Assembly (NCBI RefSeq): GCF_000016345.1
Contig: NC_009379.1
Location: forward strand, 310,001 to 374,000
Direction: 5' to 3'
Length of the DNA: 64,000 nt
From: Polynucleobacter asymbioticus QLW-P1DMWA-1
Lineage (GTDB): Bacteria > Pseudomonadota > Gammaproteobacteria > Burkholderiales > Burkholderiaceae
Numbering within the stretch: position 1 is the stretch's first letter; each line of letters starts with the position of its first letter. Both the position numbers and the translations under genes were made by a program. Positions 1 through 64,000 of this stretch are shown here, in pieces. Below the pieces are notes generated by a model. The model was not told where the DNA came from. It worked only from the letters and a program-made list of their open reading frames with translations, and did no database searches.

Positions 1-345
1 GGTGTTGAGGGTGATGTGTTTTATGATCGTAAAGCATATGTGCTTTACCGTCAGCATGAATTTGCTTTGGTTGGCGGCAATAATTCATTCCCAGCAAAGA
101 TGGAAAGAATTTGGATGCTATTACAAGGGCGATTCCAAAGGTGGAATACAAAAAACATTGAAGCGCTAAAAAAGGTAAATCACTTGCTTGTTAAAAATCA
201 TCAAGAGATTCTGAGAATGTTTGAATTACTAAGAGGTGCTAGGTTGCGTGATCGGTTACGCTTGATGGGGGTATGTGGACTATATCGTCAAACACGCCGC
301 GGAACGTTTAGTTTATTTTTAGCAGCTTTAATTAAAAAAATATAG
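1..345 (+). CDS. Glycosyltransferase family 2, C-terminal part (partial)
   Basis: The reading frame is open from base 1 and stops at 343-345, so only the last 114 codons are inside the window. The residues LYRQHEFALVGG, followed by a basic stretch with RFQRWN and a late LYRQTRRG, match the C-terminal tail of GT2 glycosyltransferases of the rhamnosyltransferase type found in O-antigen clusters. The catalytic GT-A domain lies upstream and cannot be judged. It is followed at 20 bp by the O-antigen exporter permease on the same strand, so it is probably the tail of the same operon. The family is recognised from the tail only; the sugar specificity is unknown. Confidence 0.7.
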   Translation, partial: GVEGDVFYDRKAYVLYRQHEFALVGGNNSFPAKMERIWMLLQGRFQRWNTKNIEALKKVNHLLVKNHQEILRMFELLRGARLRDRLRLMGVCGLYRQTRRGTFSLFLAALIKKI

Positions 346-365
346 ATAAGAAATTAAAGATTGCT

Positions 366-1208
366 ATGACTCAGATGTCAAATCCTCATAAAGCGCAGCC
401 TACTTCACTGAAAGCTTTAGTAGCGAGCTTAGTTAAGAATCGTCAGCTGGTTTATCAGATGACAAAGCGCGAAGTTATTGGGCGCTACAAGGGCTCAGTC
501 TTTGGGTTGGCATGGTCTTTTTTTAATCCGATTGTAATGCTCATTATTTATACATTCGTCTTTTCAGTAGTCTTCAAGGCCCGCTGGGGCGCAAATAGTT
601 CAGATAGCAAAACTGAGTTTGCATTGATACTTTTTGTAGGTTTAATCATCTTCAACCTTTTTGCAGAGGTAATCAATCGAGCTCCTGGATTGATTTTGAA
701 TAACGTCAATTATGTGAAAAAGGTAGTATTTCCACTAGAAATATTACCAGTCATTAGTTTTGGAGTAGTGCTTTTTCATGCGTGTATTAGTGTTGCAGTA
801 ATGCTTTTCGCTTTTTTGTTGCTGAACGGATTTATAAATTGGACGGCAATTTTTCTACCAATAGTGTTGCTTCCATTCGCACTCTTAATATTGGGGATTT
901 CTTGGTTTATTGCATCGCTTGGAGTATTTGCTCGAGATATAGGGCAAGCGATTGGCGTATTCACAACGCTAATCATGTTTTTATCTCCAGTTTTTTACCC
1001 TACTGCCGCTTTACCTAGACAGTTTCAGTTTTGGATATTGTTAAATCCCGTCAGTTTTATTATTGAGCAGGCTAGGGCAGTACTGTTTTTTGGGCAAATT
1101 CCAGATTGGCTTGGTCTTAGCCTGTATTTTATATTCGCCGCAATTGTAATGTTACTGGGATTTGCATGGTTTCAGAAAACGAGGAAAGGATTTGCAGATG
1201 TCCTCTAA
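366..1208 (+). CDS. wzm: O-antigen/polysaccharide ABC exporter permease (Wzm type)
   Basis: A 280-residue inner-membrane protein with about six hydrophobic segments and the ABC-2 permease signature region near residues 35-55 (REVIGRYKGSVFGLAWSF, then a proline-containing first membrane helix). This is the usual size for Wzm/RfbA permeases, which move lipid-linked polysaccharide from cytoplasm to periplasm. The stop overlaps the start of the ATPase gene by 11 bp, a typical translationally coupled Wzm-Wzt pair. A second Met four codons on (378) is a possible start. Substrate is inferred from context: the neighbouring genes build and terminate an O-polysaccharide. Capsule export cannot be excluded, but Wzt with a C-terminal extension favours O-antigen. 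Confidence 0.9.
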   Translation: MTQMSNPHKAQPTSLKALVASLVKNRQLVYQMTKREVIGRYKGSVFGLAWSFFNPIVMLIIYTFVFSVVFKARWGANSSDSKTEFALILFVGLIIFNLFAEVINRAPGLILNNVNYVKKVVFPLEILPVISFGVVLFHACISVAVMLFAFLLLNGFINWTAIFLPIVLLPFALLILGISWFIASLGVFARDIGQAIGVFTTLIMFLSPVFYPTAALPRQFQFWILLNPVSFIIEQARAVLFFGQIPDWLGLSLYFIFAAIVMLLGFAWFQKTRKGFADVL

Positions 1209-2565
1209 TGAAATAGTAATTCAGGTAACTGATTTAAGTAAACGATACGAAATTTATGATCGCGCAGGCGACAGATTAAAGCAATTTATTTTTCCAAAGC
1301 TAGCTAAGTTATTGGGAAGCTCGAAAAATAATTACTATAGAGATTTTTGGGCACTACAAGATCTATCGATTGCAGTTCAAAAAGGTGAAACTGTTGGAAT
1401 TATTGGCAGAAATGGATCGGGGAAGTCTACTCTTCTTCAAATTATTTGTGGAACCTTAAGTCCCACTCATGGTGTAGTAAAGGTAAATGGAAGGGTTGCT
1501 GCTCTATTGGAGCTAGGATCTGGTTTTAATCTTGAATTTACGGGCAGAGAGAATGTTTATTTAAATGCGGCTGTACTTGGTTTGACGGCAGAGCAGATAG
1601 CCAAGCGTTTTAGCGCAATCGAGGAATTTGCTGATATTGGAGAATTTATTGACCAGCCAGTTAAAACATACTCGAGTGGAATGATGGTTAGGCTAGCTTT
1701 TTCGGTAATCGTACATGTTGATGCCGATATTCTAGTAATCGACGAAGCTTTAGCTGTTGGGGATGCCTTCTTCTCTCAAAAGTGTATGCGCTTTTTGAGA
1801 GAATTTAAAAAGTCTGGTTCAATAATTTTTGTAAGCCATGACATTTCAGCCGTTAAAAGTTTTTGCGATAAGGTATTGTGGATTGAAAAAGGTAAGATGC
1901 TTCAATTAGCATCACCAAAGACAGTATGCGAATCTTATTTAGAGGCTTTTTATGAGGCTCAGCAGGGCAGTAGCACATCTACAAAATTGAAATCAACTAC
2001 TGCAAAAAATATTTTTTCAAATCCAGTTAAGGATCAGCGTTTAGATTTTATAAATACATCAAATCTCAGAAATGATCTAGAGATCTTTAAATTTGATTCT
2101 GCAGCGTCTTCCTTTGGAACGGGAGAAGCTAAGATTACAGATGTAATCTTGCTAGATGCAGGCGGGCATGCTCTTAGTTGGATTGTTGGGGGCGAGGAAG
2201 TTACCCTTAGAATCACTGCGCAGGCAATTAATAACATTAGCATGCCTATAGTTGGATTTTCTATAGTTGATAGACTGGGGCAAAACTTGTTTGGTGATAA
2301 TACGTTCTTGACTTATCGAGATCACCCATTGTGTCTAGATGCGGGGGAAGTTGTCACTGCGGAATTTAAATTTAATATCCCTCTACTGCCGTCTGGGAGT
2401 TATTCTATAAATACCGCCATTGCCAGCGGTGTTCAGAGCGATCATCGACAGTTGGATTGGGTCCATGATGCGATTATTTTTCAGTCTCACTCAAGTAGCG
2501 TTTGCACTGGCCTAATGGGAATTCCAATGCTAGACATAAATATGAATATTGTTAAAGGGCGTTAG
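1198..2565 (+). CDS. wzt: O-antigen ABC exporter ATP-binding protein with C-terminal glycan-recognition domain (Wzt type)
   Basis: A 455-residue ATPase. Walker A is at about residues 70-78 (GRNGSGKST), the signature at about 158-163 (YSSGMM), Walker B at about 177-183 (DILVIDEA), followed by SHD of the H-loop. Residues from about 290 form a separate beta-rich domain with little likeness to the ATPase. In known systems this Wzt-C domain binds the modified, for example methylated, end of the O-chain and licenses export. I chose the ATG at 1198 because AGGAAAGGA lies just upstream; an in-frame ATG at 1162 would overlap the permease by 47 bp and add residues absent from the family. The methyltransferase-ruler gene follows after 9 bp. 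Confidence 0.92.
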   Translation: MSSNEIVIQVTDLSKRYEIYDRAGDRLKQFIFPKLAKLLGSSKNNYYRDFWALQDLSIAVQKGETVGIIGRNGSGKSTLLQIICGTLSPTHGVVKVNGRVAALLELGSGFNLEFTGRENVYLNAAVLGLTAEQIAKRFSAIEEFADIGEFIDQPVKTYSSGMMVRLAFSVIVHVDADILVIDEALAVGDAFFSQKCMRFLREFKKSGSIIFVSHDISAVKSFCDKVLWIEKGKMLQLASPKTVCESYLEAFYEAQQGSSTSTKLKSTTAKNIFSNPVKDQRLDFINTSNLRNDLEIFKFDSAASSFGTGEAKITDVILLDAGGHALSWIVGGEEVTLRITAQAINNISMPIVGFSIVDRLGQNLFGDNTFLTYRDHPLCLDAGEVVTAEFKFNIPLLPSGSYSINTAIASGVQSDHRQLDWVHDAIIFQSHSSSVCTGLMGIPMLDINMNIVKGR

Positions 2566-2574
2566 GATCTATAA

Positions 2575-5500
2575 ATGCATCGCTCTGCAAAGATGTTGGG
2601 AAACCTTTTTTTTCAAACTTATTGCCTGAATAGGGGTCCTCTGGTGGTTCTGGATATTGGATCGCAGGATATAAATGGCTCTTTAAAAAATGAATTGCCG
2701 GATGAGATTAAATATATCGGGGTTGATTTTTCTGGGGGGAATAATGTAGACGTCGTCCTCGAGGATCCATACATTCTGCCTTTTGAATCCAACAGTATTG
2801 ACGCACTGGTATGCAGTTCTGTATTTGAGCACTCTGATTTTTATTGGGTGCTGTTTTTGGAGTTGGTGCGCATCATAAAACCTGGGGGACTAATTTATAT
2901 AAATGCACCTTCAAATGGATATATTCACAGATACCCGGTTGATAGCTGGAGATTTTATCCAGATGCTGGTCACTCATTAGCTTTGTGGGCTACTCGTAAT
3001 GGCTATGATATAAAGCTATTGGAATCGTTCATCCATGGAAAAATTAGATCTGCTGGTGAAGAGGGTGAGTGGAATGATTTTGTTGCAATTTTTGTTAAAG
3101 GCTCATCTAATGCAAATACATTTGATAAAAGAATATTAGACTCCATAGTAGATTATTCAAATGCTTATTGTGATAAAAATACTATAGCTAAAAATGACAG
3201 TTTTTATCCAGAAGATTTACAAATCACTAAGAGATTAAATATTGTTGAACTAGATTTAGTTCAGCGCAATAACCAAATAAGCGAACTAGAGCAATCACTA
3301 AGAGATACAAGTGCAGATTTAGTTCAGCGCAATAACCAAATAAGCGAACTAGAGCAATCACTAAGAGATACAAGTGCAGATTTAGTTCAGCGCAATAACC
3401 AAATAAGCGAACTAGAGCAATCACTAAGAGATACAAGTGTAGATTTAGTTCAGCGCAACAACCAAATAAGCGAACTAGAGCAATCACTAAGAGATACAAG
3501 TGTAGATTTAGTTCAGCGCAACAACCAAATAAGCGAACTAGAGCAATCACTAAGAGATACAAGTGTAGATTTAGTTCAGCGCAACAACCAAATAAGCGAA
3601 CTAGAGCAATCACTAAGAGATACAAGTGCAGATTTAGTTCAGCGCAATAACCAAATAAGCGAACTAGAAAAACATTACACCATTGAGATAAAAAAGGTGG
3701 AAATGATGTTTAAAAACTCTAGAAGTATGCGTTTCACTAAACCCTTGAGAGTGCTTGGTGATTTTTATAGAAGTATTTTTAGCGCAAAAGAACTAAAAGT
3801 TAAGAATAGTTCTTTTATCGATGAGTCACGTTATATATTTTTGCAATTGAGAAAATCTTTAACTAACTATGGGCTGCATGATACTCTGAGAAAAATATTT
3901 AATAAATTAAAGAAGGTCAAGACTTCTAAAATAGCATTTAAAAATACGAATAAATTAATTTCAAATTTAAAATATCAATTACCAGTTATTGACTTTGACC
4001 CGTTAAGTGAAGAATTTTCCTCATATCAGGTAAATAAAAAAATTGATCCAAAAGTCAAAGCCATTGCCTTTTATTTGCCTCAGTTTCATCCATTTCCAGA
4101 GAATGATGAATGGTGGGGAAAGGGCTTTACAGAGTGGACAAATGTCTGTAAAGCAACAGCTAAATTTATAGGTCACAATCAACCACATCGACCGATACAT
4201 TTAGGGTATTACGATTTGCGAGTTGAGGCGATCATGGAAGAGCAGGCAAAGATTGCTCAAGAATATGGGGTATACGGATTTAGCTACTATTTTTATTGGT
4301 TTTCAGGAAAAGTATTAATGGAGTTGCCTCTTATTAATATGCTCAATAATAAGAAAATTGATATTCCATTTTGTCTTACATGGGCAAATGAGAACTGGAG
4401 CAGAAGATGGGATGGGCAAGAAAATGAAATCTTAATATCGCAAAATCATTCGCTTGAAGATTCTGAAAATTTTATAAGATATCTTATAAAGTATTTTAAG
4501 GATGATAGATATATAAAGATTGAAAATAAACCCGTTCTTATTGTTTATAGGGCTAATATAATCCCAAATATTATTGATATAACCAAATTATGGAATAATA
4601 TTCTTATAGAAAATGGATTTTCAGGTATTTACTTAATAGCAGCTCAAACATTTGGCATTCGAGACCCTAGACCGCTGGGCTTTGATGCGGCAGTTGAATT
4701 CCCGCCCCATACAATTATTTCTGAAGAAATATCTTCAAATATACAAGGTTTAAATAAAGATTTTGAGGGTAATGTATATTGCTATAATCAGATTGTTAAT
4801 AATGAGGTAAAGAAATTAGAGCCAGAATATAAACAATATAGAGCGGCTATGTTGTCTTGGGATAATACTGCAAGAAGGAAAAATAACAGCCATATTATGG
4901 CTAATTTTAGTATTAGACGCTATAAGCAATGGCTTTCAAATATAGCAAGTTGTACAAAAAATTCTATCAGGCTAAATGAAAATGAAAAATTTATATTTAT
5001 AAACGCATGGAATGAATGGGCCGAGGGAACACATTTGGAGCCAGATACTAAATATGGTTTTAAATATTTACAAGCGACTTATGACATCCTTAAAAATTAT
5101 ATAAATCCTGAGCATGCTGAAATCATTAGAGAATCACAAGAGAATAGCATTGCCATTGTTGTGCATATTCATTACATGGATACGTGGGAAGATATTAAAA
5201 AAATAATTAAAAAGATATTATCCGTACATGATTCTGACATCTATATAACAATCACCAATCTTGAGCAATATCAAAGTATTAAAAATGATTTTCCTTCGGC
5301 GAATATTGAGTTGGTTGAGAATCGAGGAAGAGATATTCTGCCCTTCATAAATGTACTAAAAAAAATAATACATAAAAATTATGTTGCTATATGCAAAATT
5401 CATTCAAAGAAATCAGAATATAGATCTGATGGAGAAGTTATTAGGAAAGAGCTTTATTTTTCACTTATTAATAATGAGATAACTTTAGAGAAAATACCGA

Positions 5501-5823
5501 AATTTTTTGAAGTTAATAAAAAATTAGGCATGCTAGTGCCTGGGAAATACTTTTTGCAACATAACGATATAAATATGTACTTTAATCGTGAAAACATTTC
5601 CAAAGTATGCTCAGTGATAGGTGTAAATTTTAAGGAAAGTAAATTTCCTGCGGGGTCAATGTTTTGGGCTAGGCCAGCAGCACTTCAAAAATTACTAAAA
5701 CTGGAGTCTGGAGAGTTGTTTGATGTTGAGGAAGGCTTGGCTGACGGAACGGTAGCACATGCAGTTGAAAGGCTGTTTGGACTAGTTTCAGAATCAAGCG
5801 GCTTTTACAACATAGATTTATAG
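2575..5823 (+). CDS. Methyltransferase / repeat coiled-coil / WbsX-like / RgpF-like fusion, putative O-chain terminator and ruler
   Basis: A 1082-residue multidomain protein. Residues about 20-180 are a class I SAM methyltransferase (VVLDIGSQ motif I, VFEHSDFYW and KPGGLIYINAPS later motifs). Residues about 227-365 are nearly seven copies of a 21-residue heptad-type repeat (DLVQRNNQISELEQ core), surely a coiled coil. Residues about 490-840 match the glycosyltransferase WbsX / GH99-like domain (IAFYLPQFHPFPENDEWWGKGF, FINAWNEWAEGTHLEPD). Residues about 850-1080 match the rhamnan-synthesis RgpF-like domain (VENRGRDILPF, KIHSKKS). No signal peptide or membrane segment, so it is cytoplasmic or membrane-peripheral. 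Directly downstream of wzm-wzt. By analogy to WbdD, the methyltransferase would cap the chain and the coiled coil set its length; this is inference. Base composition is AT-rich compared with the backbone. Confidence 0.85.
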   Translation: MHRSAKMLGNLFFQTYCLNRGPLVVLDIGSQDINGSLKNELPDEIKYIGVDFSGGNNVDVVLEDPYILPFESNSIDALVCSSVFEHSDFYWVLFLELVRIIKPGGLIYINAPSNGYIHRYPVDSWRFYPDAGHSLALWATRNGYDIKLLESFIHGKIRSAGEEGEWNDFVAIFVKGSSNANTFDKRILDSIVDYSNAYCDKNTIAKNDSFYPEDLQITKRLNIVELDLVQRNNQISELEQSLRDTSADLVQRNNQISELEQSLRDTSADLVQRNNQISELEQSLRDTSVDLVQRNNQISELEQSLRDTSVDLVQRNNQISELEQSLRDTSVDLVQRNNQISELEQSLRDTSADLVQRNNQISELEKHYTIEIKKVEMMFKNSRSMRFTKPLRVLGDFYRSIFSAKELKVKNSSFIDESRYIFLQLRKSLTNYGLHDTLRKIFNKLKKVKTSKIAFKNTNKLISNLKYQLPVIDFDPLSEEFSSYQVNKKIDPKVKAIAFYLPQFHPFPENDEWWGKGFTEWTNVCKATAKFIGHNQPHRPIHLGYYDLRVEAIMEEQAKIAQEYGVYGFSYYFYWFSGKVLMELPLINMLNNKKIDIPFCLTWANENWSRRWDGQENEILISQNHSLEDSENFIRYLIKYFKDDRYIKIENKPVLIVYRANIIPNIIDITKLWNNILIENGFSGIYLIAAQTFGIRDPRPLGFDAAVEFPPHTIISEEISSNIQGLNKDFEGNVYCYNQIVNNEVKKLEPEYKQYRAAMLSWDNTARRKNNSHIMANFSIRRYKQWLSNIASCTKNSIRLNENEKFIFINAWNEWAEGTHLEPDTKYGFKYLQATYDILKNYINPEHAEIIRESQENSIAIVVHIHYMDTWEDIKKIIKKILSVHDSDIYITITNLEQYQSIKNDFPSANIELVENRGRDILPFINVLKKIIHKNYVAICKIHSKKSEYRSDGEVIRKELYFSLINNEITLEKIPKFFEVNKKLGMLVPGKYFLQHNDINMYFNRENISKVCSVIGVNFKESKFPAGSMFWARPAALQKLLKLESGELFDVEEGLADGTVAHAVERLFGLVSESSGFYNIDL
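3253..3669 (+). repeat. 63-bp in-frame tandem repeat, 6.6 copies
   Basis: Six full 63-bp units start at 3253, 3316, 3379, 3442, 3505 and 3568, with a seventh partial unit at 3631-3669. Each unit encodes 21 residues, three heptads, so gain or loss of a unit keeps both reading frame and coiled-coil register. Copies differ only at two silent or conservative sites: AAT or AAC in the Asn codon pair, and GCA or GTA (Ala or Val) at the last codon. Copies 1-2 are identical and copies 4-5 are identical, which suggests recent duplication. Confidence 0.97.
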
Positions 5824-5850
5824 ATAAAAAACTTAGACTGGAAGGCGGAA

Positions 5851-6684
5851 ATGAGGGAATTTATTAATTATACCGATCAAAAATGGCTTGAAATGCTTTT
5901 AAAGTCAGTATCAAGCACCTGTGTTGATGGAATTAAATTCCCATCTTTTCCAAGCCATGAAATACAAAGCCAATTTGTTGGATCATCCTTCCAGGCAAGC
6001 CTTTCTGAGGCGAACCAGTTCTATTCGCTACTTAAAAAGTGCTTAATAAAAGAAAATTTAAAAATTAATGACGAGACTAAGGCGCTTGATTTTGGTTGTG
6101 GTTGGGGAAGATTTATGCGATTTTTTCGTAAAGACATATCGCTTAATAATCTCTATGGAGTGGATATTGATCCATCTATCCTTGAGGTATGTAGGTCGAC
6201 GGGGGTTGAGGGCATCTTATCTAAAATTTCCAATTTCGAACAATTGAAATTTTCTGAGAATTTTTTTGACATAACTATAGCCTACTCAGTATTTACCCAT
6301 CTTCCTGAAAATGTTCACCTATTTTGGATGCGAGAGCTGGCAAGAGTTTCTAAGAGTGGCTCTTTATTTATCCTAACGCTTGAGCCATTAAGATTTTTAG
6401 AATTTATACAATCCATAGATGAAAATAATCCTGATTCTGGTTGGCATGCAGGTTTAGTAAGGTTCAAAAAAGAAATTCCATCTTTTATTGATAGGTTCAA
6501 AAAAGGTGAGTTTGTTTACCTACCAACTGGTGGTGGCGATTACAGGGGGGCTGATATATATGGTGATGCAGTAGTTTCAAAAGAGTACATTGAAAATAAT
6601 TGGAGTGAATACTTTGAAATAATTGATTACATTGATGAGCCGCAGAAGTTCTGGCAAGCAGTTTTAGTTGTTAAAAGAAAATGA
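5851..6684 (+). CDS. Class I SAM-dependent methyltransferase
   Basis: A 277-residue soluble protein with motif I LDFGCGWGRFMRF at about residues 84-96, an acidic residue ending strand 2 (GVDIDPSIL) and the motif SVFTHLPE near residue 150, all typical of Methyltransf_11/25 proteins. A good ribosome site (AAGGCGG) precedes the ATG. It sits between the ruler gene and a membrane protein with which it overlaps by 4 bp, so all three are probably one transcript. In this setting the likely acceptor is a sugar of the surface polysaccharide or its lipid-linked intermediate, but no sequence feature fixes the substrate. Confidence 0.85.
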   Translation: MREFINYTDQKWLEMLLKSVSSTCVDGIKFPSFPSHEIQSQFVGSSFQASLSEANQFYSLLKKCLIKENLKINDETKALDFGCGWGRFMRFFRKDISLNNLYGVDIDPSILEVCRSTGVEGILSKISNFEQLKFSENFFDITIAYSVFTHLPENVHLFWMRELARVSKSGSLFILTLEPLRFLEFIQSIDENNPDSGWHAGLVRFKKEIPSFIDRFKKGEFVYLPTGGGDYRGADIYGDAVVSKEYIENNWSEYFEIIDYIDEPQKFWQAVLVVKRK

Positions 6685-8021
6685 TATTAGATAATAAGAC
6701 CCCATCTTATGTATTAATTATATTGATTTCACTTGCATTTTTTTTAGTACTTCTGCCTTTAGGCAGGCCCTATCCCTATGCTGACGACTGGATGTATGTA
6801 TATCAACTAAGCGATTTAAATCAAGCGCTAATGAAGTCACTATTTTTACCACATAATGAACACTATATCCCCCTTCAAAATTTAATACATCTAGCCCTAT
6901 TGAAAATAAGTGGTTTGGATTTTCGAATTTTAATTGGCTTTAATGTGCTATGTTCAGCCTTAGTATCCTTTCTATGGATCAATATATTAGATGACTCAAG
7001 TGATAATAAAGAGGGTTACTTACCATTTTGTATTGTTCCATTGATATCAATGGGTTGGGGTTTTAATACTGTTTACTGGGGCTTTAATTTTCAGTTTATT
7101 TCAGGAATTCTATTTATGTCCTGCTCTTTATACTACTGGGTTAAATCAATTCGAAATAATGATCTCTATTGCCATCAAATTTTTATTTTTTTGCTTCTCT
7201 GTGCCCTTTGTGGGGGAAATGGCCTAATTGAATCACTATTTATTGGAGCTGGAATTTTAATAGCAATAATTATTTTTAAAAGAAAATTTTTAAAATCAAA
7301 ATCAAATTTAATAATAATTATTTTATGGTTTTCGACTATTTTATTACTAACTGGAGCGACTTGGCTAAATTCAATAAACAATCAAGGCCATCATGGTGCA
7401 TTACTGGAAGTTTTAAAATTTTATAATGGCTTGACTGGTTCATGGCTCGGAATTTTTGGGTCCAGGCTAACCAAGTTCGAATCCTTATTTATGATATTTC
7501 TTTCCCTAGCCCCAATATTTTATTGTGGATATGGATTGGCTAATCAATTTAGTAAAAATCAAATAAATAAAATATCTCTTTATTCTTACTCAATTCTTCT
7601 TGTATCTACACAGACAATAATTTTATGCTTTGTTATAAGCATTTCAAGGGCATCCATGCAGCCTTGGTGGGCAGGGCTAGAATTACATTATGGTTATTTA
7701 TTTATAACAATTCCATTTGCAGGGATTTATATGCTGTTGAAATTAAAAAATAAATATTTGAAAAACAGTATTTCCTTTGCATCATTTATGATTTTTTTAT
7801 TAATATTTGTAAGTAACGCAGCTTGGCGCATTGCGGCTGCTAGAGCTGAAAATCATCAATTCATTATGGCTGTAGGTGCGATCATGTCATCCGAGCCCTC
7901 GAATACCGTAGCTGAAAATTTTATTAAAGAATTTTATTGGGGATCCGGAGGTGCAGAGATCAACTCTGTTTCTTTGGGATTGGATCAGCTTAGAAAACAT
8001 GGAATTTGGTTGAAAAATTAA
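6681..8021 (+). CDS. Polytopic membrane protein, probable GT-C type glycosyltransferase
   Basis: A 446-residue protein with about ten hydrophobic segments. The loop after the first membrane helix carries RPYPYADDWMYVYQ; an acidic pair in the first outer loop is the hallmark of GT-C transferases that use polyprenyl-phosphate sugars. The conserved-looking PHNEHYIPLQ follows, as in GtrII/PMT-like membrane proteins of O-antigen loci. The start ATG overlaps the stop of the methyltransferase gene (ATGA). Very AT-rich. I recognise the architecture rather than a named family; a periplasmic side-chain (for example glucosyl) transferase is the best guess, and a polymerase is an alternative. Confidence 0.6.
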   Translation: MILDNKTPSYVLIILISLAFFLVLLPLGRPYPYADDWMYVYQLSDLNQALMKSLFLPHNEHYIPLQNLIHLALLKISGLDFRILIGFNVLCSALVSFLWINILDDSSDNKEGYLPFCIVPLISMGWGFNTVYWGFNFQFISGILFMSCSLYYWVKSIRNNDLYCHQIFIFLLLCALCGGNGLIESLFIGAGILIAIIIFKRKFLKSKSNLIIIILWFSTILLLTGATWLNSINNQGHHGALLEVLKFYNGLTGSWLGIFGSRLTKFESLFMIFLSLAPIFYCGYGLANQFSKNQINKISLYSYSILLVSTQTIILCFVISISRASMQPWWAGLELHYGYLFITIPFAGIYMLLKLKNKYLKNSISFASFMIFLLIFVSNAAWRIAAARAENHQFIMAVGAIMSSEPSNTVAENFIKEFYWGSGGAEINSVSLGLDQLRKHGIWLKN

Positions 8022-8051
8022 TTTTCTAATTTTTGTCGATGGAGAAACATT

Positions 8052-8993
8052 ATGAATTTAAACAAATTGCCAGAAATTCCTTGGTACATGGATCTCGGTG
8101 CAAAGGCTCGTAATTTGTATAGGGATTGTCCATTGGACATTAAAAATGAGATTTCATTTTTTTTAGACCATGGATATGTCGTTCTCAAAAATTCACTTCC
8201 ACCAGAAAGAATAGAGAGTGCGCGAAATGCATTCTATAGGCATAAAAAAAAATATGCCAATATTTACGCTCGTCACGCAGATGTCAATGGATTGCAAAGG
8301 CGTATTGTGAATTTGCATATGGCCTTGTATGAATTTCAGGACATCTTTTCCCTGAACACTCGAGCATTAAAAATACAAGATTATTTATTCCAGTCGCCAT
8401 CAACTTGCTTCACAAGCTTAACATTTGAATCTGGTTCTGAACAAAGCATTCACCGTGATTCACCTTACTTTACAACAACCCCGGAATATTATTATTTGGG
8501 GGTTTGGGTTGCGCTAGAAAGGGTTGATCATCTTAATGGTGCATTAGAAATTTATGATGGGGGGCATCTTGTTCATGAGGTGGATCGTTTCGAAATATTT
8601 GAAAGGTATTACAAATATGGTGATCAAATTGATCAAATGGATCCACGTTTGTGGGCTGATTATCAGCAGGCAACAATTGAATCTTGTATTGCTAAAGGCC
8701 TTGAGAAGAAAATTGTGCCGATGGAGCCTGGTGACACTCTGATATGGCATCCCCACCTTCCTCATGGAGGAAGTGCTATATCCAGTCAAGGTAGGTCTAG
8801 ATTGAGTATTGTTAATCATGTTGTGCCATCAGGTGTTCCCGTATCCGGTCTCAATGTATTTTATAGAAACTCAAATCCACCTGATTCCGTAAATTATGGC
8901 TATATGAATCATGCTGATAGGAATTTTCTAATTCATAAAAATGTAGAATTTCAACATGCAGATCCTCAGCCGGCTAATGAATTTCGAAATTAG
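8052..8993 (+). CDS. Phytanoyl-CoA dioxygenase (PhyH) family Fe(II)/2-oxoglutarate oxygenase
   Basis: A 313-residue soluble protein. It shows the metal-binding facial triad of the family: HRD (HxD) in QSIHRDSPYF near residue 137, and a distal His in IWHPHLPHGG near residue 235, followed by an Arg (GRSRLS) that would hold 2-oxoglutarate. GGAG precedes the ATG by about seven bases. Members in polysaccharide loci are thought to hydroxylate or oxidise sugars or lipid carriers, but the substrate here is unknown. It lies among sugar-modifying genes on the same strand, 30 bp after the membrane protein and 28 bp before the epimerase. Confidence 0.85.
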   Translation: MNLNKLPEIPWYMDLGAKARNLYRDCPLDIKNEISFFLDHGYVVLKNSLPPERIESARNAFYRHKKKYANIYARHADVNGLQRRIVNLHMALYEFQDIFSLNTRALKIQDYLFQSPSTCFTSLTFESGSEQSIHRDSPYFTTTPEYYYLGVWVALERVDHLNGALEIYDGGHLVHEVDRFEIFERYYKYGDQIDQMDPRLWADYQQATIESCIAKGLEKKIVPMEPGDTLIWHPHLPHGGSAISSQGRSRLSIVNHVVPSGVPVSGLNVFYRNSNPPDSVNYGYMNHADRNFLIHKNVEFQHADPQPANEFRN

Positions 8994-9021
8994 TCCCTAT
9001 TTCTAATTTGTCAAATTTTTA

Positions 9022-9996
9022 ATGTGCGTGGGCACTAGTAAATTTACTCGAAGGCTATTTATTAATAAAAAAATTATTCTTCCTGGCGGTGCAGGCCTTG
9101 TGGGTCAAAACTTAGTGGCGCGATTGATTGCTAGGGGTTATTCCACAATTATTGTTATTGATAAACATGGGGCAAATCTTGAAATTCTTAAAGATATGCA
9201 TCCAGAAGTTCTCGTTGAGCGTGCTGATATTTCTCAAAAAGGTAATTGGCAACGCCATTTTGTTGGCGCTGATGTGGTGGTGATGCTTCAGGCTCAAATT
9301 GGTGGACTCTTTTATCAAGATTTTATTGACAATAATGTTTCGTCAACTTCACTTATTTTGGATTTAGTTAAATTAAATAATATTCCATCTCTTGTACATA
9401 TAAGTTCTTCGGTAGTTGAGTCTATTGCCGATGATTTCTACACTCGTAGCAAAATTAAACAAGAGAATATTGTTCTACAAAGTGGCATTTCTTGCCCAAT
9501 CTTACGTCCAACAATAATGTATGGGTGGTTTGATAGAAAGCATTTGGGTTGGCTTGCTCGGTTGATGCAAAAGATTCCTATTTTTCCAATTCCAGGCAAT
9601 GGAAAATTTATGCGTCAGCCATTATATGTTGGTGATTTCTGCGATGTCATCATTAGTTGTATAGAAAATAAAATTCCATCAGGCATTTTTAATATCTCAG
9701 GACATCAGAAAATTAATTACATCGATATGATTCGAATAATTAAAAAAACCATAGGTGCTAAAACTGCTATTTTAAAAATCCCTTATGGTCTTTTTTATGG
9801 ATTACTTTGGGTATGGGCGTTATTCGATAAAAATCCACCATTTACAACTCAGCAATTGCAAGCATTGGTTGCTAAAGACGAATTCGAGGTAACTAACTGG
9901 CCAGAAACTTTTGGCGTTTCATATACGCCTTTTGAAAAAGCGATTGAAGAAACATTCAATCACCCGGTATATAGCAAAGTAGTGCTCGAATTTTAA
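9022..9996 (+). CDS. NAD-dependent epimerase/dehydratase (extended SDR)
   Basis: A 324-residue extended SDR. The N-terminal nucleotide-binding motif is [14 protein letters not shown] at about residues 22-35, a little late, so the first dozen residues may not be translated. No clear ribosome site precedes the ATG and no better start is seen. [11 protein letters not shown], the expected strand with Ser, is followed by DDFYTRSK, which gives a YxxxK pair. Late residues include [13 protein letters not shown], the usual C-terminal substrate-pocket segment. It probably acts on a nucleotide or lipid-linked sugar. The next gene starts 10 bp downstream. Confidence 0.82.
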
Positions 9997-10006
9997 GGGA
10001 ATTAGC

Positions 10007-11293
10007 GTGGGAAAAAAAGTTGCAGTTTTGGGTGCTGGCCCTATGGGTCTAGCGGTAGCTTATCAATTAGCTAGAGATGGTCATCATCCTATAGTTTATG
10101 AAGCCGATGATCGTATTGGCGGTATGACTGCGGCGTTCGATTTTTCCGGCCTTAGGATTGAGCGTTACTATCATTTTCACTGCATATCTGACCATGCTTT
10201 TTTAAAAGTGCTAGATGAGTTGGGTTTGAGTGAAAAAATGCGTTGGATCCCCACGAAAATGGGGTATTGGTATTTAAATCAATTGCAGGATTGGGGAAAT
10301 CCTGTGGCATTACTTAAATTTCGCGGTCTGAGCTTTATTGCTAAATTTCGCTATGGCTTGCATGCATTCATATCTACTAAGCGTGATGATTGGAAGCCTT
10401 TGGATAAAGGCAATGCTGTGCAGTGGATCCAGCGATGGGTAGGCCCAGAAGCTTACGAGGTTTTATGGCGCAGATTATTTGATTACAAATTTTATGAGTA
10501 CACAAGTAATCTCTCGGCAGCTTGGATATGGAGTCGCATACGCCGTATTGGACGCTCACGCTACAGTCTATTTAAAGAAAAACTTGGCTATCTTGAGGGT
10601 GGTTCGGATACTCTTTTACATGGTATGCAGTTTGATATTAAAAAGAACGGTGGGGAAGTGTTTCTAAAAACGCCGGTAACTAAAGTTGTCATTGAAAATG
10701 ATAGTGTGAAGGGTATTCAGACCCCAAATGGTTTTGAACAATTTGATACCGTTATTAGTACGATCCCGCTCCCTTTTATACCAAGGGTAATTCCAGACTT
10801 ACCAAGTAAAATTTTGACGCAATTTAAAAATGTTAAAAATATTGCGGTTGTTTGTGTAATCGTGAAATTAAGTAAGCCTTTAACCGAGTATTTTTGGCTC
10901 AATATAAATGACCCTGAAATGGATATACCCGGCATAGTGGAATACTCTAATTTGCGTCCGTTAGAGTATTCGATTGTGTATGTGCCGTTTTATATGCCAG
11001 GAGAGCACCCAAAGTTTGCTCAGCCTGATGAGGTATTTCTTGGAAAGGTAAAAAAATATTTCAAGAAAATCAATCCCAAGCTTACAGATGATGATTATTT
11101 AGATATTCGGGCCAGTCGATATCGCTTTGCACAGCCAATTGGGGTGCCGGGCTATTTAGAAACTATCCCTAATGCTAAGCTTCCAATTAATGGTCTTTGG
11201 GTTGCGGATACTTCCTACTACTACCCTGAAGATCGGGGAATTTCTGAGAGTATAGATTTCGGTCGAAAAATGGCTCAGGATGCTGTCAGGTGA
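10007..11293 (+). CDS. NAD(P)/FAD-dependent oxidoreductase (amine-oxidase / UDP-galactopyranose-mutase-like fold)
   Basis: A 428-residue flavoprotein. The FAD-binding beta-alpha-beta motif is at the N-terminus ([18 protein letters not shown]) with [10 protein letters not shown] as the following acidic and R-GG element. Near the C-terminus [16 protein letters not shown] resembles the flavin-contacting segment of protoporphyrinogen-oxidase-like proteins. Start is GTG at 10007, preceded by AAGGGA. Its stop overlaps the GtrA start by 4 bp, so the two are coupled. Similar oxidoreductases accompany GtrA and prenyl-phosphate furanose genes in other genomes from my knowledge; the reaction is not known to me. 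Confidence 0.78.
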
Positions 11294-11691
11294 TCCACCA
11301 ATTTTTTTCAAAGCAATTTATTAGTTTTTTAATTACTGGTGGAATTGCAGCTACCGTTAATTTTTTATCACGCATCTTTTATAACCAGTACTGTAGTTTT
11401 TCTAGTGCTGTTATTTTCGCTTATCTAACTGGCATGGTTTCAGCGTTTGTACTAGCAAGGCTATTCGTTTTTAAATCAACTAGTCAATCTCTTAAACGTT
11501 CTGCAGTTTTTTTTACTTTGGTGAACGTGATAGCCGCATTGCAGACTTGGATTATCAGCATGGGATTTAATTATTACGTTTTACCTGCATTTGGTGTTGA
11601 CCAATATGCTGCTGAAATTGCAAGCGCTATTGGGATAGCCTTTCCTGTATTCACAAGCTATTTGGGTCATAAACGTTGGTCATTTAAATAA
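11290..11691 (+). CDS. GtrA-like four-helix membrane protein (putative lipid-linked sugar flippase)
   Basis: A 133-residue protein with four hydrophobic helices and family residues in the first helix ([16 protein letters not shown]), the second ([19 protein letters not shown]) and the end ([11 protein letters not shown]). GtrA proteins are proposed to move prenyl-phosphate-linked sugars across the inner membrane; the mycobacterial member Rv3789 belongs to the arabinan pathway. GTG start overlapping the upstream stop (GTGA). With the neighbouring DprE1/DprE2/UbiA set this suggests handling of polyprenyl-phosphoryl furanose. The transport role is inference; an anchoring role has also been proposed for this family. 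Confidence 0.85.
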
Positions 11692-11698
11692 GCCATTT

Positions 11699-11823
11699 AT
11701 GAAAATCGGTAAGGTAGCATTAGGAGTTCTTTTGCAATAATTTGGTTCTCGGTGCTTACTGTTTTTATTTGTATGGGAATTTTAGAAATGCTGAATTTAA
11801 AGGTTAGCAAACCCAATCTTTGA
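11699..11823 (+). pseudogene. Possible remnant of a small one-helix membrane protein (frameshifted)
   Basis: An ATG at 11699 opens MKIGKVALGVLLQ and then stops. One frame over, the sequence continues as AIIWFSVLTVFICMGILEML and ends at the TGA at 11821-11823. Joined, the two parts would give a protein of about 40 residues with one membrane helix. The hydrophobic pattern across the frame break is what suggests a decayed gene. It is short, so chance cannot be excluded. Confidence 0.25.
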
Positions 11824-11840
11824 GTTAGATCATGACGACT

Positions 11841-12590
11841 CTAGATGTTCATCTTGTTAAAAATGAGACTTGGAAGATGTCGTATGACCATCATAATTAG
11901 CCACCATTTAGCAGGTGCATAAATTACCGCTTTCTTGGATTCAATTCCTGCAGTTATAGTTTTGGCGACTTCTTCTGGCGTCGCAAATTTCTCGCTACCT
12001 TTCATCGCCGCAGTCATAGGTGTATTGGTTGGGCCTGGTTTAATGAGTGAGACATTAACCCCAGTTCCTGCAAAGCGGTGTTGTAATCCTTGCGCGTATC
12101 TCGTCACTAGACCTTTCGCGGCTCCATAAACATAGTTTGATTTACGTCCGCGATCGCCTGCAACAGAACCAATAATGGCAATAGAGCCTTGATTTAGTTT
12201 GGTCATATGTTGGGCAAAGGCTTCTGCATAGAGCACTGGGGAAATTCCATTAATTTCTAAGGTGCTGTAATTTAACCCTAAATTACTCTGACAATCCTGT
12301 TGCTCTGGAAGCGTTCCGTGTGCAATTAAGGCAATATCGATTGGTTGAAATGTAAATAGAGCATCAACTGTATTTTGAATGGCAGTTGGGTCGATAAAAT
12401 CAGTCACCACTATTTCTATTTTTGTGTTTTGTGATCTCACTAGCAAGTCAGCGGCGACTATCTCTAATTTTCGCTGATCCCTACCAACCAAAATTAATTC
12501 TACTGAACCTTGTTGTGCCCATATTCTTGCGCAATGCTCAGCTATAGATGAAGTAGCCCCAATAATGGCAATTCGTTTTGTATTGTTCAA
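11841..12590 (-). CDS. SDR oxidoreductase, DprE2-like (decaprenyl-phospho-2-keto-pentose reductase)
   Basis: A 249-residue short-chain dehydrogenase. The N-terminus is KRIAIIGATSSIAEHCARIWA (TGxxxGxG-type NAD(P) motif in its GATSSI variant, as in DprE2), with SIAIIGSVAGDRG and YGAAKG giving Ser and the YxxxK pair. TTG start with AGGAAG six bases upstream, and only one base after the stop of the DprE1-like gene, so both are made together. In mycobacteria DprE1 and DprE2 together convert decaprenyl-phosphoryl ribose to the arabinose epimer through a 2-keto intermediate. Pairing and motif argue for this role; the exact sugar here is inferred. Confidence 0.82.
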   Translation of the reverse strand: MNNTKRIAIIGATSSIAEHCARIWAQQGSVELILVGRDQRKLEIVAADLLVRSQNTKIEIVVTDFIDPTAIQNTVDALFTFQPIDIALIAHGTLPEQQDCQSNLGLNYSTLEINGISPVLYAEAFAQHMTKLNQGSIAIIGSVAGDRGRKSNYVYGAAKGLVTRYAQGLQHRFAGTGVNVSLIKPGPTNTPMTAAMKGSEKFATPEEVAKTITAGIESKKAVIYAPAKWWLIMMVIRHLPSLIFNKMNI

Positions 12591-12591
12591 T

Positions 12592-13893
12592 TTAACTTCC
12601 TAGTAGACGACGTGATAATGATGAGCTAATTCCAGCATCTCGATATTTTAAGAATTCATTTAACTTCGGGTAGCCTGCCTCAAATAGTTCACGAGGCATG
12701 CGGGCATCTTTAGCCGGGTATATCCGACCCTTTGCTTCTTTGACAATAGCATCCAAGCGATTCATGAGTTTGTGTGTACGCGATGCATGATTTGGAAAAT
12801 CTAGCGCTAGCGTAACTCCGGGCTCTGGAAAGCTGAGCATTCCTAGAGACTCTCTGTTGCCAAAGGTCTTAAGCACTGCAAGAAATGAGCCTTCACCTGA
12901 TTTTTCAATTTCCTTCAGCATGGCTTGAGTAGCGTCTTGCCCCACATTTCTTGGAACAACACTTTGGTACTGAAAGAATCCCTTGGGGCCATACATTCGA
13001 TTCCACTCTAACAGTTTGTCTAATGGATAAAAGAAGGGCTCGTAATGTACAGTGCTTGTTCCAGCTTTGTATTTTTGATGGTTGCGGTAAAGAAAATTAA
13101 AGGGGCGTAAGGTAAGACTATTAACTAGAGAAATGGGCGGCACAAAAGGCATTTTTTTCTCAGCCTTCATTTTTGGAGCATGCTTTAGTTCTTTATTTGG
13201 ATTGGCGCGCATAAAAATGCCCTGCCCTTTGCCGGATATGCAGTCAATCCAGGAGACTGTATGCTCCCAGTCTTTTTCAGAGGAGTCAGCTAACTCAAAA
13301 AATTCAGATAAATTGGAATAGGGGATTGACTCAGTATCTAGCCAAGGGCCAGCAGTGGGGCGCATCTGAATTTCTGCTTCAAGAATTACGCCAGTAAGTC
13401 CTAAACCGCCTAAAGTTGCGGAAAACCATTCGGTATTATGTAAAGGCCCACACTCAATTATGGTGCCATCAGTTCGTATTAATTTAATATTTTGAACGTG
13501 ATCACCAAACGACCCAAGTAGATGATGATTTTTCCCATGTACATCATTTGCAATTGCACCGCCCACTGTGACCATCTGAGACCCCGGGGTGACAGGTAAT
13601 ATCCATCCCCTAGGTATCAGGAGTCTTTGAATATCTCTTAAGAGTACACCAGACTCACATATCAGGCGCCCGGTATGTTCATCAAAATGGATTAGGTGAT
13701 GAAGCCCAGTCGTGAGCCACAAAGCTCCCTTTGGATTTAATCCTACATCCCCATAGCTACGACCCATGCCATGAGCGATTCCGCCCTGAGTTTCATTTGC
13801 ACGAATTTGATTGAAAGCCTGATGTCGATCATTTAAGGGGATAACCTGATGATCTTCATGGCTTAATCGACCCCAGGAGGAAATTGGTTTCAT
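12592..13893 (-). CDS. FAD-binding oxidase, DprE1-like (decaprenylphosphoryl-ribose 2'-oxidase)
   Basis: A 433-residue FAD-linked oxidase of the PCMH type. The family motif GMGRSYGDVG is at about residues 42-51; VTPGSQMVTVGGAIANDVHG follows as the second FAD-contact segment. Near the C-terminus IYPAKDARM corresponds to the DprE1 segment holding the catalytic Lys. At the place of the cysteine that nitrobenzothiazinone drugs modify in Mycobacterium tuberculosis DprE1 this protein seems to have Ala (TLALDFPN). ATG start; the DprE2-like gene follows after 1 base. Length matches DprE1 (about 460) less a short N-terminal tail. Alternative: another aldonolactone-oxidase-like enzyme, but the DprE2 and UbiA neighbours make DprE1 most likely. 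Confidence 0.85.
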   Translation of the reverse strand: MKPISSWGRLSHEDHQVIPLNDRHQAFNQIRANETQGGIAHGMGRSYGDVGLNPKGALWLTTGLHHLIHFDEHTGRLICESGVLLRDIQRLLIPRGWILPVTPGSQMVTVGGAIANDVHGKNHHLLGSFGDHVQNIKLIRTDGTIIECGPLHNTEWFSATLGGLGLTGVILEAEIQMRPTAGPWLDTESIPYSNLSEFFELADSSEKDWEHTVSWIDCISGKGQGIFMRANPNKELKHAPKMKAEKKMPFVPPISLVNSLTLRPFNFLYRNHQKYKAGTSTVHYEPFFYPLDKLLEWNRMYGPKGFFQYQSVVPRNVGQDATQAMLKEIEKSGEGSFLAVLKTFGNRESLGMLSFPEPGVTLALDFPNHASRTHKLMNRLDAIVKEAKGRIYPAKDARMPRELFEAGYPKLNEFLKYRDAGISSSLSRRLLGS

Positions 13894-14081
13894 TTAATCT
13901 GGAAGGTATTTACAGGGTGTTGAGGGTGTATTTATTAGGCATGCGATATTTTGAGTATTTTAAAGGCTGATAGTAACTATTCATAAAGTAACCGTTAAAT
14001 ATATATTGATATTGTAATTAATGCGAAAATAAGACCCATGGCATCTGTATTCTGAATTTAAAAGCTATTAGTCTGAGACAT

Positions 14082-14966
14082 ATGAAAATTGAAAAAACTG
14101 GATTTAGTCTGAAGGACCGCTTAATTGCGCTTATAAAGCTATTAAGACCAAAGCAATGGGTAAAAAATGGCTTTGTTTTTGCGCCTTTAGTATTTTCGGG
14201 TGAGATGCTCAATACATATGCACTAGCCCAAGCCTCTCTGGCTGCTTTCTTTTTTTGTATGGCATCGTCTGCAACTTATATAGTGAATGATATTCATGAC
14301 ATAGACCATGATCGTCGGCACCCTAAAAAGTCCACATCACGCCCTCTAGCTTCAGGCATTGTTTCTAAAAATGCTGCTTTAGTTGTTTTGGCGGCCCTTT
14401 ATATCGTTTTGGCTCTTGGGTATTTGGTAATGCCAAAGGTTATTTTGGTAATTGTTGCTTATGCTGTCTTAAACCTTGCCTATACCTTTGTCTTAAAGCA
14501 CGAGCCAGTTATTGATATTTTTACTATCGCTATAGGCTTTGTTTTGCGTGTTATTGCAGGTGCTACTGCCCTGAATTTAGATCCATCAGCTTGGATGTGC
14601 GTCACAACTCTATGCTTGGCTTTGTATTTGGCGGCAGTAAAACGTCGCCAGGAGCTTGCTCAAAGTGGGTCTGATGGCCGTAAGGTTTTGCAAAAATATT
14701 CAGTATCGCTGGTGGACCGCTACGCAGAAATGTCTGCGACTGGCGCTTTACTTTTTTATAGCATGTTTGTAATGTCAGCCCGTCCTGCATTAGTCATTAC
14801 CATTCCATTAGTTTTATTCGGTCTTTTTCGCTATTGGTACGTAGTTGAAGCTCTCGATGGGGGCGAGTCTCCAACTGATGCTTTGCTGGCTGACTGGCAA
14901 TTAATGGCGGTAGTGGTTCTTTGGGTCGCCACTTGTGTTTTTGTTCTCTCCGGATTTAGTCTATGA
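14082..14966 (+). CDS. UbiA-family prenyltransferase, decaprenyl-phosphate phosphoribosyltransferase-like
   Basis: A 294-residue integral membrane protein with about eight or nine helices. The first Asp-rich motif is NDIHDIDHDRRHPKKSTRP-like at about residues 69-85 (NDxxDxxxD), followed by RPLASG. The second aspartate motif region is near EPVIDIFTIAIGF. The sequence resembles the branch of UbiA proteins that transfer 5-phosphoribose from PRPP to decaprenyl phosphate (mycobacterial Rv3806c) rather than quinone enzymes. It is divergent from the DprE1-like gene and its stop overlaps the phosphatase gene (ATGA), as expected for the next step. Function beyond family is supported mostly by context. 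Confidence 0.82.
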   Translation: MKIEKTGFSLKDRLIALIKLLRPKQWVKNGFVFAPLVFSGEMLNTYALAQASLAAFFFCMASSATYIVNDIHDIDHDRRHPKKSTSRPLASGIVSKNAALVVLAALYIVLALGYLVMPKVILVIVAYAVLNLAYTFVLKHEPVIDIFTIAIGFVLRVIAGATALNLDPSAWMCVTTLCLALYLAAVKRRQELAQSGSDGRKVLQKYSVSLVDRYAEMSATGALLFYSMFVMSARPALVITIPLVLFGLFRYWYVVEALDGGESPTDALLADWQLMAVVVLWVATCVFVLSGFSL

Positions 14967-15385
14967 AAGAATTTTCATACATACTTATTCCTTTTCTGGC
15001 TTGGCTGGTTGCAGGAATCTTGAAGTTCTTAATTAATAGCTTGAGAGCGCGTCGTTTTGCTTTTGACTTAATTGGTTATGGTGGGTTACCCAGCAACCAC
15101 AGTGCTATCGTTTCAAGCATTGCTATGCTCATTGCCTTGAGGGAGGGGATTAATAATCCTGCTTTTGGTGTTGCTATTGCACTGGCCTTCATCGTAATTC
15201 TAGATGCCAGCAGTTTGCGTAGGCAAGTAGGCAAGCATGCCTCTGCAATTAACAAGTTAAATTCTCTAAATGCATCTCATGCATCTTTCTTGCGTGAGCG
15301 CATGGGGCATACACGCATCGAAATTTTAGCTGGCGTGCTTACTGGGTTAGCAGTAGCTTATTCGGTAAATTTTCTAGCTAGTTGA
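14963..15385 (+). CDS. Divergent PAP2 family membrane phosphatase
   Basis: A 140-residue membrane protein with about four helices. The phosphatase-like motif is YGGLPSNHSAIVSS near residues 34-47 (compare GGMPSSHSA of the DUF212 divergent PAP2 family). Start ATG overlaps the UbiA stop by 4 bp. In the polyprenyl-phosphoryl-arabinose pathway a phosphatase must remove the 5-phosphate left by the phosphoribosyltransferase, and a PAP2 gene occupies the same place next to the UbiA gene in mycobacteria. That role is therefore proposed. The 3' end overlaps the convergent GT87-like gene by 12 bp. Confidence 0.78.
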   Translation: MKEFSYILIPFLAWLVAGILKFLINSLRARRFAFDLIGYGGLPSNHSAIVSSIAMLIALREGINNPAFGVAIALAFIVILDASSLRRQVGKHASAINKLNSLNASHASFLRERMGHTRIEILAGVLTGLAVAYSVNFLAS

Positions 15386-16543
15386 GTAATGAGTCTCTGA
15401 ATTTGGATATTTAATAGCCTTTTGAACGGAAGATGCTTGTTTCAAAAAATATATAAATAGCATTAAAAGGCCACAAAAATTCAGACCAATAAAGTACTCA
15501 ATCTTTACATTTATGAGTTCTGATAGTTGAAACTCGTATTTAATTCCAAACCAAAAGAAAAGAATTAGTCCAAGCGCTATTTTCCCTTGAAGAGTTTTTT
15601 TGTTTTGATAGGCCAGTACAAAAGCAGGTAGAAGCACCACAAAATCATAAGGAAGATGCTTTACTGTCATTAGTGATCCAATACATAGTAAAGACAAGGT
15701 CTGTAGCCTACAGACGGTTTCTTTTTTTGCAATTACATATGCAATCAATACGCTTACTACAGCTGGGATTCCATAGGTAAACATCAAATATGGTGCGGAA
15801 TTTTTTGTAAAACCAAAAACTTCAGAAAATGACATTAGATCCGCCGTTCCGAGTCCAACAGAACTGGATCCCACCTTCAGTGGCTCAAGTAAGGCTGTAA
15901 GTGGTGGCTCACTGAGGACAATGGAGAAAGCAAGCCATCCAAGCATGCAACTAATGCATGAAATAAAGAACCCTTTAATTCCATGCTTAAAAAGAATAAA
16001 TACGGATAAAACAGGCATAAAACTATATTTGAAGTATGCAAAGCCCATTAGAAAAAGTCTTAATCCTAACGGCCTCAGAAAAAATGCACAAAATGCCAAC
16101 AGCACAACTAAGCTATGTTGCCCATTGGATATGGTGTTACGTAGAGAGGCGCTTGCCAAAAAAACAAATAACACAATCAATATATCCCTCTTTGTTAGTT
16201 CAACCTCTTTAGAAATGATGTTGACACACACAATAGCAAGTAGGATATTTGTCAACGCCCAAATGAGCTTGGCATACCACCAGTCCATGATTGCAAACGG
16301 TGCACATATAAAATAGGCGAGGTGAGCGTAGTTTGGGGCCTGGGATAAGATAATTCTGTTATCAATATTTCCGTTTAAAAAATATTGATAAGGATTGATC
16401 CCTTCTAAAAATAGTACTGTAGGGCTCCATTGAAAGTCCTGGCTAAAAACCAATGCATTTTGAATTCCCTTAGCCACTGATATGACCGCAAAAATACCCA
16501 GCACCATTATTGGAAGATATCTAAAAAAGGCTTTTTCTCTCAT
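15374..16543 (-). CDS. GT87-like (DUF2029) membrane glycosyltransferase
   Basis: A 389-residue protein with about ten hydrophobic segments. The start reads ALVFSQDFQWSPTVLFLEG followed by INPYQYFL, matching the GT87/DUF2029 pattern in which an Asp in the first outer loop is followed by a G-NPY element. GT87 enzymes (for example PimE) are GT-C transferases using polyprenyl-phosphate sugars on the periplasmic side. It is 20 bp downstream of another GT-C gene on the same strand. With the DprE/UbiA genes opposite it, it is a candidate furanosyltransferase; the acceptor is unknown. Confidence 0.68.
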   Translation of the reverse strand: MREKAFFRYLPIMVLGIFAVISVAKGIQNALVFSQDFQWSPTVLFLEGINPYQYFLNGNIDNRIILSQAPNYAHLAYFICAPFAIMDWWYAKLIWALTNILLAIVCVNIISKEVELTKRDILIVLFVFLASASLRNTISNGQHSLVVLLAFCAFFLRPLGLRLFLMGFAYFKYSFMPVLSVFILFKHGIKGFFISCISCMLGWLAFSIVLSEPPLTALLEPLKVGSSSVGLGTADLMSFSEVFGFTKNSAPYLMFTYGIPAVVSVLIAYVIAKKETVCRLQTLSLLCIGSLMTVKHLPYDFVVLLPAFVLAYQNKKTLQGKIALGLILFFWFGIKYEFQLSELINVKIEYFIGLNFCGLLMLFIYFLKQASSVQKAIKYPNSETHYSTS

Positions 16544-16563
16544 ATATAGATATTTTCTAGTCT

Positions 16564-18021
16564 TTAGGGTTTATTTTGTTGGCGATTGATTTCGGTAAAA
16601 ATATTCTTTTCAGTCCTGAAAACTCTAACATCACCATTGACTTCTGACACAATTAAACCCTTGTCACATGCTTGTGCAGTGGGACCACTTAGAGCAATTT
16701 TTAACCAATCAGGATCTAGTGATCGCGTAATGTATACGCAAATATTAGACGGGAAATTGCTATTCATTTGGTCAGGTAACTTATAGCGTAACTGCAAATC
16801 ATTGCGCTTCAGAAATGGGTAAAACATCATTCCTACACCTCTAGACATAAAGCTCACTGTCACCGGCCCATTAGAATCTACGCCTTGGGCCAGACTAAGA
16901 ATCTGCTGTTCAATCTCTAGAGTGGTTGGTCCGTCAATATAGGGATTTTTTGAGAAAGCGGGCCTCATGCCTGCAAAAGAACTTCCTGCCTGATATGCAT
17001 TAAGGGCGATGAGGATCATCAGTGCCAACACTTTAATGAATTTCTTTTCGGGCAATAGATTGAGGCCGACAATACTAATGAGGCCGAGTGATAAATTGAA
17101 AAAAATCTGATACCACATCTCCTGACCAATTGCATATGTCAAGAAAAATGACAGAGACAATAAACCAAGAATAGTTAAGTTACGATGATTTTTAAAGAAT
17201 GCGAAAAGCACTGTGCTACTAATTACAAAAAGATAAAAAATATTTTTTGGGATCTTATAGAATGGCGTTCTTCCAAACTTTCTTGAAAATTGATAGATCA
17301 TGTCTTGATTAAATGCATCAAGATTCTTAAATACAAATCCCAAGTACAGGGCAAGCAGGGCTAGAGATACGGATATTGCGAGCACATCCCACTTATTGGG
17401 CTGTAGTATTTTCAGACTTCGAGCGCTTTTAAGTTCTAATGCGATAGCTCCAATTATGGGTAAAGATATATATATCGCGTTGAAGTGAAATAGTGCGCAA
17501 ATAATTAAAATTGCTATTGCTATCCAAAATCGTTTATATATTAAGGCAAGAAAAATTAGAGAGGCGAAAAATATCTCCATTGATTCCATGCGAGCAAGAT
17601 TTCCGCTTGCTAAGCTTGAGGGGAGAAGAAAGCTTGTAGCTAGCAAAAGGATTGAAATTTTGGAAACAATATCCTTCAGGGTAATTGACAATGTCAAGAA
17701 GCCTAGTAAATAGAATGCCCAGGATATTTCTCGGGACAGAGCAAATGAATAACCAAAAATTTTATAAATAGACCCGGTCAGAATCATATAGCCAGGGTTC
17801 ATCCACATAATAGTGCGCTCATTACTTAGGGCACTAGTAAAGAGAGTGCTGTGCTCAGCCCAGGCAATTGCCTGTAGTGTGAAGCTTGATTCGTCATCCC
17901 ATGGGATCGGAAAGGTTTGCCAATTAATCCAAAAAAACGCTAAAAAAAAGAATGTAGCGAGGCCAATCGTCGACCAAAAAATAAATGAGTCAACCGTAGT
18001 TTGGGGTCTGATTTTCGACAT
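16564..18021 (-). CDS. GT-C type membrane glycosyltransferase (PMT/ArnT-like architecture)
   Basis: A 485-residue protein with about ten membrane helices and a soluble C-terminal part of about 120 residues. The first outer loop holds TFPIPWDDESSFTLQAIAW, with the acidic pair used for catalysis in GT-C enzymes, and a following MNPGYMILTG segment. The C-terminal periplasmic domain after residue about 365 has no motif I recognise. It is the first gene of a two-gene unit with the GT87-like gene. In this context it may add the polyprenyl-linked pentose to the glycan or to a protein; which is not visible from sequence. Confidence 0.65.
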   Translation of the reverse strand: MSKIRPQTTVDSFIFWSTIGLATFFFLAFFWINWQTFPIPWDDESSFTLQAIAWAEHSTLFTSALSNERTIMWMNPGYMILTGSIYKIFGYSFALSREISWAFYLLGFLTLSITLKDIVSKISILLLATSFLLPSSLASGNLARMESMEIFFASLIFLALIYKRFWIAIAILIICALFHFNAIYISLPIIGAIALELKSARSLKILQPNKWDVLAISVSLALLALYLGFVFKNLDAFNQDMIYQFSRKFGRTPFYKIPKNIFYLFVISSTVLFAFFKNHRNLTILGLLSLSFFLTYAIGQEMWYQIFFNLSLGLISIVGLNLLPEKKFIKVLALMILIALNAYQAGSSFAGMRPAFSKNPYIDGPTTLEIEQQILSLAQGVDSNGPVTVSFMSRGVGMMFYPFLKRNDLQLRYKLPDQMNSNFPSNICVYITRSLDPDWLKIALSGPTAQACDKGLIVSEVNGDVRVFRTEKNIFTEINRQQNKP

Positions 18022-18182
18022 GAGAGTTATTTTATGCTGTTAAGCCTGGCAGATATATAGTGGGAAGGGTGTAGGCAGCCTGTTGGATGGAAAAAAAGAG
18101 TTTCAATAGCAAGCCTAATCTTAATATGCATGTAATGACCCACTAAAAACCTGTTCAGTCATAATTATGAAAGGATTATGAA

Positions 18183-18575
18183 ATGGGTATCGTGATGGAA
18201 GAAGAGACCAAGAGATGGACAGCCAAATGTAAAGCCGCTTTGGTGATTGAAATTATCCAAGGCAAAACGACAATTTAAGAGTCTAGGCGCGCTTTTGATA
18301 TTGCCTCTTCTGAGATTGAAGATTGGGTAAAAGATGCCAAAAAAGCCATGGAAAATATACCTAGAGCAAAATCTTTGGATATTCGTGAACAATATGAACC
18401 GCAACTCAAAGAGTTGCAGGAGGCTTACGGTGAGGCCATGTTCGAGATTCTTGCACGAAAAAAAGTTGTCATCTCTGTTGGGCGAAGACGAGAAATGATT
18501 GCCTCAGTGCAACAGAAGCTAGCGGCAGAGGGAATGAAGGTCTCTATGGGTCAATTAGACAATCTCTGCCTATGA
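18183..18575 (+). pseudogene. IS3-type transposase remnant (OrfA with fused start of OrfB)
   Basis: From ATG 18183 the frame reads MGIVMEEETKRWTAKCKAAL and then meets TAA at 18276-18278; it continues open with ESRRAFDIASSEIEDWVKDA. DIREQYEPQLKELQEAYGEA follows, and then the start of a second ORF-like segment (QQKLAAEGMKVSMGQL). This is the layout of the DUF1153-like OrfA and the beginning of OrfB of an IS3-family element. The catalytic DDE part is missing: homology ends near 18560, where an lptE-like sequence begins. So this is a stop-interrupted, truncated relic, not an active element. The TGACCCACT-type sequence near 18137 could be the old left end. Confidence 0.7.
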
Positions 18576-18792
18576 TCTTAATGACGTAGTGGTTTTTGGG
18601 GTTTTTGATACATCAGGGAATGAGGTCATTCCACAAACGAAAATTTATGCCGTCAGAAGTGCTAATTTTTCTGCGCATACTGTTTTATCGGCTGATATAC
18701 AGCAGCAATAAATGATGGATGACATGCGTAAAAAGTTAGCCATGCAAATGACGATGTATGTCATGGCTTTGGGGCATCGCCAATCTAAATAA
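18565..18792 (+). pseudogene. lptE-like fragment (LPS-assembly lipoprotein C-terminal half)
   Basis: In the frame starting at 18565 the sequence reads SAYDLNDVVVFGVFDTSGNE, then VIPQTKIYAVRSANFSAHTV and LSADIQQQ, meets TAA at 18709-18711, and continues DDMRKKLAMQMTMYVMAL to a stop at 18790-18792. The order of strands (Y-L-V-F-V-D-G, R-NFS-VLS, then a QQQ-M-DM-QM-YV-AL helix) fits the C-terminal half of LptE/RlpB. It has no start, signal peptide or lipobox and has one internal stop, probably CAA to TAA. It follows the transposase relic directly. The complete lptE must be elsewhere. Confidence 0.55.
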
Positions 18793-19372
18793 GTGGGAGT
18801 ATTTTTTCAGTTGCTTGATCAACCGATTCTTGAGAAGGATCAATCGTTAATTCAGCATGCTCGGGTAGCTCATATTCACTGCCGATACCAGAAAAATTAG
18901 ATAAATTTCCCGATCTTGCTTTTTGATAAAGCCCCTTGACGTCGCGCTCTTCACAGACGCTCATTGGAGTATTGAGATAGACCTCAATAAATCGACTGTC
19001 TCCAGCCAGCTCTCTTGCTAACCTTCGCTCTATCTTGAATGGGCTAATGAAAGCGCAGATGACAATGAGGCCTGCATCCATCATGAGTTTGGCTACGTGG
19101 GCGATTCTGCGGATATTTTCTGTACGATCTTGATCGCTAAATCCCAGATCTTGATTAAGTCCTTGGCGCACTACATCGCCATCTAGTAAAAAAGTCTGCT
19201 TGCCTTGTTCATGAAGTTGAATTTCTAAGGCATTGGCTAATGTTGACTTCCCAGCGCCCGATAAACCAGTAAACCAGATTATTTTTCCAGTTTGACTAAG
19301 CAAAGATTCCCTTTGTGTCCTGTCAACAGTCAAAATAGGTGGCGTTAGATGCTTAATGGTTTGCTCATTCAT
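18785..19372 (-). CDS. cysC: Adenylylsulfate kinase
   Basis: A 195-residue APS kinase. Walker A is GLSGAGKST at about residues 33-41; FLLDGDVVRQGLNQDLGFS, TENIRRIAHVAKLM and ISPFKIERRLAREL are the APS-binding segments in the usual order. It phosphorylates adenosine 5'-phosphosulfate to PAPS in the cytoplasm. I take ATG at 19372; a TTG at 19390 would add six residues. No sulfate adenylyltransferase genes lie nearby and the sulfite-reduction operon is 10 kb away, so this copy stands alone beside glycan genes and could supply PAPS for sulfation rather than assimilation. That idea is inference only. Its stop overlaps the lptE-like relic. Confidence 0.93.
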   Translation of the reverse strand: MNEQTIKHLTPPILTVDRTQRESLLSQTGKIIWFTGLSGAGKSTLANALEIQLHEQGKQTFLLDGDVVRQGLNQDLGFSDQDRTENIRRIAHVAKLMMDAGLIVICAFISPFKIERRLARELAGDSRFIEVYLNTPMSVCEERDVKGLYQKARSGNLSNFSGIGSEYELPEHAELTIDPSQESVDQATEKILPLI

Positions 19373-19766
19373 GATTTCATTATGAATCAATAATATTGAT
19401 TGTTATCAAAAGATCTCCTGGTGAAGATCGTAGTTAATTTCGTTGCAATCTCTTATTTTAGCGGCTGATTTCTTCATTACTAAGCTTTATAACCTCTACG
19501 GCGATTGCTTCAAATGAGTTAGGCCTAAATATCAATGTTGAATCAGTCAAATGAGCTAATTACCCTAAACAATTAGGCTGAATCCAAAGTCTTTATTTTA
19601 GCCAAGGACTTAATGTAGGTCCGATGGGCATTGATAAGGCAAACATGGATAAAGAATTACTTCTGCTGATGATTTATTGGCTCTTGGAACTAGGTTGACA
19701 AGCATAATATGGGGTATTTGGCAGAAAATTGGGTATAGTGATTGCTTGTTCTTAAAGTAGCCTCTC
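19373..19766. other. Gene-free stretch with possible decayed coding remnants
   Basis: About 394 bases without an intact gene. On the minus strand 19458-19560 reads LIFRPNSFEAIAVEVIKLSN and EEISR before a stop, which resembles the last residues of a GT4 glycosyltransferase. On the plus strand 19621-19730 there are short open pieces that I cannot assign. I see no RNA gene or clear terminator. It probably contains the promoter of the fusion gene starting at 19767. Confidence 0.4.
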
Positions 19767-21197
19767 ATGAATACCCATCACCAAGAATTTGTCCAATACC
19801 AGCTTACCCGCCAGAGCTTTTGGAAACGCATTCATGCTTCTATATCTCGTTCATGGGGCTCGTATTATCAAGGGCGCTTGACTGATATTTATCAGCATTT
19901 AATACCTGTTGGATCTCGTGTTTTAGAACTTGGCTGTGCTAATGGACGTTTGCTCGCCGCTTTAGATTCCTCCTATGCAGTGGGGGTGGACTTTAGCTCG
20001 CCGGCGCTAGACTCTGCTAAAAAGAAATCTCCCCAGGTCAACTTTATTGAAATGGATGCCCATGAGATTAAATTAGATGATCAAACATTTGATTTTATTA
20101 TCTTGTCTGATTTGGTCAACGACCTCTGGGATGTACAAACTGTTTTAGAGCAATTGCGCCCTTACTGTCATCCAGAAACACGCATCATTTTTAATTTCTT
20201 TAGCCATTTGTGGAGCTTGCCACTGCGCTTTGCTCGCTGGCTTGGTTTGGCTACTCCCAATCTTTCGCAGAATTGGTTAACCCGCCATGATATGAAAAAC
20301 CTCTTAGAGATTTCTGGGTATGAGCCTTTGCGAGAGTGGCGGGAAGTCATCGCCCCTTTACCGATTCCATTACTATCAAATTTCTGTAATCGATACCTTG
20401 CTCGTATTTGGCCTTTTGAATTGCTAGACATTACCAATTTTGTGATGGCGCGTCCGATTGGGCTGGCTCTGAAGAAGAATCCTACAGTCTCTGTCATCGT
20501 GGCTGCGCGTAATGAGTCCGGCCATATCGAAGAGCTTATGGAGCGGATTCCGGAGATGGGCGGCGGAACTGAGATCATCTTTGTTGAGGGTAATTCTACT
20601 GACGATACTTATGACAAGATTGCTCTAGAGATCTCTAAGAATCCCAATCGCAATTGCAAATTACTTAAGCAAGATGGTAAGGGTAAGGGTAATGCTGTTC
20701 GGAACGGTTTTGATTTAGCCTCGGGCGACATCTTGATGATTTTGGATGCTGATATTACTGTGCCACCAGAAGACTTAACTCGCTTCTTTAATGTGATTGC
20801 AAATGGTTCGGCAGAGTTTGTCAATGGCGTACGCTTGGTTTACCCAATGCAAGAAGACGCAATGCGCTTTCTTAATCTGATTGGTAATAAGTTTTTCTCA
20901 TGGGCCTTTAGCTGGCTATTAGGGCAGCCTATACGGGATACCTTATGCGGCACGAAGGTGCTCTGGAATAATGATTACAAACGGATCGCACATAACCGCA
21001 CTTACTTTGGTGACTTTGATCCCTTCGGTGACTTTGATTTACTCTTTGGCGCCGCCCGACTCAATCTGAAAATCATGGAAGTGCCTATTCGTTATCGCGC
21101 GCGTCGGTATGGAGAGACCAACATCTCACGCTGGTCGCATGGCTGGTTACTTCTCAAGATGGTGGTCTTTGCGGCTCGCAGAATTAAATTTACCTAG
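19767..21197 (+). CDS. Methyltransferase-GT2 glycosyltransferase fusion
   Basis: A 476-residue two-domain protein. Residues about 1-215 are a SAM methyltransferase (SRVLELGCANGRLLAAL motif I, then VGVDFSSPAL, and FDFIILSDLVNDLWD). Residues about 235-476 are a GT2 domain (VSVIVAARNESGHIEELMER, EIIFVEGNSTDDT, then LDADITVPPEDL with a D-A-D metal motif, and a late RARRYGETNISRW). The GT part resembles dolichyl-phosphate-mannose-synthase-like enzymes that charge polyprenyl phosphate. No membrane helix is apparent. It is followed by a strong bidirectional terminator. Linked methylation and sugar transfer in one chain is plausible; both substrates are unknown. Confidence 0.85.
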   Translation: MNTHHQEFVQYQLTRQSFWKRIHASISRSWGSYYQGRLTDIYQHLIPVGSRVLELGCANGRLLAALDSSYAVGVDFSSPALDSAKKKSPQVNFIEMDAHEIKLDDQTFDFIILSDLVNDLWDVQTVLEQLRPYCHPETRIIFNFFSHLWSLPLRFARWLGLATPNLSQNWLTRHDMKNLLEISGYEPLREWREVIAPLPIPLLSNFCNRYLARIWPFELLDITNFVMARPIGLALKKNPTVSVIVAARNESGHIEELMERIPEMGGGTEIIFVEGNSTDDTYDKIALEISKNPNRNCKLLKQDGKGKGNAVRNGFDLASGDILMILDADITVPPEDLTRFFNVIANGSAEFVNGVRLVYPMQEDAMRFLNLIGNKFFSWAFSWLLGQPIRDTLCGTKVLWNNDYKRIAHNRTYFGDFDPFGDFDLLFGAARLNLKIMEVPIRYRARRYGETNISRWSHGWLLLKMVVFAARRIKFT

Positions 21198-21246
21198 GTC
21201 TGCGCGCGACTTTTTGCCAACTTGGCAAGCGCATGATGAAATAATA

Positions 21247-21268
21247 AAAAGGGGCTTTTGCCCCTTTT
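21247..21268. terminator. Bidirectional rho-independent terminator
   Basis: AAAAGGGGC and GCCCCTTTT form a perfect 9-bp stem around a TTTT loop, with A-rich and T-rich flanks on the two sides. It lies between the convergent genes ending at 21197 and 21297 and can serve both. Confidence 0.9.
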
Positions 21269-21296
21269 TATTTGTGCGTTTGAGTCTTTTGCTCTA

Positions 21297-22907
21297 TTAA
21301 ATGGGGTTTCCCTGGCATTCAGCTGCAATTCTTTTGGCATCGATCTTTTCTAGGAAGATTTGTGGCGAAGAGCAGAAGGGCTGTCCGCCTTTACGCATTA
21401 ATAGATTGACGTAGCGGGTATGCGGCACTAAGTTCACTAGCAGGATTAAAAAAATCAGGAGGCTCACTGCCTTTACTTGCGCCTTGATGGAGTCTAATTT
21501 TCGTATTAATACCAGGGCAAATCCAAGAAGAAAAAACTCTGCAAGCAAAAGATAGTGGGGCGCATCTATATACCGAGTGCGATTAATTAGCGAGACTGCA
21601 TAAAATGCCAGGAAGCTATAGATGCCAAACGTGATGTCGACCTTATTGAGTTTTTTGCGCAATCCATAAAGTAAGACAAGGCAAAAAATCACCAAAATGA
21701 GAGGTGATGAAACCTTAGAAAATAAGGTAATTAAGGGCTCAAGTAAGGAGTTGGCAATTTTGCTCAGTACGTAGAGTGCATTGCTATCCATGGCAATTTT
21801 TTCAGCATTAGGGTCTGGAGCAAGCCAGCGTGTCATGCTGATAGGATCTTCAATATTAGTAAAGATTGATATGTTTTGATTGAGTTTGAAACTAAAGTAA
21901 TTTAATGCTTCAAAAGCAATCAGATAAAAAATGTTAAATAAGCTAGTGGCTTTGAAGACATTAATCTTTACTTTTTTGGCACTTACGAAAGTAAGACCAT
22001 AGAAAAACACAATTAAGCCGAAATTGATTACTAGGCTCAGGCCTGAGCTAATCAGACTGTAAAAAAGTGCTAGCGCTATAAAGCTTGCTAGGCTGGCCAG
22101 CTTTAAAGGGTTGTCAGAGTCATTGGACTCGTTTGATTCAATTGGCTTGCCTTCTACCTTTGCGGAAATAAAGTAATAAGTCCAGGTGAAATAAAAGGGC
22201 GCAAGCACTAAGACTTGTGCTTTATTTAAGGCGCCACAAAAGAGCATCAGCAAGCAAGCTAATAAAGATAAAACCTGCTTACCTTGGCTATTAAAGTATT
22301 GAATATAGAAATACAGGGACCCGAGCAAGAAAAGAAAGGCAATCGGTTCTGTTCTCGTGAGAGTGAAATGAAAAAATACACCATTGCTAATAAAAATGAG
22401 CAGGGCAATTAAAAAAGATAAAACACGCTCTCGAGTAATTTTTTGAGCGATATAGTAGGCTACCAAGACATAAGCAATAGTCGTTAGTAAAGCAGCATGC
22501 CTTGTCGTGATGATGAGGATCCTCATACTTTCAAGCATAGAGCTTGATTGATTGAGGTCAGTGATGTTCTGGAGATGGTAGAAACCTAAATAATTGGCGA
22601 TCCCAATCAAATAGGCAATGAGATGGATGGAAAAAAAGCCCGGGTGGTCTAGATACTCTTGATTGGAGCCTGAGTAGACTAGCAAGCCGTTATAAGAGAG
22701 GGTGAGCTCTTGGTCCACCCAATGTGGCCAGTTTTGCTTGTAGCCTGTTGCATAAAACAGGATGAGCACGATGGCGCTTAGAGCTAAGTAGGGCCAAATG
22801 CTAGAGAGGGTCTGTAGGCAGCGTTTCATGGGTCTATTTTGGCTTAAGATTGATGGTCTAGTACCATTTATACCTATTATCTCTTTTTGCTTTCCAGCCC
22901 TTGTCAT
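21297..22907 (-). CDS. Polytopic membrane protein, possible GT-C glycosyltransferase
   Basis: A 536-residue protein with about eleven or twelve hydrophobic helices. After the first helix come NWPHWVDQELTLSYNGLLVY and YLDHPGFFSIHLIAYL, similar to the acidic outer loop and the D-HPG element of GT-C proteins, so a membrane glycosyltransferase is likely. The ATG at 22907 has GAGAGG five bases upstream; an in-frame ATG at 22829 (MKRCLQTL) is the alternative and would remove 26 hydrophilic residues. The 22907 start overlaps the TTG start of the divergent acyltransferase gene. Function is not known; it ends at a shared terminator. Confidence 0.6.
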   Translation of the reverse strand: MTRAGKQKEIIGINGTRPSILSQNRPMKRCLQTLSSIWPYLALSAIVLILFYATGYKQNWPHWVDQELTLSYNGLLVYSGSNQEYLDHPGFFSIHLIAYLIGIANYLGFYHLQNITDLNQSSSMLESMRILIITTRHAALLTTIAYVLVAYYIAQKITRERVLSFLIALLIFISNGVFFHFTLTRTEPIAFLFLLGSLYFYIQYFNSQGKQVLSLLACLLMLFCGALNKAQVLVLAPFYFTWTYYFISAKVEGKPIESNESNDSDNPLKLASLASFIALALFYSLISSGLSLVINFGLIVFFYGLTFVSAKKVKINVFKATSLFNIFYLIAFEALNYFSFKLNQNISIFTNIEDPISMTRWLAPDPNAEKIAMDSNALYVLSKIANSLLEPLITLFSKVSSPLILVIFCLVLLYGLRKKLNKVDITFGIYSFLAFYAVSLINRTRYIDAPHYLLLAEFFLLGFALVLIRKLDSIKAQVKAVSLLIFLILLVNLVPHTRYVNLLMRKGGQPFCSSPQIFLEKIDAKRIAAECQGNPI

Positions 22908-24973
22908 TTAATCCTCTCTTTGTAGACCAAGCCCCCCTTCATCTCAAATATCGCAAAGATATTGATGGCCTCCGTGCGTTAGCTGTTTTGCTAGTGGTGA
23001 TTTATCACGCTTTTCCAAATTGGGCCCATGGCGGCTTTATTGGGGTGGATATCTTCTTTGTAATTTCTGGTTACTTAATTACCTCAATCATTTTGGATGG
23101 GCTAGCAGATAAGACATTTAGTCTGGTGGATTTTTATTGCAAACGCATTATCCGAATCTTCCCAGCATTAATTTTGGTATTGGCTTGCTCCATTGGATTG
23201 GGCTGGTTCATGCTCTATCCAGCGGAACTACAGCTACTCGGAAAGCATCTCCTCTCTGCAGTGGGGTTTTTTTCAAACTTCACCTATCTTTCTGAGGCGG
23301 GCTATTTTGATAGTCGAGCCGTTGAAAAGCCTTTATTGCATCTTTGGTCTTTGGCAATTGAAGAGCAGTTTTATCTAATCTGGCCAATACTTTTATGTTT
23401 TCTCTATAAATTACGCTCGCGCTCTCCTTCATCTTTAGGTTTTTCTTTGCGTGGGTATTTATTGCTATTGATAGCCTGCTCTTTCGCCTGGAATATGCAT
23501 CTCATTCATGTGAATAAGTCAGCCGCTTTTTTTCTTCCTTTTAGTCGGTTTTGGGAATTGCTGGTTGGCGCCTTATTGGCTCACGTATTTAGCTCAGATC
23601 AGTCTGGGTCTCGTGGGGGTGACGGCATTTCCTCATGGGGCTTGCGGCTGCAGACTATTGCAGAAAATACGTTATTTAGACAGCTTGTTTCATTCTTGGG
23701 TTTAACTTGCTTAGTGGTAGGCGTGATGGTGATTTACCCGCGCAGCTTATTCCCAGGCTGGCTTGCTCTTCTGCCCGTTGTTGGTGCTGCCTTGATCCTC
23801 TATGGTGGTGAAAAGACTTGGATTAATCGCTACCTTTTATCAAATCGCTTCATGGTCGCCATTGGACTGATTAGTTATCCCCTCTATTTATGGCATTGGG
23901 CGCTGCTCTCCTTTGCGCAAATTTGGGGACCAATATTTATTGAGCAGCGCTTACTCATTGTTGGCCTCTCTCTTATGTTTTCTTGGCTTACGTATCGCCT
24001 CATTGAAAAGCCATTGCGTAATAGGCAGTTCATTAGAAAAAAATCCAGCGTATTGATTGGATTGATGATTGCCATCTTGGCCGTTGGATTTATTCTGACA
24101 TCCAATGGTTTTTCTGAAAGAGGCGTGAACACACTTTCTCAGTTTGAGCAGTCTGCTCAAGATGGTTCTGATGGGGGATTTGTTATTCAGGGTTGTGGTT
24201 TATCTGACCTGGCTTTTAAAGAATACTTTGCTGGCTGCTTTGAGGATCGGCGCGAGCCTGCTAAATTTGCCTTAGTTGGGGATAGCAAAGCTATGGCATT
24301 GTTTCCGGGCTTAGTGCGCAGCTCTCAAGCTGGGGGTAGGTGGCTAACGATCTATGGCCCTGGTGGGGATAAAGCTATCATGCCTTACTTATCTGATAGC
24401 CGCGCAGATGTAAAGCCCTCTCAATCAACTTATACCGATCAAGCGATCAAACAAGTTTCCAAAAACTCACAAGTGAAAGTGGTCGCTTTAGCATTTTCAA
24501 GCAAAGGCGTCATGACAACCGATGTAGATAGTCTTTATAAGGGTGAGCATCAAGCCCAGGCAATTCAGGGGCTAGATGCGATTGTTGCCAAATTAGTGGA
24601 AAGTAGAAAGCAGGTGGTTTTGATAGTCGACAATCCCACCCTGGCATTGCCACAAGATTGTTTTCATAGAAAGCTCGGCATTAGTTGGTTGGATCAATTT
24701 GAGAAAATTGATCCCCGCTGCTCAATGACTTATGAAAAGCATACCCAAATGACGGCCAAATACCTTGAAGTTCTGAATGCTGTTGCAAAAAAATACCCAG
24801 GTCAAGTTCGCGTATTTGATTCTGGGCCCATTTTATGTGATGTTCAAAATAATATTTGCTCCTATCAAAAAGACGGCCGGAAAATGTATTCTTATACTGA
24901 CCATATCTCTGACTATGCAGCGGGAAGAGTCGGTGAGGTTTTAAATCATCAACTTGTAGATTCATCACGCTAG
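22901..24973 (+). CDS. OafA-type acyltransferase with C-terminal SGNH domain
   Basis: A 690-residue protein. Residues about 16-370 are acyltransferase family 3: YRKDIDGLRALAVLLVVIYH, GGFIGVDIFFVISGYLIT and a PLLHLWSLAIEEQFYLIWP segment, with about ten helices. Residues about 440-690 are a periplasmic SGNH domain: GDSKA (block I, usually GDSHA) near residue 460 and YTDHISDYAA with the Asp-His pair near residue 670. Such proteins O-acetylate O-antigen sugars using acetyl groups passed across the membrane. The only usable start is TTG at 22901; no ATG occurs before the first conserved motif and a stop lies 42 bp upstream. Confidence 0.9.
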   Translation: MSFNPLFVDQAPLHLKYRKDIDGLRALAVLLVVIYHAFPNWAHGGFIGVDIFFVISGYLITSIILDGLADKTFSLVDFYCKRIIRIFPALILVLACSIGLGWFMLYPAELQLLGKHLLSAVGFFSNFTYLSEAGYFDSRAVEKPLLHLWSLAIEEQFYLIWPILLCFLYKLRSRSPSSLGFSLRGYLLLLIACSFAWNMHLIHVNKSAAFFLPFSRFWELLVGALLAHVFSSDQSGSRGGDGISSWGLRLQTIAENTLFRQLVSFLGLTCLVVGVMVIYPRSLFPGWLALLPVVGAALILYGGEKTWINRYLLSNRFMVAIGLISYPLYLWHWALLSFAQIWGPIFIEQRLLIVGLSLMFSWLTYRLIEKPLRNRQFIRKKSSVLIGLMIAILAVGFILTSNGFSERGVNTLSQFEQSAQDGSDGGFVIQGCGLSDLAFKEYFAGCFEDRREPAKFALVGDSKAMALFPGLVRSSQAGGRWLTIYGPGGDKAIMPYLSDSRADVKPSQSTYTDQAIKQVSKNSQVKVVALAFSSKGVMTTDVDSLYKGEHQAQAIQGLDAIVAKLVESRKQVVLIVDNPTLALPQDCFHRKLGISWLDQFEKIDPRCSMTYEKHTQMTAKYLEVLNAVAKKYPGQVRVFDSGPILCDVQNNICSYQKDGRKMYSYTDHISDYAAGRVGEVLNHQLVDSSR

Positions 24974-25019
24974 GTATCTGGCTCTTGTATATAAAGTAAA
25001 TAAAGCGTATATAGCACCA

Positions 25020-25916
25020 ATGAAAATAGTCCTAGCCAGTCAATTTAAAAATGAAGCAGTCAGAGCTGTGGAGTGGCTCGAGTATTACAAGGCGCGCGGT
25101 ATTGTGGACTTTATTCTTTGTGATGATCACTCCACAGATGACTCTATTGCCCGCATTAATAGTGTTGAAGGAATTAAGGTAAAGCACTTTAGTTCACAAT
25201 CAGTACCCACTCGATTTTCTGGCTCATCTGATACTGAGCTATATAAGTGGGATTTAGAGCACCCTCAAAATCAACATACGAACTTTCGCCGAATGTTTGC
25301 TTATGCCTGTGAACACTATAGCTCTGATACAGCCATAGGCTTTTTGGATATGGATGAATTTATTTTTACCAATAGTGATGTGCCACTGCATCAGGTAATT
25401 ACTGAAAAGATAAAACCCTATGCAGTGATGTCAATTTGCAGCTTTGAGGTCGATTCTCGAACATTTGTATTAAATGGTTCTAATTTGCTGGATCAAACCA
25501 CACGCTCAATGTCGGTAGAGAGTCGCGCTCGCTCGACGCGCCGTACTACAGTGAAGTCTTTTATTCAACTGGGGCACCCATTAAGTAAATATGCCTTTAC
25601 AGAACCCATTTCAGAAATTGGGGCCGGAATACATACATCCGGTTTGCCTCTGAGCTCACGTCAAACTTGGCCTAAATTGATCAGAAAGCGCTTGAAGAAT
25701 TGGCTGCGCATGATGGTGGGGGGCGGGCCAAAGAGATGGTATGCCTTGGAAAGTGTTTGGGTACCGCAGAATCCCCACGACTCCTTTGCTCTAGAGGATT
25801 TATGGCTCCGAGTGGACCCCTATAGCCTTTCTTACCTGCATTACCGTACCCCAAGCTATGACATGCCTATCAATGGCCCATTATTTGATTGTGATTATGA
25901 TCTGAAGAAGTCATGA
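25020..25916 (+). CDS. GT92 / GT2-like glycosyltransferase
   Basis: A 298-residue soluble protein. The N-terminus KIVLASQFKNEAVRAVEWLE followed by YYKARGIVDFILCDDHSTDD is the typical start of GT92 and related GT2-4 proteins (KNE, then DDxSxD). GFLDMDEFIF near residue 105 carries the D-x-D metal motif. The C-terminal half is basic and shows no membrane helix. It is 46 bp behind the acyltransferase gene on the same strand and closes the glycan region. Donor and acceptor are unknown. Confidence 0.8.
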   Translation: MKIVLASQFKNEAVRAVEWLEYYKARGIVDFILCDDHSTDDSIARINSVEGIKVKHFSSQSVPTRFSGSSDTELYKWDLEHPQNQHTNFRRMFAYACEHYSSDTAIGFLDMDEFIFTNSDVPLHQVITEKIKPYAVMSICSFEVDSRTFVLNGSNLLDQTTRSMSVESRARSTRRTTVKSFIQLGHPLSKYAFTEPISEIGAGIHTSGLPLSSRQTWPKLIRKRLKNWLRMMVGGGPKRWYALESVWVPQNPHDSFALEDLWLRVDPYSLSYLHYRTPSYDMPINGPLFDCDYDLKKS

Positions 25917-26003
25917 TCAATTTATCAATAGCACCCATAAGTTCGCTAGAAATGTTATTGGACTAGGTTTGGTCTCTAGTGATGGTGATAACGCTATCTG
26001 GTC

Positions 26004-27035
26004 TTAAGGCACCAAACTTAAGAATAGGTATTCAAAGAAGATGATGAGATGAACTACCCCTTGTAAGCGGGTAGTTTTGCCGATAGCTAAGGTCAGGGCG
26101 CCAATAAAAAGGGTTAAGTACAACAGTGTGATATTGAGACTACTAATGCCTAGACTAATTGGTAGGTTAAAGAAGATGGCAATAGCCGCTATTACTGGTA
26201 TCGAGAGACCAATACTAGCAAGAGCTGAGCCTAGCGCTAAGTTCAAACTGCTTTGTAAGCGGTTGGCTCTAGCCGCTCTTACTGCGGCATACCCTTCAGG
26301 CAGCAATACTAAAAGTGCAATGGCAATACCAACAATAGTCTTGGGTGCGCCAGCAGCTTTGACACCCGCTTCGATTGCAGGGCTGAGTAGCTCAGCCAAG
26401 CCAACAACAATAATTAAGGAGAGGATCAGTAGTACTACGCTGACGCCCGTTTTGAGGTTGCTAGGCTTTTGCGCATGAAAATTGATGTCGGTTTTCTTAT
26501 CAATTGCTTTAGGAAGGTAGTAATCACGATGACTAACAGTCTGAAAGAATAGAAAAGCAATATAAAGTGCAAATGAGGCAATGCCCGCAAAGGCGAGTTG
26601 GCTTTTAGTGAAGTCTGGACCTGGAGAGCTGGTGGTGACAATCGGCATTACTAGAATAAATGTAGCAAGCGCTGTGAGCACTGCCAATGCAGAATTCGTA
26701 CCGTCATTACGAAAACTCATTTCATAATGCTTGAGGCCGCCAATAAAAATACACAATCCAATCACTCCATTCATCACAATCATGACGGTGGCAAAGACAG
26801 CATCACGGGCAATAAATTCAGAACCTTCATGGCCGCTAAGCATCATCGAGATAATCAGTGAGACCTCAATAATCGTGACGCATATTGCTAATACAAGGGT
26901 ACCAAAAGGCTCACCCGTTTTATGTGCAATCACTTCAGCATGATGAACCGCTGTCAGTACCCCACCAAATAGTGCGATAGCCATAAAAACGATAAACCAG
27001 GTTTGACCAGCGAGTTCGTGAATGAGAGTTGCCAT
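26004..27035 (-). CDS. chaA: Calcium/sodium:proton antiporter (ChaA-like)
   Basis: A 343-residue inner-membrane protein with about eleven helices. GEPFGTLVLAICVTIIEVSL near residues 40-59 is the alpha-1 repeat of the CaCA/CAX superfamily in its ChaA version; the second repeat is PKTIVGIAIALLVLLPEGYA near residue 230. The two acidic residues in these repeats are the cation ligands. ChaA exchanges Na+, K+ or Ca2+ for protons. AGGA lies before the ATG. It is a single gene between the glycan region and the divergent chelatase gene. Confidence 0.88.
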   Translation of the reverse strand: MATLIHELAGQTWFIVFMAIALFGGVLTAVHHAEVIAHKTGEPFGTLVLAICVTIIEVSLIISMMLSGHEGSEFIARDAVFATVMIVMNGVIGLCIFIGGLKHYEMSFRNDGTNSALAVLTALATFILVMPIVTTSSPGPDFTKSQLAFAGIASFALYIAFLFFQTVSHRDYYLPKAIDKKTDINFHAQKPSNLKTGVSVVLLILSLIIVVGLAELLSPAIEAGVKAAGAPKTIVGIAIALLVLLPEGYAAVRAARANRLQSSLNLALGSALASIGLSIPVIAAIAIFFNLPISLGISSLNITLLYLTLFIGALTLAIGKTTRLQGVVHLIIFFEYLFLSLVP

Positions 27036-27120
27036 ACCTATTCCTGCGTTAAGGGGTGAATACTATTAAGATGTCTTAGATTATCCGATGATTGGATGAA
27101 TTAAAGGAAATATAAGCAAA

Positions 27121-27486
27121 ATGAAGGCAATAATCTTATTTGGCCATGGTGCGCGAGATAGTCGTTGGCGCGAGCCATTCGATCGGCTTGCTAGTCTGTG
27201 GCAAGAGCAACATGCTAGTACCCCTGTAGAACTTGCTTTCTTGGAAATGATGCAACCTTCTTTAGAGGAAGCTGTTACTGCATTGGCAGCCAAGGGTGCC
27301 ACTCAAATTACTATCGTGCCGGTATTTTTTGGCCAAGGCGGTCATTTACGCAATGACTTTCCGGTGCTGCTGCAGGCTTGCCAGGAAAAATTTCCGGCAG
27401 TTTCTTTAAGCGCGACGCTTGCCGTTGGTGAGGATTTAGGGGTTTTGCAAGCGATCATTGATTTTGGATCACAAAAAATATCCTGA
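27121..27486 (+). CDS. cbiX: Small CbiX-type sirohydrochlorin chelatase
   Basis: A 121-residue protein of the single-domain CbiX class (usual length about 120-130). The two metal-handling histidines are visible: His9 in ILFGHGARDSR and His75 in FFGQGGHLRND. It inserts Co or Fe into sirohydrochlorin; the latter gives sirohaem, the cofactor of the sulfite reductase encoded 2.3 kb downstream, together with the cobA methyltransferase. It lies alone on the plus strand, followed by the TumE/TumA module. Sirohaem supply is the likely role because no other cobalamin genes are seen in the window. Confidence 0.85.
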   Translation: MKAIILFGHGARDSRWREPFDRLASLWQEQHASTPVELAFLEMMQPSLEEAVTALAAKGATQITIVPVFFGQGGHLRNDFPVLLQACQEKFPAVSLSATLAVGEDLGVLQAIIDFGSQKIS

Positions 27487-27508
27487 TTATTTAACCCTTG
27501 GGTTTATC

Positions 27509-27533
27509 AGGTATGTAATATAATCACATACCT
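27509..27533 (+). promoter_or_regulatory. Putative tumE-tumA promoter with overlapping palindromic operator
   Basis: AGGTATGT (27509-27516) and ACATACCT (27526-27533) form a perfect 8-bp inverted repeat around a 9-base spacer. A consensus -10 box, TATAAT, lies inside at 27519-27524, with a weak -35 (TTGGGT at 27498). A repressor bound here would block RNA polymerase. The downstream toxin gene starts at 27549, so the leader is very short. Confidence 0.6.
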
Positions 27534-27548
27534 GTGCTACTATAGCCT

Positions 27549-27890
27549 ATGTCTAAAAAGCCTAGGCCAAAGCTTGAATCTCAATTAGAACGAGAAACCT
27601 TTAAGTTAAAGTCGAGCAATGGTGGTGGGCTATTAAGTTTTGAAGTTTGGGGCTATGTGCAAGACGGTAAGACGGTTGTTGCCCGATATAACTTGGCTTA
27701 TATAAATAAGCTGATTTGTCAAAAAGATAATGGGCGTGTTTTGGGGTTTGATAATGCGCATGATTACCACCATAGGCACTACATGGGAAAAGTAGCCCCT
27801 GTCCAGTTTGTGAGTTACGAGAAGACGCTGGAGCAGTTCGAGCAAGACTGGCAAGAAATTATCAAAGGATTTAAAAAGGGTAAGAAATGA
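27549..27890 (+). CDS. tumE: TumE-family toxin (DUF6516)
   Basis: A 113-residue protein with the core RYNLAYINKLICQKDNGRVL, followed by FDNAHDYHHRHYMG, typical of the TumE/DUF6516 family found as the toxin partner of HTH antitoxins. The His-rich YHHRHY segment is near residue 76. The stop overlaps the start of the HTH gene by 4 bp (ATGA). In this type the toxin gene precedes the antitoxin gene, the reverse of most modules. A palindromic operator covers the promoter. Toxic activity is family knowledge and not visible from sequence. Confidence 0.8.
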   Translation: MSKKPRPKLESQLERETFKLKSSNGGGLLSFEVWGYVQDGKTVVARYNLAYINKLICQKDNGRVLGFDNAHDYHHRHYMGKVAPVQFVSYEKTLEQFEQDWQEIIKGFKKGKK

Positions 27891-28261
27891 CAAAAGTGAT
27901 TATTCGTACCGATAAAGTTGAAGGCTTTTTCGATCGCGCACGGAAAGCTGCTCAAAAAGTAGACCGCAGTGAATCCTTTAAGAAGTCAGTTACCTTTTCC
28001 TTTGAAGACCCGGCGGAAATGTTCATGGTCCTCTCTGAGGCTCGTAGACGTTTGATGTTGGAGGTAATGAGTGAGCCCAAAACGATTACCCAGTTAACAG
28101 CTAAGCTACATCGGGATCGCTCTGCGATAACAAAGGATATTGGCCTATTAGAAAAAGTTGGTTTACTTGTTTCTCATAAAATAGCCAATCCAGGCCATGG
28201 TATCGAAAAATTGGTGCAGACTGTAGCCTCTAAAATCGAGATGATAGCTACACTTGGCTAA
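27887..28261 (+). CDS. tumA: TumA-family HTH antitoxin
   Basis: A 124-residue DNA-binding protein with a winged-helix region: RRRLMLEVMSEPKTITQLTA, then RDRSAITKDIGLLEKVGLLV, like the HVO_A0114/TumA family. The N-terminal half (SFEDPAEMFMVLSEARR) may bind the toxin. It overlaps the toxin gene by 4 bp, so the two are translated together. Autoregulation through the inverted repeat at 27509-27533 is likely. The gene ends 10 bp from the convergent cobA gene. Confidence 0.8.
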   Translation: MTKVIIRTDKVEGFFDRARKAAQKVDRSESFKKSVTFSFEDPAEMFMVLSEARRRLMLEVMSEPKTITQLTAKLHRDRSAITKDIGLLEKVGLLVSHKIANPGHGIEKLVQTVASKIEMIATLG

Positions 28262-28271
28262 TTATTAGAGC

Positions 28272-29093
28272 TTAGCCAGTTTTCTTTAGCAATACCTCGA
28301 CATCCCTATTAGCGCTAAGTGCTTTTTTCTCTATAGCATCGATCTTCAAAGCTGCGCCAATCATGATGAGCGCAGGCGAAGTGCTATCAAACCAGCCATC
28401 TGCTTTACCTTCGGCTAACTCTTGCAGAGTGCTAGTCCACTGGCGCTCACGCGGTGTGCTCACCGCTTCCAGAATATGTACTGGCGTACCTTGACTCATA
28501 TGTGAGTGTTGTGCAATCAATTGCTGTGCAATCTTGGCTGCATCTTTGCGACCCATGTAGTACACCAAGGTATCTGCAGTAGGGTTGGCAATAGGCTGGT
28601 CGGAGGTAAGATTTTCAGCGCCTTGAGCAAGGGTTATGAAGGCTACGCTTCTTGAAACACCACGCAAGGTCAATGATTGCTGAATGCTGGCTGCCCCAGC
28701 TAGCGCAGCAGTAATGCCTGGCACAACTTCCATCTCAATACCTGCAGCATTCAAAGCCTGAATTTCTTCATCGGCGCGACCGAACAGCATCGGATCACCA
28801 CCTTTGAGTCGTACGACAGTCTGATATTTTTGTGCCGCATCTACTAGGCGTTTGTTAATAAATTCTTGAGCGGAAGAGAGTTTGCCGCAACGTTTGCCTA
28901 CTGCAATCTGAATTGCTTGAGGGCATAGGGCGAGCATTTCTGGTTCGACTAAGGCATCGTGAAAAACAATATCGGCCTGCGCTAAGAGTTTTGCCCCGCG
29001 CACAGTGATGAGATCAGCCGCGCCTGGCCCAGCACCGACTAGGTAAACCTTACCTTGGGCTTGTGATGTGGGTTTGGAAGTTGACTGATTCAT
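28272..29093 (-). CDS. cobA: Uroporphyrinogen-III C-methyltransferase
   Basis: A 273-residue SUMT. VYLVGAGPGAADLITVRGAK near the N-terminus is the SAM-binding motif, followed by VRLKGGDPMLFGRADEE, VVPGITAALAGAA and TLVYYMGRKDAAKI, all diagnostic. It methylates uroporphyrinogen III twice to precorrin-2, the start of sirohaem synthesis. It lacks the dehydrogenase/chelatase half of CysG, consistent with a separate CbiX in the window. It is the last gene of the unit cysI-DUF934-cobA, 21 bp after the DUF934 gene. Confidence 0.95.
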   Translation of the reverse strand: MNQSTSKPTSQAQGKVYLVGAGPGAADLITVRGAKLLAQADIVFHDALVEPEMLALCPQAIQIAVGKRCGKLSSAQEFINKRLVDAAQKYQTVVRLKGGDPMLFGRADEEIQALNAAGIEMEVVPGITAALAGAASIQQSLTLRGVSRSVAFITLAQGAENLTSDQPIANPTADTLVYYMGRKDAAKIAQQLIAQHSHMSQGTPVHILEAVSTPRERQWTSTLQELAEGKADGWFDSTSPALIMIGAALKIDAIEKKALSANRDVEVLLKKTG

Positions 29094-29114
29094 GTTCTGC
29101 TGAATATTAAATAG

Positions 29115-29717
29115 TTAAGCGCTCAAAGAGGCGCGCGTAGTTCTTAAGCCGCGCCAGCTGTTTTGAGTAGTGACACTAAATAAGTCGAATTGCTTTAAGG
29201 CCACATCAGTGTTTTGATCGGGGCGTAAGGCAAAGCTATCAAAGCCAACGCGAGCACCTTGCAAGAGTTGATCGATCAATACATCACCAATCGCACGGAT
29301 CTCACCTTGCCATTGGAAGCGATCACGCAATAGGGCTGCAGTACTAAAGCTTCTACCATCCCTGAAAATAGGGAAGTGCGCTGCCACTACAGGCCATACT
29401 GTTTTACCCACTTCAATTAATTGCTCATGTTTGAGAATATCTTCATCAGCCGCAAACCAAACGCCAATCTTTCCTTCTTTGGCTTTAGCGGCAATATCAC
29501 TTTCATTGTGGTGTTGCACCCACCAAGAAAATGGCACTAGAACTTTTGTAATGTTGGCTGGACCATGCTCTAAATCAGGTAATCCGCCTTCATCTTGGCT
29601 GCCACTCCAAATTAACCACACATTTGGAGCTAAGCTTGGTTTACTACCCTTAGGAAAGTGCAGCACTTGATCGTGCGCTGCAATCGTATTGCTGCTTGGT
29701 GTATTGGTTTGGCTCAT
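29115..29717 (-). CDS. DUF934 protein, sulfite-reductase-associated
   Basis: A 200-residue soluble protein of the DUF934 family, recognised by its place behind cysI and by GKTVWPVVAAHFPIFRDGRS and ATAALLRDRFQWQGEIRAIG, a conserved region. Start ATG overlaps the cysI stop by 4 bp. The family occurs almost only next to cysI or nitrite reductase genes in Proteobacteria; it is thought to take the place of an electron-transfer or assembly partner, as no cysJ flavoprotein subunit is present. The biochemical role is not established. Confidence 0.85.
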   Translation of the reverse strand: MSQTNTPSSNTIAAHDQVLHFPKGSKPSLAPNVWLIWSGSQDEGGLPDLEHGPANITKVLVPFSWWVQHHNESDIAAKAKEGKIGVWFAADEDILKHEQLIEVGKTVWPVVAAHFPIFRDGRSFSTAALLRDRFQWQGEIRAIGDVLIDQLLQGARVGFDSFALRPDQNTDVALKQFDLFSVTTQNSWRGLRTTRASLSA

Positions 29718-31426
29718 GATGCATCCTCTCCAGAAACCTGGGCTGCTTTTTCTTTCTTCTTGGCGTTCTTATAGGCCGCCTCTTTAAATGGCGTCACCCC
29801 TAAACGGCGATACGCCTGAATAAATGACTCATCGTCCTTACGATCTTGCACGTAAGTATTGATGATGTTGGTAATCACATCTGGGATCTCGTCTGCATAG
29901 AAAGAAGGCCCAATCACCTTACCAATCGCTGCGTCATTGCCTTGCTCGCCACCCAAAGTGATTTGATACCACTCTTCACCATCTTTATCGACACCCAGCA
30001 CGCCAATATTGCCTACGTGGTGATGACCGCAAGAATTAATGCAACCAGAAATATTCAAACTGATATCACCTAGATCAAACAGGTAATCGAGGTCATCAAA
30101 GCGTTCCTGAATGGCTTTAGCAATCGGTAATGATTTAGCATTTGCCAGTGAACAGAAGTCACCACCTGGGCAGGCAATGATGTCAGTCAGCAAACCAACG
30201 TTTGGCAATGCCACTTTTTGCTTTTTAGCCTCTTGCCATAATTCATAAAGCTTGGCTTGCTCAACATCAGCCAGCACCAAGTTTTGTTCATGGGTGGCAC
30301 GCAGTTCACCAAAGCTATATTGATCAGATAGATCAGCAATCGCATACATCTGCGCCGTCGTAGCATCGCCAGGCGCTACTGAGCCATGTGGCTTGAGTGA
30401 CAAAATCACACTCGCATACCCTGGTACTTGATGTGGTTTGACATTGCGCCCTAACCAGCGAGCAAAAGCAGCCTGATCTGCTTGACTTGCACCGGCAATC
30501 ACTTGATCAGTTGTCAATGCAGGTAAATCTTTGTAAGCAGGCTTAGTAAAGTGTTTAGCAACACGATCCCATTCAGCCTGAGTAAAGTTGTCATCGCCTT
30601 CTTTGATGTGGAGCCATTCACCTTCCACTTGGCGGGCGAACTCTTCTGGACTTAAAGCTTTGACTAAGATCTTGATCCTAGCCTTATAGAGATTATCTCT
30701 GCGGCCAAAGCGGTTGTAAACGCGCAAGAGAGCAGTGAGATAGCTCGGCAGTAATTGCCATGGCAAACCTGTTTTTATGAGCGAACCCAAAATAGGCGTA
30801 CGCCCCATGCCGCCACCAGCATAGATATCAGCTAGCAATTCACCTTGGGCATTTTTCTTCAATTCAATACCGACATCATGACAAAGCAAGATAGTGCGAT
30901 CTTCTTTAGCGCCATTAATCGCAAATTTAAATTTACGTGGCAGGTGTGCAAACTCTGGGTGCAGAGTTGACCATTGGCGAAGTAATTCACAAATAGGGCG
31001 TGGATCTACATATTCATCTCCAGCAACACCAGCAAAGGCATCACTCGTAATATTGCGAATGCAGTTGCCAGAAGTTTGAATGGCATGCATTTCGACTGTA
31101 GCTAGCTCAGCCAAAATATCGGGAGTGTCTTCTAACGTGACCCAGTTGTATTGAATATTTTGACGAGTAGTGAAGTGACCATATCCGCGGTCATACTTTT
31201 CTGAAATCAGTGCCATCGTGCGCAACTGTTTCGAATTAAATAATCCGTATGGAATGGCAACGCGCAACATATAAGCATGGCGCTGGTGATACAAACCATT
31301 TTGTAAGCGCAGCGGGCGGAACTCTTCTTCAGCAAGAGTGCCATCAAGGCGCCGGGCTACTTGGTCTCGAAATTGGGCAACCCGTTGATCTACAAGGGTT
31401 TGGTCAATGTGGTCATATTTATACAT
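29714..31426 (-). CDS. cysI: Sulfite reductase haemoprotein (nitrite/sulfite reductase family)
   Basis: A 570-residue sirohaem and [4Fe-4S] enzyme. The cluster ligands are the CX5C motif in CPGGDFCSLANAKS and the CX3C motif in NISGCINSCGHHHVG, in the C-terminal half. Two ferrite-reductase half domains precede them; GHFTTRQNIQYNWV near residue 80 and GNCIRNITSDAFAG near residue 120 are substrate- and sirohaem-contact segments. It reduces sulfite to sulfide in the cytoplasm. First gene of the operon with DUF934 and cobA. The ribosome site is weak (GTGGGC). Its promoter region is shared with the divergent xre-res module. Confidence 0.95.
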   Translation of the reverse strand: MYKYDHIDQTLVDQRVAQFRDQVARRLDGTLAEEEFRPLRLQNGLYHQRHAYMLRVAIPYGLFNSKQLRTMALISEKYDRGYGHFTTRQNIQYNWVTLEDTPDILAELATVEMHAIQTSGNCIRNITSDAFAGVAGDEYVDPRPICELLRQWSTLHPEFAHLPRKFKFAINGAKEDRTILLCHDVGIELKKNAQGELLADIYAGGGMGRTPILGSLIKTGLPWQLLPSYLTALLRVYNRFGRRDNLYKARIKILVKALSPEEFARQVEGEWLHIKEGDDNFTQAEWDRVAKHFTKPAYKDLPALTTDQVIAGASQADQAAFARWLGRNVKPHQVPGYASVILSLKPHGSVAPGDATTAQMYAIADLSDQYSFGELRATHEQNLVLADVEQAKLYELWQEAKKQKVALPNVGLLTDIIACPGGDFCSLANAKSLPIAKAIQERFDDLDYLFDLGDISLNISGCINSCGHHHVGNIGVLGVDKDGEEWYQITLGGEQGNDAAIGKVIGPSFYADEIPDVITNIINTYVQDRKDDESFIQAYRRLGVTPFKEAAYKNAKKKEKAAQVSGEDAS

Positions 31427-31515
31427 AGCCCACGATTGTCATGGATTTTCAATATTCCTTCAAATACTCAAAAGTGGATTCTATATGTCCAAATTGATAT
31501 ATCAGCTTTGAGCCA

Positions 31516-31561
31516 TTGTATTTCTATAGAAATTTAAATAGAATAATATTTCATTAGAAAT
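31516..31561 (+). promoter_or_regulatory. Putative xre-res promoter with two palindromic operators
   Basis: ATTTCTATAGAAAT (31520-31533) and ATTTCATTAGAAAT (31548-31561) are two near-identical palindromes 28 bp apart. A candidate promoter is TTGTAT at 31516-31521 and TAGAAT at 31539-31544 with a 17-base spacer. The first palindrome sits in the spacer and the second over the expected start of transcription, a good geometry for autorepression by the Xre antitoxin. The region is also the upstream region of cysI. Confidence 0.6.
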
Positions 31562-31588
31562 AAACAACTCAATACAAAATCGCAAAAA

Positions 31589-31966
31589 ATGACCGCCTCC
31601 ACTCAATTTAAGCCTATTTCAAGCCCTGCTTCGGTTTTGGCGAAGGCGGTGACTCGTGCTGCAGATCGGCTTGAGATATCACATGCTTTATTGGCGCGGA
31701 TTTTGGGTTTAAGTCCCACCTCTATTACTCGCCTATATCAAGGGGGGTATGTCTTAAGGGAAGGTAGCAAAGAATGGGATTTTTCGCTGCTTTTTATTCG
31801 CCTATATCGCTCCTTAGATTCAATTGTCAGTGATGACGCTGTAGCAAAACAATGGCTTCAAAGCGAGAACTTGGGTTTACATGCCCAACCCATTTCATTA
31901 ATTCAGACTACGGAGGGATTAGTACGTGTCGTTCAATACTTGGACTCCTCACGCGGTATCGTCTAA
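31589..31966 (+). CDS. Xre/MbcA/ParS-type antitoxin (DUF2384)
   Basis: A 125-residue antitoxin. Residues about 15-65 form an HTH (LEISHALLARILGLSPTSIT, RLYQGG), and residues about 70-120 the toxin-binding MbcA/ParS domain (SDDAVAKQWLQSENLGL, GLVRVVQYLDSSRG). The next gene, a RES toxin, starts inside its last 41 bases in another frame, as usual for this type II module. The paired palindromes upstream suggest autoregulation. Confidence 0.88.
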   Translation: MTASTQFKPISSPASVLAKAVTRAADRLEISHALLARILGLSPTSITRLYQGGYVLREGSKEWDFSLLFIRLYRSLDSIVSDDAVAKQWLQSENLGLHAQPISLIQTTEGLVRVVQYLDSSRGIV

Positions 31967-32636
31967 TGCCTTCTCCTCGTGTGCGGAGGTTTGGAGAATC
32001 GTTGAGGCCCAGCATATTGCGTCAACGATGAAGTTAGTTGACGACTTTGAAGAGCAGGAAATGTTGGAAGTCCTGCTTGAAAAAAATAAACCACCACTAC
32101 CTATGGATGCGTTCGGGTTAGAGTATTTACTTGCTACGCCATTTCGATATAACCCTAAAAGAGGGGGCTCTCGCTTCCGCTCAGAAATTGATCCTGGCAT
32201 ATTTTATGGGGCGCAATCCATTCAAGCTGCAGGCGCAGAGTTGGGATATTGGCGTTGGAAGTTTCTTCAAGACGCAATTGAGTTAAATAACTTAAGTCCC
32301 GTAGCCCACACCGTTTTTTCTTGTAAGCCTACTTGCTTAGCAGTAGATCTTCGTCAAAACCCATTTTTAGGTCATCAGGAGGCTTGGTGTAATTCAACTG
32401 ATTATTTAGCTACCCAAGAATTTGCACGCATTGCTCGCAAGGCAAACATGCAGGCGATTGTGTATCAATCCGCTCGCGATACTGATGACTCTTGGTGTGT
32501 AGCTATCTTAGATCCCACGGCATTGAAAGGAGTTAAGGTGCAGATTGATCCACATACTTGGTTTTTATCGGTTCACCAAGATGGCGTTCGCTTGAAAAGC
32601 CAGAATGCGTTTTATAACTATAGAGCCCTAATGTAA
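31926..32636 (+). CDS. RES-domain toxin (NAD-consuming type)
   Basis: A 236-residue protein of the RES family named for conserved Arg, Glu and Ser. Here they appear as Arg in FRYNPKRGGSRF, Glu in AAGAELGYWR and Ser in YQSARDTDDSW. Known members (ParT, MbcT and relatives) attack NAD+ or modify a metabolic enzyme with ADP-ribose. Start GTG at 31926, overlapping the antitoxin gene by 41 bp. The usual length of about 150-230 is met, so the gene looks intact. Confidence 0.88.
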   Translation: MSFNTWTPHAVSSNAFSSCAEVWRIVEAQHIASTMKLVDDFEEQEMLEVLLEKNKPPLPMDAFGLEYLLATPFRYNPKRGGSRFRSEIDPGIFYGAQSIQAAGAELGYWRWKFLQDAIELNNLSPVAHTVFSCKPTCLAVDLRQNPFLGHQEAWCNSTDYLATQEFARIARKANMQAIVYQSARDTDDSWCVAILDPTALKGVKVQIDPHTWFLSVHQDGVRLKSQNAFYNYRALM

Positions 32637-32714
32637 AAGTGGTTTTTTCCATTCTCTAAAATTAGTTCAGCCATTTAAAAAAATAACTGCACTAATTTTT
32701 ATTTAATTTTTCCT

Positions 32715-32758
32715 AAGGAGTCTGTCATGACGTAACTAATGAAAAGGAGTTTGTTATG
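32715..32758 (+). promoter_or_regulatory. Duplicated ribosome site with a two-codon minimal ORF
   Basis: AAGGAG at 32715-32720 is followed after six bases by ATG ACG TAA (32727-32735). AAGGAG at 32744-32749 is followed after six bases by the ATG at 32756 of the next gene. The unit AAGGAGT-TGT-ATG is thus repeated with a 29-bp step, and the first copy opens a Met-Thr-stop frame. It may be a chance duplication or a translation-control leader. Confidence 0.55.
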
Positions 32759-33073
32759 TCACGAACAATGAGACGTAAAAATGAACGGTATGAATACACC
32801 TGGGTATTAAAAGACTGGGATCTCTATATCAAATGTGGCATCAGAGTACGGCATGACTCTCGTTCAAGTGCTGGCCGGAAAGCAATTGCCATTTTTCACT
32901 CTGATAAGCAGGTCACAATGGGAACTTCAGCACCACGCTGGTATAGAAGGCTATACGATCGACGCCGCCGCACTAGAAATAATCGGGTGATGAAGCATTG
33001 GCTTGATGGAAAGGACTTTGACCCCTTATTTGAAGCGCGTCATAGGCATGGGGCTAACTGGTCTTGGTGGTAA
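32756..33073 (+). CDS. Small basic protein of unknown function
   Basis: A 105-residue protein very rich in Arg and Trp, with a strong ribosome site (AAGGAG, six bases). It has a cluster RWYRRLYDRRRRTRNNR in the middle and ends RHRHGANWSWW. From memory, short proteins with the layout P-x-W-x-R-R ... W-x-W at the end occur in phages and bacteria without known function. No Cys or membrane helix, so DNA or RNA binding is possible but not shown. It lies between the RES and Doc modules and ends before a strong terminator. Confidence 0.75.
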   Translation: MSRTMRRKNERYEYTWVLKDWDLYIKCGIRVRHDSRSSAGRKAIAIFHSDKQVTMGTSAPRWYRRLYDRRRRTRNNRVMKHWLDGKDFDPLFEARHRHGANWSWW

Positions 33074-33120
33074 TTTCCGAAGACTGGTTAGAAGTAAAGA
33101 CTAAATATATCAAATGCATT

Positions 33121-33165
33121 GAATATCTAAGACCCTTGCTATTTGGGCCTTAGATATTCTTTATT
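33121..33165. terminator. Bidirectional terminator
   Basis: GAATATCTAAG (33121-33131) pairs perfectly with CTTAGATATTC (33149-33159), and CCC with GGG above one mismatch, around a nine-base loop; T-rich sequence follows. It separates the convergent basic-protein and doc genes. Confidence 0.85.
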
Positions 33166-33542
33166 TAGTTCAATTTTTTTTGACAAATGGAACGTAACCA
33201 AGCATCAATCACATGATGCTCCAGCTCTTGCCTGTCGAACATATCTAAAATTTTTGTGTAAGCATCTCTAGAGTTAATGTTTAGCTGCATACCGTTTATG
33301 CGTAAAAATGTATCCATTGCTGCAAATGCAATTCTTTTGTTTCCGTCGATAAAAGGATGATTAACAGCGAGACTTTCAAATAAGGCTGAAGCTTGACCAA
33401 TCAGATCCGGATAGTAGCCGCACTGAGGGCGATTTAAGGCCGCCTCAAGTGCATCTGTATTTCTAATACCGGGAGAACCACCAAATCTTTGAATCAAGAC
33501 CTCATGCATCAAGATGAGATCTTCAAAAGAAAGATAAATCAC
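33165..33542 (-). CDS. doc: Doc-type Fic toxin
   Basis: A 125-residue Fic protein. The catalytic motif is HPFIDGNKR at residues 62-70. The Lys before the final Arg, in place of the Gly of AMP-transferring Fic proteins (HPFxxGNGR), is the Doc type; P1 Doc phosphorylates elongation factor Tu and halts translation. The start overlaps the stop of the antitoxin gene by one base. The length is that of Doc (about 126). Confidence 0.93.
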   Translation of the reverse strand: MIYLSFEDLILMHEVLIQRFGGSPGIRNTDALEAALNRPQCGYYPDLIGQASALFESLAVNHPFIDGNKRIAFAAMDTFLRINGMQLNINSRDAYTKILDMFDRQELEHHVIDAWLRSICQKKLN

Positions 33543-33772
33543 TACTTGGCAAGTTCTTTGTATAGATCCTCAAACTCCTGCAAGCTTTGAGCAAAGTGAG
33601 ACATCATTTGGCGGCGATTAATGGCAAATCCTTTTTTACTGAGGTAATCGCGAAAGGCTTCATCCAAAACAGCATGGAATTTCCGACCCTCTGCATCAGC
33701 AATTTGATGGAGGCCATTCAAAATCTCAGGACTGGCTTGAGAGGAAAATTTGCTTAAATTGAGTGTTTTCAT
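33542..33772 (-). CDS. Antitoxin partner of Doc
   Basis: A 76-residue protein directly upstream of and touching doc, with AAGGAAAG before the ATG. SKFSSQASPEILNGLHQIAD suggests an N-terminal DNA-binding part, perhaps ribbon-helix-helix, and the C-terminal HFAQSLQEFEDLYKELAK is a helix that would block the Fic site. It is not clearly of the classical Phd family, so I give no symbol. The palindrome at its promoter fits autoregulation with Doc. Confidence 0.8.
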   Translation of the reverse strand: MKTLNLSKFSSQASPEILNGLHQIADAEGRKFHAVLDEAFRDYLSKKGFAINRRQMMSHFAQSLQEFEDLYKELAK

Positions 33773-33787
33773 AGCTTTCCTTCACTT

Positions 33788-33823
33788 TTTCAAGATTATT
33801 CTTGAAATTTCATGAAAAATCAA
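33788..33823 (-). promoter_or_regulatory. Putative doc-module promoter and operator
   Basis: TTTCAAGATTATTCTTGAAA (33788-33807) is a perfect palindrome with a four-base centre. On the minus strand TTGATT (33818-33823) and AATAAT (33795-33800) are spaced by 17 bases, and the second hexamer is in the palindrome. A further TCAAGAA half-site overlaps the -35 side. This fits repression of the toxin-antitoxin pair by its own antitoxin. Confidence 0.6.
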
Positions 33824-33852
33824 GAAACCTTAAAAACCCTGAAAAAATAGGT

Positions 33853-34224
33853 TTAAAGCTTAAATTCTCTATAGTGCCTATAAAGATTAGCAATGGCTGA
33901 GAAGCCCAACACTACCAGCAATACTGAAAAGAGATATTCAGTAGTGAGGTAATTAAACACTCCTAAATGGATCAAGATTGCAGCGGCAACAAAGGCTGCT
34001 ACAGAGCCTGCAGCAACATACTTGAAGTTGGGAATAAATGCGCCCAAAGTGATGGCGACAAAAATCAAGTACAACTCAGAGGCTAATTGATCGGCAGTAT
34101 TAAAAATAGTGTTGGTTAACTCAGGAGCGACAACTTTCCCGACTATGGCAATGATCAGGATGCAACCCAAAATAAGAAAATTGAGTTTTGCCTTATTCAG
34201 AATGCCCTTGAGTTGCTCATTCAT
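33853..34224 (-). CDS. Small membrane protein, unknown
   Basis: A 123-residue protein with four hydrophobic helices (for example LNFLILGCILIIAIVGKVV and YVAAGSVAAFVAAAILIHLG). I do not recognise a family. It follows the 74-residue membrane protein gene by 4 bp on the same strand, so the two probably form one unit and may be partners in the inner membrane. Confidence 0.7.
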   Translation of the reverse strand: MNEQLKGILNKAKLNFLILGCILIIAIVGKVVAPELTNTIFNTADQLASELYLIFVAITLGAFIPNFKYVAAGSVAAFVAAAILIHLGVFNYLTTEYLFSVLLVVLGFSAIANLYRHYREFKL

Positions 34225-34228
34225 CTTT

Positions 34229-34453
34229 TTAGCCGCCGTTGCCGTTAAAGACGAGGAAGATGCCTATCCATAAAAGAATGAAGGCAACCAAAATCGTGAA
34301 ACCAATTTTCTTGATGAAATAGCCCAAAGTATCCATATAAGCTTCATCATTGCGACCAAACCATTGATCAAAGCGTTTCCAGACAAAACGTCCCACCACT
34401 AAAGGTAGGAGCATGGCAACAATGCCAAGAATGATGGTGAGGGTGGTATCCAT
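34229..34453 (-). CDS. Small two-helix membrane protein, unknown
   Basis: A 74-residue protein with two hydrophobic helices at about residues 5-22 and 50-68 separated by a charged stretch (WKRFDQWFGRNDEAYMDTLG). First gene of the two-gene unit with the 123-residue membrane protein. No family recognised. No cysteine or obvious catalytic motif is seen. Confidence 0.65.
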   Translation of the reverse strand: MDTTLTIILGIVAMLLPLVVGRFVWKRFDQWFGRNDEAYMDTLGYFIKKIGFTILVAFILLWIGIFLVFNGNGG

Positions 34454-34666
34454 ATCAATACTTTCTTATGCCGGCTACTTCTAATCACCTTGAGTAATTA
34501 GTGGCTGGATCTCATTATTTATACAAGGCCAAAGAATACCCGTTTTTATAGATCATCCAACCTCCACCTAGGCATTGGGTGCCTCCAAAGCCCATTTTCG
34601 CTGGAAAGAGGGGTTTATTGATACAGTAGAGGCTTCTTTACCTATTCATGACTTGAAAGCGAACAC

Positions 34667-35245
34667 ATGACTGAACTCAACACGACGCAATTAAATGAAA
34701 TCCGCAGCAAAGTATTAGGCGCAGCCGGCAAAGTTCCAGGCGCCCTTATTGGCCTAGGCATTCTATTCATCATTCTTGGCATGATCGGTATTTCTGGTCA
34801 AATCTTGTTCTCATTCATTTCTATTAATGTTTTGGGCATTTTTCTGTTTGCCGGTGGTGTATTGCAAGGTGTTCATGCATTTCAATCTAAGGGTTGGAAG
34901 AGCGTTAGCATTCAAATAGCTTTTGCTGTTTTGTATATTGTTGCTGGTCTCTACACATGGGCATTCCCATTGCCAGCGCTTGAAGCAATTACTTTATGGC
35001 TAGCTGCAATTTTCTTTATCACAGGTTTCTTGCGTTTAGTTTCTGCTTTCCAACATCGTCAGTTTGCTGAGTGGTTCTGGTTGGCATTGTCAGGCGCGAT
35101 CTCCATCTTGATGGGCTTTCTCATCATGAACAGCTGGCCAGCTTCAAGCTTGTGGTTGCCTGGTTTGTTGATTGCAATCGAATTACTCTTGCAAGGCTGG
35201 TCTTTATTATTCCTTGGTTTTGCAGCACGCTCTATTACTAAGTAA
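34667..35245 (+). CDS. HdeD/DUF308-family membrane protein
   Basis: A 192-residue protein with six hydrophobic helices in three similar pairs, the DUF308 layout of HdeD, an acid-resistance membrane protein in E. coli. Residues such as LAAIFFITGFLRLVSAFQHR and LWLPGLLIAIELLLQGWSLL fit the family repeat. The N-terminal 20 residues are hydrophilic. Function beyond a possible stress role is unknown. A hairpin terminator follows the stop directly. Confidence 0.82.
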   Translation: MTELNTTQLNEIRSKVLGAAGKVPGALIGLGILFIILGMIGISGQILFSFISINVLGIFLFAGGVLQGVHAFQSKGWKSVSIQIAFAVLYIVAGLYTWAFPLPALEAITLWLAAIFFITGFLRLVSAFQHRQFAEWFWLALSGAISILMGFLIMNSWPASSLWLPGLLIAIELLLQGWSLLFLGFAARSITK

Positions 35246-35262
35246 TAAGCCAAAAAATAGGA

Positions 35263-35294
35263 TCTTCAGGCCACAAGCCTGAAGAGCACTTTTT
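35263..35294 (+). terminator. Rho-independent terminator
   Basis: TCTTCAGGC (35263-35271) and GCCTGAAGA (35277-35285) form a 9-bp stem with loop CACAA, and TTTTT at 35290-35294 follows. The T-run touches the ATG of the next small gene, and the GAAGAG that could act as its ribosome site is inside the stem. Confidence 0.8.
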
Positions 35295-35471
35295 ATGTCA
35301 ATGAAAAAAACAGATCTGTACAAAAATTTAGCTTTAGTCACCGCGCAGCGTATGAAGAATTCCGCGAAGACGCCTAAATTAACTGCAGCCGACAAAGCCA
35401 AATCCAAAAAAGAGCTAGCAAGTTCTAATCCCTTGCTAGCCTCTTTGATGGGCAAGACAAAGGCTAAGTAG
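35295..35471 (+). CDS. Small basic protein, 58 residues
   Basis: ATG at 35295, stop TAG at 35469-35471. The product begins MSMKKTDLYKNLALVTAQRM and is Lys-rich with a C-terminal LLASLMGKTKAK. Short proteobacterial proteins starting with MKKTDLxKNxxL are known to me as a conserved uncharacterised group, which supports translation. A ribosome site is present only as GAAGAG within the terminator stem. The acyltransferase gene starts 5 bp after the stop. Confidence 0.6.
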   Translation: MSMKKTDLYKNLALVTAQRMKNSAKTPKLTAADKAKSKKELASSNPLLASLMGKTKAK

Positions 35472-35476
35472 TTTCT

Positions 35477-36565
35477 TTGCAGTCTAAAAATCACTTTCTC
35501 CTAGTCGACTTCTTAAAGACCTTCGCTGCTTTAACAATCATCCTTCACCATTTTTCTAGCTACGGTCAGATTGCGGAAGATGCTCGGCAAGTACTTCCGG
35601 GCATCATGACCTGGTTATTTGAGTATGGCCGTTATGCAGTGCAGATTTTCTTAGTCATGGGTGGCTATCTTGCTGCCCAATCACTTACGCGCACTGGTGG
35701 GCTCAAGACTTCGCGAGAATTACTCAAAGTAATTTTTAATCGCTATCTACGTCTCTTTGCTCCTTATGTCGTAGCGCTCCTTGTCACGATTCTTTGCGCT
35801 TGGGTAGCGCGCTTTTGGGTGCAAGATGAATTTGTTGGTGAATCTGAAACCATGGGTCAATTTTTAGCCCATTTATTTTTTCTGCAAGGCATCTTAGGCC
35901 TAGATTCAATATCGGCAGGCGTTTGGTATGTCGCAATTGATTGGCAACTGTATGCCATCTTGGCACTCATTTTGGGAATGTTTCCAGGCTATCGCTCGGT
36001 GATCTGGATGTTGGCGGTGCTTTGCGTGACTTCGTTGCTGTATTTCAATCGTCATGGCGATTACGAAAACTACTTCATCTACTTCATGGGCGCTTATGGC
36101 TTAGGTGTCCTAGCTCAGCTCTGTAAAAATTACCCTGATCCCATGATCAACCGTTTCGCTAGAGTTTTTATAGCGCTGATCGGTATCGCGATTGTTGTTT
36201 CGAGCTTTCATCAATTTTGGTTGCGCAATATCTTGGCATATGGTGTCGCCATCTTATTAATATTTTGGGGTGATTGGGCATACAAAGATCAATATAAAGA
36301 TCATTCCAATAAACTAAAAAATCCGAGGACACATAAATTAGTCAACGCGATTTTGTGGGGTAGCAGAAGATCGTATTGCGCCTTCTTAATTCACTTCTCT
36401 TTTATTTTGCTTGTGAATAGCCTGTATATAGGCTGGGGCATGAGCAAGCGCCATGACGGTGTATTAGCAATTGCATTGATGTTGGTTGCGCTTGCAGGCA
36501 GCTGGATGGCTGCGAACTATCTTTACCGCTGGGTTGAAGTGCCTGCACGAAAAATCAAACTCTAA
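35477..36565 (+). CDS. Acyltransferase family 3 membrane protein
   Basis: A 362-residue protein with about ten hydrophobic helices and the family start LVDFLKTFAALTIILHHFSS, in which His-His is the catalytic site, followed by RYAVQIFLVMGGYLAAQSL. There is no SGNH extension, unlike the acyltransferase at 22901. The first usable codon is TTG at 35477; no ATG precedes the conserved motif. Probably O-acetylates a periplasmic or surface glycan. Separate from the glycan region, so the target could be something else. Confidence 0.82.
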   Translation: MQSKNHFLLVDFLKTFAALTIILHHFSSYGQIAEDARQVLPGIMTWLFEYGRYAVQIFLVMGGYLAAQSLTRTGGLKTSRELLKVIFNRYLRLFAPYVVALLVTILCAWVARFWVQDEFVGESETMGQFLAHLFFLQGILGLDSISAGVWYVAIDWQLYAILALILGMFPGYRSVIWMLAVLCVTSLLYFNRHGDYENYFIYFMGAYGLGVLAQLCKNYPDPMINRFARVFIALIGIAIVVSSFHQFWLRNILAYGVAILLIFWGDWAYKDQYKDHSNKLKNPRTHKLVNAILWGSRRSYCAFLIHFSFILLVNSLYIGWGMSKRHDGVLAIALMLVALAGSWMAANYLYRWVEVPARKIKL

Positions 36566-36586
36566 AACGAATTAAAAAACAGGGTG

Positions 36587-37114
36587 CTATAGCCCCATGT
36601 CTTTTAAGACGCGAAAGATTTCACGAAAAGCTTTAGGCGGCTTGTTTTGCTCTTTCTCTTTACGCGCATTACGAATGAGAGTGCGCATATTCTGAATATC
36701 CATATCTGGATATTGCTCAATCATCTTCGTAAAGGTTTCATCATTTGCGATGAGGCGATCGCGATAGCTTTCTAAGAAATGTAATTTCGCCGTTTCTGCT
36801 TTGCTTACCCCTTGAATAGCATCTAAGCGTTTTTGAATTGCTTCCAACTCTTCATCATCCAAAAAGCGCATCAGCTTACCGAGGTACTGCTTGTGGCGAC
36901 GAATAGCCTCAAAACTCTTAATCTTGTTGGTTTCGGCAATCGCTGTTTTGATAGCCTCGTCCAAGGGGATGGTTTTGAGTGCGTCGCTACTTAAGGCGGC
37001 CAGAACTTCTGCCAACTTCTGGCGTTCGGTCATTTGGCGCTTTAACTCAGACTTGCTTGGGCCTTCATCTGCCTCGACAAGCTTGGGCGTACGATTTTTC
37101 TCATTAATATGCAT
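36587..37114 (-). CDS. darP: Ribosome-biogenesis factor DarP (YjgA, DUF615)
   Basis: A 175-residue highly charged helical protein. PSKSELKRQMTERQKLAEVL near the N-terminus and EAIRRHKQYLGKLMRFLDDE in the middle are the DUF615 hallmarks; RTLIRNARKEKEQNKPPKAF is the C-terminal helix. E. coli DarP binds the 50S subunit and helps its late assembly. Usual length is about 180. Single gene, divergent from the GMC oxidoreductase. Confidence 0.95.
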   Translation of the reverse strand: MHINEKNRTPKLVEADEGPSKSELKRQMTERQKLAEVLAALSSDALKTIPLDEAIKTAIAETNKIKSFEAIRRHKQYLGKLMRFLDDEELEAIQKRLDAIQGVSKAETAKLHFLESYRDRLIANDETFTKMIEQYPDMDIQNMRTLIRNARKEKEQNKPPKAFREIFRVLKDMGL

Positions 37115-37228
37115 ACCGCCATTTTAGACGGGTATTGATGCTTTTCTGGTGAGATGCTCAATTTTGTAGTTTGGTAAATAATAGGATGATCGAAAGCTAT
37201 TAATACCGTTTTATTCCCTGCAAAGACC

Positions 37229-38848
37229 ATGACACAAGCAAATACATACGACTACATCATCATTGGAGCAGGCAGCGCTGGCTGTATGTTAGCTAAGCGC
37301 TTGACTGAGAATCCCCAGAAAAAGGTCTTGTTGATTGAGGCTGGCAAGAAAGATAACTACATCTGGATTCATATTCCTGTGGGTTATCTGTATTGCATTG
37401 ATAACCCACGTGCAGACTGGCGCTTTAAGACGGTGGCCGAGCAAGGTCTTAATGGCCGTTCGCTTTTATATCCCCGTGGGCGCGTATTAGGTGGATGTTC
37501 TTCGATCAACGGCATGATCTATATGCGTGGTCAAGCCGCTGATTATGAAGCTTGGGTGCAAGCCACTGGTGATGAGTCTTGGTCTTGGGAAAATGCGCTC
37601 AAACGATATAAACAGTTCGAGGATTACCACGGCGCAGCGAATCAGTGGCACGGTAAAGGCGGTGAGTGGACAGTATCTAAACAGCGCTTACGCTGGCCCA
37701 TTATGGATAAGTTTAAAGAGGCCGCGGTAGAAGCGGGCATTCCGGCGAGTGATGACTTTAATCGTGGCGATAACCTTGGCGTAGGGTATTTTGATGTGAG
37801 TCAACGTGCTGGTTGGAGATTGAATACTTCTAAAGCATTTTTGCGCGATGCAGCTAAGCGCGGTAACTTAACTGTGCTTACTCAAGCAGTGGTTTCTAAA
37901 CTCAAGATCGATCCAGTAACTAAAAATTGTCTTGGAGTGGAATACGTTAAAGACAATGTTGCATCTGAAGCGCTCATCGGCTCTAACGGAGAGGTGTTAT
38001 TAAGCGCGGGCGCGATTGGTAGCGTACAGATTTTGGAGCGCTCTGGTGTTGGCGCTGCCGCTCATTTAAATTCATTAGGTATTCCGGTGATTGCTGATTT
38101 ACCGGGTGTGGGCGAGAACTTGCAGGACCATTTGCAATTGCGCATGGTCTATAAAGTCAATGGCATTAAGACATTGAATACCAAGGCCAACTCTTTATGG
38201 GGCAAGATGATGATTGGCTTGGAATACCTATTAAAACGCTCAGGTCCAATGTCGATGGCGCCATCACAGCTGGGTGCATTTGCCTTTAGTTCTCCTGAGC
38301 AAAAGAGTGCCAATGTGGAATATCACGTACAGCCTTTATCGCTAGAAAAGTTTGGTGAAGATTTGCATTCATTCAATGCATTCACTGCAAGCGTTTGCAA
38401 TGTACGTCCTACATCCCGAGGTAGCGTGCATATTACCTCTACCGATCCTGAAGCTCCACCAGCGATTCACCCCAACTATTTATCTACTGAAGAAGATCGT
38501 CAGGTTGCTGCAGAATCGTTGCGCTTAACTCGTAATATTGTGAAAAGCCCAGCTCTTCAGCCATTTGACCCCGAGGAATATAAACCTGGCGTGCAATACC
38601 AAACAGATGCCGAGCTGATAAAAGCTGCAGGTGACATTGGTACTACGATTTTTCATCCTGTAGGCACTTGTAAGATGGGGCGTGCTGATGATCCGATGGC
38701 AGTCTTGGATTCCCAACTTCGCGTGCGTGGTATTCATCATCTGAGGGTAGTCGATGCATCGGCGATGCCCACGATTACCTCTGGAAATACAGCAGCTCCA
38801 ACGATGATGATTGCAGAACGTGTCGCGGAGTTATTGGCGGGTGAGTAA
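37229..38848 (+). CDS. GMC-family FAD alcohol dehydrogenase (choline-dehydrogenase-like)
   Basis: A 539-residue flavoprotein. The FAD motif is YDYIIIGAGSAGCMLAKRL at residues 6-24; GRVLGGCSSINGMIYMRG is the first GMC signature near residue 80; and HPVGTCKMG plus VVDASAMPTITSGNTAAPTM near the C-terminus carry the catalytic His region. Length matches BetA/AlkJ. It oxidises an alcohol, likely non-haem and quinone-linked, but which alcohol cannot be told: there is no betB or betT neighbour. An EamA exporter gene overlaps its end by 8 bp. Confidence 0.92.
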   Translation: MTQANTYDYIIIGAGSAGCMLAKRLTENPQKKVLLIEAGKKDNYIWIHIPVGYLYCIDNPRADWRFKTVAEQGLNGRSLLYPRGRVLGGCSSINGMIYMRGQAADYEAWVQATGDESWSWENALKRYKQFEDYHGAANQWHGKGGEWTVSKQRLRWPIMDKFKEAAVEAGIPASDDFNRGDNLGVGYFDVSQRAGWRLNTSKAFLRDAAKRGNLTVLTQAVVSKLKIDPVTKNCLGVEYVKDNVASEALIGSNGEVLLSAGAIGSVQILERSGVGAAAHLNSLGIPVIADLPGVGENLQDHLQLRMVYKVNGIKTLNTKANSLWGKMMIGLEYLLKRSGPMSMAPSQLGAFAFSSPEQKSANVEYHVQPLSLEKFGEDLHSFNAFTASVCNVRPTSRGSVHITSTDPEAPPAIHPNYLSTEEDRQVAAESLRLTRNIVKSPALQPFDPEEYKPGVQYQTDAELIKAAGDIGTTIFHPVGTCKMGRADDPMAVLDSQLRVRGIHHLRVVDASAMPTITSGNTAAPTMMIAERVAELLAGE

Positions 38849-39764
38849 ACTTTCTGCCAAGAGCGAATCAGCCTATCAGTTGCCTATAAGCCACCTATTA
38901 TTGGCTTTGGCGATCGTAGCGGTGTGGGGTACTAATTTTGTAGTGATCAAAATTTCACTAGCGAGTTTTCCACCATTTTTATTTGCAGCATTACGCTATG
39001 TTTTTGCTTTATTGCCTATGGTGTTTTTTGTACCAAGGCCAAAAGCTTCCTGGACTAGCCTTTGCGTCTATGGCGTAGCGGTAGGGGTAGGGCAGTTTGG
39101 TGTTTTGTACCTTGCTATTGATGGCAACATTTCTCCGGGCTTAGCTTCCTTAGTCATTCAGACGCAGGTATTTTTCACTATCGGCTTTGCCATGTTCTTC
39201 GCCAAAGAATGGCTAAAGCTCTATCAAGTCGTTGCGCTCGCAGTCGCCATCACCGGTTTAGGAATTATTGCAGTGCACACAGATGCCACTACGACGGCCT
39301 TGGGTTTGGCGATGGTTGTTTTTTGCGGCCTTTCTTGGGGGATCGCCAATACAACGAGTCGCCGAGCGGGCTCAATCAATATGTTTTCTTATGTAGTCTG
39401 GGCAAGTGCCTTTGCAATTCCCCCTTTATTCTTGCTAGCTTGGATCTTTGAGGGCGGCTGGGGATCGATGGCTGCAGCAATGTCATCAGCTCCCACCGGT
39501 GCTTGGATTGGTGTTCTCTGGCAATCCTGGGCCAATACGCTCTTTGGCTATGCAGCATGGGGGTGGTTGCTCTCTAAGCACCCTGCCGCAGTGGTGGCTC
39601 CAGCTCCTTTATTAGTACCCATTTTTGGAATGGGGGCATCTGCTTTTTTCTTAAGTGAGCCACTCCCCCTATGGAAGATTTTGGCTGCGGGGTTAGTAAT
39701 CGCTGGCTTGATGGTCAATCTATTTTGGCCAAGTCTGAGAATTCGCCTTGCCCGCTATTTTTAA
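38841..39764 (+). CDS. EamA/DMT-family exporter
   Basis: A 307-residue protein with ten membrane helices in two EamA repeats (first: VAVWGTNFVVIKISLASFPP; second: VVFCGLSWGIANTTSRRAGS). I take the GTG at 38841, which lies inside the end of the GMC gene with GGAG ten bases upstream; an in-frame ATG at 38811 would overlap more. Members export amino acids or small metabolites. Translational coupling to the GMC oxidoreductase suggests linked expression, not necessarily linked function. Confidence 0.85.
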   Translation: MSKLSAKSESAYQLPISHLLLALAIVAVWGTNFVVIKISLASFPPFLFAALRYVFALLPMVFFVPRPKASWTSLCVYGVAVGVGQFGVLYLAIDGNISPGLASLVIQTQVFFTIGFAMFFAKEWLKLYQVVALAVAITGLGIIAVHTDATTTALGLAMVVFCGLSWGIANTTSRRAGSINMFSYVVWASAFAIPPLFLLAWIFEGGWGSMAAAMSSAPTGAWIGVLWQSWANTLFGYAAWGWLLSKHPAAVVAPAPLLVPIFGMGASAFFLSEPLPLWKILAAGLVIAGLMVNLFWPSLRIRLARYF

Positions 39765-39907
39765 GTTTTGCCAGCCCCTTACGGAGCTAATGTAAAACCC
39801 TAATACAAACCCCTTTTTTTGCCTTTGCATTAACAGTAAGATAGTTACTCGTTATTTGTAGTGCCTATAAAAACATTTATTTAATAGCTTTTAGTCATGG
39901 AGACTTT

Positions 39908-41092
39908 ATGAACATTCGTCGTCACATTTTTGCGGTAGCTGCAGCTACCTTGTTTGCAACTGGTGCATATGCCGCAGATATTAAGGTGGGCGTTACTGGC
40001 CCGTATACAGGTGGATCATCCTCTATGGGCGTGAGCATGCGTGATGGCGTCCGTTTGGCTGCTAAAGAAATTAATGCTGCTGGCGGTGTGAATGGCAACA
40101 AGATTGTTTTGGTAGAACGTGACGATGAAGCTAAAAATGAGCGTGGCGTTCAAATCGCACAAGAGTTAATTAATAATGAAAAAGTAGTAGCAACATTAGG
40201 TTTTATTAATACCGGCGTTTCATTGGCATCACAGCGTTTTTATCAAGACGCCAAGATTCCTGTGTTTAATAACGTGGCTACAGGTTCTTTAATTACTCAT
40301 CAGTTCCCAAATGCTGCTGAAAACTATATTTTCCGTAACGCTGCTGCTGACAATATTCAAGCACCGATGATTGCAAAAGAAGCCGTTGAAAAGCGTGGCT
40401 TAAAGAAAGTGGCCATCTTGGCTGACTCTACTAACTACGGTCAGTTGGGTCGTGAAGATTTGGAAAAAGCCCTGAAGACATATGGCGTTACTCCAGTTGC
40501 TGAAGAAAAGTTCAACTTGGGTGATGTGGATATGACCTCACAGTTGCTTAAAGCAAAAAATGCTGGCGCTGATGTTGTTTTGACATACGCAATCGGACCA
40601 GAGTTGGCGCAAATTGCTAACGGTATGGCAAAGTTGGGCTGGAAGAAACCTATGATTGGTAGCTGGACATTGTCAATGGCTAGCTTTATTGATACTGCTG
40701 GTAAGAATGGTGACGGTGCAACAATGCCCGAGACTTTTATTCAAAGCCCAGCAACTACTCCAAAACGTAAAGCGTTCGTTGATGCTTACCTTAAAGAGTT
40801 CAAGCCTAAGAATGGCGTGATTGCTTCTCCTGTTTCTGCTGCGCAAGGTTACGACTCTGTATACCTCTTGGCAGCTGCAATTAAGCAAGCAAACAGCACA
40901 GAAGGACCAAAGATTTTGGCTGCGCTTCAAGGTCTGAATGCTCCAGTTGATGGCGTTGTAATGACTTACAACAAGCCATTCTCTGCAACTGATCACGAAG
41001 CGATTAAAGCAAAAGACGTGGTGATGGGTGTAGTTGAGGGTGGACGTGTTCAGTTCTTGAATGCGGAAGACGCAACTCCTAAGAAGAAGTAA
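39908..41092 (+). CDS. Branched-chain amino-acid ABC transporter substrate-binding protein
   Basis: A 394-residue periplasmic protein. Residues 1-22 are a signal peptide (RRH, hydrophobic core, cut after AYA). The mature part starts DIKVGVTGPYTGGSSSMGVS and has KIVLVERDDEAKNERGVQIA, typical of the Leu/Ile/Val-binding (Peripla_BP_6) family. GGAGA precedes the ATG. It is the first gene of the transporter set; a strong hairpin separates it from the permease genes, which would let it be made in excess. Ligand may be a branched-chain amino acid, an amide or a related acid. Confidence 0.92.
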   Translation: MNIRRHIFAVAAATLFATGAYAADIKVGVTGPYTGGSSSMGVSMRDGVRLAAKEINAAGGVNGNKIVLVERDDEAKNERGVQIAQELINNEKVVATLGFINTGVSLASQRFYQDAKIPVFNNVATGSLITHQFPNAAENYIFRNAAADNIQAPMIAKEAVEKRGLKKVAILADSTNYGQLGREDLEKALKTYGVTPVAEEKFNLGDVDMTSQLLKAKNAGADVVLTYAIGPELAQIANGMAKLGWKKPMIGSWTLSMASFIDTAGKNGDGATMPETFIQSPATTPKRKAFVDAYLKEFKPKNGVIASPVSAAQGYDSVYLLAAAIKQANSTEGPKILAALQGLNAPVDGVVMTYNKPFSATDHEAIKAKDVVMGVVEGGRVQFLNAEDATPKKK

Positions 41093-41150
41093 TTCAAAGG
41101 TTATCGACAGGCGGGATTGATTATTTATTCCGCACTGCAGCATTTGTAAA

Positions 41151-41183
41151 AGCAAAGCGCCGCCCAAAAAGCGGCGCTTTGCT
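41151..41183 (+). promoter_or_regulatory. Strong intercistronic hairpin between binding protein and permease genes
   Basis: AGCAAAGCGCCGC (41151-41163) and GCGGCGCTTTGCT (41171-41183) form a perfect 13-bp stem with loop CCAAAAA. No T-run follows, so it is more likely a 3' stabiliser or attenuator than a full terminator. Confidence 0.8.
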
Positions 41184-41238
41184 TACAATGTCGAATTCGT
41201 TAATAAAACAGTTTTAAGTATCTTTTAGGCCAATAAAA

Positions 41239-42117
41239 ATGGACATGCTTGCACAAATCCTATCGAGCGGTATTGCGGTAGGGATGATCTATGCGGTTAT
41301 CGCATTCGGTTTTCAGCTCACATTTGCCACCTCTGGCACATTGAACTTCGGTCAGGGTGAGGCGTTGATGTTGGGAGCCCTCGTGGGCTTGACTTGCGTT
41401 GATACCTTCGGAATGAACTATTGGGCAATGATTCCCATTGTTTGTATTTTCGGAATGATTCAAGGTAGCTTTGTAGAGTTGATTGGTGTTCGTCCTGCAA
41501 TCAAAATTAAATCTGAGTTTGGTTGGATTATGTCCACCATTGCACTCGGTATTATTTTCAAAAACGTTGCTGAAAATATTTGGGGTCGTGACGCTTTGCC
41601 ATTCCCATCGCCGTTGCCGATGGAACCAATGAGTTTCTTGGGCGCGAATATATTGCCGATGGAAATTTTGGTAGTAGTTGGCGCATTGGTCATGATGTTG
41701 TTAGTAGAGTTCTTTAATCGCAAGACCATTTACGGCAAAGCGGTTGTTGCTACTTCTAACGATCGCGATGCTGCAGGCTTGATGGGTATCAATACCAGCT
41801 TGGTAATTACCTTCTCATACGCCTTGTCATCATTGACTGCAGCCTTTGCTGGCGTATTGATTGCTCCATTGACCTTAACTGGTGCAACGATGGGTGGCGC
41901 TTTAGGTTTGAAAGCTTTTGCAGTGGCAATTATTGGCGGTTTGTCTAGCGGCCTGGGCATTATTGTGGGCGGATTAATTTTGGGAATTATTGAAACGGCA
42001 ACTGGTTTCTATTTCTCCACTGGTTACAAAGACGTTCCAGGTTTGATCTTGTTATTGCTCGTATTGGCATACAAGCCGTCTGGTCTCTTCGGCAAATCTG
42101 CAATTAAGAAAGTTTAA
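41239..42117 (+). CDS. livH: Branched-chain amino-acid ABC transporter permease LivH
   Basis: A 292-residue inner-membrane permease of the LivH family, with about eight helices and the family stretch FGFQLTFATSGTLNFGQGEA near residue 25 and GLKAFAVAIIGGLSSGLGII in the second half, the loop that contacts the ATPase. It ends at a stop that overlaps the start of the LivM-LivG gene by one base (TAATG). It forms the channel together with the LivM part of the next protein. Confidence 0.95.
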   Translation: MDMLAQILSSGIAVGMIYAVIAFGFQLTFATSGTLNFGQGEALMLGALVGLTCVDTFGMNYWAMIPIVCIFGMIQGSFVELIGVRPAIKIKSEFGWIMSTIALGIIFKNVAENIWGRDALPFPSPLPMEPMSFLGANILPMEILVVVGALVMMLLVEFFNRKTIYGKAVVATSNDRDAAGLMGINTSLVITFSYALSSLTAAFAGVLIAPLTLTGATMGGALGLKAFAVAIIGGLSSGLGIIVGGLILGIIETATGFYFSTGYKDVPGLILLLLVLAYKPSGLFGKSAIKKV

Positions 42118-44048
42118 TGATGAAATTGAAGTCGCATATCCCTCTATTAATTGCAATAGTCGGTCTATTTTGTTTGCCGCTATTTATTCACAACCCGTAT
42201 TACATTCACCTTGCTGAAACCATTCTGATCTATACGATCTTGTTGTTTGGTTTGGATATTGTGGTGGGTTATGTCGGTCAAGTATCTCTAGGCCATGCTG
42301 CCTTGTTTGGTATTGGCTCATACACCGCAGGTATTATGTTCTTCCATTTAGGTCTGCCTATCTGGGCTACGATCCCAGCTTCTGTGATCGTTACTGCTTG
42401 CTTTGGTGGTCTATTGGCTTTACCGGCCCTGAAAGTAGTCGGTCCATACTTAGCGATGGTGACCTTGGCTTTTGGAACGATTGCCCAGATCTTGATCAAC
42501 GAAATGACTTGGTTAACTGAAGGCCCATTGGGTATTAAGTTAACTCGTCCAGAGCTTATGGGCGTGCCGATGACTAAGGCTGAGTATTTCTGGTTGGTCT
42601 CCATTGTGACTATCCTTGCCTTAATCGTCATTGACCGTTTCGTTAAATCCCAAATGGGTCGTGCATTTGAAGCTTTGCGTGATAGCCCAGTAGCTTGCGA
42701 CTGTATGGGTGTTTCTGTGTATCGCTTCAAAGTGATCGCTTTTGTGATCAGTGCTGGCTTTGCTGGTTTGGCAGGTTGCTTGTATGCCTACTCAGAGCAA
42801 TACATCTCCCCAAATACCTATAACAATGAGTTAGCAGTTCTGTTCTTGTTGGGCATCATTATGGGCGGACGTAAGTCACGCTTAGGTGCGGTGATTGGTG
42901 CAGCGATTATTGTGTTGTTGCCGAAGTTGCTAGACGATATCAATGCTTTCCGTATTGTTGCTTCTATCATTGCTATCGTAGTTACTGCTGGCGCCATTTT
43001 GGCCCTCTCTAAGAAAGTCACTACTCCAAAGCGCGTGGCTATTCCATTGGCTGGCGTGATCGGTTTAGCCGTATTCTCATTCTGGCTCGATAGTATTTCT
43101 GACTGGCGCTTGAGTATTTTCGGCTTCATGATCCTGTTGGTGGTGTATTACTTGCAAAACGGTATCGTTGGCTTTGCAAAGAGCTTCTATCACTCGATCG
43201 TTGGCAAGACTAAAACCGTTCGTGGCGGCGATGCTGAACTAGTGGATGACTCCATTAGCTTTATTAGCGCAGTCGGCAATCAAAATTCTGGTGCTGAGCT
43301 CTTGAAGGTAGATTCAGTATTGATGCAGTTCGGCGGCTTAAAAGCGCTGAACAATGTTGATCTGAGCATCAAGCGCGGCACCATTCACGGCTTGATTGGT
43401 CCTAACGGCTCTGGTAAGAGCACGATGATGAACGTGTTGACGGGTATCTACGTTCCGACGGCTGGTAATGTTTTGTATGCTGGTCAGAGCGTCGTTGGCA
43501 AGACCTCTTCAGACATTGCTTTGTCAGGTATTGCACGCACCTTCCAAAACGTTCAGCTCTTTGGTGAAATGACAGCCATCCAAAATATTTTGGTTGGCTT
43601 ACATCACACTTTTAAGTCCAATATCGTAGAAATTGCTCTCCATTTACCGCGCTACAAAAAAGAAGAGGCTGAGGCGCATGCTCGTGCAATGGCTCTCTTG
43701 AAGTTTGTTGGCTTGGATGATTTAGCAAACGAAGAAGCACGTAACTTGCCATATGGTAAACAACGCTTACTCGAGATTGCTCGCGCCTTGGCGTTGGATC
43801 CAGAATTACTCCTCTTGGATGAGCCAGCAGCAGGTTTGACGGCACCGGACATCAAAGAACTCTTACGCATTATTCGTAAGATTCGCGATAACGGCATTAC
43901 CTTTATCTTGATTGAACATCATATGGATGTGGTGATGTCAGTGTGTGACACAGTCTCTGTATTGGACTTCGGTCAGAAGATTGCAGAAGGTAAGCCAGCT
44001 GAAGTTCAGACTAACGAGAAGGTGATTCATGCCTACTTGGGTACTTAA
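42117..44048 (+). CDS. LivM-LivG fusion: permease plus ATP-binding domain
   Basis: A 643-residue fusion. Residues about 1-300 are LivM (VGQVSLGHAALFGIGSYTAG, LFLLGIIMGGRKSRLGAVIG). After an extra hydrophobic part (300-370) and a linker, residues about 398-643 are LivG: Walker A GPNGSGKST at 428-436, FGEMTAIQNILVG, signature-like NLPYGKQRLLEIARAL, Walker B LLLLDEPAAGL, and IEHHMDVVM. In most bacteria these are two genes. Joined, they would fix the stoichiometry of one membrane half and one ATPase half. The signature is YGKQR in place of SGGQ, as usual in LivG. Confidence 0.95.
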   Translation: MMKLKSHIPLLIAIVGLFCLPLFIHNPYYIHLAETILIYTILLFGLDIVVGYVGQVSLGHAALFGIGSYTAGIMFFHLGLPIWATIPASVIVTACFGGLLALPALKVVGPYLAMVTLAFGTIAQILINEMTWLTEGPLGIKLTRPELMGVPMTKAEYFWLVSIVTILALIVIDRFVKSQMGRAFEALRDSPVACDCMGVSVYRFKVIAFVISAGFAGLAGCLYAYSEQYISPNTYNNELAVLFLLGIIMGGRKSRLGAVIGAAIIVLLPKLLDDINAFRIVASIIAIVVTAGAILALSKKVTTPKRVAIPLAGVIGLAVFSFWLDSISDWRLSIFGFMILLVVYYLQNGIVGFAKSFYHSIVGKTKTVRGGDAELVDDSISFISAVGNQNSGAELLKVDSVLMQFGGLKALNNVDLSIKRGTIHGLIGPNGSGKSTMMNVLTGIYVPTAGNVLYAGQSVVGKTSSDIALSGIARTFQNVQLFGEMTAIQNILVGLHHTFKSNIVEIALHLPRYKKEEAEAHARAMALLKFVGLDDLANEEARNLPYGKQRLLEIARALALDPELLLLDEPAAGLTAPDIKELLRIIRKIRDNGITFILIEHHMDVVMSVCDTVSVLDFGQKIAEGKPAEVQTNEKVIHAYLGT

Positions 44049-44079
44049 TCACTAGAACTATATTGAATCGGTAAATACC

Positions 44080-44808
44080 ATGTTATCTATTAAGAATCTT
44101 GAAGCAGGCTACGGCAAAGTTAAAGTCCTGCATGGCATCAGCATCGATGTACCCAAGGGCCAAGTCATTACCTTGATTGGCTCAAACGGTGCTGGTAAAA
44201 CCACTACTATGCGTGCCATTACCGGCATGATTAAGCCTACTGGGGGTGAAGTGACTCTCAGCGGTGAAAAAATTAACGGTTATGACTCACATAAGATTGC
44301 TCGCTTAGGTTTGGCACACAGTCCTGAAGGTCGTCGTGTTTTCACAACCATGTCTGTTACTGACAACTTGTTATTAGGTGCTTTCCCGCGTTTTACTGGT
44401 AGCCGCCCAAAAGGCGATATCAAGCATGATTTGGAAAAAGCACTTGAAATGTTCCCGCGCTTGAAAGAGCGTCAGTATCAGTTAGCTGGTACTTTGTCAG
44501 GTGGTGAACAGCAGATGTTGGCGATGGCTCGTGCTGTGATGTTGAATCCAGAAATCATTCTCTTGGATGAGCCTTCAATGGGTCTTGCACCGATCCTGGT
44601 GGAAGAGGTCTTTAAGATCATTTCTAATCTCAAGTCTCAAGGCGTCACCATGTTGTTGGTTGAGCAGTTTGCTGCCGCAGCCTTAAACGTAGCTGACTAC
44701 GGTTATGTTCTTGAGAACGGTAAGATTGCTACGCATGGCCCTGCAAGCAAACTGAAGGATGATCCCGCTGTAAAAGCAGCTTACTTAGGTGGTGCTAGCA
44801 GTCACTAA
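44080..44808 (+). CDS. livF: Branched-chain amino-acid ABC transporter ATPase LivF
   Basis: A 242-residue ATPase: Walker A GSNGAGKTT near residue 35, HSPEGRRVFTTMSVTDNLLL typical of LivF, signature LSGGEQQMLAMARA, Walker B ILLDEPSMGLAP and VEQFAAAAL. It pairs with the LivG part of the upstream fusion. Last gene of the set; a strong terminator follows. Confidence 0.95.
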   Translation: MLSIKNLEAGYGKVKVLHGISIDVPKGQVITLIGSNGAGKTTTMRAITGMIKPTGGEVTLSGEKINGYDSHKIARLGLAHSPEGRRVFTTMSVTDNLLLGAFPRFTGSRPKGDIKHDLEKALEMFPRLKERQYQLAGTLSGGEQQMLAMARAVMLNPEIILLDEPSMGLAPILVEEVFKIISNLKSQGVTMLLVEQFAAAALNVADYGYVLENGKIATHGPASKLKDDPAVKAAYLGGASSH

Positions 44809-44829
44809 GTAGATCTGACTGACTCATGA

Positions 44830-44862
44830 AAAAAGCCCTTATCTTTAAGGGCTTTTTCTTTT
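44830..44862 (+). terminator. Rho-independent terminator of the liv genes
   Basis: AAAAAGCCCTTA (44830-44841) and TAAGGGCTTTTT (44846-44857) form a perfect 12-bp stem with loop TCTT, then CTTTT. It could act in both directions for the convergent gene ending at 44880. Confidence 0.92.
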
Positions 44863-44879
44863 GGATCTTAGGGGCAATG

Positions 44880-45446
44880 TCATCCATTAGAGAGTAATTT
44901 AATGGCCTCCCGAACAAGCAGGGCGCGATAGACCATATAGATAGCTACTAGCGTAAATCCAAACAAGAAGATCTTGGGAATGATTGCTCCATCCAGCGCT
45001 AATTGACTATTGAGTAAGCCGATGGCGACCGCAGCAAAGAAGATGGCGCCCAGAATAAGAATGATCCAGTTTTCATGATGACTGACTTGCTGAGTTTGGT
45101 TGTTATAGGCCAATACTTGAAGGGCATCATTTTTCATATAGCCTGACACAATAATCTGATCACCATCTGCAATGGTCATCGGCTTTGAGAATGAAGCTGA
45201 TATCGCTTTGTTGCCCAAATTGAATGTAGAAACAAAAAAACGTTTGTAATACACCGAGGAATGATCGTGGGTCGGCTTTTCAGAATTGACATATTCAAGT
45301 AGCTCATTATTTAGATTACTTACTGTGCCTGAAACGGTGCTAACTGATGTCGATAAAAAGCCGTTTGGTTTATTCGTAGACATCAATATGACTCCTAAAA
45401 GACTAAATAAAAGAATATAGATGATTGATAGAGTAGGTCTTTTCAC
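44880..45446 (-). CDS. Membrane protein of unknown function
   Basis: A 188-residue protein with a hydrophobic helix at the N-terminus (about 8-24), a soluble part of about 100 residues outside the membrane, and two or three helices near the C-terminus (WIILILGAIFFAAVAIGLLN and IFLFGFTLVAIYMVYRALLV). The soluble part has a nucleic-acid-binding-like beta pattern (GDQIIVSGYMKNDALQVLAY) that resembles an OB-type fold; I cannot assign a family. Start overlaps the stop of the TauE gene by 4 bp, so it is co-transcribed with it. Confidence 0.7.
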   Translation of the reverse strand: MKRPTLSIIYILLFSLLGVILMSTNKPNGFLSTSVSTVSGTVSNLNNELLEYVNSEKPTHDHSSVYYKRFFVSTFNLGNKAISASFSKPMTIADGDQIIVSGYMKNDALQVLAYNNQTQQVSHHENWIILILGAIFFAAVAIGLLNSQLALDGAIIPKIFLFGFTLVAIYMVYRALLVREAIKLLSNG

Positions 45447-46261
45447 AAGGCGTTCCCGCCTTTAATGATCAGGCTGATTGCTACGCAAAACGCCATGATG
45501 GCAAAAACTTGCTGAAGCCTAGGTCCGCTGATTTTTCCGCCGATCACTCTGCCAATAAGCAACCCACCTAAAGCCCCCAGAGCAAATGGCGCGGCTACGA
45601 AGATGTGGAGGGAGCCGGATACCGCTGAAAATACGGCACCTCCGCCAGACACAATGGCAAGCACGCCTAAGGAAGTGGCCACAATAGATTGTGCTGAGAG
45701 ATCGGTGTATCGCCTTAGGGCTGGCACCAATACAAATCCACCGCCCACGCCCAATAGTCCCGATAAAAATCCAGCAGTCGCCCCAGAAAGCATCAAGGCT
45801 TTTGCACAGGGAAGATTCCAATCGAGCTTTCCGATGGAGGTGTTTAGAAGACAGGGTGCTGGTTTACTTTCTTTCTCAGGTACGCCTAATATTTTTCTGT
45901 GCGCCTGTAGATAAAGACGGATGGAAACGTAAAACAGAATGCCGCTAAAAAGAATCAATAGAGGGGCATTAGGTATGCGTTGCGCCAACCACAGACCAAG
46001 GGGTGATAGTAATAGGCCAAAGATGGCCATGAACCCGGCAGCTTTATAACGAAGAATTTTATTTTTAAACCCGAGTAGTGCGCCCACCCCAGCAGCAAGT
46101 GCAATAGCTAAAAGCGAAATTGGTGCAGCCTCAGCAACAGTGAGATGAAGTGCAAAAACCAGCAGGGGGACGGATAGTATTCCGCCTCCAGCGCCGGTTA
46201 AACCCATCAGAAGTCCTACAAGCACTCCTAGTGATGGGCTGATGATCGTTGAGTAATCCAT
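45443..46261 (-). CDS. TauE/SafE-family permease
   Basis: A 272-residue inner-membrane protein with about eight helices in two repeats (LLMGLTGAGGGILSVPLLVF and FLSGLLGVGGGFVLVPALRR), the Gly-rich signature of the TauE/SafE family. Members export sulfite or organosulfonates or move other small anions. Its partner gene (unknown membrane protein) starts within its stop codon. The sulfite-reductase operon is far away, so a sulfur role is not specifically supported. Confidence 0.9.
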   Translation of the reverse strand: MDYSTIISPSLGVLVGLLMGLTGAGGGILSVPLLVFALHLTVAEAAPISLLAIALAAGVGALLGFKNKILRYKAAGFMAIFGLLLSPLGLWLAQRIPNAPLLILFSGILFYVSIRLYLQAHRKILGVPEKESKPAPCLLNTSIGKLDWNLPCAKALMLSGATAGFLSGLLGVGGGFVLVPALRRYTDLSAQSIVATSLGVLAIVSGGGAVFSAVSGSLHIFVAAPFALGALGGLLIGRVIGGKISGPRLQQVFAIMAFCVAISLIIKGGNAL

Positions 46262-46313
46262 TGCATTCCATTTTATAGGGGGAATGCAATGGATTGAACA
46301 CTGTGATGGCTCC

Positions 46314-47228
46314 TTAATTCAAAGGAAAGCCTACCTTGAGAATGTACTCATTAACGGTATGACTATCCCATACGCGGGCATCTGAACATTCTGCTTCGCC
46401 ACCACCCATGCAGTTGCCACCAGCCAGCTGATAGCGCCACGCACCGGTTACCCACCAATCTTTAGCTGCATAGTGCAAATTGGGGCCCACAAAGGTGGCG
46501 CGTTGAACTTGGTTGCGCAAATTGAGTTCAGAATAATCGTTATGAAAACGAGCCTCTACACCAGCAGACCATTTAGGCGCAAAACGATAGCTACCGCCCA
46601 CTAGGATATCCAGCATCGATTCCGGCACATTGCCATTTTCAATAAACTTGAGGCGTTCGTTCGCCACTACTATGTTGCTTGCAAGAACCAAGCGATCATC
46701 AATAAAGTTCGATTGCAGCAACAGTCTGGCCTCAATCTCATCTTTGTTCTTGCCCCAGCTAGGCTCTAGATAAAGACCTACACCGACAGGCGATGTAACC
46801 GGGTTGGTGATGCGATAGATTGCCTCCAAAGAAACCCCTTCAACACCGCTTTGCTTATAGGGGCTTGATGGATCATGCGAAGAGGGCACGCCATAGCCAC
46901 CGGTGCAGCTAGGCGAGTCTTCACAGGCTTCTGCATTGGTGTAATTCTGATTGGCACTCGTGTAATAAGAATTGATATAACCGGCTATCTGAAGATCATT
47001 AGTGAGGCCATACTCAAGTTCAGAGCGCGCTGTCCATGATTCGAACTTTCCAGCAGCTTGTTGTTGGTTGAGTTGTAGTCGCTGTTCAAACTCGAGAGTG
47101 CCTTTGGGTTGAAGGTCTAAGGTGTAAATCCAACCAAAGACACCTTCACCCGCATGAGCGAATGAGAAATGCAATGTGGCGGCAAGAAAAAAGCTAAAAG
47201 CAATGAGTCTTTGAATAGTCAGTTTCAT
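46314..47228 (-). CDS. Outer-membrane beta-barrel-like protein (DUF6662-like)
   Basis: From ATG 47228 a 304-residue exported protein with a signal peptide ending FSFAHA. The mature part alternates polar and hydrophobic residues with many aromatic ends (GTLEFEQRLQLN, LQIAGYINSYYTS, GVGLYLEPSW, YILKVGFPLN), as in an outer-membrane beta-barrel, and ends with a hydrophobic strand. A Cys pair, CEDSPSC, sits in a loop. I recall this pattern as DUF6662. An in-frame ATG at 47288 is disregarded because it would put 20 polar residues before the signal peptide and lies in the regulatory region. Two Fur-box-like palindromes upstream suggest iron control. Confidence 0.78.
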   Translation of the reverse strand: MKLTIQRLIAFSFFLAATLHFSFAHAGEGVFGWIYTLDLQPKGTLEFEQRLQLNQQQAAGKFESWTARSELEYGLTNDLQIAGYINSYYTSANQNYTNAEACEDSPSCTGGYGVPSSHDPSSPYKQSGVEGVSLEAIYRITNPVTSPVGVGLYLEPSWGKNKDEIEARLLLQSNFIDDRLVLASNIVVANERLKFIENGNVPESMLDILVGGSYRFAPKWSAGVEARFHNDYSELNLRNQVQRATFVGPNLHYAAKDWWVTGAWRYQLAGGNCMGGGEAECSDARVWDSHTVNEYILKVGFPLN

Positions 47229-47260
47229 AAGATTGAGTAGAGTGGTTGAGAAAGTTAAAT

Positions 47261-47303
47261 GAGAACGGTTCTCAATATAACAAACCAAATAAGAATGATT
47301 CTC
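47261..47303 (-). promoter_or_regulatory. Two Fur-box-like palindromes
   Basis: GAGAACGGTTCTC (47261-47273) and AAGAATGATTCTC (47291-47303) lie 30 bp apart upstream of the outer-membrane protein gene. Both match the GAGAAT-N-ATTCTC core of Fur sites in beta- and gammaproteobacteria, the second more closely. The spacing, about three helical turns, would put two dimers on the same face. Confidence 0.6.
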
Positions 47304-47377
47304 AAATACTGAAAGACCATTTTTTAATAAATGGTGGGCACTATAGGGTTATCAGTATTTGCTTGTAAGATTCTTGG

Positions 47378-47620
47378 ATGGATTCACAAGCATTAGAAAA
47401 ACTCGTCTTAATGAAGATGCCCTTTGGCAAGCATGCTGGCCGGGCCTTGGCAGACTTGCCTGGAAATTATTTGGCGTGGTTTGCGCGCGAAGGATTTCCT
47501 AAAGGTGAGCTTGGGGAGTTGCTCGAGTTAATGCATACCTTAGATCACAATGGACTACGTGGACTCTTAGCACCTATTCAAAGAGCGCATGGCTTACAAG
47601 CCAGATCTAAACTACTTTGA
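47378..47620 (+). CDS. DUF3820 family small protein
   Basis: An 80-residue protein with the DUF3820 pattern KMPFGKHAGRALADLPGNYL and AWFAREGFPKGELGELLELM. The fold is a small exonuclease-accessory-like domain in some annotations; function is not established. It is divergent from the Fur-box gene and its end overlaps the convergent nuclease gene by 9 bp. Confidence 0.85.
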   Translation: MDSQALEKLVLMKMPFGKHAGRALADLPGNYLAWFAREGFPKGELGELLELMHTLDHNGLRGLLAPIQRAHGLQARSKLL

Positions 47621-48658
47621 GCGAACGATTGCCGTAACGCGATTGCGTTCGTAAGTCACGCTAGCTGAGTCTGGCGGACTACTTTGAATGGGGCTAACGA
47701 ACAATGCAGTTTGAGATTCAATCTGAGCAGCAATTCTTTTGGCAAGTTCACTGTTGAGGTCGTATTGAATTTGGACGCTACTCACCTTGCTTTCCTGAAT
47801 GCGGGCGATAAGGGCATTTACTTTTTCTGGTGAGTATTCATCAAAGAAGATGGGGTACCAGCCACCAACCAACGGCTTCTGAAGCTTCGCGGGGAGAGGG
47901 GTCAAGACACTTTGCTTGGATGGTTGCGCATCTGTCTTGATGGGGAGTTGAAAATCGATGCCCGTTTTTTCCATTAATTCGGCATAGGAAATTGGTGGCG
48001 ACATCATTGCTTCATTATTGTTTTCAATCCAATAAGCCCATGCAGAATTCTTTTGTGGGTCATAAACCAATTTATAGAGATGACTTGGAATGGTGACGCG
48101 CCCTCTCCCAATGCTGCCTTGTTTTCCGGTTGAGCCAGTGAAAACATAAATATCTCCCGCTGCACGCTTGGCATATAAACGAGTTGGCTCTTCCACATTC
48201 TTAGCCCAAATGCCCTGATTGTTTTGTCTGGCTTGAGGCATCATATTTGCCAATGAAAATGATTGAGCCATGGCCCGTTCATTGCTCATATCTCCCGCTG
48301 GAGCGTTGTGCCCACGGTCATAGCCGCTACTGCGATAGTCTGATAGTTGGGCGCGCTCGGCAAAGGGAAGGCGAGCCTCCTCATAAAACTGGTTGCTTCT
48401 ACGCGGGTGTGGCGCAAGTAATTGTGCGCGGTTGAGTTTCTCAACCGTATAGATCGGCTTCTTATCTTGGGGCGAATAGTAAATAGCAAAACTATCGAAA
48501 CAAAGATCGCGGCCCACTTGCGAACTGGTGGGAACTTGTTGATTGGGGAAGAGGTCTTTGCATTCCTCAAAAAGAGCAAACGCTTGTAATGGGCTAAGTA
48601 AAGTCGCCAGGAGGGCGAGCGGCGTAAGGAGTGCTAGAAGTTTGCGAAGAGCAGTCAT
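47612..48658 (-). CDS. Exported DNA/RNA non-specific endonuclease (NUC1 type) with C-terminal extension
   Basis: A 348-residue protein with a signal peptide (residues 1-28, ending AFA). The nuclease domain spans about 35-235 and has the catalytic motif DRGHNAPAGD with His117 and the metal-binding Asn in MMPQARQNNQGIW near residue 147. Residues about 250-348 form an extra domain that I cannot name. It would degrade DNA or RNA in the periplasm or outside, for nutrient use or defence. Four cysteines in the N-terminal half could form disulfides. Confidence 0.9.
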   Translation of the reverse strand: MTALRKLLALLTPLALLATLLSPLQAFALFEECKDLFPNQQVPTSSQVGRDLCFDSFAIYYSPQDKKPIYTVEKLNRAQLLAPHPRRSNQFYEEARLPFAERAQLSDYRSSGYDRGHNAPAGDMSNERAMAQSFSLANMMPQARQNNQGIWAKNVEEPTRLYAKRAAGDIYVFTGSTGKQGSIGRGRVTIPSHLYKLVYDPQKNSAWAYWIENNNEAMMSPPISYAELMEKTGIDFQLPIKTDAQPSKQSVLTPLPAKLQKPLVGGWYPIFFDEYSPEKVNALIARIQESKVSSVQIQYDLNSELAKRIAAQIESQTALFVSPIQSSPPDSASVTYERNRVTAIVRSK

Positions 48659-49152
48659 GGCTTATTAGTGTATGGGCTGCTTGATCATTGCTTTTACTTT
48701 TTGAGTGGCACTAGCTCTAGAGCCAACATCAATAGTCGACTTACTCGACTACAAAAGTTCACTTTTTAGATTTCTCCCCTTATAAATAATGCCTTGCAGC
48801 ATTTTCTCTAAAGCTACTAGCGGTAGAAATCCGGAGATCTGCAAATACTAGATATCTGGTTTTAGTGGGCTATTTTTCATTCCAAATAGTAAAAAAGTCC
48901 AAATTTAGGCAATTTTTTACAAAATGAAATTAGTGCTCCCTAACATACTTAAGTTATTGATTTATATAGGCTAATTCATCAATTGAAGAGGCTTGTTCGG
49001 GATCTCCCGTATTTCAAGATCTAAAAGTAATGGAAATGGCTTTCTTTATTCTTGACTTGATATAAGAACCTTTTTAGGATGGCTCATGTTTTTAATATAT
49101 TGCGATGCAACATAAATCAGCACAACGATTTTGAAGGCTTCGCAAACACTGA
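48659..49152. other. Gene-free stretch between divergent genes
   Basis: About 494 AT-rich bases. I find no open frame of convincing codon use, no RNA gene and no terminator. It should hold the promoters of the nuclease gene to the left and the transglycosylase gene to the right. A TTTTAGTGGGC stretch near 48861 is noted under rejected items. Confidence 0.5.
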
Positions 49153-50118
49153 ATGAGTAAATGTTTATCTAACAATTTGGGCGACATGCAGAACACGCAA
49201 CCGGCTATGCTGGCTGCTAAAGATCTGCTGGCTCATGCCATGGCTCCGGTTTACCGAGTCATCAATGGCGTCCTAGTTGTGACTGTATTTATGGTGGTAG
49301 GTCTTTGGTTATCGGGCAACGGTACCAATGCAGGCCCTTTTGATCTGGCGCGCATTCTGGTTCCAGATGAGGCGCGCCATATGGTTTGGAGTAATGGCTT
49401 TGGTATGCTCGATCAATATAAGAGCGCCAATGAGTCAACTGCCACCGCAGCCCCTGAAACTGATATTGCCGCAGTAATCTATAACAAGTCCAGTGTTAAA
49501 CAGCACACTGTGGCTCTCTTGATGCCCTCTGTTGCTCAAGTGCAGGTCAAATCAATCTCTCATTTAGCTGACCGCATTCCAACGTCTAAGGTTGACCCTC
49601 AGGCCCTGGATAGTAATTTGATGGGCTCTATTCAAAATCAACGTGCAGTAGCTGACTTCTTTGAGAAGAAATACAGCCTAGACCGCGCCAAGATTGAGGA
49701 ATATGTTTCCAATACGATTCTGATTGCAAAAGAAGTCAATATTGATCCTGTGTTGCTATTGGCCGTGATTTCCATTGAGTCAAACTTTAACCCCAATACA
49801 AAAAGCCAGGCTGGTGCAGAAGGCCTTATGCAAGTGATGACTTCAGTGCACAGAGATAAATACGCTGTATATGGTGGCACCACTCAAGCGGTTAAGCCAG
49901 AAGTGAACATTCGTGTGGGCGCCTATATCTTGAAGTACCTCATTGCTACAGCCGGTTCTTTGCGTAATGGCCTCAAGTTTTATGTAGGCGCTGCTAATGC
50001 CGAGGATGATGGGGGCTATGCTGATAAGGTCATGGCAGAACGTAACCGCTTGATTGGCTTGTGCCAGACTCGCTCGGTAAATCGTTTGACCCTCAACGGT
50101 AAGGATCTACGCTCTTAA
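49153..50118 (+). CDS. Membrane-anchored lytic transglycosylase (SLT domain)
   Basis: A 321-residue protein with one membrane helix at about residues 36-54 and a periplasmic remainder. Residues about 185-310 are an SLT domain: LLLAVISIESNFNPNTKSQA with catalytic Glu209, then AEGLMQVMTSVHRDKY and VRVGAYILKYLI. It cleaves the glycan strands of peptidoglycan. Start could also be the Met at 49186. Followed by a terminator. Confidence 0.9.
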   Translation: MSKCLSNNLGDMQNTQPAMLAAKDLLAHAMAPVYRVINGVLVVTVFMVVGLWLSGNGTNAGPFDLARILVPDEARHMVWSNGFGMLDQYKSANESTATAAPETDIAAVIYNKSSVKQHTVALLMPSVAQVQVKSISHLADRIPTSKVDPQALDSNLMGSIQNQRAVADFFEKKYSLDRAKIEEYVSNTILIAKEVNIDPVLLLAVISIESNFNPNTKSQAGAEGLMQVMTSVHRDKYAVYGGTTQAVKPEVNIRVGAYILKYLIATAGSLRNGLKFYVGAANAEDDGGYADKVMAERNRLIGLCQTRSVNRLTLNGKDLRS

Positions 50119-50141
50119 GTCTAAGTAACTTCAGTAGCCAA

Positions 50142-50176
50142 AACAAAAGTCACCCTTGGGTGGCTTTTGTTTTTTA
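50142..50176 (+). terminator. Rho-independent terminator
   Basis: AACAAAAGTCACC and GGTGGCTTTTGTT form a 13-bp stem (one G-T pair) closed by a four-base loop, followed by six T. It ends the transglycosylase gene. Confidence 0.9.
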
Positions 50177-50185
50177 CGGTAAAAC

Positions 50186-50533
50186 TTAGCTCACCCCGTG
50201 TAGTTCCACATCAAATACTAAAGTTGCATTTGGGGGAATCACGCCACCAGCACCACGAGCGCCATAACCAAGTTCTGAAGGAATGATTAGGGTACGTTTG
50301 CCGCCAATTTTCATTCCCTCAACGCCTTGATCCCAGCCTTTAATGACATGGCCGGCACCTAAAGGGAAGCTAAAGAGTTGTCCGCGGTCCAAAGAACTAT
50401 CAAACTTCTGGCCCTTATGATCTGCTGCTTTTTCATCAAACAGCCAGCCTGTGTAATGCACGTCAACGTGGTTACCAGCTTTTGCTTCTGTGCCGTCGCC
50501 TACAACGGTATCGATTTTTTTGAGTTCACTCAT
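50186..50533 (-). CDS. FKBP-type peptidyl-prolyl isomerase
   Basis: A 115-residue single-domain cytoplasmic FKBP: VDVHYTGWLFDEKAADHKGQ, KFDSSLDRG, FPLGAGHVIKGWDQGVEGMK and GYGARGAGGVIPPNATLVFD, with the aromatic and Asp residues of the active site. There is no signal peptide. It speeds folding around proline. Single gene, convergent with the transglycosylase gene. Confidence 0.95.
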   Translation of the reverse strand: MSELKKIDTVVGDGTEAKAGNHVDVHYTGWLFDEKAADHKGQKFDSSLDRGQLFSFPLGAGHVIKGWDQGVEGMKIGGKRTLIIPSELGYGARGAGGVIPPNATLVFDVELHGVS

Positions 50534-50692
50534 GGCGGTTTTCCTATTTCGCTGAAATTGAGCGCTCAGTATATCTCTGGCCCACTTGGTGGATTCCCTT
50601 AGATTGGGGTTTATAAGCAGCTTTCAGGTGCAAAACGACCATTTTTAAGGGGTTCGATGATTTAAAATAGAAGACTCGCCTCATTGGCATGG

Positions 50693-50772
50693 GGCCTGCT
50701 CTAAGGTAGGCCAGCTAAAAGCGACATTGCAAAATGTGGAATGTGAGAGTGGCAGGGTTAAAACCTGACTCT
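50693..50772 (+). promoter_or_regulatory. Structured leader of icd
   Basis: Two hairpins upstream of icd: GGCCT (50693-50697) with AGGCC (50708-50712), and AGAGT-CAGG (50746-50756, two-base bulge) with CCTGACTCT (50764-50772) around GTTAAAA. They lie between a likely -10 (TAAAAT near 50663) and the ribosome site GAGGAAA. I recall that an RNA motif called icd-II is described upstream of such genes in betaproteobacteria; I have not compared it. Confidence 0.5.
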
Positions 50773-50801
50773 GTAAATTTATCAATATTGAGGAAACGTT
50801 A

Positions 50802-53036
50802 ATGGCTTCAGAGAAATCAAAGATTATTTACACGCTGACAGATGAAGCACCGCTTTTAGCGACTTGCGCATTTCTGCCCATCATTCGTACTTTCACAGCG
50901 CCTGCTGGTGTAGAGATTGTGAATAGCGACATTTCTGTTGCTGCACGTATCTTGGCTGAATTTTCTGAGTGCTTAACGACCGAACAAAAAGTTCCTGACA
51001 ATTTGGCAGAGCTTGGCAAAATGACTTTGATGCCAGATACCAACATTATTAAGTTGCCAAATATCAGCGCCTCTGTTCCTCAGTTATTAGCTGCGATCAA
51101 AGAATTGCAATCAAAAGGCTACAAGATTCCCAATTTCCCAGAAGATCCAAAAACGGATGAGGAAAAATCGATTCGTACGCGCTATTCCAAGTGCTTAGGT
51201 AGTTCAGTAAATCCGGTATTGCGTGAAGGTAACTCTGACCGCCGTGCGCCACCCGCTGTTAAGCGTTACGCTCGTAAAAACCCGCACTCCATGGGTGAGT
51301 GGAGCCAAGCTTCCCGTACGCACGTATCCCATATGCATGGTGGTGACTTCTACTCTAGCGAGAAGTCAATGACAATGACCAAGGCATGTGATGTCAAGAT
51401 GGATTTAGTAACTAAGAGCGGCAAAACGATTGTGCTCAAGCCAAAGGTCTCTTTACTTGCTGGCGAAATTATCGACAGTATGAATATGAGTAAGAAAGCC
51501 TTGTGCGAGTTCTACGAAAAAGAAATTGAAGACGCATACAAGACAGGCATGATGTTGTCCTTGCACGTGAAGGCAACCATGATGAAAGTATCTCACCCAA
51601 TCGTATTTGGTCATGCTGTCAAGATTTTCTACAAAGATGCTTTTGAGAAGCATGCGAAGCTATTCGAAGAGTTGGGCGTCAATGCCAATAACGGTATGAG
51701 CAGCCTGTATGAAAAGATTAAGACTTTGCCTGAATCTAAGCGCGAAGAAATCATTCAAGATTTGCATGCATGCCATGAGCATCGCCCAGCATTGGCGATG
51801 GTTGACTCTGCTAAAGGTATCACCAACTTGCATTCTCCAAGTGATGTGATCGTAGATGCCTCTATGCCTGCGATGATTCGCGTAGGCGGCAAGATGTGGG
51901 GTGCGGATGGTCGTTTGCATGACACCAAGGCCGTGATTCCAGAGAGTACTTTTGCCCGTATCTATCAAGAAATGATCAATTTCTGTAAGACACACGGCAA
52001 TTTCGATCCAACGACGATGGGTACTGTACCTAACGTGGGCTTGATGGCTCAGCAGGCTGAAGAGTATGGTTCACACGACAAGACTTTTGAAATTCCAGAG
52101 GCTGGTGTAGCCCGCATCGTGGCTGATGATGGCACTGTGTTGCTTGAGCAGAACGTGGAAGAGGGCGATATCTGGCGTATGTGTCAGTGTAAAGATGCTC
52201 CGATTCGTGACTGGGTCAAGTTGGCTGTGAATCGTGCGCGTCTTTCTAATACCCCAGCTGTATTTTGGCTTGATGAGTACCGCCCGCATGAAGCTGAATT
52301 GATCAAGAAGGTAAATACCTACCTCAAAGACTATGATCTTACGGGTGTGGATATTCAGATCATGTCTCAGACTCGTGCAATGCGTTACACCCTAGAGCGC
52401 GTCATTCGTGGCAAAGACACTATTTCTGTAACCGGTAACATCTTGCGTGACTACCTCACTGACTTGTTCCCAATTATGGAATTAGGCACCAGTGCGAAGA
52501 TGCTTTCTATCGTACCTTTGATGGCTGGTGGTGGCTTGTTTGAAACCGGTGCTGGTGGTTCTGCTCCGAAACACGTTCAGCAGTTGGTAGAAGAAAACCA
52601 TTTACGCTGGGATTCTCTCGGAGAGTTTTTGGCTCTAGCGGTATCTCTCGAAGATATTGGCGATAAGACAGGCAATAACAAGGTAAAAATCTTAGCCCGT
52701 ACTTTGGATGAGGCGACAGGTACTTTATTGGATAACAATAAGTCACCTTCACCACGCACCGGCGAGCTAGATAACCGTGGCAGTCAATTCTATTTAGCCA
52801 TGTACTGGGCTAAGGCATTGGCAGCACAAACTGAAGACAAAGAATTGCAAGCTTACTTTGCACCTTTGGCTAAAGCTTTGTCAGAAAATGAAGAGAAGAT
52901 TACGGCTGAATTTAAGGCAGTTCAAGGTAAGCCAGTAGATATCGGCGGTTACTTTGTTGCTGATCCGGAAAAGTGCAAAGCAGTGATGCGCCCAAGCCAA
53001 ACATTTAATGCAGCTTTAAAAGCGGCAAGAGCTTAA
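50802..53036 (+). CDS. icd: Monomeric NADP-dependent isocitrate dehydrogenase
   Basis: A 744-residue enzyme of the monomeric IDH family (usual about 740). [20 protein letters not shown] at the start and [20 protein letters not shown] (isocitrate phosphate-site region) near residue 145 are diagnostic. [20 protein letters not shown] and [13 protein letters not shown] follow. It converts isocitrate to 2-oxoglutarate with NADPH formation in the citric acid cycle. Good ribosome site GAGGAAA. The leader can fold (see the entry before), and a terminator follows. Confidence 0.97.
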
Positions 53037-53084
53037 TAGGTAGAAGCGATAAGTACCTCATTTCAAAAATTAGGATTAATATTT

Positions 53085-53113
53085 AAAGGCAAACTTTCGG
53101 GTTTGCCTTTTTT
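53085..53113 (+). terminator. Rho-independent terminator of icd
   Basis: AAAGGCAAAC (53085-53094) and GTTTGCCTTT (53101-53110) form a perfect 10-bp stem with loop TTTCGG and a T-run after it. Confidence 0.92.
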
Positions 53114-53137
53114 ATTTATCAATTCTCTTTCTGAGTT

Positions 53138-53545
53138 ATGTCAAAACCAAAAGACCTAGTAGAGCTAAGTTATCTGAGCGAAGCAGTTTCAGATATGTCT
53201 TTTTTAGGTCTGATGCGTTTATTGGAGGCTGCACGAGCATTCAATCTAAAGAATGGAATTACAGGCATTCTCTTTTATGACAATCAGCAGTTTGGTCAAA
53301 TTATTGAAGGTGAGCGCGCCAACGTCATGAAAGTCTGGAAGCGCATTCAGGACGATAAGCGGCACCATCGTGTAGAGTTGCTCGAGATTCGTGAGATATC
53401 AGAGCGAAGCTTCCCGGATTGGCTACTGCGCTTCTATGGGGGCGAGACCCTGACCCGAGACTACCCAGTTCTGGCAGGAATGGTCGGCGGCATGGATAAG
53501 CATAGCCTGGCCCTCATGAATAAGATGCGCGAGACTGAGCGCTAA
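53138..53545 (+). CDS. BLUF-domain blue-light sensor
   Basis: A 135-residue stand-alone BLUF protein. The flavin site residues are visible: Tyr12 (VELSYLSEA), Asn36 (ARAFNLKNGITG) and Gln54 (QFGQIIEG). Trp95 is present in FPDWLLRF, but the position two after it, Met in many members, is Leu97. The protein has no output domain, so it must act through a partner. Neighbours are icd upstream, separated by a terminator, and msrP downstream after 54 bp. The ribosome site is weak. Confidence 0.92.
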   Translation: MSKPKDLVELSYLSEAVSDMSFLGLMRLLEAARAFNLKNGITGILFYDNQQFGQIIEGERANVMKVWKRIQDDKRHHRVELLEIREISERSFPDWLLRFYGGETLTRDYPVLAGMVGGMDKHSLALMNKMRETER

Positions 53546-53599
53546 GCAATAAATTCCAATCAGTAGCAAAATGAACGCATTACATTCAATGGGTGCACT

Positions 53600-54562
53600 A
53601 TGCGTTTTATTGATAAAACTCTCTTTCCTAGCGACATTACCCCTAAAACCGTTTTTGAAAATCGACGCTCTTTAATTAAGGCAGCTGCGGCGGGTAGTTT
53701 TGGGGCGGCCTTAGCGCCTTGGTTTTCAAGAGAGGCTTTAGCAGCAACCCCTGAAAAATTAAGCGCCACTCTCAATTCAGCATATTCATTAAAAGAAGAA
53801 ACTACGCCGTATAAGTACGTTACAACGTATAACAACTTTTATGAGTTCGGTACGGATAAAGCTGACCCCGCAGCAAATGCTGGTAGCTTGCAGACTCGCC
53901 CTTGGACAATCTCGATTGAGGGATTAGTCAAAAAGCCGATCACTCTAGATATTGATGCGCTTCTAAAGTTGGCGCCAATGGAAGAGCGCATTTACCGGAT
54001 GCGTTGTGTAGAGGGTTGGTCCATGGTCATTCCATGGGATGGTTATCCATTATCTAAACTGATTAATAAGGTAGAGCCTTTGGGTTCCGCCAAGTATGTG
54101 GAATTCATTTCGCTGGCTGACCGCAAGCAAATGCCTGGCTTGAGTAGCAATGTGATTGATTGGCCTTATCGCGAAGGTTTGCGTATGGATGAAGCGATGA
54201 ATCCCTTAACGCTATTAACCTTTGGTTTATATGGTGAGGTATTGCCTAAACAAAATGGGGCACCCGTTCGTATTGTGGTTCCCTGGAAGTACGGCTTTAA
54301 GAGTGCTAAATCGATTGTCAAAATTCGTTTTACTGAAGAGATGCCCAAGACTAGTTGGAATATGTTTGATGCACGTGAATATGGCTTTTATTCTAACGTT
54401 AATCCACAGGTAGATCATCCACGCTGGAGTCAGGCGACTGAGCGCCGCATTGGTGATGCTAAGGGAGTATTTGCTCCGAAGATTAAAACGCAAATGTTTA
54501 ATGGTTACGGTGATCAGGTAGCCAGTATGTATGCTGGAATGGATCTAAAGAAATATTATTAA
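53600..54562 (+). CDS. msrP: Periplasmic protein-methionine-sulfoxide reductase catalytic subunit
   Basis: A 320-residue molybdoenzyme. The Tat signal is [13 protein letters not shown] with twin Arg at 22-23; the molybdenum ligand is Cys136 in [20 protein letters not shown], followed by [20 protein letters not shown]. It repairs oxidised methionine in periplasmic proteins with electrons from the membrane haem protein MsrQ. No msrQ gene follows here; a lipocalin gene starts 3 bp after the stop and is probably co-transcribed. Confidence 0.95.
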
Positions 54563-54565
54563 GCA

Positions 54566-55120
54566 ATGAGAAAAATCTATACAGCAGTCTTTGGCATCCT
54601 CCTTCTTCTATTCACATCATATGGCTATAGTCAATCTGAAGCGCCTGTAAAGACGATACCCAGTCTAGATGTTCCTCGCTATATGGGAACTTGGTATGAG
54701 GTTGCAAAATTCCCAAATTGGTTTCAGAGGAAATGCGTTGCCAATACCAAAGCTGAATACTCCATACAACCTGATGGCAACCTGAAGGTGCTCAACAGCT
54801 GTAAAACAGCCTCTGGGGAAGTAACAGACGCTGAAGGTGTCGCTAAACAGATTGGAGCAAAAGACTCCCCAAAACTGCTGGTTCGTTTCGCACCCGCATG
54901 GTTATCGTTCTTGCCGATGGTATGGGGTGATTATTGGGTGATTGATCTCGACCCACAATATCAAGTGGCTGCAGTGAGCGACCCAAAGCGTGAATATCTT
55001 TGGGTCTTATCTAGGACACCACAACTGAATCAGAAAACTTACGAAGAGCTACTGCAACGCTTAAAGGCGCAACAGTTTGATGTGCGTAAGCTTGAGTTAA
55101 CTACCCAAACAGGCAATTAA
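54566..55120 (+). CDS. Bacterial lipocalin (Blc-like), non-lipoprotein
   Basis: A 184-residue exported protein with a signal peptide (about 1-22, ending GYSQS). The first lipocalin motif is RYMGTWYEVAKFPNWFQ near residue 38; DYWVIDLDPQYQVAAVSDP and YLWVLSRTP are the second and third. Most Blc proteins are lipoproteins, but no Cys follows the signal region, so this one is likely soluble in the periplasm. Blc binds lipids such as lysophospholipids and responds to envelope stress. Adjacent to msrP (3 bp). Confidence 0.93.
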   Translation: MRKIYTAVFGILLLLFTSYGYSQSEAPVKTIPSLDVPRYMGTWYEVAKFPNWFQRKCVANTKAEYSIQPDGNLKVLNSCKTASGEVTDAEGVAKQIGAKDSPKLLVRFAPAWLSFLPMVWGDYWVIDLDPQYQVAAVSDPKREYLWVLSRTPQLNQKTYEELLQRLKAQQFDVRKLELTTQTGN

Positions 55121-56706
55121 GTTCTTCTGCCAGGCTCTGGCAAAGGTACCATCACTGCTTGTCCTGGCGCGCTACAGCCTTGATCGCAGCAGCGCCCAGG
55201 TTGTTTATTTTTCGTAATCGCCCGCTCTTCGCTACTAGTCAGCACTCCGCGATCTAATAAACGTTCCACTAGCTCTACTTTATTGCCAATAGGGTACTGA
55301 CGATAGATTTCTTGCTTCATTGCTGCTGGAGAGCCGCCACCATGTAGGCTAATGACGGAATACCAACCGCCTTGATAAGACGCTGTGAGATCTTCAATAA
55401 ACCGTGCAACTTCAATTCGCTTGTCATAAGGGACGGCTGGATTGGCTCGTAACACCTCTGCCAAAGTGGCTGCAGTTGCTGGGTTGTGATCTTCGTCTGG
55501 TCCTGGCAACGCTACGATTAATCCTCCCGATACTTCATGTGCCAAGCGATGCATGTCATAAATCTGCGTTGCTAATAAGAGTTTTCCGATATTAGAAAAT
55601 ACCGGCTCAGGCATAAATGATTTACTGTACGGATCTTGCGTTCCATAGACGCTAGCAGCCACACCGCAAGCATAAAATCCTTCAGTGATCTTAATGAGTT
55701 CAACCATCGGATCACGTAAATTAGATTTGGTTGCTGGATCCAATCCGTTCGCTTCGCACATTAAAGCGCCAGCACCAATTAACAGATCTCCAAAGCCTGC
55801 TCGCGCCGCGATGCAGCTATGACGATGATGGGTGGCGTAGTTATAAGTCAGCACGCTAGAGTGTTCCCATTCGCCAGCATAAAAAACACGATCCCAGGGA
55901 ACGAATACTTTATCGAATATCACTACCCCAGTCGATTGACCATATTTACTAGAAAATATCGGTTTACCATGCTCGACCTTGTCGCCTGGGCGTCCCGCTG
56001 GGCGTGCCACAATCGTAATACCTTTGGCATCCACAGGGACAGCACAGCAAATCGCAAAGGCTGCATCCTCTTTAGTCATATTGCGACCTGGCATGACTAA
56101 GAATTCATGCATGTAAGGGGCGCCAGTCACAATCGCTTTTGTACCCGAGATCACGACCCCTTTAGCATCTTGAGAAACGATATGTACGTAAGTATCTGGA
56201 TTTTCTTGCTCATGAGGTCTGCGGGAGCGATCTCCTTTTGCATCTGTCATGGCAATGCCTAATGCCAAGTCCTTCGTTTGTACATGCGATAGATACTCAG
56301 AAAATTTAGCACTATGCTCATTACTTCCTTTGGCATCATCAATGCGCGCAGAAACTTGTGCAATCGCATTTAACGCATCATGGGCTAAATAGCGTTGGGC
56401 ACATCCAGTTTCTTGGCAGAGTACACGTACCGCTTCTAATTTATTTAAGAGATCTCCAGAAGACTGATTAATGTGCAGCATTCTTGGTACAGGAGTGCCA
56501 TTCGAGTCAGCCAACATGAGCGGTGCTAGCGCTGGGTCATGGACCATGTCATAAGTCACTCCTAAGGCTTGGACTCCAGGGCGAAGAGAAGGCTCATCGG
56601 CGACGGATTCGATCAATCGACCATCGACATAGACAGTTGGCTTTAGTGAGCGCAATGACTCTTGATAGTCTTTGCTATTCATGAACTGGGAGGTGCTTTG
56701 ACTCAT
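55117..56706 (-). CDS. HpaB-family flavoprotein (4-hydroxyphenylacetate 3-hydroxylase / 4-hydroxybutyryl-CoA dehydratase superfamily)
   Basis: A 529-residue protein with the HpaB N-terminal domain (DGRLIESVADEPSLRPGVQA, then VTYDMVHDPALAPLM) and C-terminal domain (GWYSVISLHGGGSPAAMKQE). In AbfD the cluster ligands are Cys99, Cys103, His292 and Cys299; here the matching stretch is GCAQRYLAHD (Cys102 kept, Tyr106 for the second Cys), and HHRHSCIAARAG lacks a Cys seven after the His. So a 4Fe-4S dehydratase is unlikely and a reduced-flavin monooxygenase more likely. The tail has Cys506, Cys507 and Cys511, unusual for the family. Divergent from the TetR gene; a promoter with 17-base spacing overlaps a palindrome. 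Confidence 0.8.
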   Translation of the reverse strand: MSQSTSQFMNSKDYQESLRSLKPTVYVDGRLIESVADEPSLRPGVQALGVTYDMVHDPALAPLMLADSNGTPVPRMLHINQSSGDLLNKLEAVRVLCQETGCAQRYLAHDALNAIAQVSARIDDAKGSNEHSAKFSEYLSHVQTKDLALGIAMTDAKGDRSRRPHEQENPDTYVHIVSQDAKGVVISGTKAIVTGAPYMHEFLVMPGRNMTKEDAAFAICCAVPVDAKGITIVARPAGRPGDKVEHGKPIFSSKYGQSTGVVIFDKVFVPWDRVFYAGEWEHSSVLTYNYATHHRHSCIAARAGFGDLLIGAGALMCEANGLDPATKSNLRDPMVELIKITEGFYACGVAASVYGTQDPYSKSFMPEPVFSNIGKLLLATQIYDMHRLAHEVSGGLIVALPGPDEDHNPATAATLAEVLRANPAVPYDKRIEVARFIEDLTASYQGGWYSVISLHGGGSPAAMKQEIYRQYPIGNKVELVERLLDRGVLTSSEERAITKNKQPGRCCDQGCSAPGQAVMVPLPEPGRRT

Positions 56707-56749
56707 GGAGGATGCCTAAGGTAATTGGCGTTAAAGGGTGATTAGTTAA

Positions 56750-56778
56750 ATCATACACATAAATTGAACAGTGTTCAA
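56750..56778 (-). promoter_or_regulatory. HpaB-gene promoter with TetR-type operator
   Basis: On the minus strand TTGAAC (56773-56778) and TATGAT (56750-56755) are spaced by 17 bases, a good sigma-70 promoter. The perfect palindrome TTGAACAGTGTTCAA (56764-56778) covers the -35. The divergent TetR gene starts at 56806, so its product is the likely ligand of this site. Confidence 0.65.
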
Positions 56779-56805
56779 TAATATAAACATATGTATAATT
56801 TCGGT

Positions 56806-57474
56806 ATGAATCAAGCCGCTGCCACCGCTCGAGATCTTCGCCAGCAAGCCCTCGCGGATGCAAAGCGGAGTCATATTTTGAACGCAGCCACCTCAGTATT
56901 TATTGAGTTTGGCCTAGAAGCCGTCAGCATGCGCGAGATTGCTAAGCGGGCTGGCTATACCGCAGGTGCTATTTATAGCTACTTCGCCAATAAGGAAGAG
57001 ATTTATGGGGCGCTCTTAGCAGAATCATTAGAGCGCTTGAATGCATTTGTAAGTGAAGCTGAGCGAGCCATTTCCCTAAATGAGGATACCGGCTCGTCAA
57101 ATGATTTTCTCGTATTGCAAAAAAGTGTTTTAGCGTTTTATCAGTTCTACCGAGATAACCCACGTGATTTGGATTTGGGTTTTTATCTGTTTCAGGGCCT
57201 TAAGCCACGGGGCCTAACAAATGAATGGGATTCACAACTCAATGCACGACTTCGAGATGCCATGCGCCCCCAAGAGATCGCTTTGAGTAAATTGGGTTTT
57301 AGTAAAAATGAGATTGACACAGAAGTGACAGCCATCTTTGCCCATATTGTTGGGGTCTTGCTTCTTAACCATACGGGACGCATTCGAATGTTTGGTAAAA
57401 GTGCAGATGAATTAATCAAACATTATCTTGATAACCTAGCCCTTCGTATACCGAAGATGACGAAGCAAAAATAA
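56806..57474 (+). CDS. TetR/AcrR-family transcriptional regulator
   Basis: A 222-residue repressor. The HTH is at about residues 25-60: HILNAATSVFIEFGLEAVSM, REIAKRAGYTAGAIYSYFAN, KEEIY. The C-terminal ligand-binding part is helical. A TATAAT at 56794-56799 overlaps the codons after the upstream ATG at 56791, so I prefer ATG 56806; neither has a clear ribosome site, and the message may be nearly leaderless. It is divergent from the HpaB-family gene and probably represses it; the isochorismatase and SDR genes follow on its strand. Confidence 0.9.
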   Translation: MNQAAATARDLRQQALADAKRSHILNAATSVFIEFGLEAVSMREIAKRAGYTAGAIYSYFANKEEIYGALLAESLERLNAFVSEAERAISLNEDTGSSNDFLVLQKSVLAFYQFYRDNPRDLDLGFYLFQGLKPRGLTNEWDSQLNARLRDAMRPQEIALSKLGFSKNEIDTEVTAIFAHIVGVLLLNHTGRIRMFGKSADELIKHYLDNLALRIPKMTKQK

Positions 57475-57487
57475 CGAGATACATTCT

Positions 57488-58042
57488 ATGTTTAATCAAG
57501 CTACTAGCGCTCTGATCTTGGTGGATTACCAGACACGACTCTTACCAAGTATTCATGGAGGGGAAGCTGCCGTAAAGGCGGCCCTCATGTTGGCGCAGGC
57601 CGCCGCCTTAATGGAGGTTCCCGTCATTGGAACTGAGCAAAATCCAGAAGGGCTCGGTCCAAATGATGAGCGGATTCGCAATTGCTGTAATGAAACTGTA
57701 TTGAAATATTCGTTTAATGGAGTGGAAGATGGATTGGTGGCGTCTATTCAAAAAATCAATTCCTCGATTAATCAGACTGTACTTGCCGGTTGCGAAACCC
57801 ATGTATGCCTGATGCAAACCGCATTGGGTTTAAAGGCGAAGGGATTTGATGTGGCTGTAGTGGCCGAGGCTTGTGGTAGTAGGTCGCCAAACGATAAACA
57901 ACTGGCCATTGAGCGTATGCGAGATCAAGGAATTACAATTCTTGGTATAGAAATGATTATTTTTGAATGGTTAACGACTTTGAATCACCCTCAATTTAAA
58001 AATATTTTGCAGCTAATTAAAAATAGAGAAGTAAAAAATTAA
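57488..58042 (+). CDS. Isochorismatase-family cysteine hydrolase
   Basis: A 184-residue protein. Catalytic residues: Asp13 (ALILVDYQTRL), a Lys in VLKYSFNG near residue 73, and Cys107 in GCETHVCLMQTA, with a cis-peptide-type stretch before it. Members hydrolyse amides or act on small acids; isochorismatase activity itself is rare in such short forms. It is 13 bp behind the TetR gene and may share its transcript. Confidence 0.9.
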   Translation: MFNQATSALILVDYQTRLLPSIHGGEAAVKAALMLAQAAALMEVPVIGTEQNPEGLGPNDERIRNCCNETVLKYSFNGVEDGLVASIQKINSSINQTVLAGCETHVCLMQTALGLKAKGFDVAVVAEACGSRSPNDKQLAIERMRDQGITILGIEMIIFEWLTTLNHPQFKNILQLIKNREVKN

Positions 58043-58071
58043 TTATTAATAGAGACAATACAAGAGGAAAT

Positions 58072-58842
58072 ATGGAACACACTGTTTTAGTAACTGGCGC
58101 TACCGCTGGATTTGGTGAGGCAACTGCTCGTCGCTTTTTAGCTCATGGACATAAGGTAATTGCCGTAGGCAGAAGAATTGAACGCCTCGAGGCTTTGAAG
58201 GCATCACTTCCGGTGGATCAACAGAAAAAATTACTCACCATGGTGGTGGATGTATGCGATGCTGCTAAGGTGGATGTTTTGGCATCAGCCCTACCGGCTG
58301 ATTTTGCAAACGTCAGCGTCCTAGTAAACAACGCTGGCTTGGCCCTCGGCTTAGAGCCAGCGCACAAAGCATTTTTGAGCGACTGGGATCGAATGATTGA
58401 TACCAATATCAAAGGCCTAGCCCATATGAGTCGCGCCTTTTTACCAGGAATGGTTGAGCGCAAACGTGGTCACGTGATTAATCTGGGTTCTGTTGCAGCT
58501 AATTACCCGTATCCTGGTGGCAACGTTTACGGCGGCACTAAGGCGTTTGTAAAACAATTTAGCTTGAATTTGCGTGCTGATTTGGTTGGCACACCAGTGC
58601 GAGTCACTTGTATAGAGCCTGGAATGTGCTCTGGTACTGAGTTTTCAAATGTACGCTTTAAGGGTGATGACGATAAGGCCGGTCAAGTCTATACCGGAGT
58701 AAAGGCTTTAAGTGCAGATGATGTTGCAGAGGCGATCTACTGGACAGCCACTTTACCAAGCCATATGAATATCAACGTTTTAGAAATGATGCCGGTTCAG
58801 CAATCCTTTAATGCATTTAATGTGCATCGCGGGGAGTTTTAA
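58072..58842 (+). CDS. Short-chain dehydrogenase (YdfG-like)
   Basis: A 256-residue classical SDR: VTGATAGFGEATARRF at the N-terminus (TGxxxGxG), VNNAGLALGLEPA, HVINLGSVAANYPYPGGNVY with Ser, and YGGTKAFVKQF with the YxxxK pair. YdfG-like enzymes oxidise 3-hydroxy acids such as serine or reduce malonic semialdehyde with NADP. GAGGAAAT precedes the ATG. Convergent with the DUF2889 gene (overlap 4 bp). The substrate is not known. Confidence 0.9.
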   Translation: MEHTVLVTGATAGFGEATARRFLAHGHKVIAVGRRIERLEALKASLPVDQQKKLLTMVVDVCDAAKVDVLASALPADFANVSVLVNNAGLALGLEPAHKAFLSDWDRMIDTNIKGLAHMSRAFLPGMVERKRGHVINLGSVAANYPYPGGNVYGGTKAFVKQFSLNLRADLVGTPVRVTCIEPGMCSGTEFSNVRFKGDDDKAGQVYTGVKALSADDVAEAIYWTATLPSHMNINVLEMMPVQQSFNAFNVHRGEF

Positions 58843-59387
58843 GACGACTTGTCTTGATCTTTCCATTGATAAAACTGGGGATAGATTCGCATCACCACGG
58901 GGCCATTAAAGTCCCATGATTTACAGCCGCCCAAGTAAAGGGGCGGCTTATTTTCATCTGGATCAAATAAAGCCCCTGGAATAGACTGAAAGGCGGCAGT
59001 TGCCATGCTATTGAGCAACTCGCGCAAATGCGTACAGCCTTGTATGCCACCCAAATGGGTTTGAATCGTTTTGCGCCATCCTTTCCCTAGGCGCGCGCCG
59101 ATGAGTGCATTCATGGGTGGAACTACGAGCGGGCATTCTGGATGAGGATGGCCATCCATCGCTACTTCGATATCTTGAATGACTAATTCGTTATTGACAG
59201 TAAGGCGTACCCACATATCATGAAATGCCTCGCCTGGTTGCCAAATTTTGGTTCCAGTCTGAAAGGGTGCCGCCTTGGTATCTTTTAAGTGACCTTCAAT
59301 ATCCCAAAGACCATCTTCTCGAGCGTACCCATAAAAAGTAATTTCTCGGGTGTGTAATGGAGAGCGCTTTTCAGGGGATGACAACAT
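58839..59387 (-). CDS. DUF2889 protein
   Basis: A 182-residue protein from ATG 59387. RSPLHTREITFYGYAREDGL, WDIEGHLKDTKAAPF and LGGIQGCTHLRELLNSMATA are the DUF2889 pattern, common in Burkholderiales and linked in some loci to degradation of aromatic or steroid compounds. Function not established. An in-frame ATG at 59480 would overlap the rsuA region and add residues without family likeness. Confidence 0.85.
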   Translation of the reverse strand: MLSSPEKRSPLHTREITFYGYAREDGLWDIEGHLKDTKAAPFQTGTKIWQPGEAFHDMWVRLTVNNELVIQDIEVAMDGHPHPECPLVVPPMNALIGARLGKGWRKTIQTHLGGIQGCTHLRELLNSMATAAFQSIPGALFDPDENKPPLYLGGCKSWDFNGPVVMRIYPQFYQWKDQDKSS

Positions 59388-59473
59388 GGGGGCCAATTCA
59401 AATTTAAAAGATATGTCTAATGATAATGAATAGACTAAAAGTACACCAATTCGCCTGTAGTATTCTTGGCTGT

Positions 59474-60199
59474 ATGGCAAAACCCATTTCCCTCGAAAAG
59501 ATTCTATTTAGCCAAGGCTTTGGCACGCGGCGCTATTGCAGCGATTTGGTATACGCCGATTTGGTGAAGGTCAATGGTGTATTGGCCGAAGATCCCGAAG
59601 AAAGAATTGCAACCGAGGGTTTGGTCTTGACCGTAGAAGACCGGGATTGGGAATACCATGAAAAAGCTTATATCGCATTTAATAAGCCAGAAAATTATGA
59701 GTGCTCGCATAAAACTACGCATCACCCCAGTGTTTACAGTCTATTACCGAGCCCATTTGTAGAGCGAGGCTTGCAATGCGTAGGGCGATTAGATTTTGAC
59801 ACCACCGGGCTTTTATTGATTTCGGACGACGGGCAGTTTATTCATAAGATGACGACGCCTAAAAAGAATATTGGTAAGGTGTATGAGATCACTACGCCTG
59901 AGCCCATAACGCAATCGCAAATCGATCATTTATTAAATGGAGTGGTATTAGACGATGATCCCAAGCCCTGTTTTGCAGTGGCATGCAATCAACTCACTGA
60001 ATACACCTTGGCGATGACTATTGTTGAAGGGCGCTATCACCAGGTTAAGCGGATGATGGCTGCAGTGGGCAATCATGTTGCCAAGCTCCATCGCACAGAA
60101 ATTGGTGCGTACCTTATGCCAACGGATTTAGCGGAAGGGGAGTGGCGCTGGCTTTATCCTCAAGACCTGCAAATGTTATCTAAGAGTGTTGCTGCATAG
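59474..60199 (+). CDS. rsuA: RsuA-type 16S rRNA pseudouridine synthase
   Basis: A 241-residue protein from ATG 59474 (in-frame start at 59420 is possible). An S4-like domain is at residues about 1-55 (ISLEKILFSQGFGTRRYCSD), and the catalytic motif is GRLDFDTTGLLLISDDGQF near residue 100, with its Asp. KPENYECS and RYHQVKRMMAAVGNHV are the RsuA-branch segments. It makes pseudouridine 516 in 16S rRNA. Followed by phhB at 7 bp. Confidence 0.92.
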   Translation: MAKPISLEKILFSQGFGTRRYCSDLVYADLVKVNGVLAEDPEERIATEGLVLTVEDRDWEYHEKAYIAFNKPENYECSHKTTHHPSVYSLLPSPFVERGLQCVGRLDFDTTGLLLISDDGQFIHKMTTPKKNIGKVYEITTPEPITQSQIDHLLNGVVLDDDPKPCFAVACNQLTEYTLAMTIVEGRYHQVKRMMAAVGNHVAKLHRTEIGAYLMPTDLAEGEWRWLYPQDLQMLSKSVAA

Positions 60200-60206
60200 C
60201 AGTGTC

Positions 60207-60518
60207 ATGACTTCGAATTCAATACTGCCGGCTGATTATGATTTTGAGGGTGTTATTCCCTTATGGAAAGTCAATGTAGAAGAGAAAAAAATGACTCGCC
60301 AATTTACTTTTCAACACTTTATTCAAGCTTTCGAATTTATGACTCATTGTGCAAGTTATGCAGAAGAATTGAATCATCATCCTGATTGGTCGAATTCTTG
60401 GAATATAGTAAAGGTTGAGTTAAGCACTCACTCTGCAGGTGCTTTGACTGAGTTAGATATAAAAATGGCATCCTTTATGGATGCCATGGCCCTACAGCTT
60501 GAAACCAAATCGAAATAA
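60207..60518 (+). CDS. phhB: 4a-hydroxytetrahydrobiopterin dehydratase
   Basis: A 103-residue PCD/DCoH protein: FTFQHFIQAFEFMTHCASYA, ELNHHPDWSNSWNIVKVEL (the catalytic HHP and W-N-V-V-L pattern) and LTELDIKMASFMDAMAL. It regenerates pterin cofactor for aromatic amino-acid hydroxylases. ATG at 60207 is chosen; TTG at 60186 would overlap rsuA. No hydroxylase gene is in the window. Confidence 0.92.
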   Translation: MTSNSILPADYDFEGVIPLWKVNVEEKKMTRQFTFQHFIQAFEFMTHCASYAEELNHHPDWSNSWNIVKVELSTHSAGALTELDIKMASFMDAMALQLETKSK

Positions 60519-60525
60519 TCGATTA

Positions 60526-60741
60526 TTAATGTTCTTCGCCCTCGTCTTCCTCTTCATTGAGGCTCATCAAAATGGTGGCAAGTAGGCCATAAACGACTTC
60601 CGTGGCGATAAAGCCATCTTCATCTAGCTCATCAATTAAGTCATTGAGACACTCTTCTGTGGGCTCATTCAGCAAGGTCATTGCGCATTCGCACCCGTAG
60701 TCGAAATCTTCATCGTTTTGGGTTTGATCTTCGTTTGTCAT
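60526..60741 (-). CDS. Small acidic protein, unknown
   Basis: A 71-residue protein with about a third Asp and Glu, two close cysteines (GCECAM), and an acidic tail (EEEDEGEEH). AAGGATAAAC precedes the ATG, so translation is likely. I cannot name a family. Its acidic character may suggest a mimic of nucleic acid or a metal binder, but nothing shows this. Convergent with phhB. Confidence 0.7.
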   Translation of the reverse strand: MTNEDQTQNDEDFDYGCECAMTLLNEPTEECLNDLIDELDEDGFIATEVVYGLLATILMSLNEEEDEGEEH

Positions 60742-60869
60742 GTTTATCCTTAATTGAGACTTCAGGATAGCAAATTACACCAGAAATCGATAGGGATATA
60801 TGTTTTATGTACAAGAAAGCCAGTTATCTGCTTTAGAGAAATTGGGTGTATCCAATTTACAATCCAGAT

Positions 60870-61184
60870 ATGAAAATTAAATGTACCCTTTTTACTATTT
60901 ATTTTTTGGGTTTTGCAAGCTCTGTGAGTGCACAAACTCCACCCCCATTAGGTTCGAAGACTTTTTCTCCGTATACGCCAGCCCAACTCAAGGCTTTAAA
61001 TAGCCGATCGCTCACTCCAGTTGAAGGCCCCTTTGGCGCCACCACACTCAATGGGCAGCCAGTTACAACAACTCAGTCTTCTGGTAAATACTTTAGTGCC
61101 CCTGAGGGCGAAGAAGAGGCTGAGGCTCTCGAAACAGAATCGGCTGATCCCTACACCCCAATGTCACCAGTAATGACTTTTTAA
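60870..61184 (+). CDS. Small exported protein, unknown
   Basis: A 104-residue protein from ATG 60870 (an in-frame ATG at 60846 is less likely). Residues 1-21 are a signal peptide (MKIKC, hydrophobic core, SVSA-Q). The mature part is rich in Pro, Thr and Ser and has no motif I know. Probably periplasmic. It ends 6 bp before the convergent SRAP gene. Confidence 0.65.
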   Translation: MKIKCTLFTIYFLGFASSVSAQTPPPLGSKTFSPYTPAQLKALNSRSLTPVEGPFGATTLNGQPVTTTQSSGKYFSAPEGEEEAEALETESADPYTPMSPVMTF

Positions 61185-61190
61185 AATTAT

Positions 61191-61814
61191 TTACTCGGCG
61201 ATCGCTAACTCTGTCATCGACTCGCAACAGAGTAATGCGCTAGCCGCCTCTGGTGTAGCGTTCAACCAATCGTTGAACAACTCCGGTCGAAGAGGTACTA
61301 CAGTACGTTTTTCATCCTCTGGTTTATGAAAGCGTTTCATCACTGGATGATTGCTAGCATCTATCGTGAGCATCGAGAAAGATACAATGAATTCGCCGGT
61401 ATCTGGTTCCGTCCATGTATCCCAAATCGAGGCAATAGCCATAGGTTTATGTTGAGCTTGATGAATGCGAGTGCGCACTGCTTTGCCTGATTCATAACTG
61501 GGTTCATAAAATGCATCTACCAATGTGAGGGCGTAATGTCGTTTAGCCCATGCATTTTTATATGAAGGTTTGATTGCGACAGTTTCAGCTCGTGCATTGT
61601 AAGTTTTTCTACCAAAATCCTCATCCTTAGCCCAGGCTGGGATCAGGCCAAATCGAGCAAGTCCAATTGCCATGCGGTCAGTATTGTGGCTTTTTAAAAC
61701 AATCGGTCCTGGATAAGTGGGAAATACATCGTGGGCGGTGGATGCTGGTAAATCCAGATCGAAATGGGATTTAACCCAATCTATGTTGACAGTGGTGAGG
61801 TATTGAACACACAT
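61191..61814 (-). CDS. SOS-response-associated peptidase family protein (SRAP / YedK-HMCES)
   Basis: A 207-residue protein. The catalytic Cys2 (MCVQY) becomes N-terminal after Met removal; YNARAET, the Glu in VDAFYEPSYES (commonly FYEW), and the His in HPVMKRFH are present. The family binds abasic sites in single-stranded DNA by a covalent thiazolidine link and protects them. Length fits YedK (about 220). No LexA site is evident upstream, and no SOS genes are next to it. Confidence 0.93.
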   Translation of the reverse strand: MCVQYLTTVNIDWVKSHFDLDLPASTAHDVFPTYPGPIVLKSHNTDRMAIGLARFGLIPAWAKDEDFGRKTYNARAETVAIKPSYKNAWAKRHYALTLVDAFYEPSYESGKAVRTRIHQAQHKPMAIASIWDTWTEPDTGEFIVSFSMLTIDASNHPVMKRFHKPEDEKRTVVPLRPELFNDWLNATPEAASALLCCESMTELAIAE

Positions 61815-61909
61815 CTGCTTATTTTACTGGCATGAATGGGACTACGTTTGGCTTGATAAAAGCACTCTACTGTTAATATTAGAGCTCATTTTTAGAAAGA
61901 TTGAACCCT

Positions 61910-62749
61910 ATGAAACTGCTTATTTCCCGATTAAAACCTTCGGTTGCGCAGCTCATTACATCCAGTATTTTATTGGGTTGTTTTGGTAGCGCTTTTGCTC
62001 AACAAAGTGGTTTGCCAATTAATGCGGCTGCTTCTGTAAATGGAGCAATCATCACCAATGACATGGTTGAGCAGGGCATTAAGGTTGCGATTTCACAAGG
62101 CCAAAAAGACTCCCCTGAATTACGCAAAGCCGTCATTCAGAAGTTTGTTGAAGTGATGCTCTTGTCTCAGCAAGCTGAAAAAGATGGTTTAGCAAATTCA
62201 GAGAAAGCAAATTCCCAGCTGGCATTAATTCGTCAAAACTATTTGGCCGATTTAGAGCTGTCAACTTTTATGGCACAAAACCCCATTACCGATGCTGACG
62301 TACAAGCAGAGTACAACAGGGAGGTTTCTTCATTGGGACCACAAGGCATGATTACGGAATACAAAATCAGTGATATTGCTGTGGCTACAGAAGCTGAGGC
62401 GCAAGCAGCTTTAGACCGTATTAAAAAAGGTGAGCCATTTGATAAGGTGGCTAGAAGCGTGTCACTAGGCCCCAATAAAGCGCAAGGCGGTGCAGCTGGA
62501 TGGGTCCAGCCTGGTCAGGTTCCCCCGCAAATTGGATCGGTATTAGCCACGCTTGGAAAGGGTCAAGTGTGTTCAGCCCCTATTCAAATGCAACAAGGCT
62601 GGTATTTGGTGAAAGTGGAAGATAAAAAATCAAGCAAGCCACCTACTTTCGAACAGGCTAAGCAAGCTGTTCGCGCTGGTTTAATTCAGAAAAAACAGTA
62701 TGAGTTTGTTGCTAAGATTGCTAAAGATTCTAAGATTGTTGTTCAATAG
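61910..62749 (+). CDS. Periplasmic parvulin-type peptidyl-prolyl isomerase
   Basis: A 279-residue exported protein from ATG 61910. Signal peptide residues 1-31 (ends SAFAQ). A SurA-like N-terminal chaperone part (SVNGAIITNDMVEQGIKVAI) precedes a parvulin domain at about 150-240: YKISDIAVATEAEAQAALDR, IKKGEPFDKVARSVSLGPNK, GGAAGWVQPGQVPP and GWYLVKVEDKK. It helps fold outer-membrane or periplasmic proteins. Followed by a bidirectional terminator. Confidence 0.93.
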   Translation: MKLLISRLKPSVAQLITSSILLGCFGSAFAQQSGLPINAAASVNGAIITNDMVEQGIKVAISQGQKDSPELRKAVIQKFVEVMLLSQQAEKDGLANSEKANSQLALIRQNYLADLELSTFMAQNPITDADVQAEYNREVSSLGPQGMITEYKISDIAVATEAEAQAALDRIKKGEPFDKVARSVSLGPNKAQGGAAGWVQPGQVPPQIGSVLATLGKGQVCSAPIQMQQGWYLVKVEDKKSSKPPTFEQAKQAVRAGLIQKKQYEFVAKIAKDSKIVVQ

Positions 62750-62801
62750 AATTTGTTGTTAGTAAACAAAACATTCGCTGTGCAACAATCTGTGCAGAAA
62801 T

Positions 62802-62827
62802 AATAAGGGCTCCTAGGAGCCCTTATT
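62802..62827. terminator. Bidirectional terminator
   Basis: AATAAGGGCTCC (62802-62813) and GGAGCCCTTATT (62816-62827) form a perfect 12-bp stem. It lies between the convergent parvulin and folA genes, and the folA stop codon overlaps its right arm. Confidence 0.9.
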
Positions 62828-63314
62828 ATTTGCGTTCTAAAGTGAGAAAGTTGAAATGAATTTCACCTTCAGATCCCGGAGTGCGTTCGACTTCTGTCCA
62901 GGAAGATTCATCAGGCACTTCAAAGAAGGTGTCACCATCATTGATATCGATATCTATTTCCGTAATGTAGAGGCGATCTGCCTTATCAAAAGCTTGCTTA
63001 AATAATTGCTCACCACCAATGACAAATACGCGTCGCGCCTCGCTTAAGCGATTAAGTGCTTCATCTAGTGATCCAGCCAGTTCAGCGCCAGTAAGTTGAA
63101 GGTCTGCATTGCGACTAACAACGATATTACGGCGTCCTGGAAGCGGTCTTCCGATAGACTCCCAGGTTTTTCGGCCCATGATGACGGGATGACCCATCGT
63201 GACGCGCTTGAAAAACTGCAGGTCTGCCGAAATTTTCCAAGGCATTTGATTGTCGCGTCCAATGACATGATTTCGGGAGCGCGCAACAATCATAGAGATG
63301 GCGGGTTGTGTCAT
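62826..63314 (-). CDS. folA: Dihydrofolate reductase
   Basis: A 162-residue DHFR: ISMIVARSRNHVIGRDNQMP with the WKISADLQFFKRVT active-site Asp, GHPVIMGRKTWESIGRPLPG, and VFVIGGEQLFKQAF. It reduces dihydrofolate produced by thymidylate synthase. thyA lies 10 bp upstream on the same strand, so the two form one operon. Confidence 0.97.
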   Translation of the reverse strand: MTQPAISMIVARSRNHVIGRDNQMPWKISADLQFFKRVTMGHPVIMGRKTWESIGRPLPGRRNIVVSRNADLQLTGAELAGSLDEALNRLSEARRVFVIGGEQLFKQAFDKADRLYITEIDIDINDGDTFFEVPDESSWTEVERTPGSEGEIHFNFLTLERK

Positions 63315-63324
63315 CTTTGATTTC

Positions 63325-64000
63325 TTAAATAGCTACTGGAGCTTTAATGTGGGGATGGGATTCGTAGCCAACAATTTCAAAGTCTTCAAATTCATAATCG
63401 AAGAGTGAATCTGGTTTACGCAGAATATTGAGTTTAGGCAGGGGTAAAAAATCTCTCGATAATTGGAGGTCAACTTGCTCTAAATGGTTGCTATATAAAT
63501 GACAATCGCCACCAGTCCAAATAAAGTCACCCACTTCTAAATTACATTGCTGCGCCACCATATGGGTCAATAAAGCGTAGCTAGCGATATTAAATGGGAC
63601 GCCCAAGAAAATATCAGCACTTCGCTGATATAGCTGGCAGGATAACTTTCCGTCGGCAACATAAAACTGAAAGAAGGCGTGGCAAGGCGCTAAAGCCATA
63701 CGCGGGATATCTGCCACATTCCAAGCTGAAACAATGATGCGACGTGAGTCAGGATTCTTTTTGATGGTCTCCACCACTTCAGAGATCTGATCAATGTGCT
63801 GACCATTAGGCGCAGGCCAAGAACGCCATTGATAGCCATATATAGGGCCTAAATCGCCGTCAGGAGCTGCCCATTCATTCCAGATGGATACGCCACGCTC
63901 TTTAAGCCAATTATTATCTGTACTGCCTTTGAGAAACCAGAGTAATTCATAAACAATGGACTTCATGTGGAGCTTCTTGGTGGTGACCATTGGAAAGCCG
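63325..64000 (-). CDS. thyA: Thymidylate synthase, 3' part (runs off the window)
   Basis: About 225 codons of ThyA, from [20 protein letters not shown] to the stop; the first 40 or so residues lie beyond base 64000. Catalytic Cys is in [12 protein letters not shown], and [20 protein letters not shown] and [12 protein letters not shown] are signature segments. It makes dTMP from dUMP using methylene-tetrahydrofolate. Upstream of folA by 10 bp. Confidence 0.97.

What the first reader, a model, noticed from the sequence alone, without database searches (positions are those of the whole stretch)
2575..5823. Putative methyltransferase-coiled-coil-glycosyltransferase ruler for O-chain length
Seen: one 1082-residue protein with a methyltransferase domain, about 140 residues of heptad tandem repeat, a WbsX-like domain and an RgpF-like domain, directly behind wzm and a wzt with C-terminal domain. 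Known: in E. coli O8/O9a the terminator WbdD uses a coiled coil as a molecular ruler and its terminal group is read by Wzt-C before export. Inference: here ruler, cap and chain-building domains are in one polypeptide, and the methyl end may be the Wzt-C ligand. The domain set differs from WbdD, so it may be an independent solution.
Basis: partly seen in the sequence, partly recalled or inferred. Interest (0 to 1): 0.8.

Follow-up and report, generated by a model that had tools for sequence, protein, structure and literature searches.

The report
Sugar-chain ruler with methyl cap
A bacterium carries one large protein that appears to build a surface sugar chain, measure it with a helical rod made of nearly identical DNA repeats, and cap it with a methyl group that the neighbouring export pump is predicted to read; the kind of machine is known, but the repeat-built rod and a one-residue rule linking pump to cap look new.

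Summary
In detail: window 2575-5823 encodes 1082 aa with a methyltransferase (MT), a helical rod of 21-residue (63-bp) repeats at 98% DNA match, WbsX and RgpF, directly behind wzm and a wzt with a Wzt_C domain. Cap, ruler and polymerase in one chain is a known format (Klebsiella WbbB and O7 ORF6; compare WsaE), and the rod ends in the signature seen in E. coli O8 and O9 WbdD, so this is not an independent solution. Two points go further. (1) Register-keeping repeats recur in relatives' rods (21 of 24 periods are multiples of 7), but listed E. coli O8 and O9 rulers do not vary in length, and 2 of 7 close relatives show no coil in my scan. (2) In 84 labelled wzt-terminator pairs the Wzt carbohydrate-binding domain follows cap chemistry more than polymerase; its lid residue is Trp with methyl caps (28 of 32 de-duplicated; 1 of 35 others) and mostly Arg/Lys with predicted anionic caps. 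The window has Trp, like Aquifex Wzt, crystallised with a methylated sugar. All evidence is comparative; no glycan, export or length assay was possible. New variant of a known kind.

The parts
366..1208 (+). wzm: permease of the polysaccharide ABC transporter
   Evidence: PF01061 ABC2_membrane 4.2e-25; Wzm 27-72% identical where detected beside Wzt in loci of the same genus
1162..2565 (+). wzt: ATPase with C-terminal carbohydrate-binding domain (start may be the ATG at 1198)
   Evidence: PF00005 2.2e-20, PF14524 Wzt_C 1.8e-37 at residues 316-453
2107..2520 (+). Wzt_C domain of the methyl-cap class
   Evidence: closest solved chains are Aquifex aeolicus CBD 8dky/6o14 (E 3e-6, 3.9e-6), then E. 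coli O9a 2r5o (7.6e-5) and 5hno (0.0049); clusters with Wzt_C of other methyl-cap loci
2458..2460 (+). codon TGG of the predicted methyl-lid Trp (Wzt residue 433 counted from 1162), equivalent to Aquifex Trp362
   Evidence: alignments; coordinate; Trp362 role from PMC9445017
2575..5823 (+). fusion gene: methyltransferase - coiled rod - WbsX - RgpF, 1082 aa
2575..3174 (+). methyltransferase (predicted cap) module, residues 1-200
3217..3684 (+). predicted coiled rod, residues 215-370 (156 residues, about 232 A if one continuous helix)
   Evidence: own heptad scan, helices 213-293 and 301-380 in the model, length
3252..3668 (+). 63-bp tandem array, 6.6 copies = 21-aa unit (three heptads)
   Evidence: TRF; unit comparison
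3718..3750 (+). rod-end signature SRSMRFTKPLR (residues 382-392), like that of E. coli WbdD of O8 and O9
4063..5079 (+). WbsX module; fold of GH99 endo-alpha-mannosidase/mannanase
5095..5799 (+). RgpF module (rhamnan synthesis protein F family)
   Evidence: PF05045 4e-33
5851..6684 (+). separate second methyltransferase gene behind the fusion gene (role unknown)
   Evidence: PF08241 4.9e-14

Best explanation
The gene makes a chain terminator fused to a polymerase for a surface polysaccharide exported by Wzm-Wzt. The C-terminal WbsX and RgpF modules extend the lipid-linked chain near the membrane. A signature of the S-x-S-W/M-R-x-T-x-P-L-R type marks the rod base there. The repeat-built rod of about 230 A holds the N-terminal methyltransferase away from the polymerase, so that only chains long enough to reach it receive an O-methyl group on the non-reducing end, which stops growth. 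The carbohydrate-binding domain of the neighbouring Wzt then binds the methylated end in a pocket lidded by Trp433 and licenses export. Shown: anatomy, repeats, relatives, Wzt_C class and lid residue. Inferred: terminal methylation, ruler action, oligomer, membrane anchoring, export licensing.
For: Domain and gene order match E. coli O8, where an MT-coil protein (425 aa; coil 249-298; SRSWRITQPLRW at 308) lies directly behind wzt, and O9 WbdD (592 SRSWRMTK). The strict rod-end motif is in 46 of 177 coil-bearing ORFs against 6 of 1972 others in the surveyed loci, and 40 of its 46 occurrences in coil-bearing ORFs lie within 30 residues of a coil end. Wzt_C follows cap chemistry: an own-like Wzt_C is found in 35 of 40 methyl-cap clusters (26 of 31 outside the window's own MT family), 0 of 14 sulfotransferase, 0 of 5 pyruvyltransferase, 0 of 3 DUF4915, 0 of 3 WbdD-type, 1 of 4 GT99-Kdo and 8 of 15 MT-plus-extra-domain. 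Dissociation: same polymerase (0.48) but sulfotransferase cap, L193, Wzt_C score 0.09; unrelated MT family and unrelated polymerase, L085, 0.53, about as high as the closest full relative L171 (0.54). Group permutation: Wzt_C p 0.0005, nucleotide-binding domain p 0.24. Lid residue: W in 28 of 32 methyl-cap against 1 of 35 other de-duplicated clusters, the best of 151 columns. E. coli with known caps agree: O8 W, O9 R (PMC3482155 calls O8 WbdD a simple methyltransferase and O9a WbdD a kinase-methyltransferase). Aquifex CBD crystallised with 3-O-methyl-mannose; W362L essentially abolishes LPS binding (PMC9445017).
Against: Terminal methylation, oligomeric state and chain length were not tested. 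The d positions R/T make a weak heptad core and the model breaks the helix at 294-300. Of seven MT-WbsX-RgpF relatives next to wzt (window included), two (L171, L174) show no coil in my scan and the others 49-156 residues. Two of four methyl-pocket residues differ in the window by my reading (Leu300 to Ser, Thr346 to Asn; Ala348 and Trp362 kept). In a nearest-neighbour test limited to partners with unrelated cap and polymerase sequences, Wzt_C did no better than shuffles (31 of 67 against mean 28.4). L132, L133 and L134 carry a separate MT of the window's own family beside wzt, so their high Wzt_C scores do not show independence from the cap sequence. The tree-based independent-pairs test had only 3 supported pairs and cannot reach significance. 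WsaE methylates independently of chain length in vitro (PMC2943079), so an MT-GT fusion alone does not prove ruling. WbsX folds like a hydrolase, so its polymerase role is unproven.
Confidence: 0.7

Rival explanations
1. The methyltransferase decorates residues along the chain rather than capping it, and the coil is only a scaffold that joins enzymes.
For: [quoted passage not shown] A second methyltransferase gene follows at 5851-6684, so methylation in this cluster need not be terminal. Two of seven MT-WbsX-RgpF proteins beside wzt show no coil in my scan.
Against: MT sits at the far end of the rod from the polymerase, as in the characterised Klebsiella and E. coli terminators (PMC11231755 Discussion). 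Wzt_C belongs to the class found with methyl caps and carries the Trp lid. The gene at the same place in E. coli O8 is a known capping MT.
Confidence: 0.16
2. Wzt_C tracks taxonomic or gene-cluster inheritance, not cap chemistry; the Trp/Arg split is a clade marker.
For: Clusters are related by descent; the nucleotide-binding domain also finds same-chemistry nearest neighbours in 54 of 67; the restricted nearest-neighbour test is negative; the tree test has too few pairs; some clusters with a non-homologous cap also hold a stand-alone MT of the window's family (L132, L133, L134).
Against: NBD similarity does not correlate with same chemistry (Spearman -0.016 against 0.371 for Wzt_C). Group permutation p 0.24 for NBD against 0.0005 for Wzt_C, unchanged after regressing out NBD. 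Within the window's own genus 16 of 16 methyl-labelled Wzt have Trp in the alignment (15 of 16, where L104 reads Gln) and the one pyruvyl-cap Wzt has Arg. WbdD and MT-plus-extra-domain clusters, whose cap modules did not join one homology cluster, share a Wzt_C class.
Confidence: 0.22
3. The tandem repeats are neutral minisatellite noise without effect on chain length.
For: E. coli O9 and O8 terminators show no length variation in the rows listed: 45 of 45 full-length O9 rows are 2127 bp (60 of 278 records listed) and 24 of 24 full-length O8 rows are 1278 bp (25 of 303 listed). No second strain with the window's gene was available.
Against: Repeats with a period that is a multiple of 7 residues recur in relatives (21 of 24), none at that threshold in the 120 C-terminal parts; at DNA level 16 of 82 wzt-adjacent coil ORFs have an array in the coil, all 16 with a period that is a multiple of 3 bp and 11 with a multiple of 21 bp.
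Confidence: 0.35

Closest known systems
E. coli O8 WbdD (methyltransferase terminator)
   Same: MT - coil - SRSWRxTxPLR in one protein directly behind wzt with a Trp-lid Wzt_C
   Different: 425 aa, no room for WbsX or RgpF; a separate glycosyltransferase gene follows; one length in the 24 full-length rows listed
E. coli O9/O9a WbdD
   Same: N-terminal cap enzyme, coil ruler, same rod-end signature, behind wzm-wzt
   Different: has a kinase and adds methylphosphate; separate WbdA polymerase; Wzt lid is Arg; trimer shown by crystal (PMC3482155)
Klebsiella O7 ORF6 and WbbB (O12)
   Same: terminator, coil and polymerase GTs in one polypeptide (PMC11231755)
   Different: O7: MT-kinase-CBM and GT2 modules; WbbB: beta-Kdo GT99 cap. 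The window has MT only and WbsX + RgpF. Their sequences were not compared here
Geobacillus WsaE
   Same: N-terminal 2-O-methyltransferase plus two rhamnosyltransferase modules in one protein, gene behind wzm-wzt (PMC2943079)
   Different: [quoted passage not shown] its sequence was not compared here
Aquifex aeolicus Wzt carbohydrate-binding domain
   Same: best solved match of the window's Wzt_C; Trp lid and Ala348 kept
   Different: Leu300 and Thr346 replaced; ligand of the window's domain unknown

Membership tests
Coiled-coil chain terminator of ABC-transporter-dependent glycans | cap enzyme at the distal (N-terminal) end of a coil | tested here: met
   MT 1-200, rod 215-370
Coiled-coil chain terminator of ABC-transporter-dependent glycans | gene beside wzm-wzt with a carbohydrate-binding domain | tested here: met
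   nine bases behind wzt with PF14524
Coiled-coil chain terminator of ABC-transporter-dependent glycans | coil forms an oligomeric rod | not testable with these tools
   single-chain model only
Coiled-coil chain terminator of ABC-transporter-dependent glycans | coil length sets glycan length and the cap is needed for export | not testable with these tools
   needs mutants and LPS gels
WbdD of O9 (methyltransferase-kinase) | kinase domain between MT and coil | tested here: not met
   no kinase family in the Pfam scan; only about 15 residues lie between MT and rod
MT-only terminator (E. coli O8 type) | MT + coil + rod-end signature, Wzt_C of methyl class | tested here: met
Single-polypeptide terminator-polymerase (WbbB, O7 ORF6) | polymerase GT modules fused C-terminal to the coil | tested here: inconclusive
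   WbsX and RgpF families at 497-1075, but their transferase activity is not testable here and WbsX has a GH99 fold
Methyl-reading Wzt carbohydrate-binding domain | Trp lid over the methyl pocket (Aquifex Trp362) | tested here: met
   Trp433, codon 2458-2460
Methyl-reading Wzt carbohydrate-binding domain | remaining methyl-pocket residues Leu300, Thr346, Ala348 | tested here: inconclusive
   Ala348 kept, Leu300 to Ser, Thr346 to Asn (read)
GH99 (endo-alpha-mannosidase) as the family of WbsX | same fold over the whole domain | tested here: met
   [not shown]
GH99 (endo-alpha-mannosidase) as the family of WbsX | hydrolase or transglycosylase activity and catalytic acids | not tested
   no residue-level superposition or assay available

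The most novel reading that the evidence does not exclude
Bacterial Wzm-Wzt systems use a readable cap code: swappable N-terminal cap enzymes (methyltransferases of several families, sulfotransferases, pyruvyltransferases, DUF4915, Kdo transferase, MT-kinase) on a common rod, matched by a Wzt binding domain whose lid residue is Trp for neutral methyl ends and Arg/Lys for anionic ends; and the rod itself is a length-evolving ruler built of in-frame minisatellite units, in the window three heptads each, so that chain length could change by slippage without breaking frame or register.
Probability: 0.45. Interest if true: 0.82.

Novelty: new variant of a known kind. Interest (0 to 1): 0.62.

Why it matters
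If the lid rule holds, the end group of an unknown O-antigen can be predicted from one Wzt residue plus the next gene, which makes cap chemistry testable genome-wide and predicts sulfate- and pyruvate-capped chains that my searches of the held library did not turn up as described terminators. The repeat-built rod offers a natural copy-number series for testing the molecular-ruler model and suggests how surface-chain length could evolve quickly in wild bacteria.

Tried and rejected
Independent-solution idea: rejected on published precedents and on the shared rod-end signature. First motif regular expression had wrong spacing and found 0 of 121; corrected (77 of 121, a loose pattern) and tested with a strict pattern and control. 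Natural length variation in known rulers: looked for in E. coli O9 and O8 and not found in the rows listed. Length variation of the window's own gene within a species could not be tested: the full-length gene was matched only in the window's genome among 186 genus genomes.

Restricted nearest-neighbour test of Wzt_C with cap and polymerase both unrelated: negative. Independent pairs on the NBD tree: 3 supported pairs (7 on all branches), underpowered; the lid went the same way as the cap in 2.2 of 3 on average and the other way in 0.0. Test of the prediction that the MT-plus-extra-domain group carries a kinase: fold searches were filled by methyltransferases, Pfam found no family in 4 of 4 pieces of that domain and the PDB profile search nothing relevant; inconclusive. 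Its layout (MT, about 270 aa unassigned, beta-rich domain, coil) resembles that described for Klebsiella O7 ORF6. A PQNI...LIDxEW stretch looks kinase-like to me from recall only.

Lid residue depends on the alignment in a few rows: all 84 clusters gave Me W 36 of 40 and 37 of 40; Kdo Q 4 of 4, Q 2 and R 2. Exceptions: methyl-labelled L104 Q, L195 R, L249 E, L250 Y; MT-plus-extra L242 W, L246 and L247 L, L252 V. In one search the helper sequence is numbered one residue off, so the lid prints as 363 there. Comparison with viral structures gave mostly generic methyltransferase matches and two giant-virus proteins aligned over 376-390 columns; not used.

Dropped rows: of 119 wzt entries, 84 had a cap family that I labelled and a C domain of at least 90 aa; 67 remained after removing near-duplicates. 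Labels come from Pfam scans of selected members applied by homology cluster, so not each member was scanned. Several sulfotransferase labels are weak: Pfam scores of L115, L181 and L185 are below the curated cut-offs and rest on the cluster; L193, L180 and L232 are above one. The MT-plus-extra group was set by hand after seeing cap lengths. Of the 40 methyl-labelled, 32 have a coil in my scan. L195 was left out.
Full report
What is there. The 63-bp unit is copied with almost no differences: the six full units differ at two base positions. The array therefore most likely arose recently by tandem duplication, and it keeps both reading frame and heptad register. The gene is AT-rich (33.5% GC against 42.3% for the window) and the full-length gene was matched in only 1 of 186 genomes of the genus, so I take it as part of an exchangeable cluster. 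The genome is one contig of 2,159,490 bases; size and gene content suggest Polynucleobacter, but no call named the organism.

Rod and junction. My heptad scan puts a rod at 215-370 (threshold set); AlphaFold2 gives helices 213-293 and 301-380 with moderate confidence. At the rod end lies SRSMRFTKPLR. A like signature ends the coil of E. coli O9 WbdD, of E. coli O8 WbdD and of the O99 protein. In the surveyed loci a strict form (with Trp) is in 46 of 177 coil-bearing ORFs and 6 of 1972 others, and 40 of 46 occurrences in coil-bearing ORFs lie within 30 residues of a coil end. It was not found in coil-less WbsX-RgpF relatives such as P0002 and P0037. I infer, and did not test, that it marks the membrane-proximal base of the ruler. 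Against a fixed design, two of seven MT-WbsX-RgpF proteins beside wzt (L171, L174) show no coil in my scan; the others have 49-156 residues, the window most.

Repeats in relatives. Among 120 listed homologs, 24 have an internal tandem repeat N-terminal to WbsX at my threshold; 21 of 24 periods are multiples of 7 residues; no C-terminal part and no shuffled sequence reached the threshold (binomial 2e-15, homologs not independent). At DNA level, 18 of 82 coil-bearing genes next to wzt have a TRF array, 16 of them in the coil; all 16 periods are multiples of 3 and 11 are multiples of 21 bp. Against a general rule, the E. coli O9 and O8 rulers show one length each in the full-length rows listed (45 and 24).

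Cap modules are swapped on the same chassis. Behind wzt I found the same kind of rod with other caps: sulfotransferase + WbsX + RgpF in P. sivasensis (L193), sulfotransferase + WbsX + other GTs (L115; L180), a pyruvyltransferase + coil beside a WbsX protein in the window's own genus (L093), other methyltransferase families with other GTs (L085, L091, L095, L096, L133; no coil was detected in L096) or with WbsX and RgpF (L132), a stand-alone MT-coil protein (L088), and GT99-Kdo and MT-kinase types (the kinase match is weak). MT-coil proteins also occur away from a detected wzt or not directly behind one (L110, L100). Of 119 wzt entries examined, 82 had a coil-bearing gene among the next three ORFs within 1500 bases.

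Does the transporter read the cap? I labelled 84 wzt-terminator pairs by cap chemistry. A Wzt_C like the window's (BLAST E below 1e-5) occurs in 35 of 40 methyl-cap pairs (the window included; 26 of 31 outside its MT family), 0 of 14 sulfotransferase, 0 of 5 pyruvyl, 0 of 3 DUF4915, 0 of 3 WbdD-type, 1 of 4 Kdo and 8 of 15 MT-plus-extra; with WbsX present it is 8 of 8 methyl (window included) against 0 of 8 others. After de-duplication to 67, the nearest Wzt_C neighbour has the same chemistry in 62 (NBD 54; shuffle mean 28) and Wzt_C similarity correlates with same chemistry (0.371) while NBD similarity does not (-0.016). Profile comparison gives blocks: the methyl families together; both sulfotransferase families with DUF4915; WbdD with MT-plus-extra; Kdo and pyruvyl alone; one cross-block value is high, MT24b profile against ST2 (114 bits), where MT24b still contained L195. 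Group-level permutation without L195: p 0.0005 for Wzt_C, 0.24 for NBD. L193 shares the window's polymerase (0.48) but not its cap, and its Wzt_C differs (0.09); L085 shares neither cap sequence nor polymerase (0.0, 0.02), only methyltransferase chemistry, and its Wzt_C matches (0.53). L133 also scores 0.53, but it and L132 and L134 hold a separate MT of the window's family beside wzt, so they are not clean cases. Results against: a nearest-neighbour test restricted to unrelated caps and polymerases was not above shuffles (31 of 67, mean 28.4), and the tree test had only 3 supported pairs.

A lid residue. The window's Wzt_C is closest to the Aquifex domain crystallised with 3-O-methyl-mannose, whose Trp362 covers the methyl group and whose W362L mutant essentially loses LPS binding (PMC9445017, passages read). 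The aligned residue is Trp in the window (Trp433). In the de-duplicated set it is Trp in 28 of 32 methyl-cap and 1 of 35 other clusters, and Arg or Lys in 28 of 32 of the groups predicted to make anionic caps (sulfate, pyruvate, methylphosphate, MT-plus-extra, DUF4915) against 1 of 32 methyl ones; of 151 columns this one is the best single-residue classifier (0.925). E. coli Wzt outside the labelled loci agree: O8 W, O60 W, O99 R; O9 (R) was already in the set. Caps of O60 and O99 were not checked in print. The anionic label of MT-plus-extra and DUF4915 is partly post hoc.

Mechanism. WbsX has the fold of GH99 endo-alpha-mannosidases, so the chain chemistry is open.

Comparison with what is known. 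The kind is known: WbdD, WbbB, O7 ORF6 and WsaE; for E. coli O101 an MT with a C-terminal coil is reported as a prerequisite for O-methylation, indicating terminal capping (PMC13168486, passages read). That Wzt-C recognises caps is known (PMC9445017). In the listings of searches of an open-licence library, and in the passages that I read, I saw no description of a WbsX-RgpF terminator fusion, of repeat-built rulers, of sulfate or pyruvate caps of this kind, or of a Trp/Arg lid rule. Key papers on Wzt-C specificity (PMC6791312, PMC4850311) and on the ruler (PMC4650267, PMC5321029) were not held, so the lid rule may be partly in print.

Noticed in passing
L193:6861-10781 (-), L115:7573-12303 (+), L180:6967-12135 (-): Sulfotransferase-coil-WbsX proteins next to wzt with an Arg-lid Wzt_C: predicted sulfate-capped polysaccharides.
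   Followed up: partly
L093:9692-14978 (-): Same genus: polysaccharide pyruvyltransferase with a coil repeat array of 147-bp period and a run of N, next to a WbsX-GT4-GT2 protein with NSWRITKPLRF near its start; Wzt lid Arg. Predicted pyruvate cap.
   Followed up: partly
L183, L234, L238: Caps of the DUF4915 cluster share the Wzt_C class and Arg lid of sulfotransferase clusters; DUF4915 may add a sulfate-like end group.
   Followed up: no
L202, L203, L205, L206, L208, L210, L213, L214, L216, L221, L224: MT followed by an unassigned domain of about 270 aa before the coil; Wzt lid Arg in these; layout resembles Klebsiella O7 ORF6, so a methylphosphate cap is predicted.
   Followed up: partly
L270:8295-9266 and L271:8288-9182: In two E. 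coli strains an IS1 element directly precedes a wbdD remnant (N-terminal part missing) and no wzm or wzt is annotated in the stretch shown, while wbdA remains.
   Followed up: no
[not shown]
   Followed up: partly
window 8052-8993: PhyH-type oxygenase behind the fusion gene; the cluster of G106 (L093:7854-8801) has a protein that looks like the same type in a similar place.
   Followed up: no
window 3227-3625 (-): A 132-aa open frame opposite the repeat array is most likely a by-product of the repeat.
   Followed up: no
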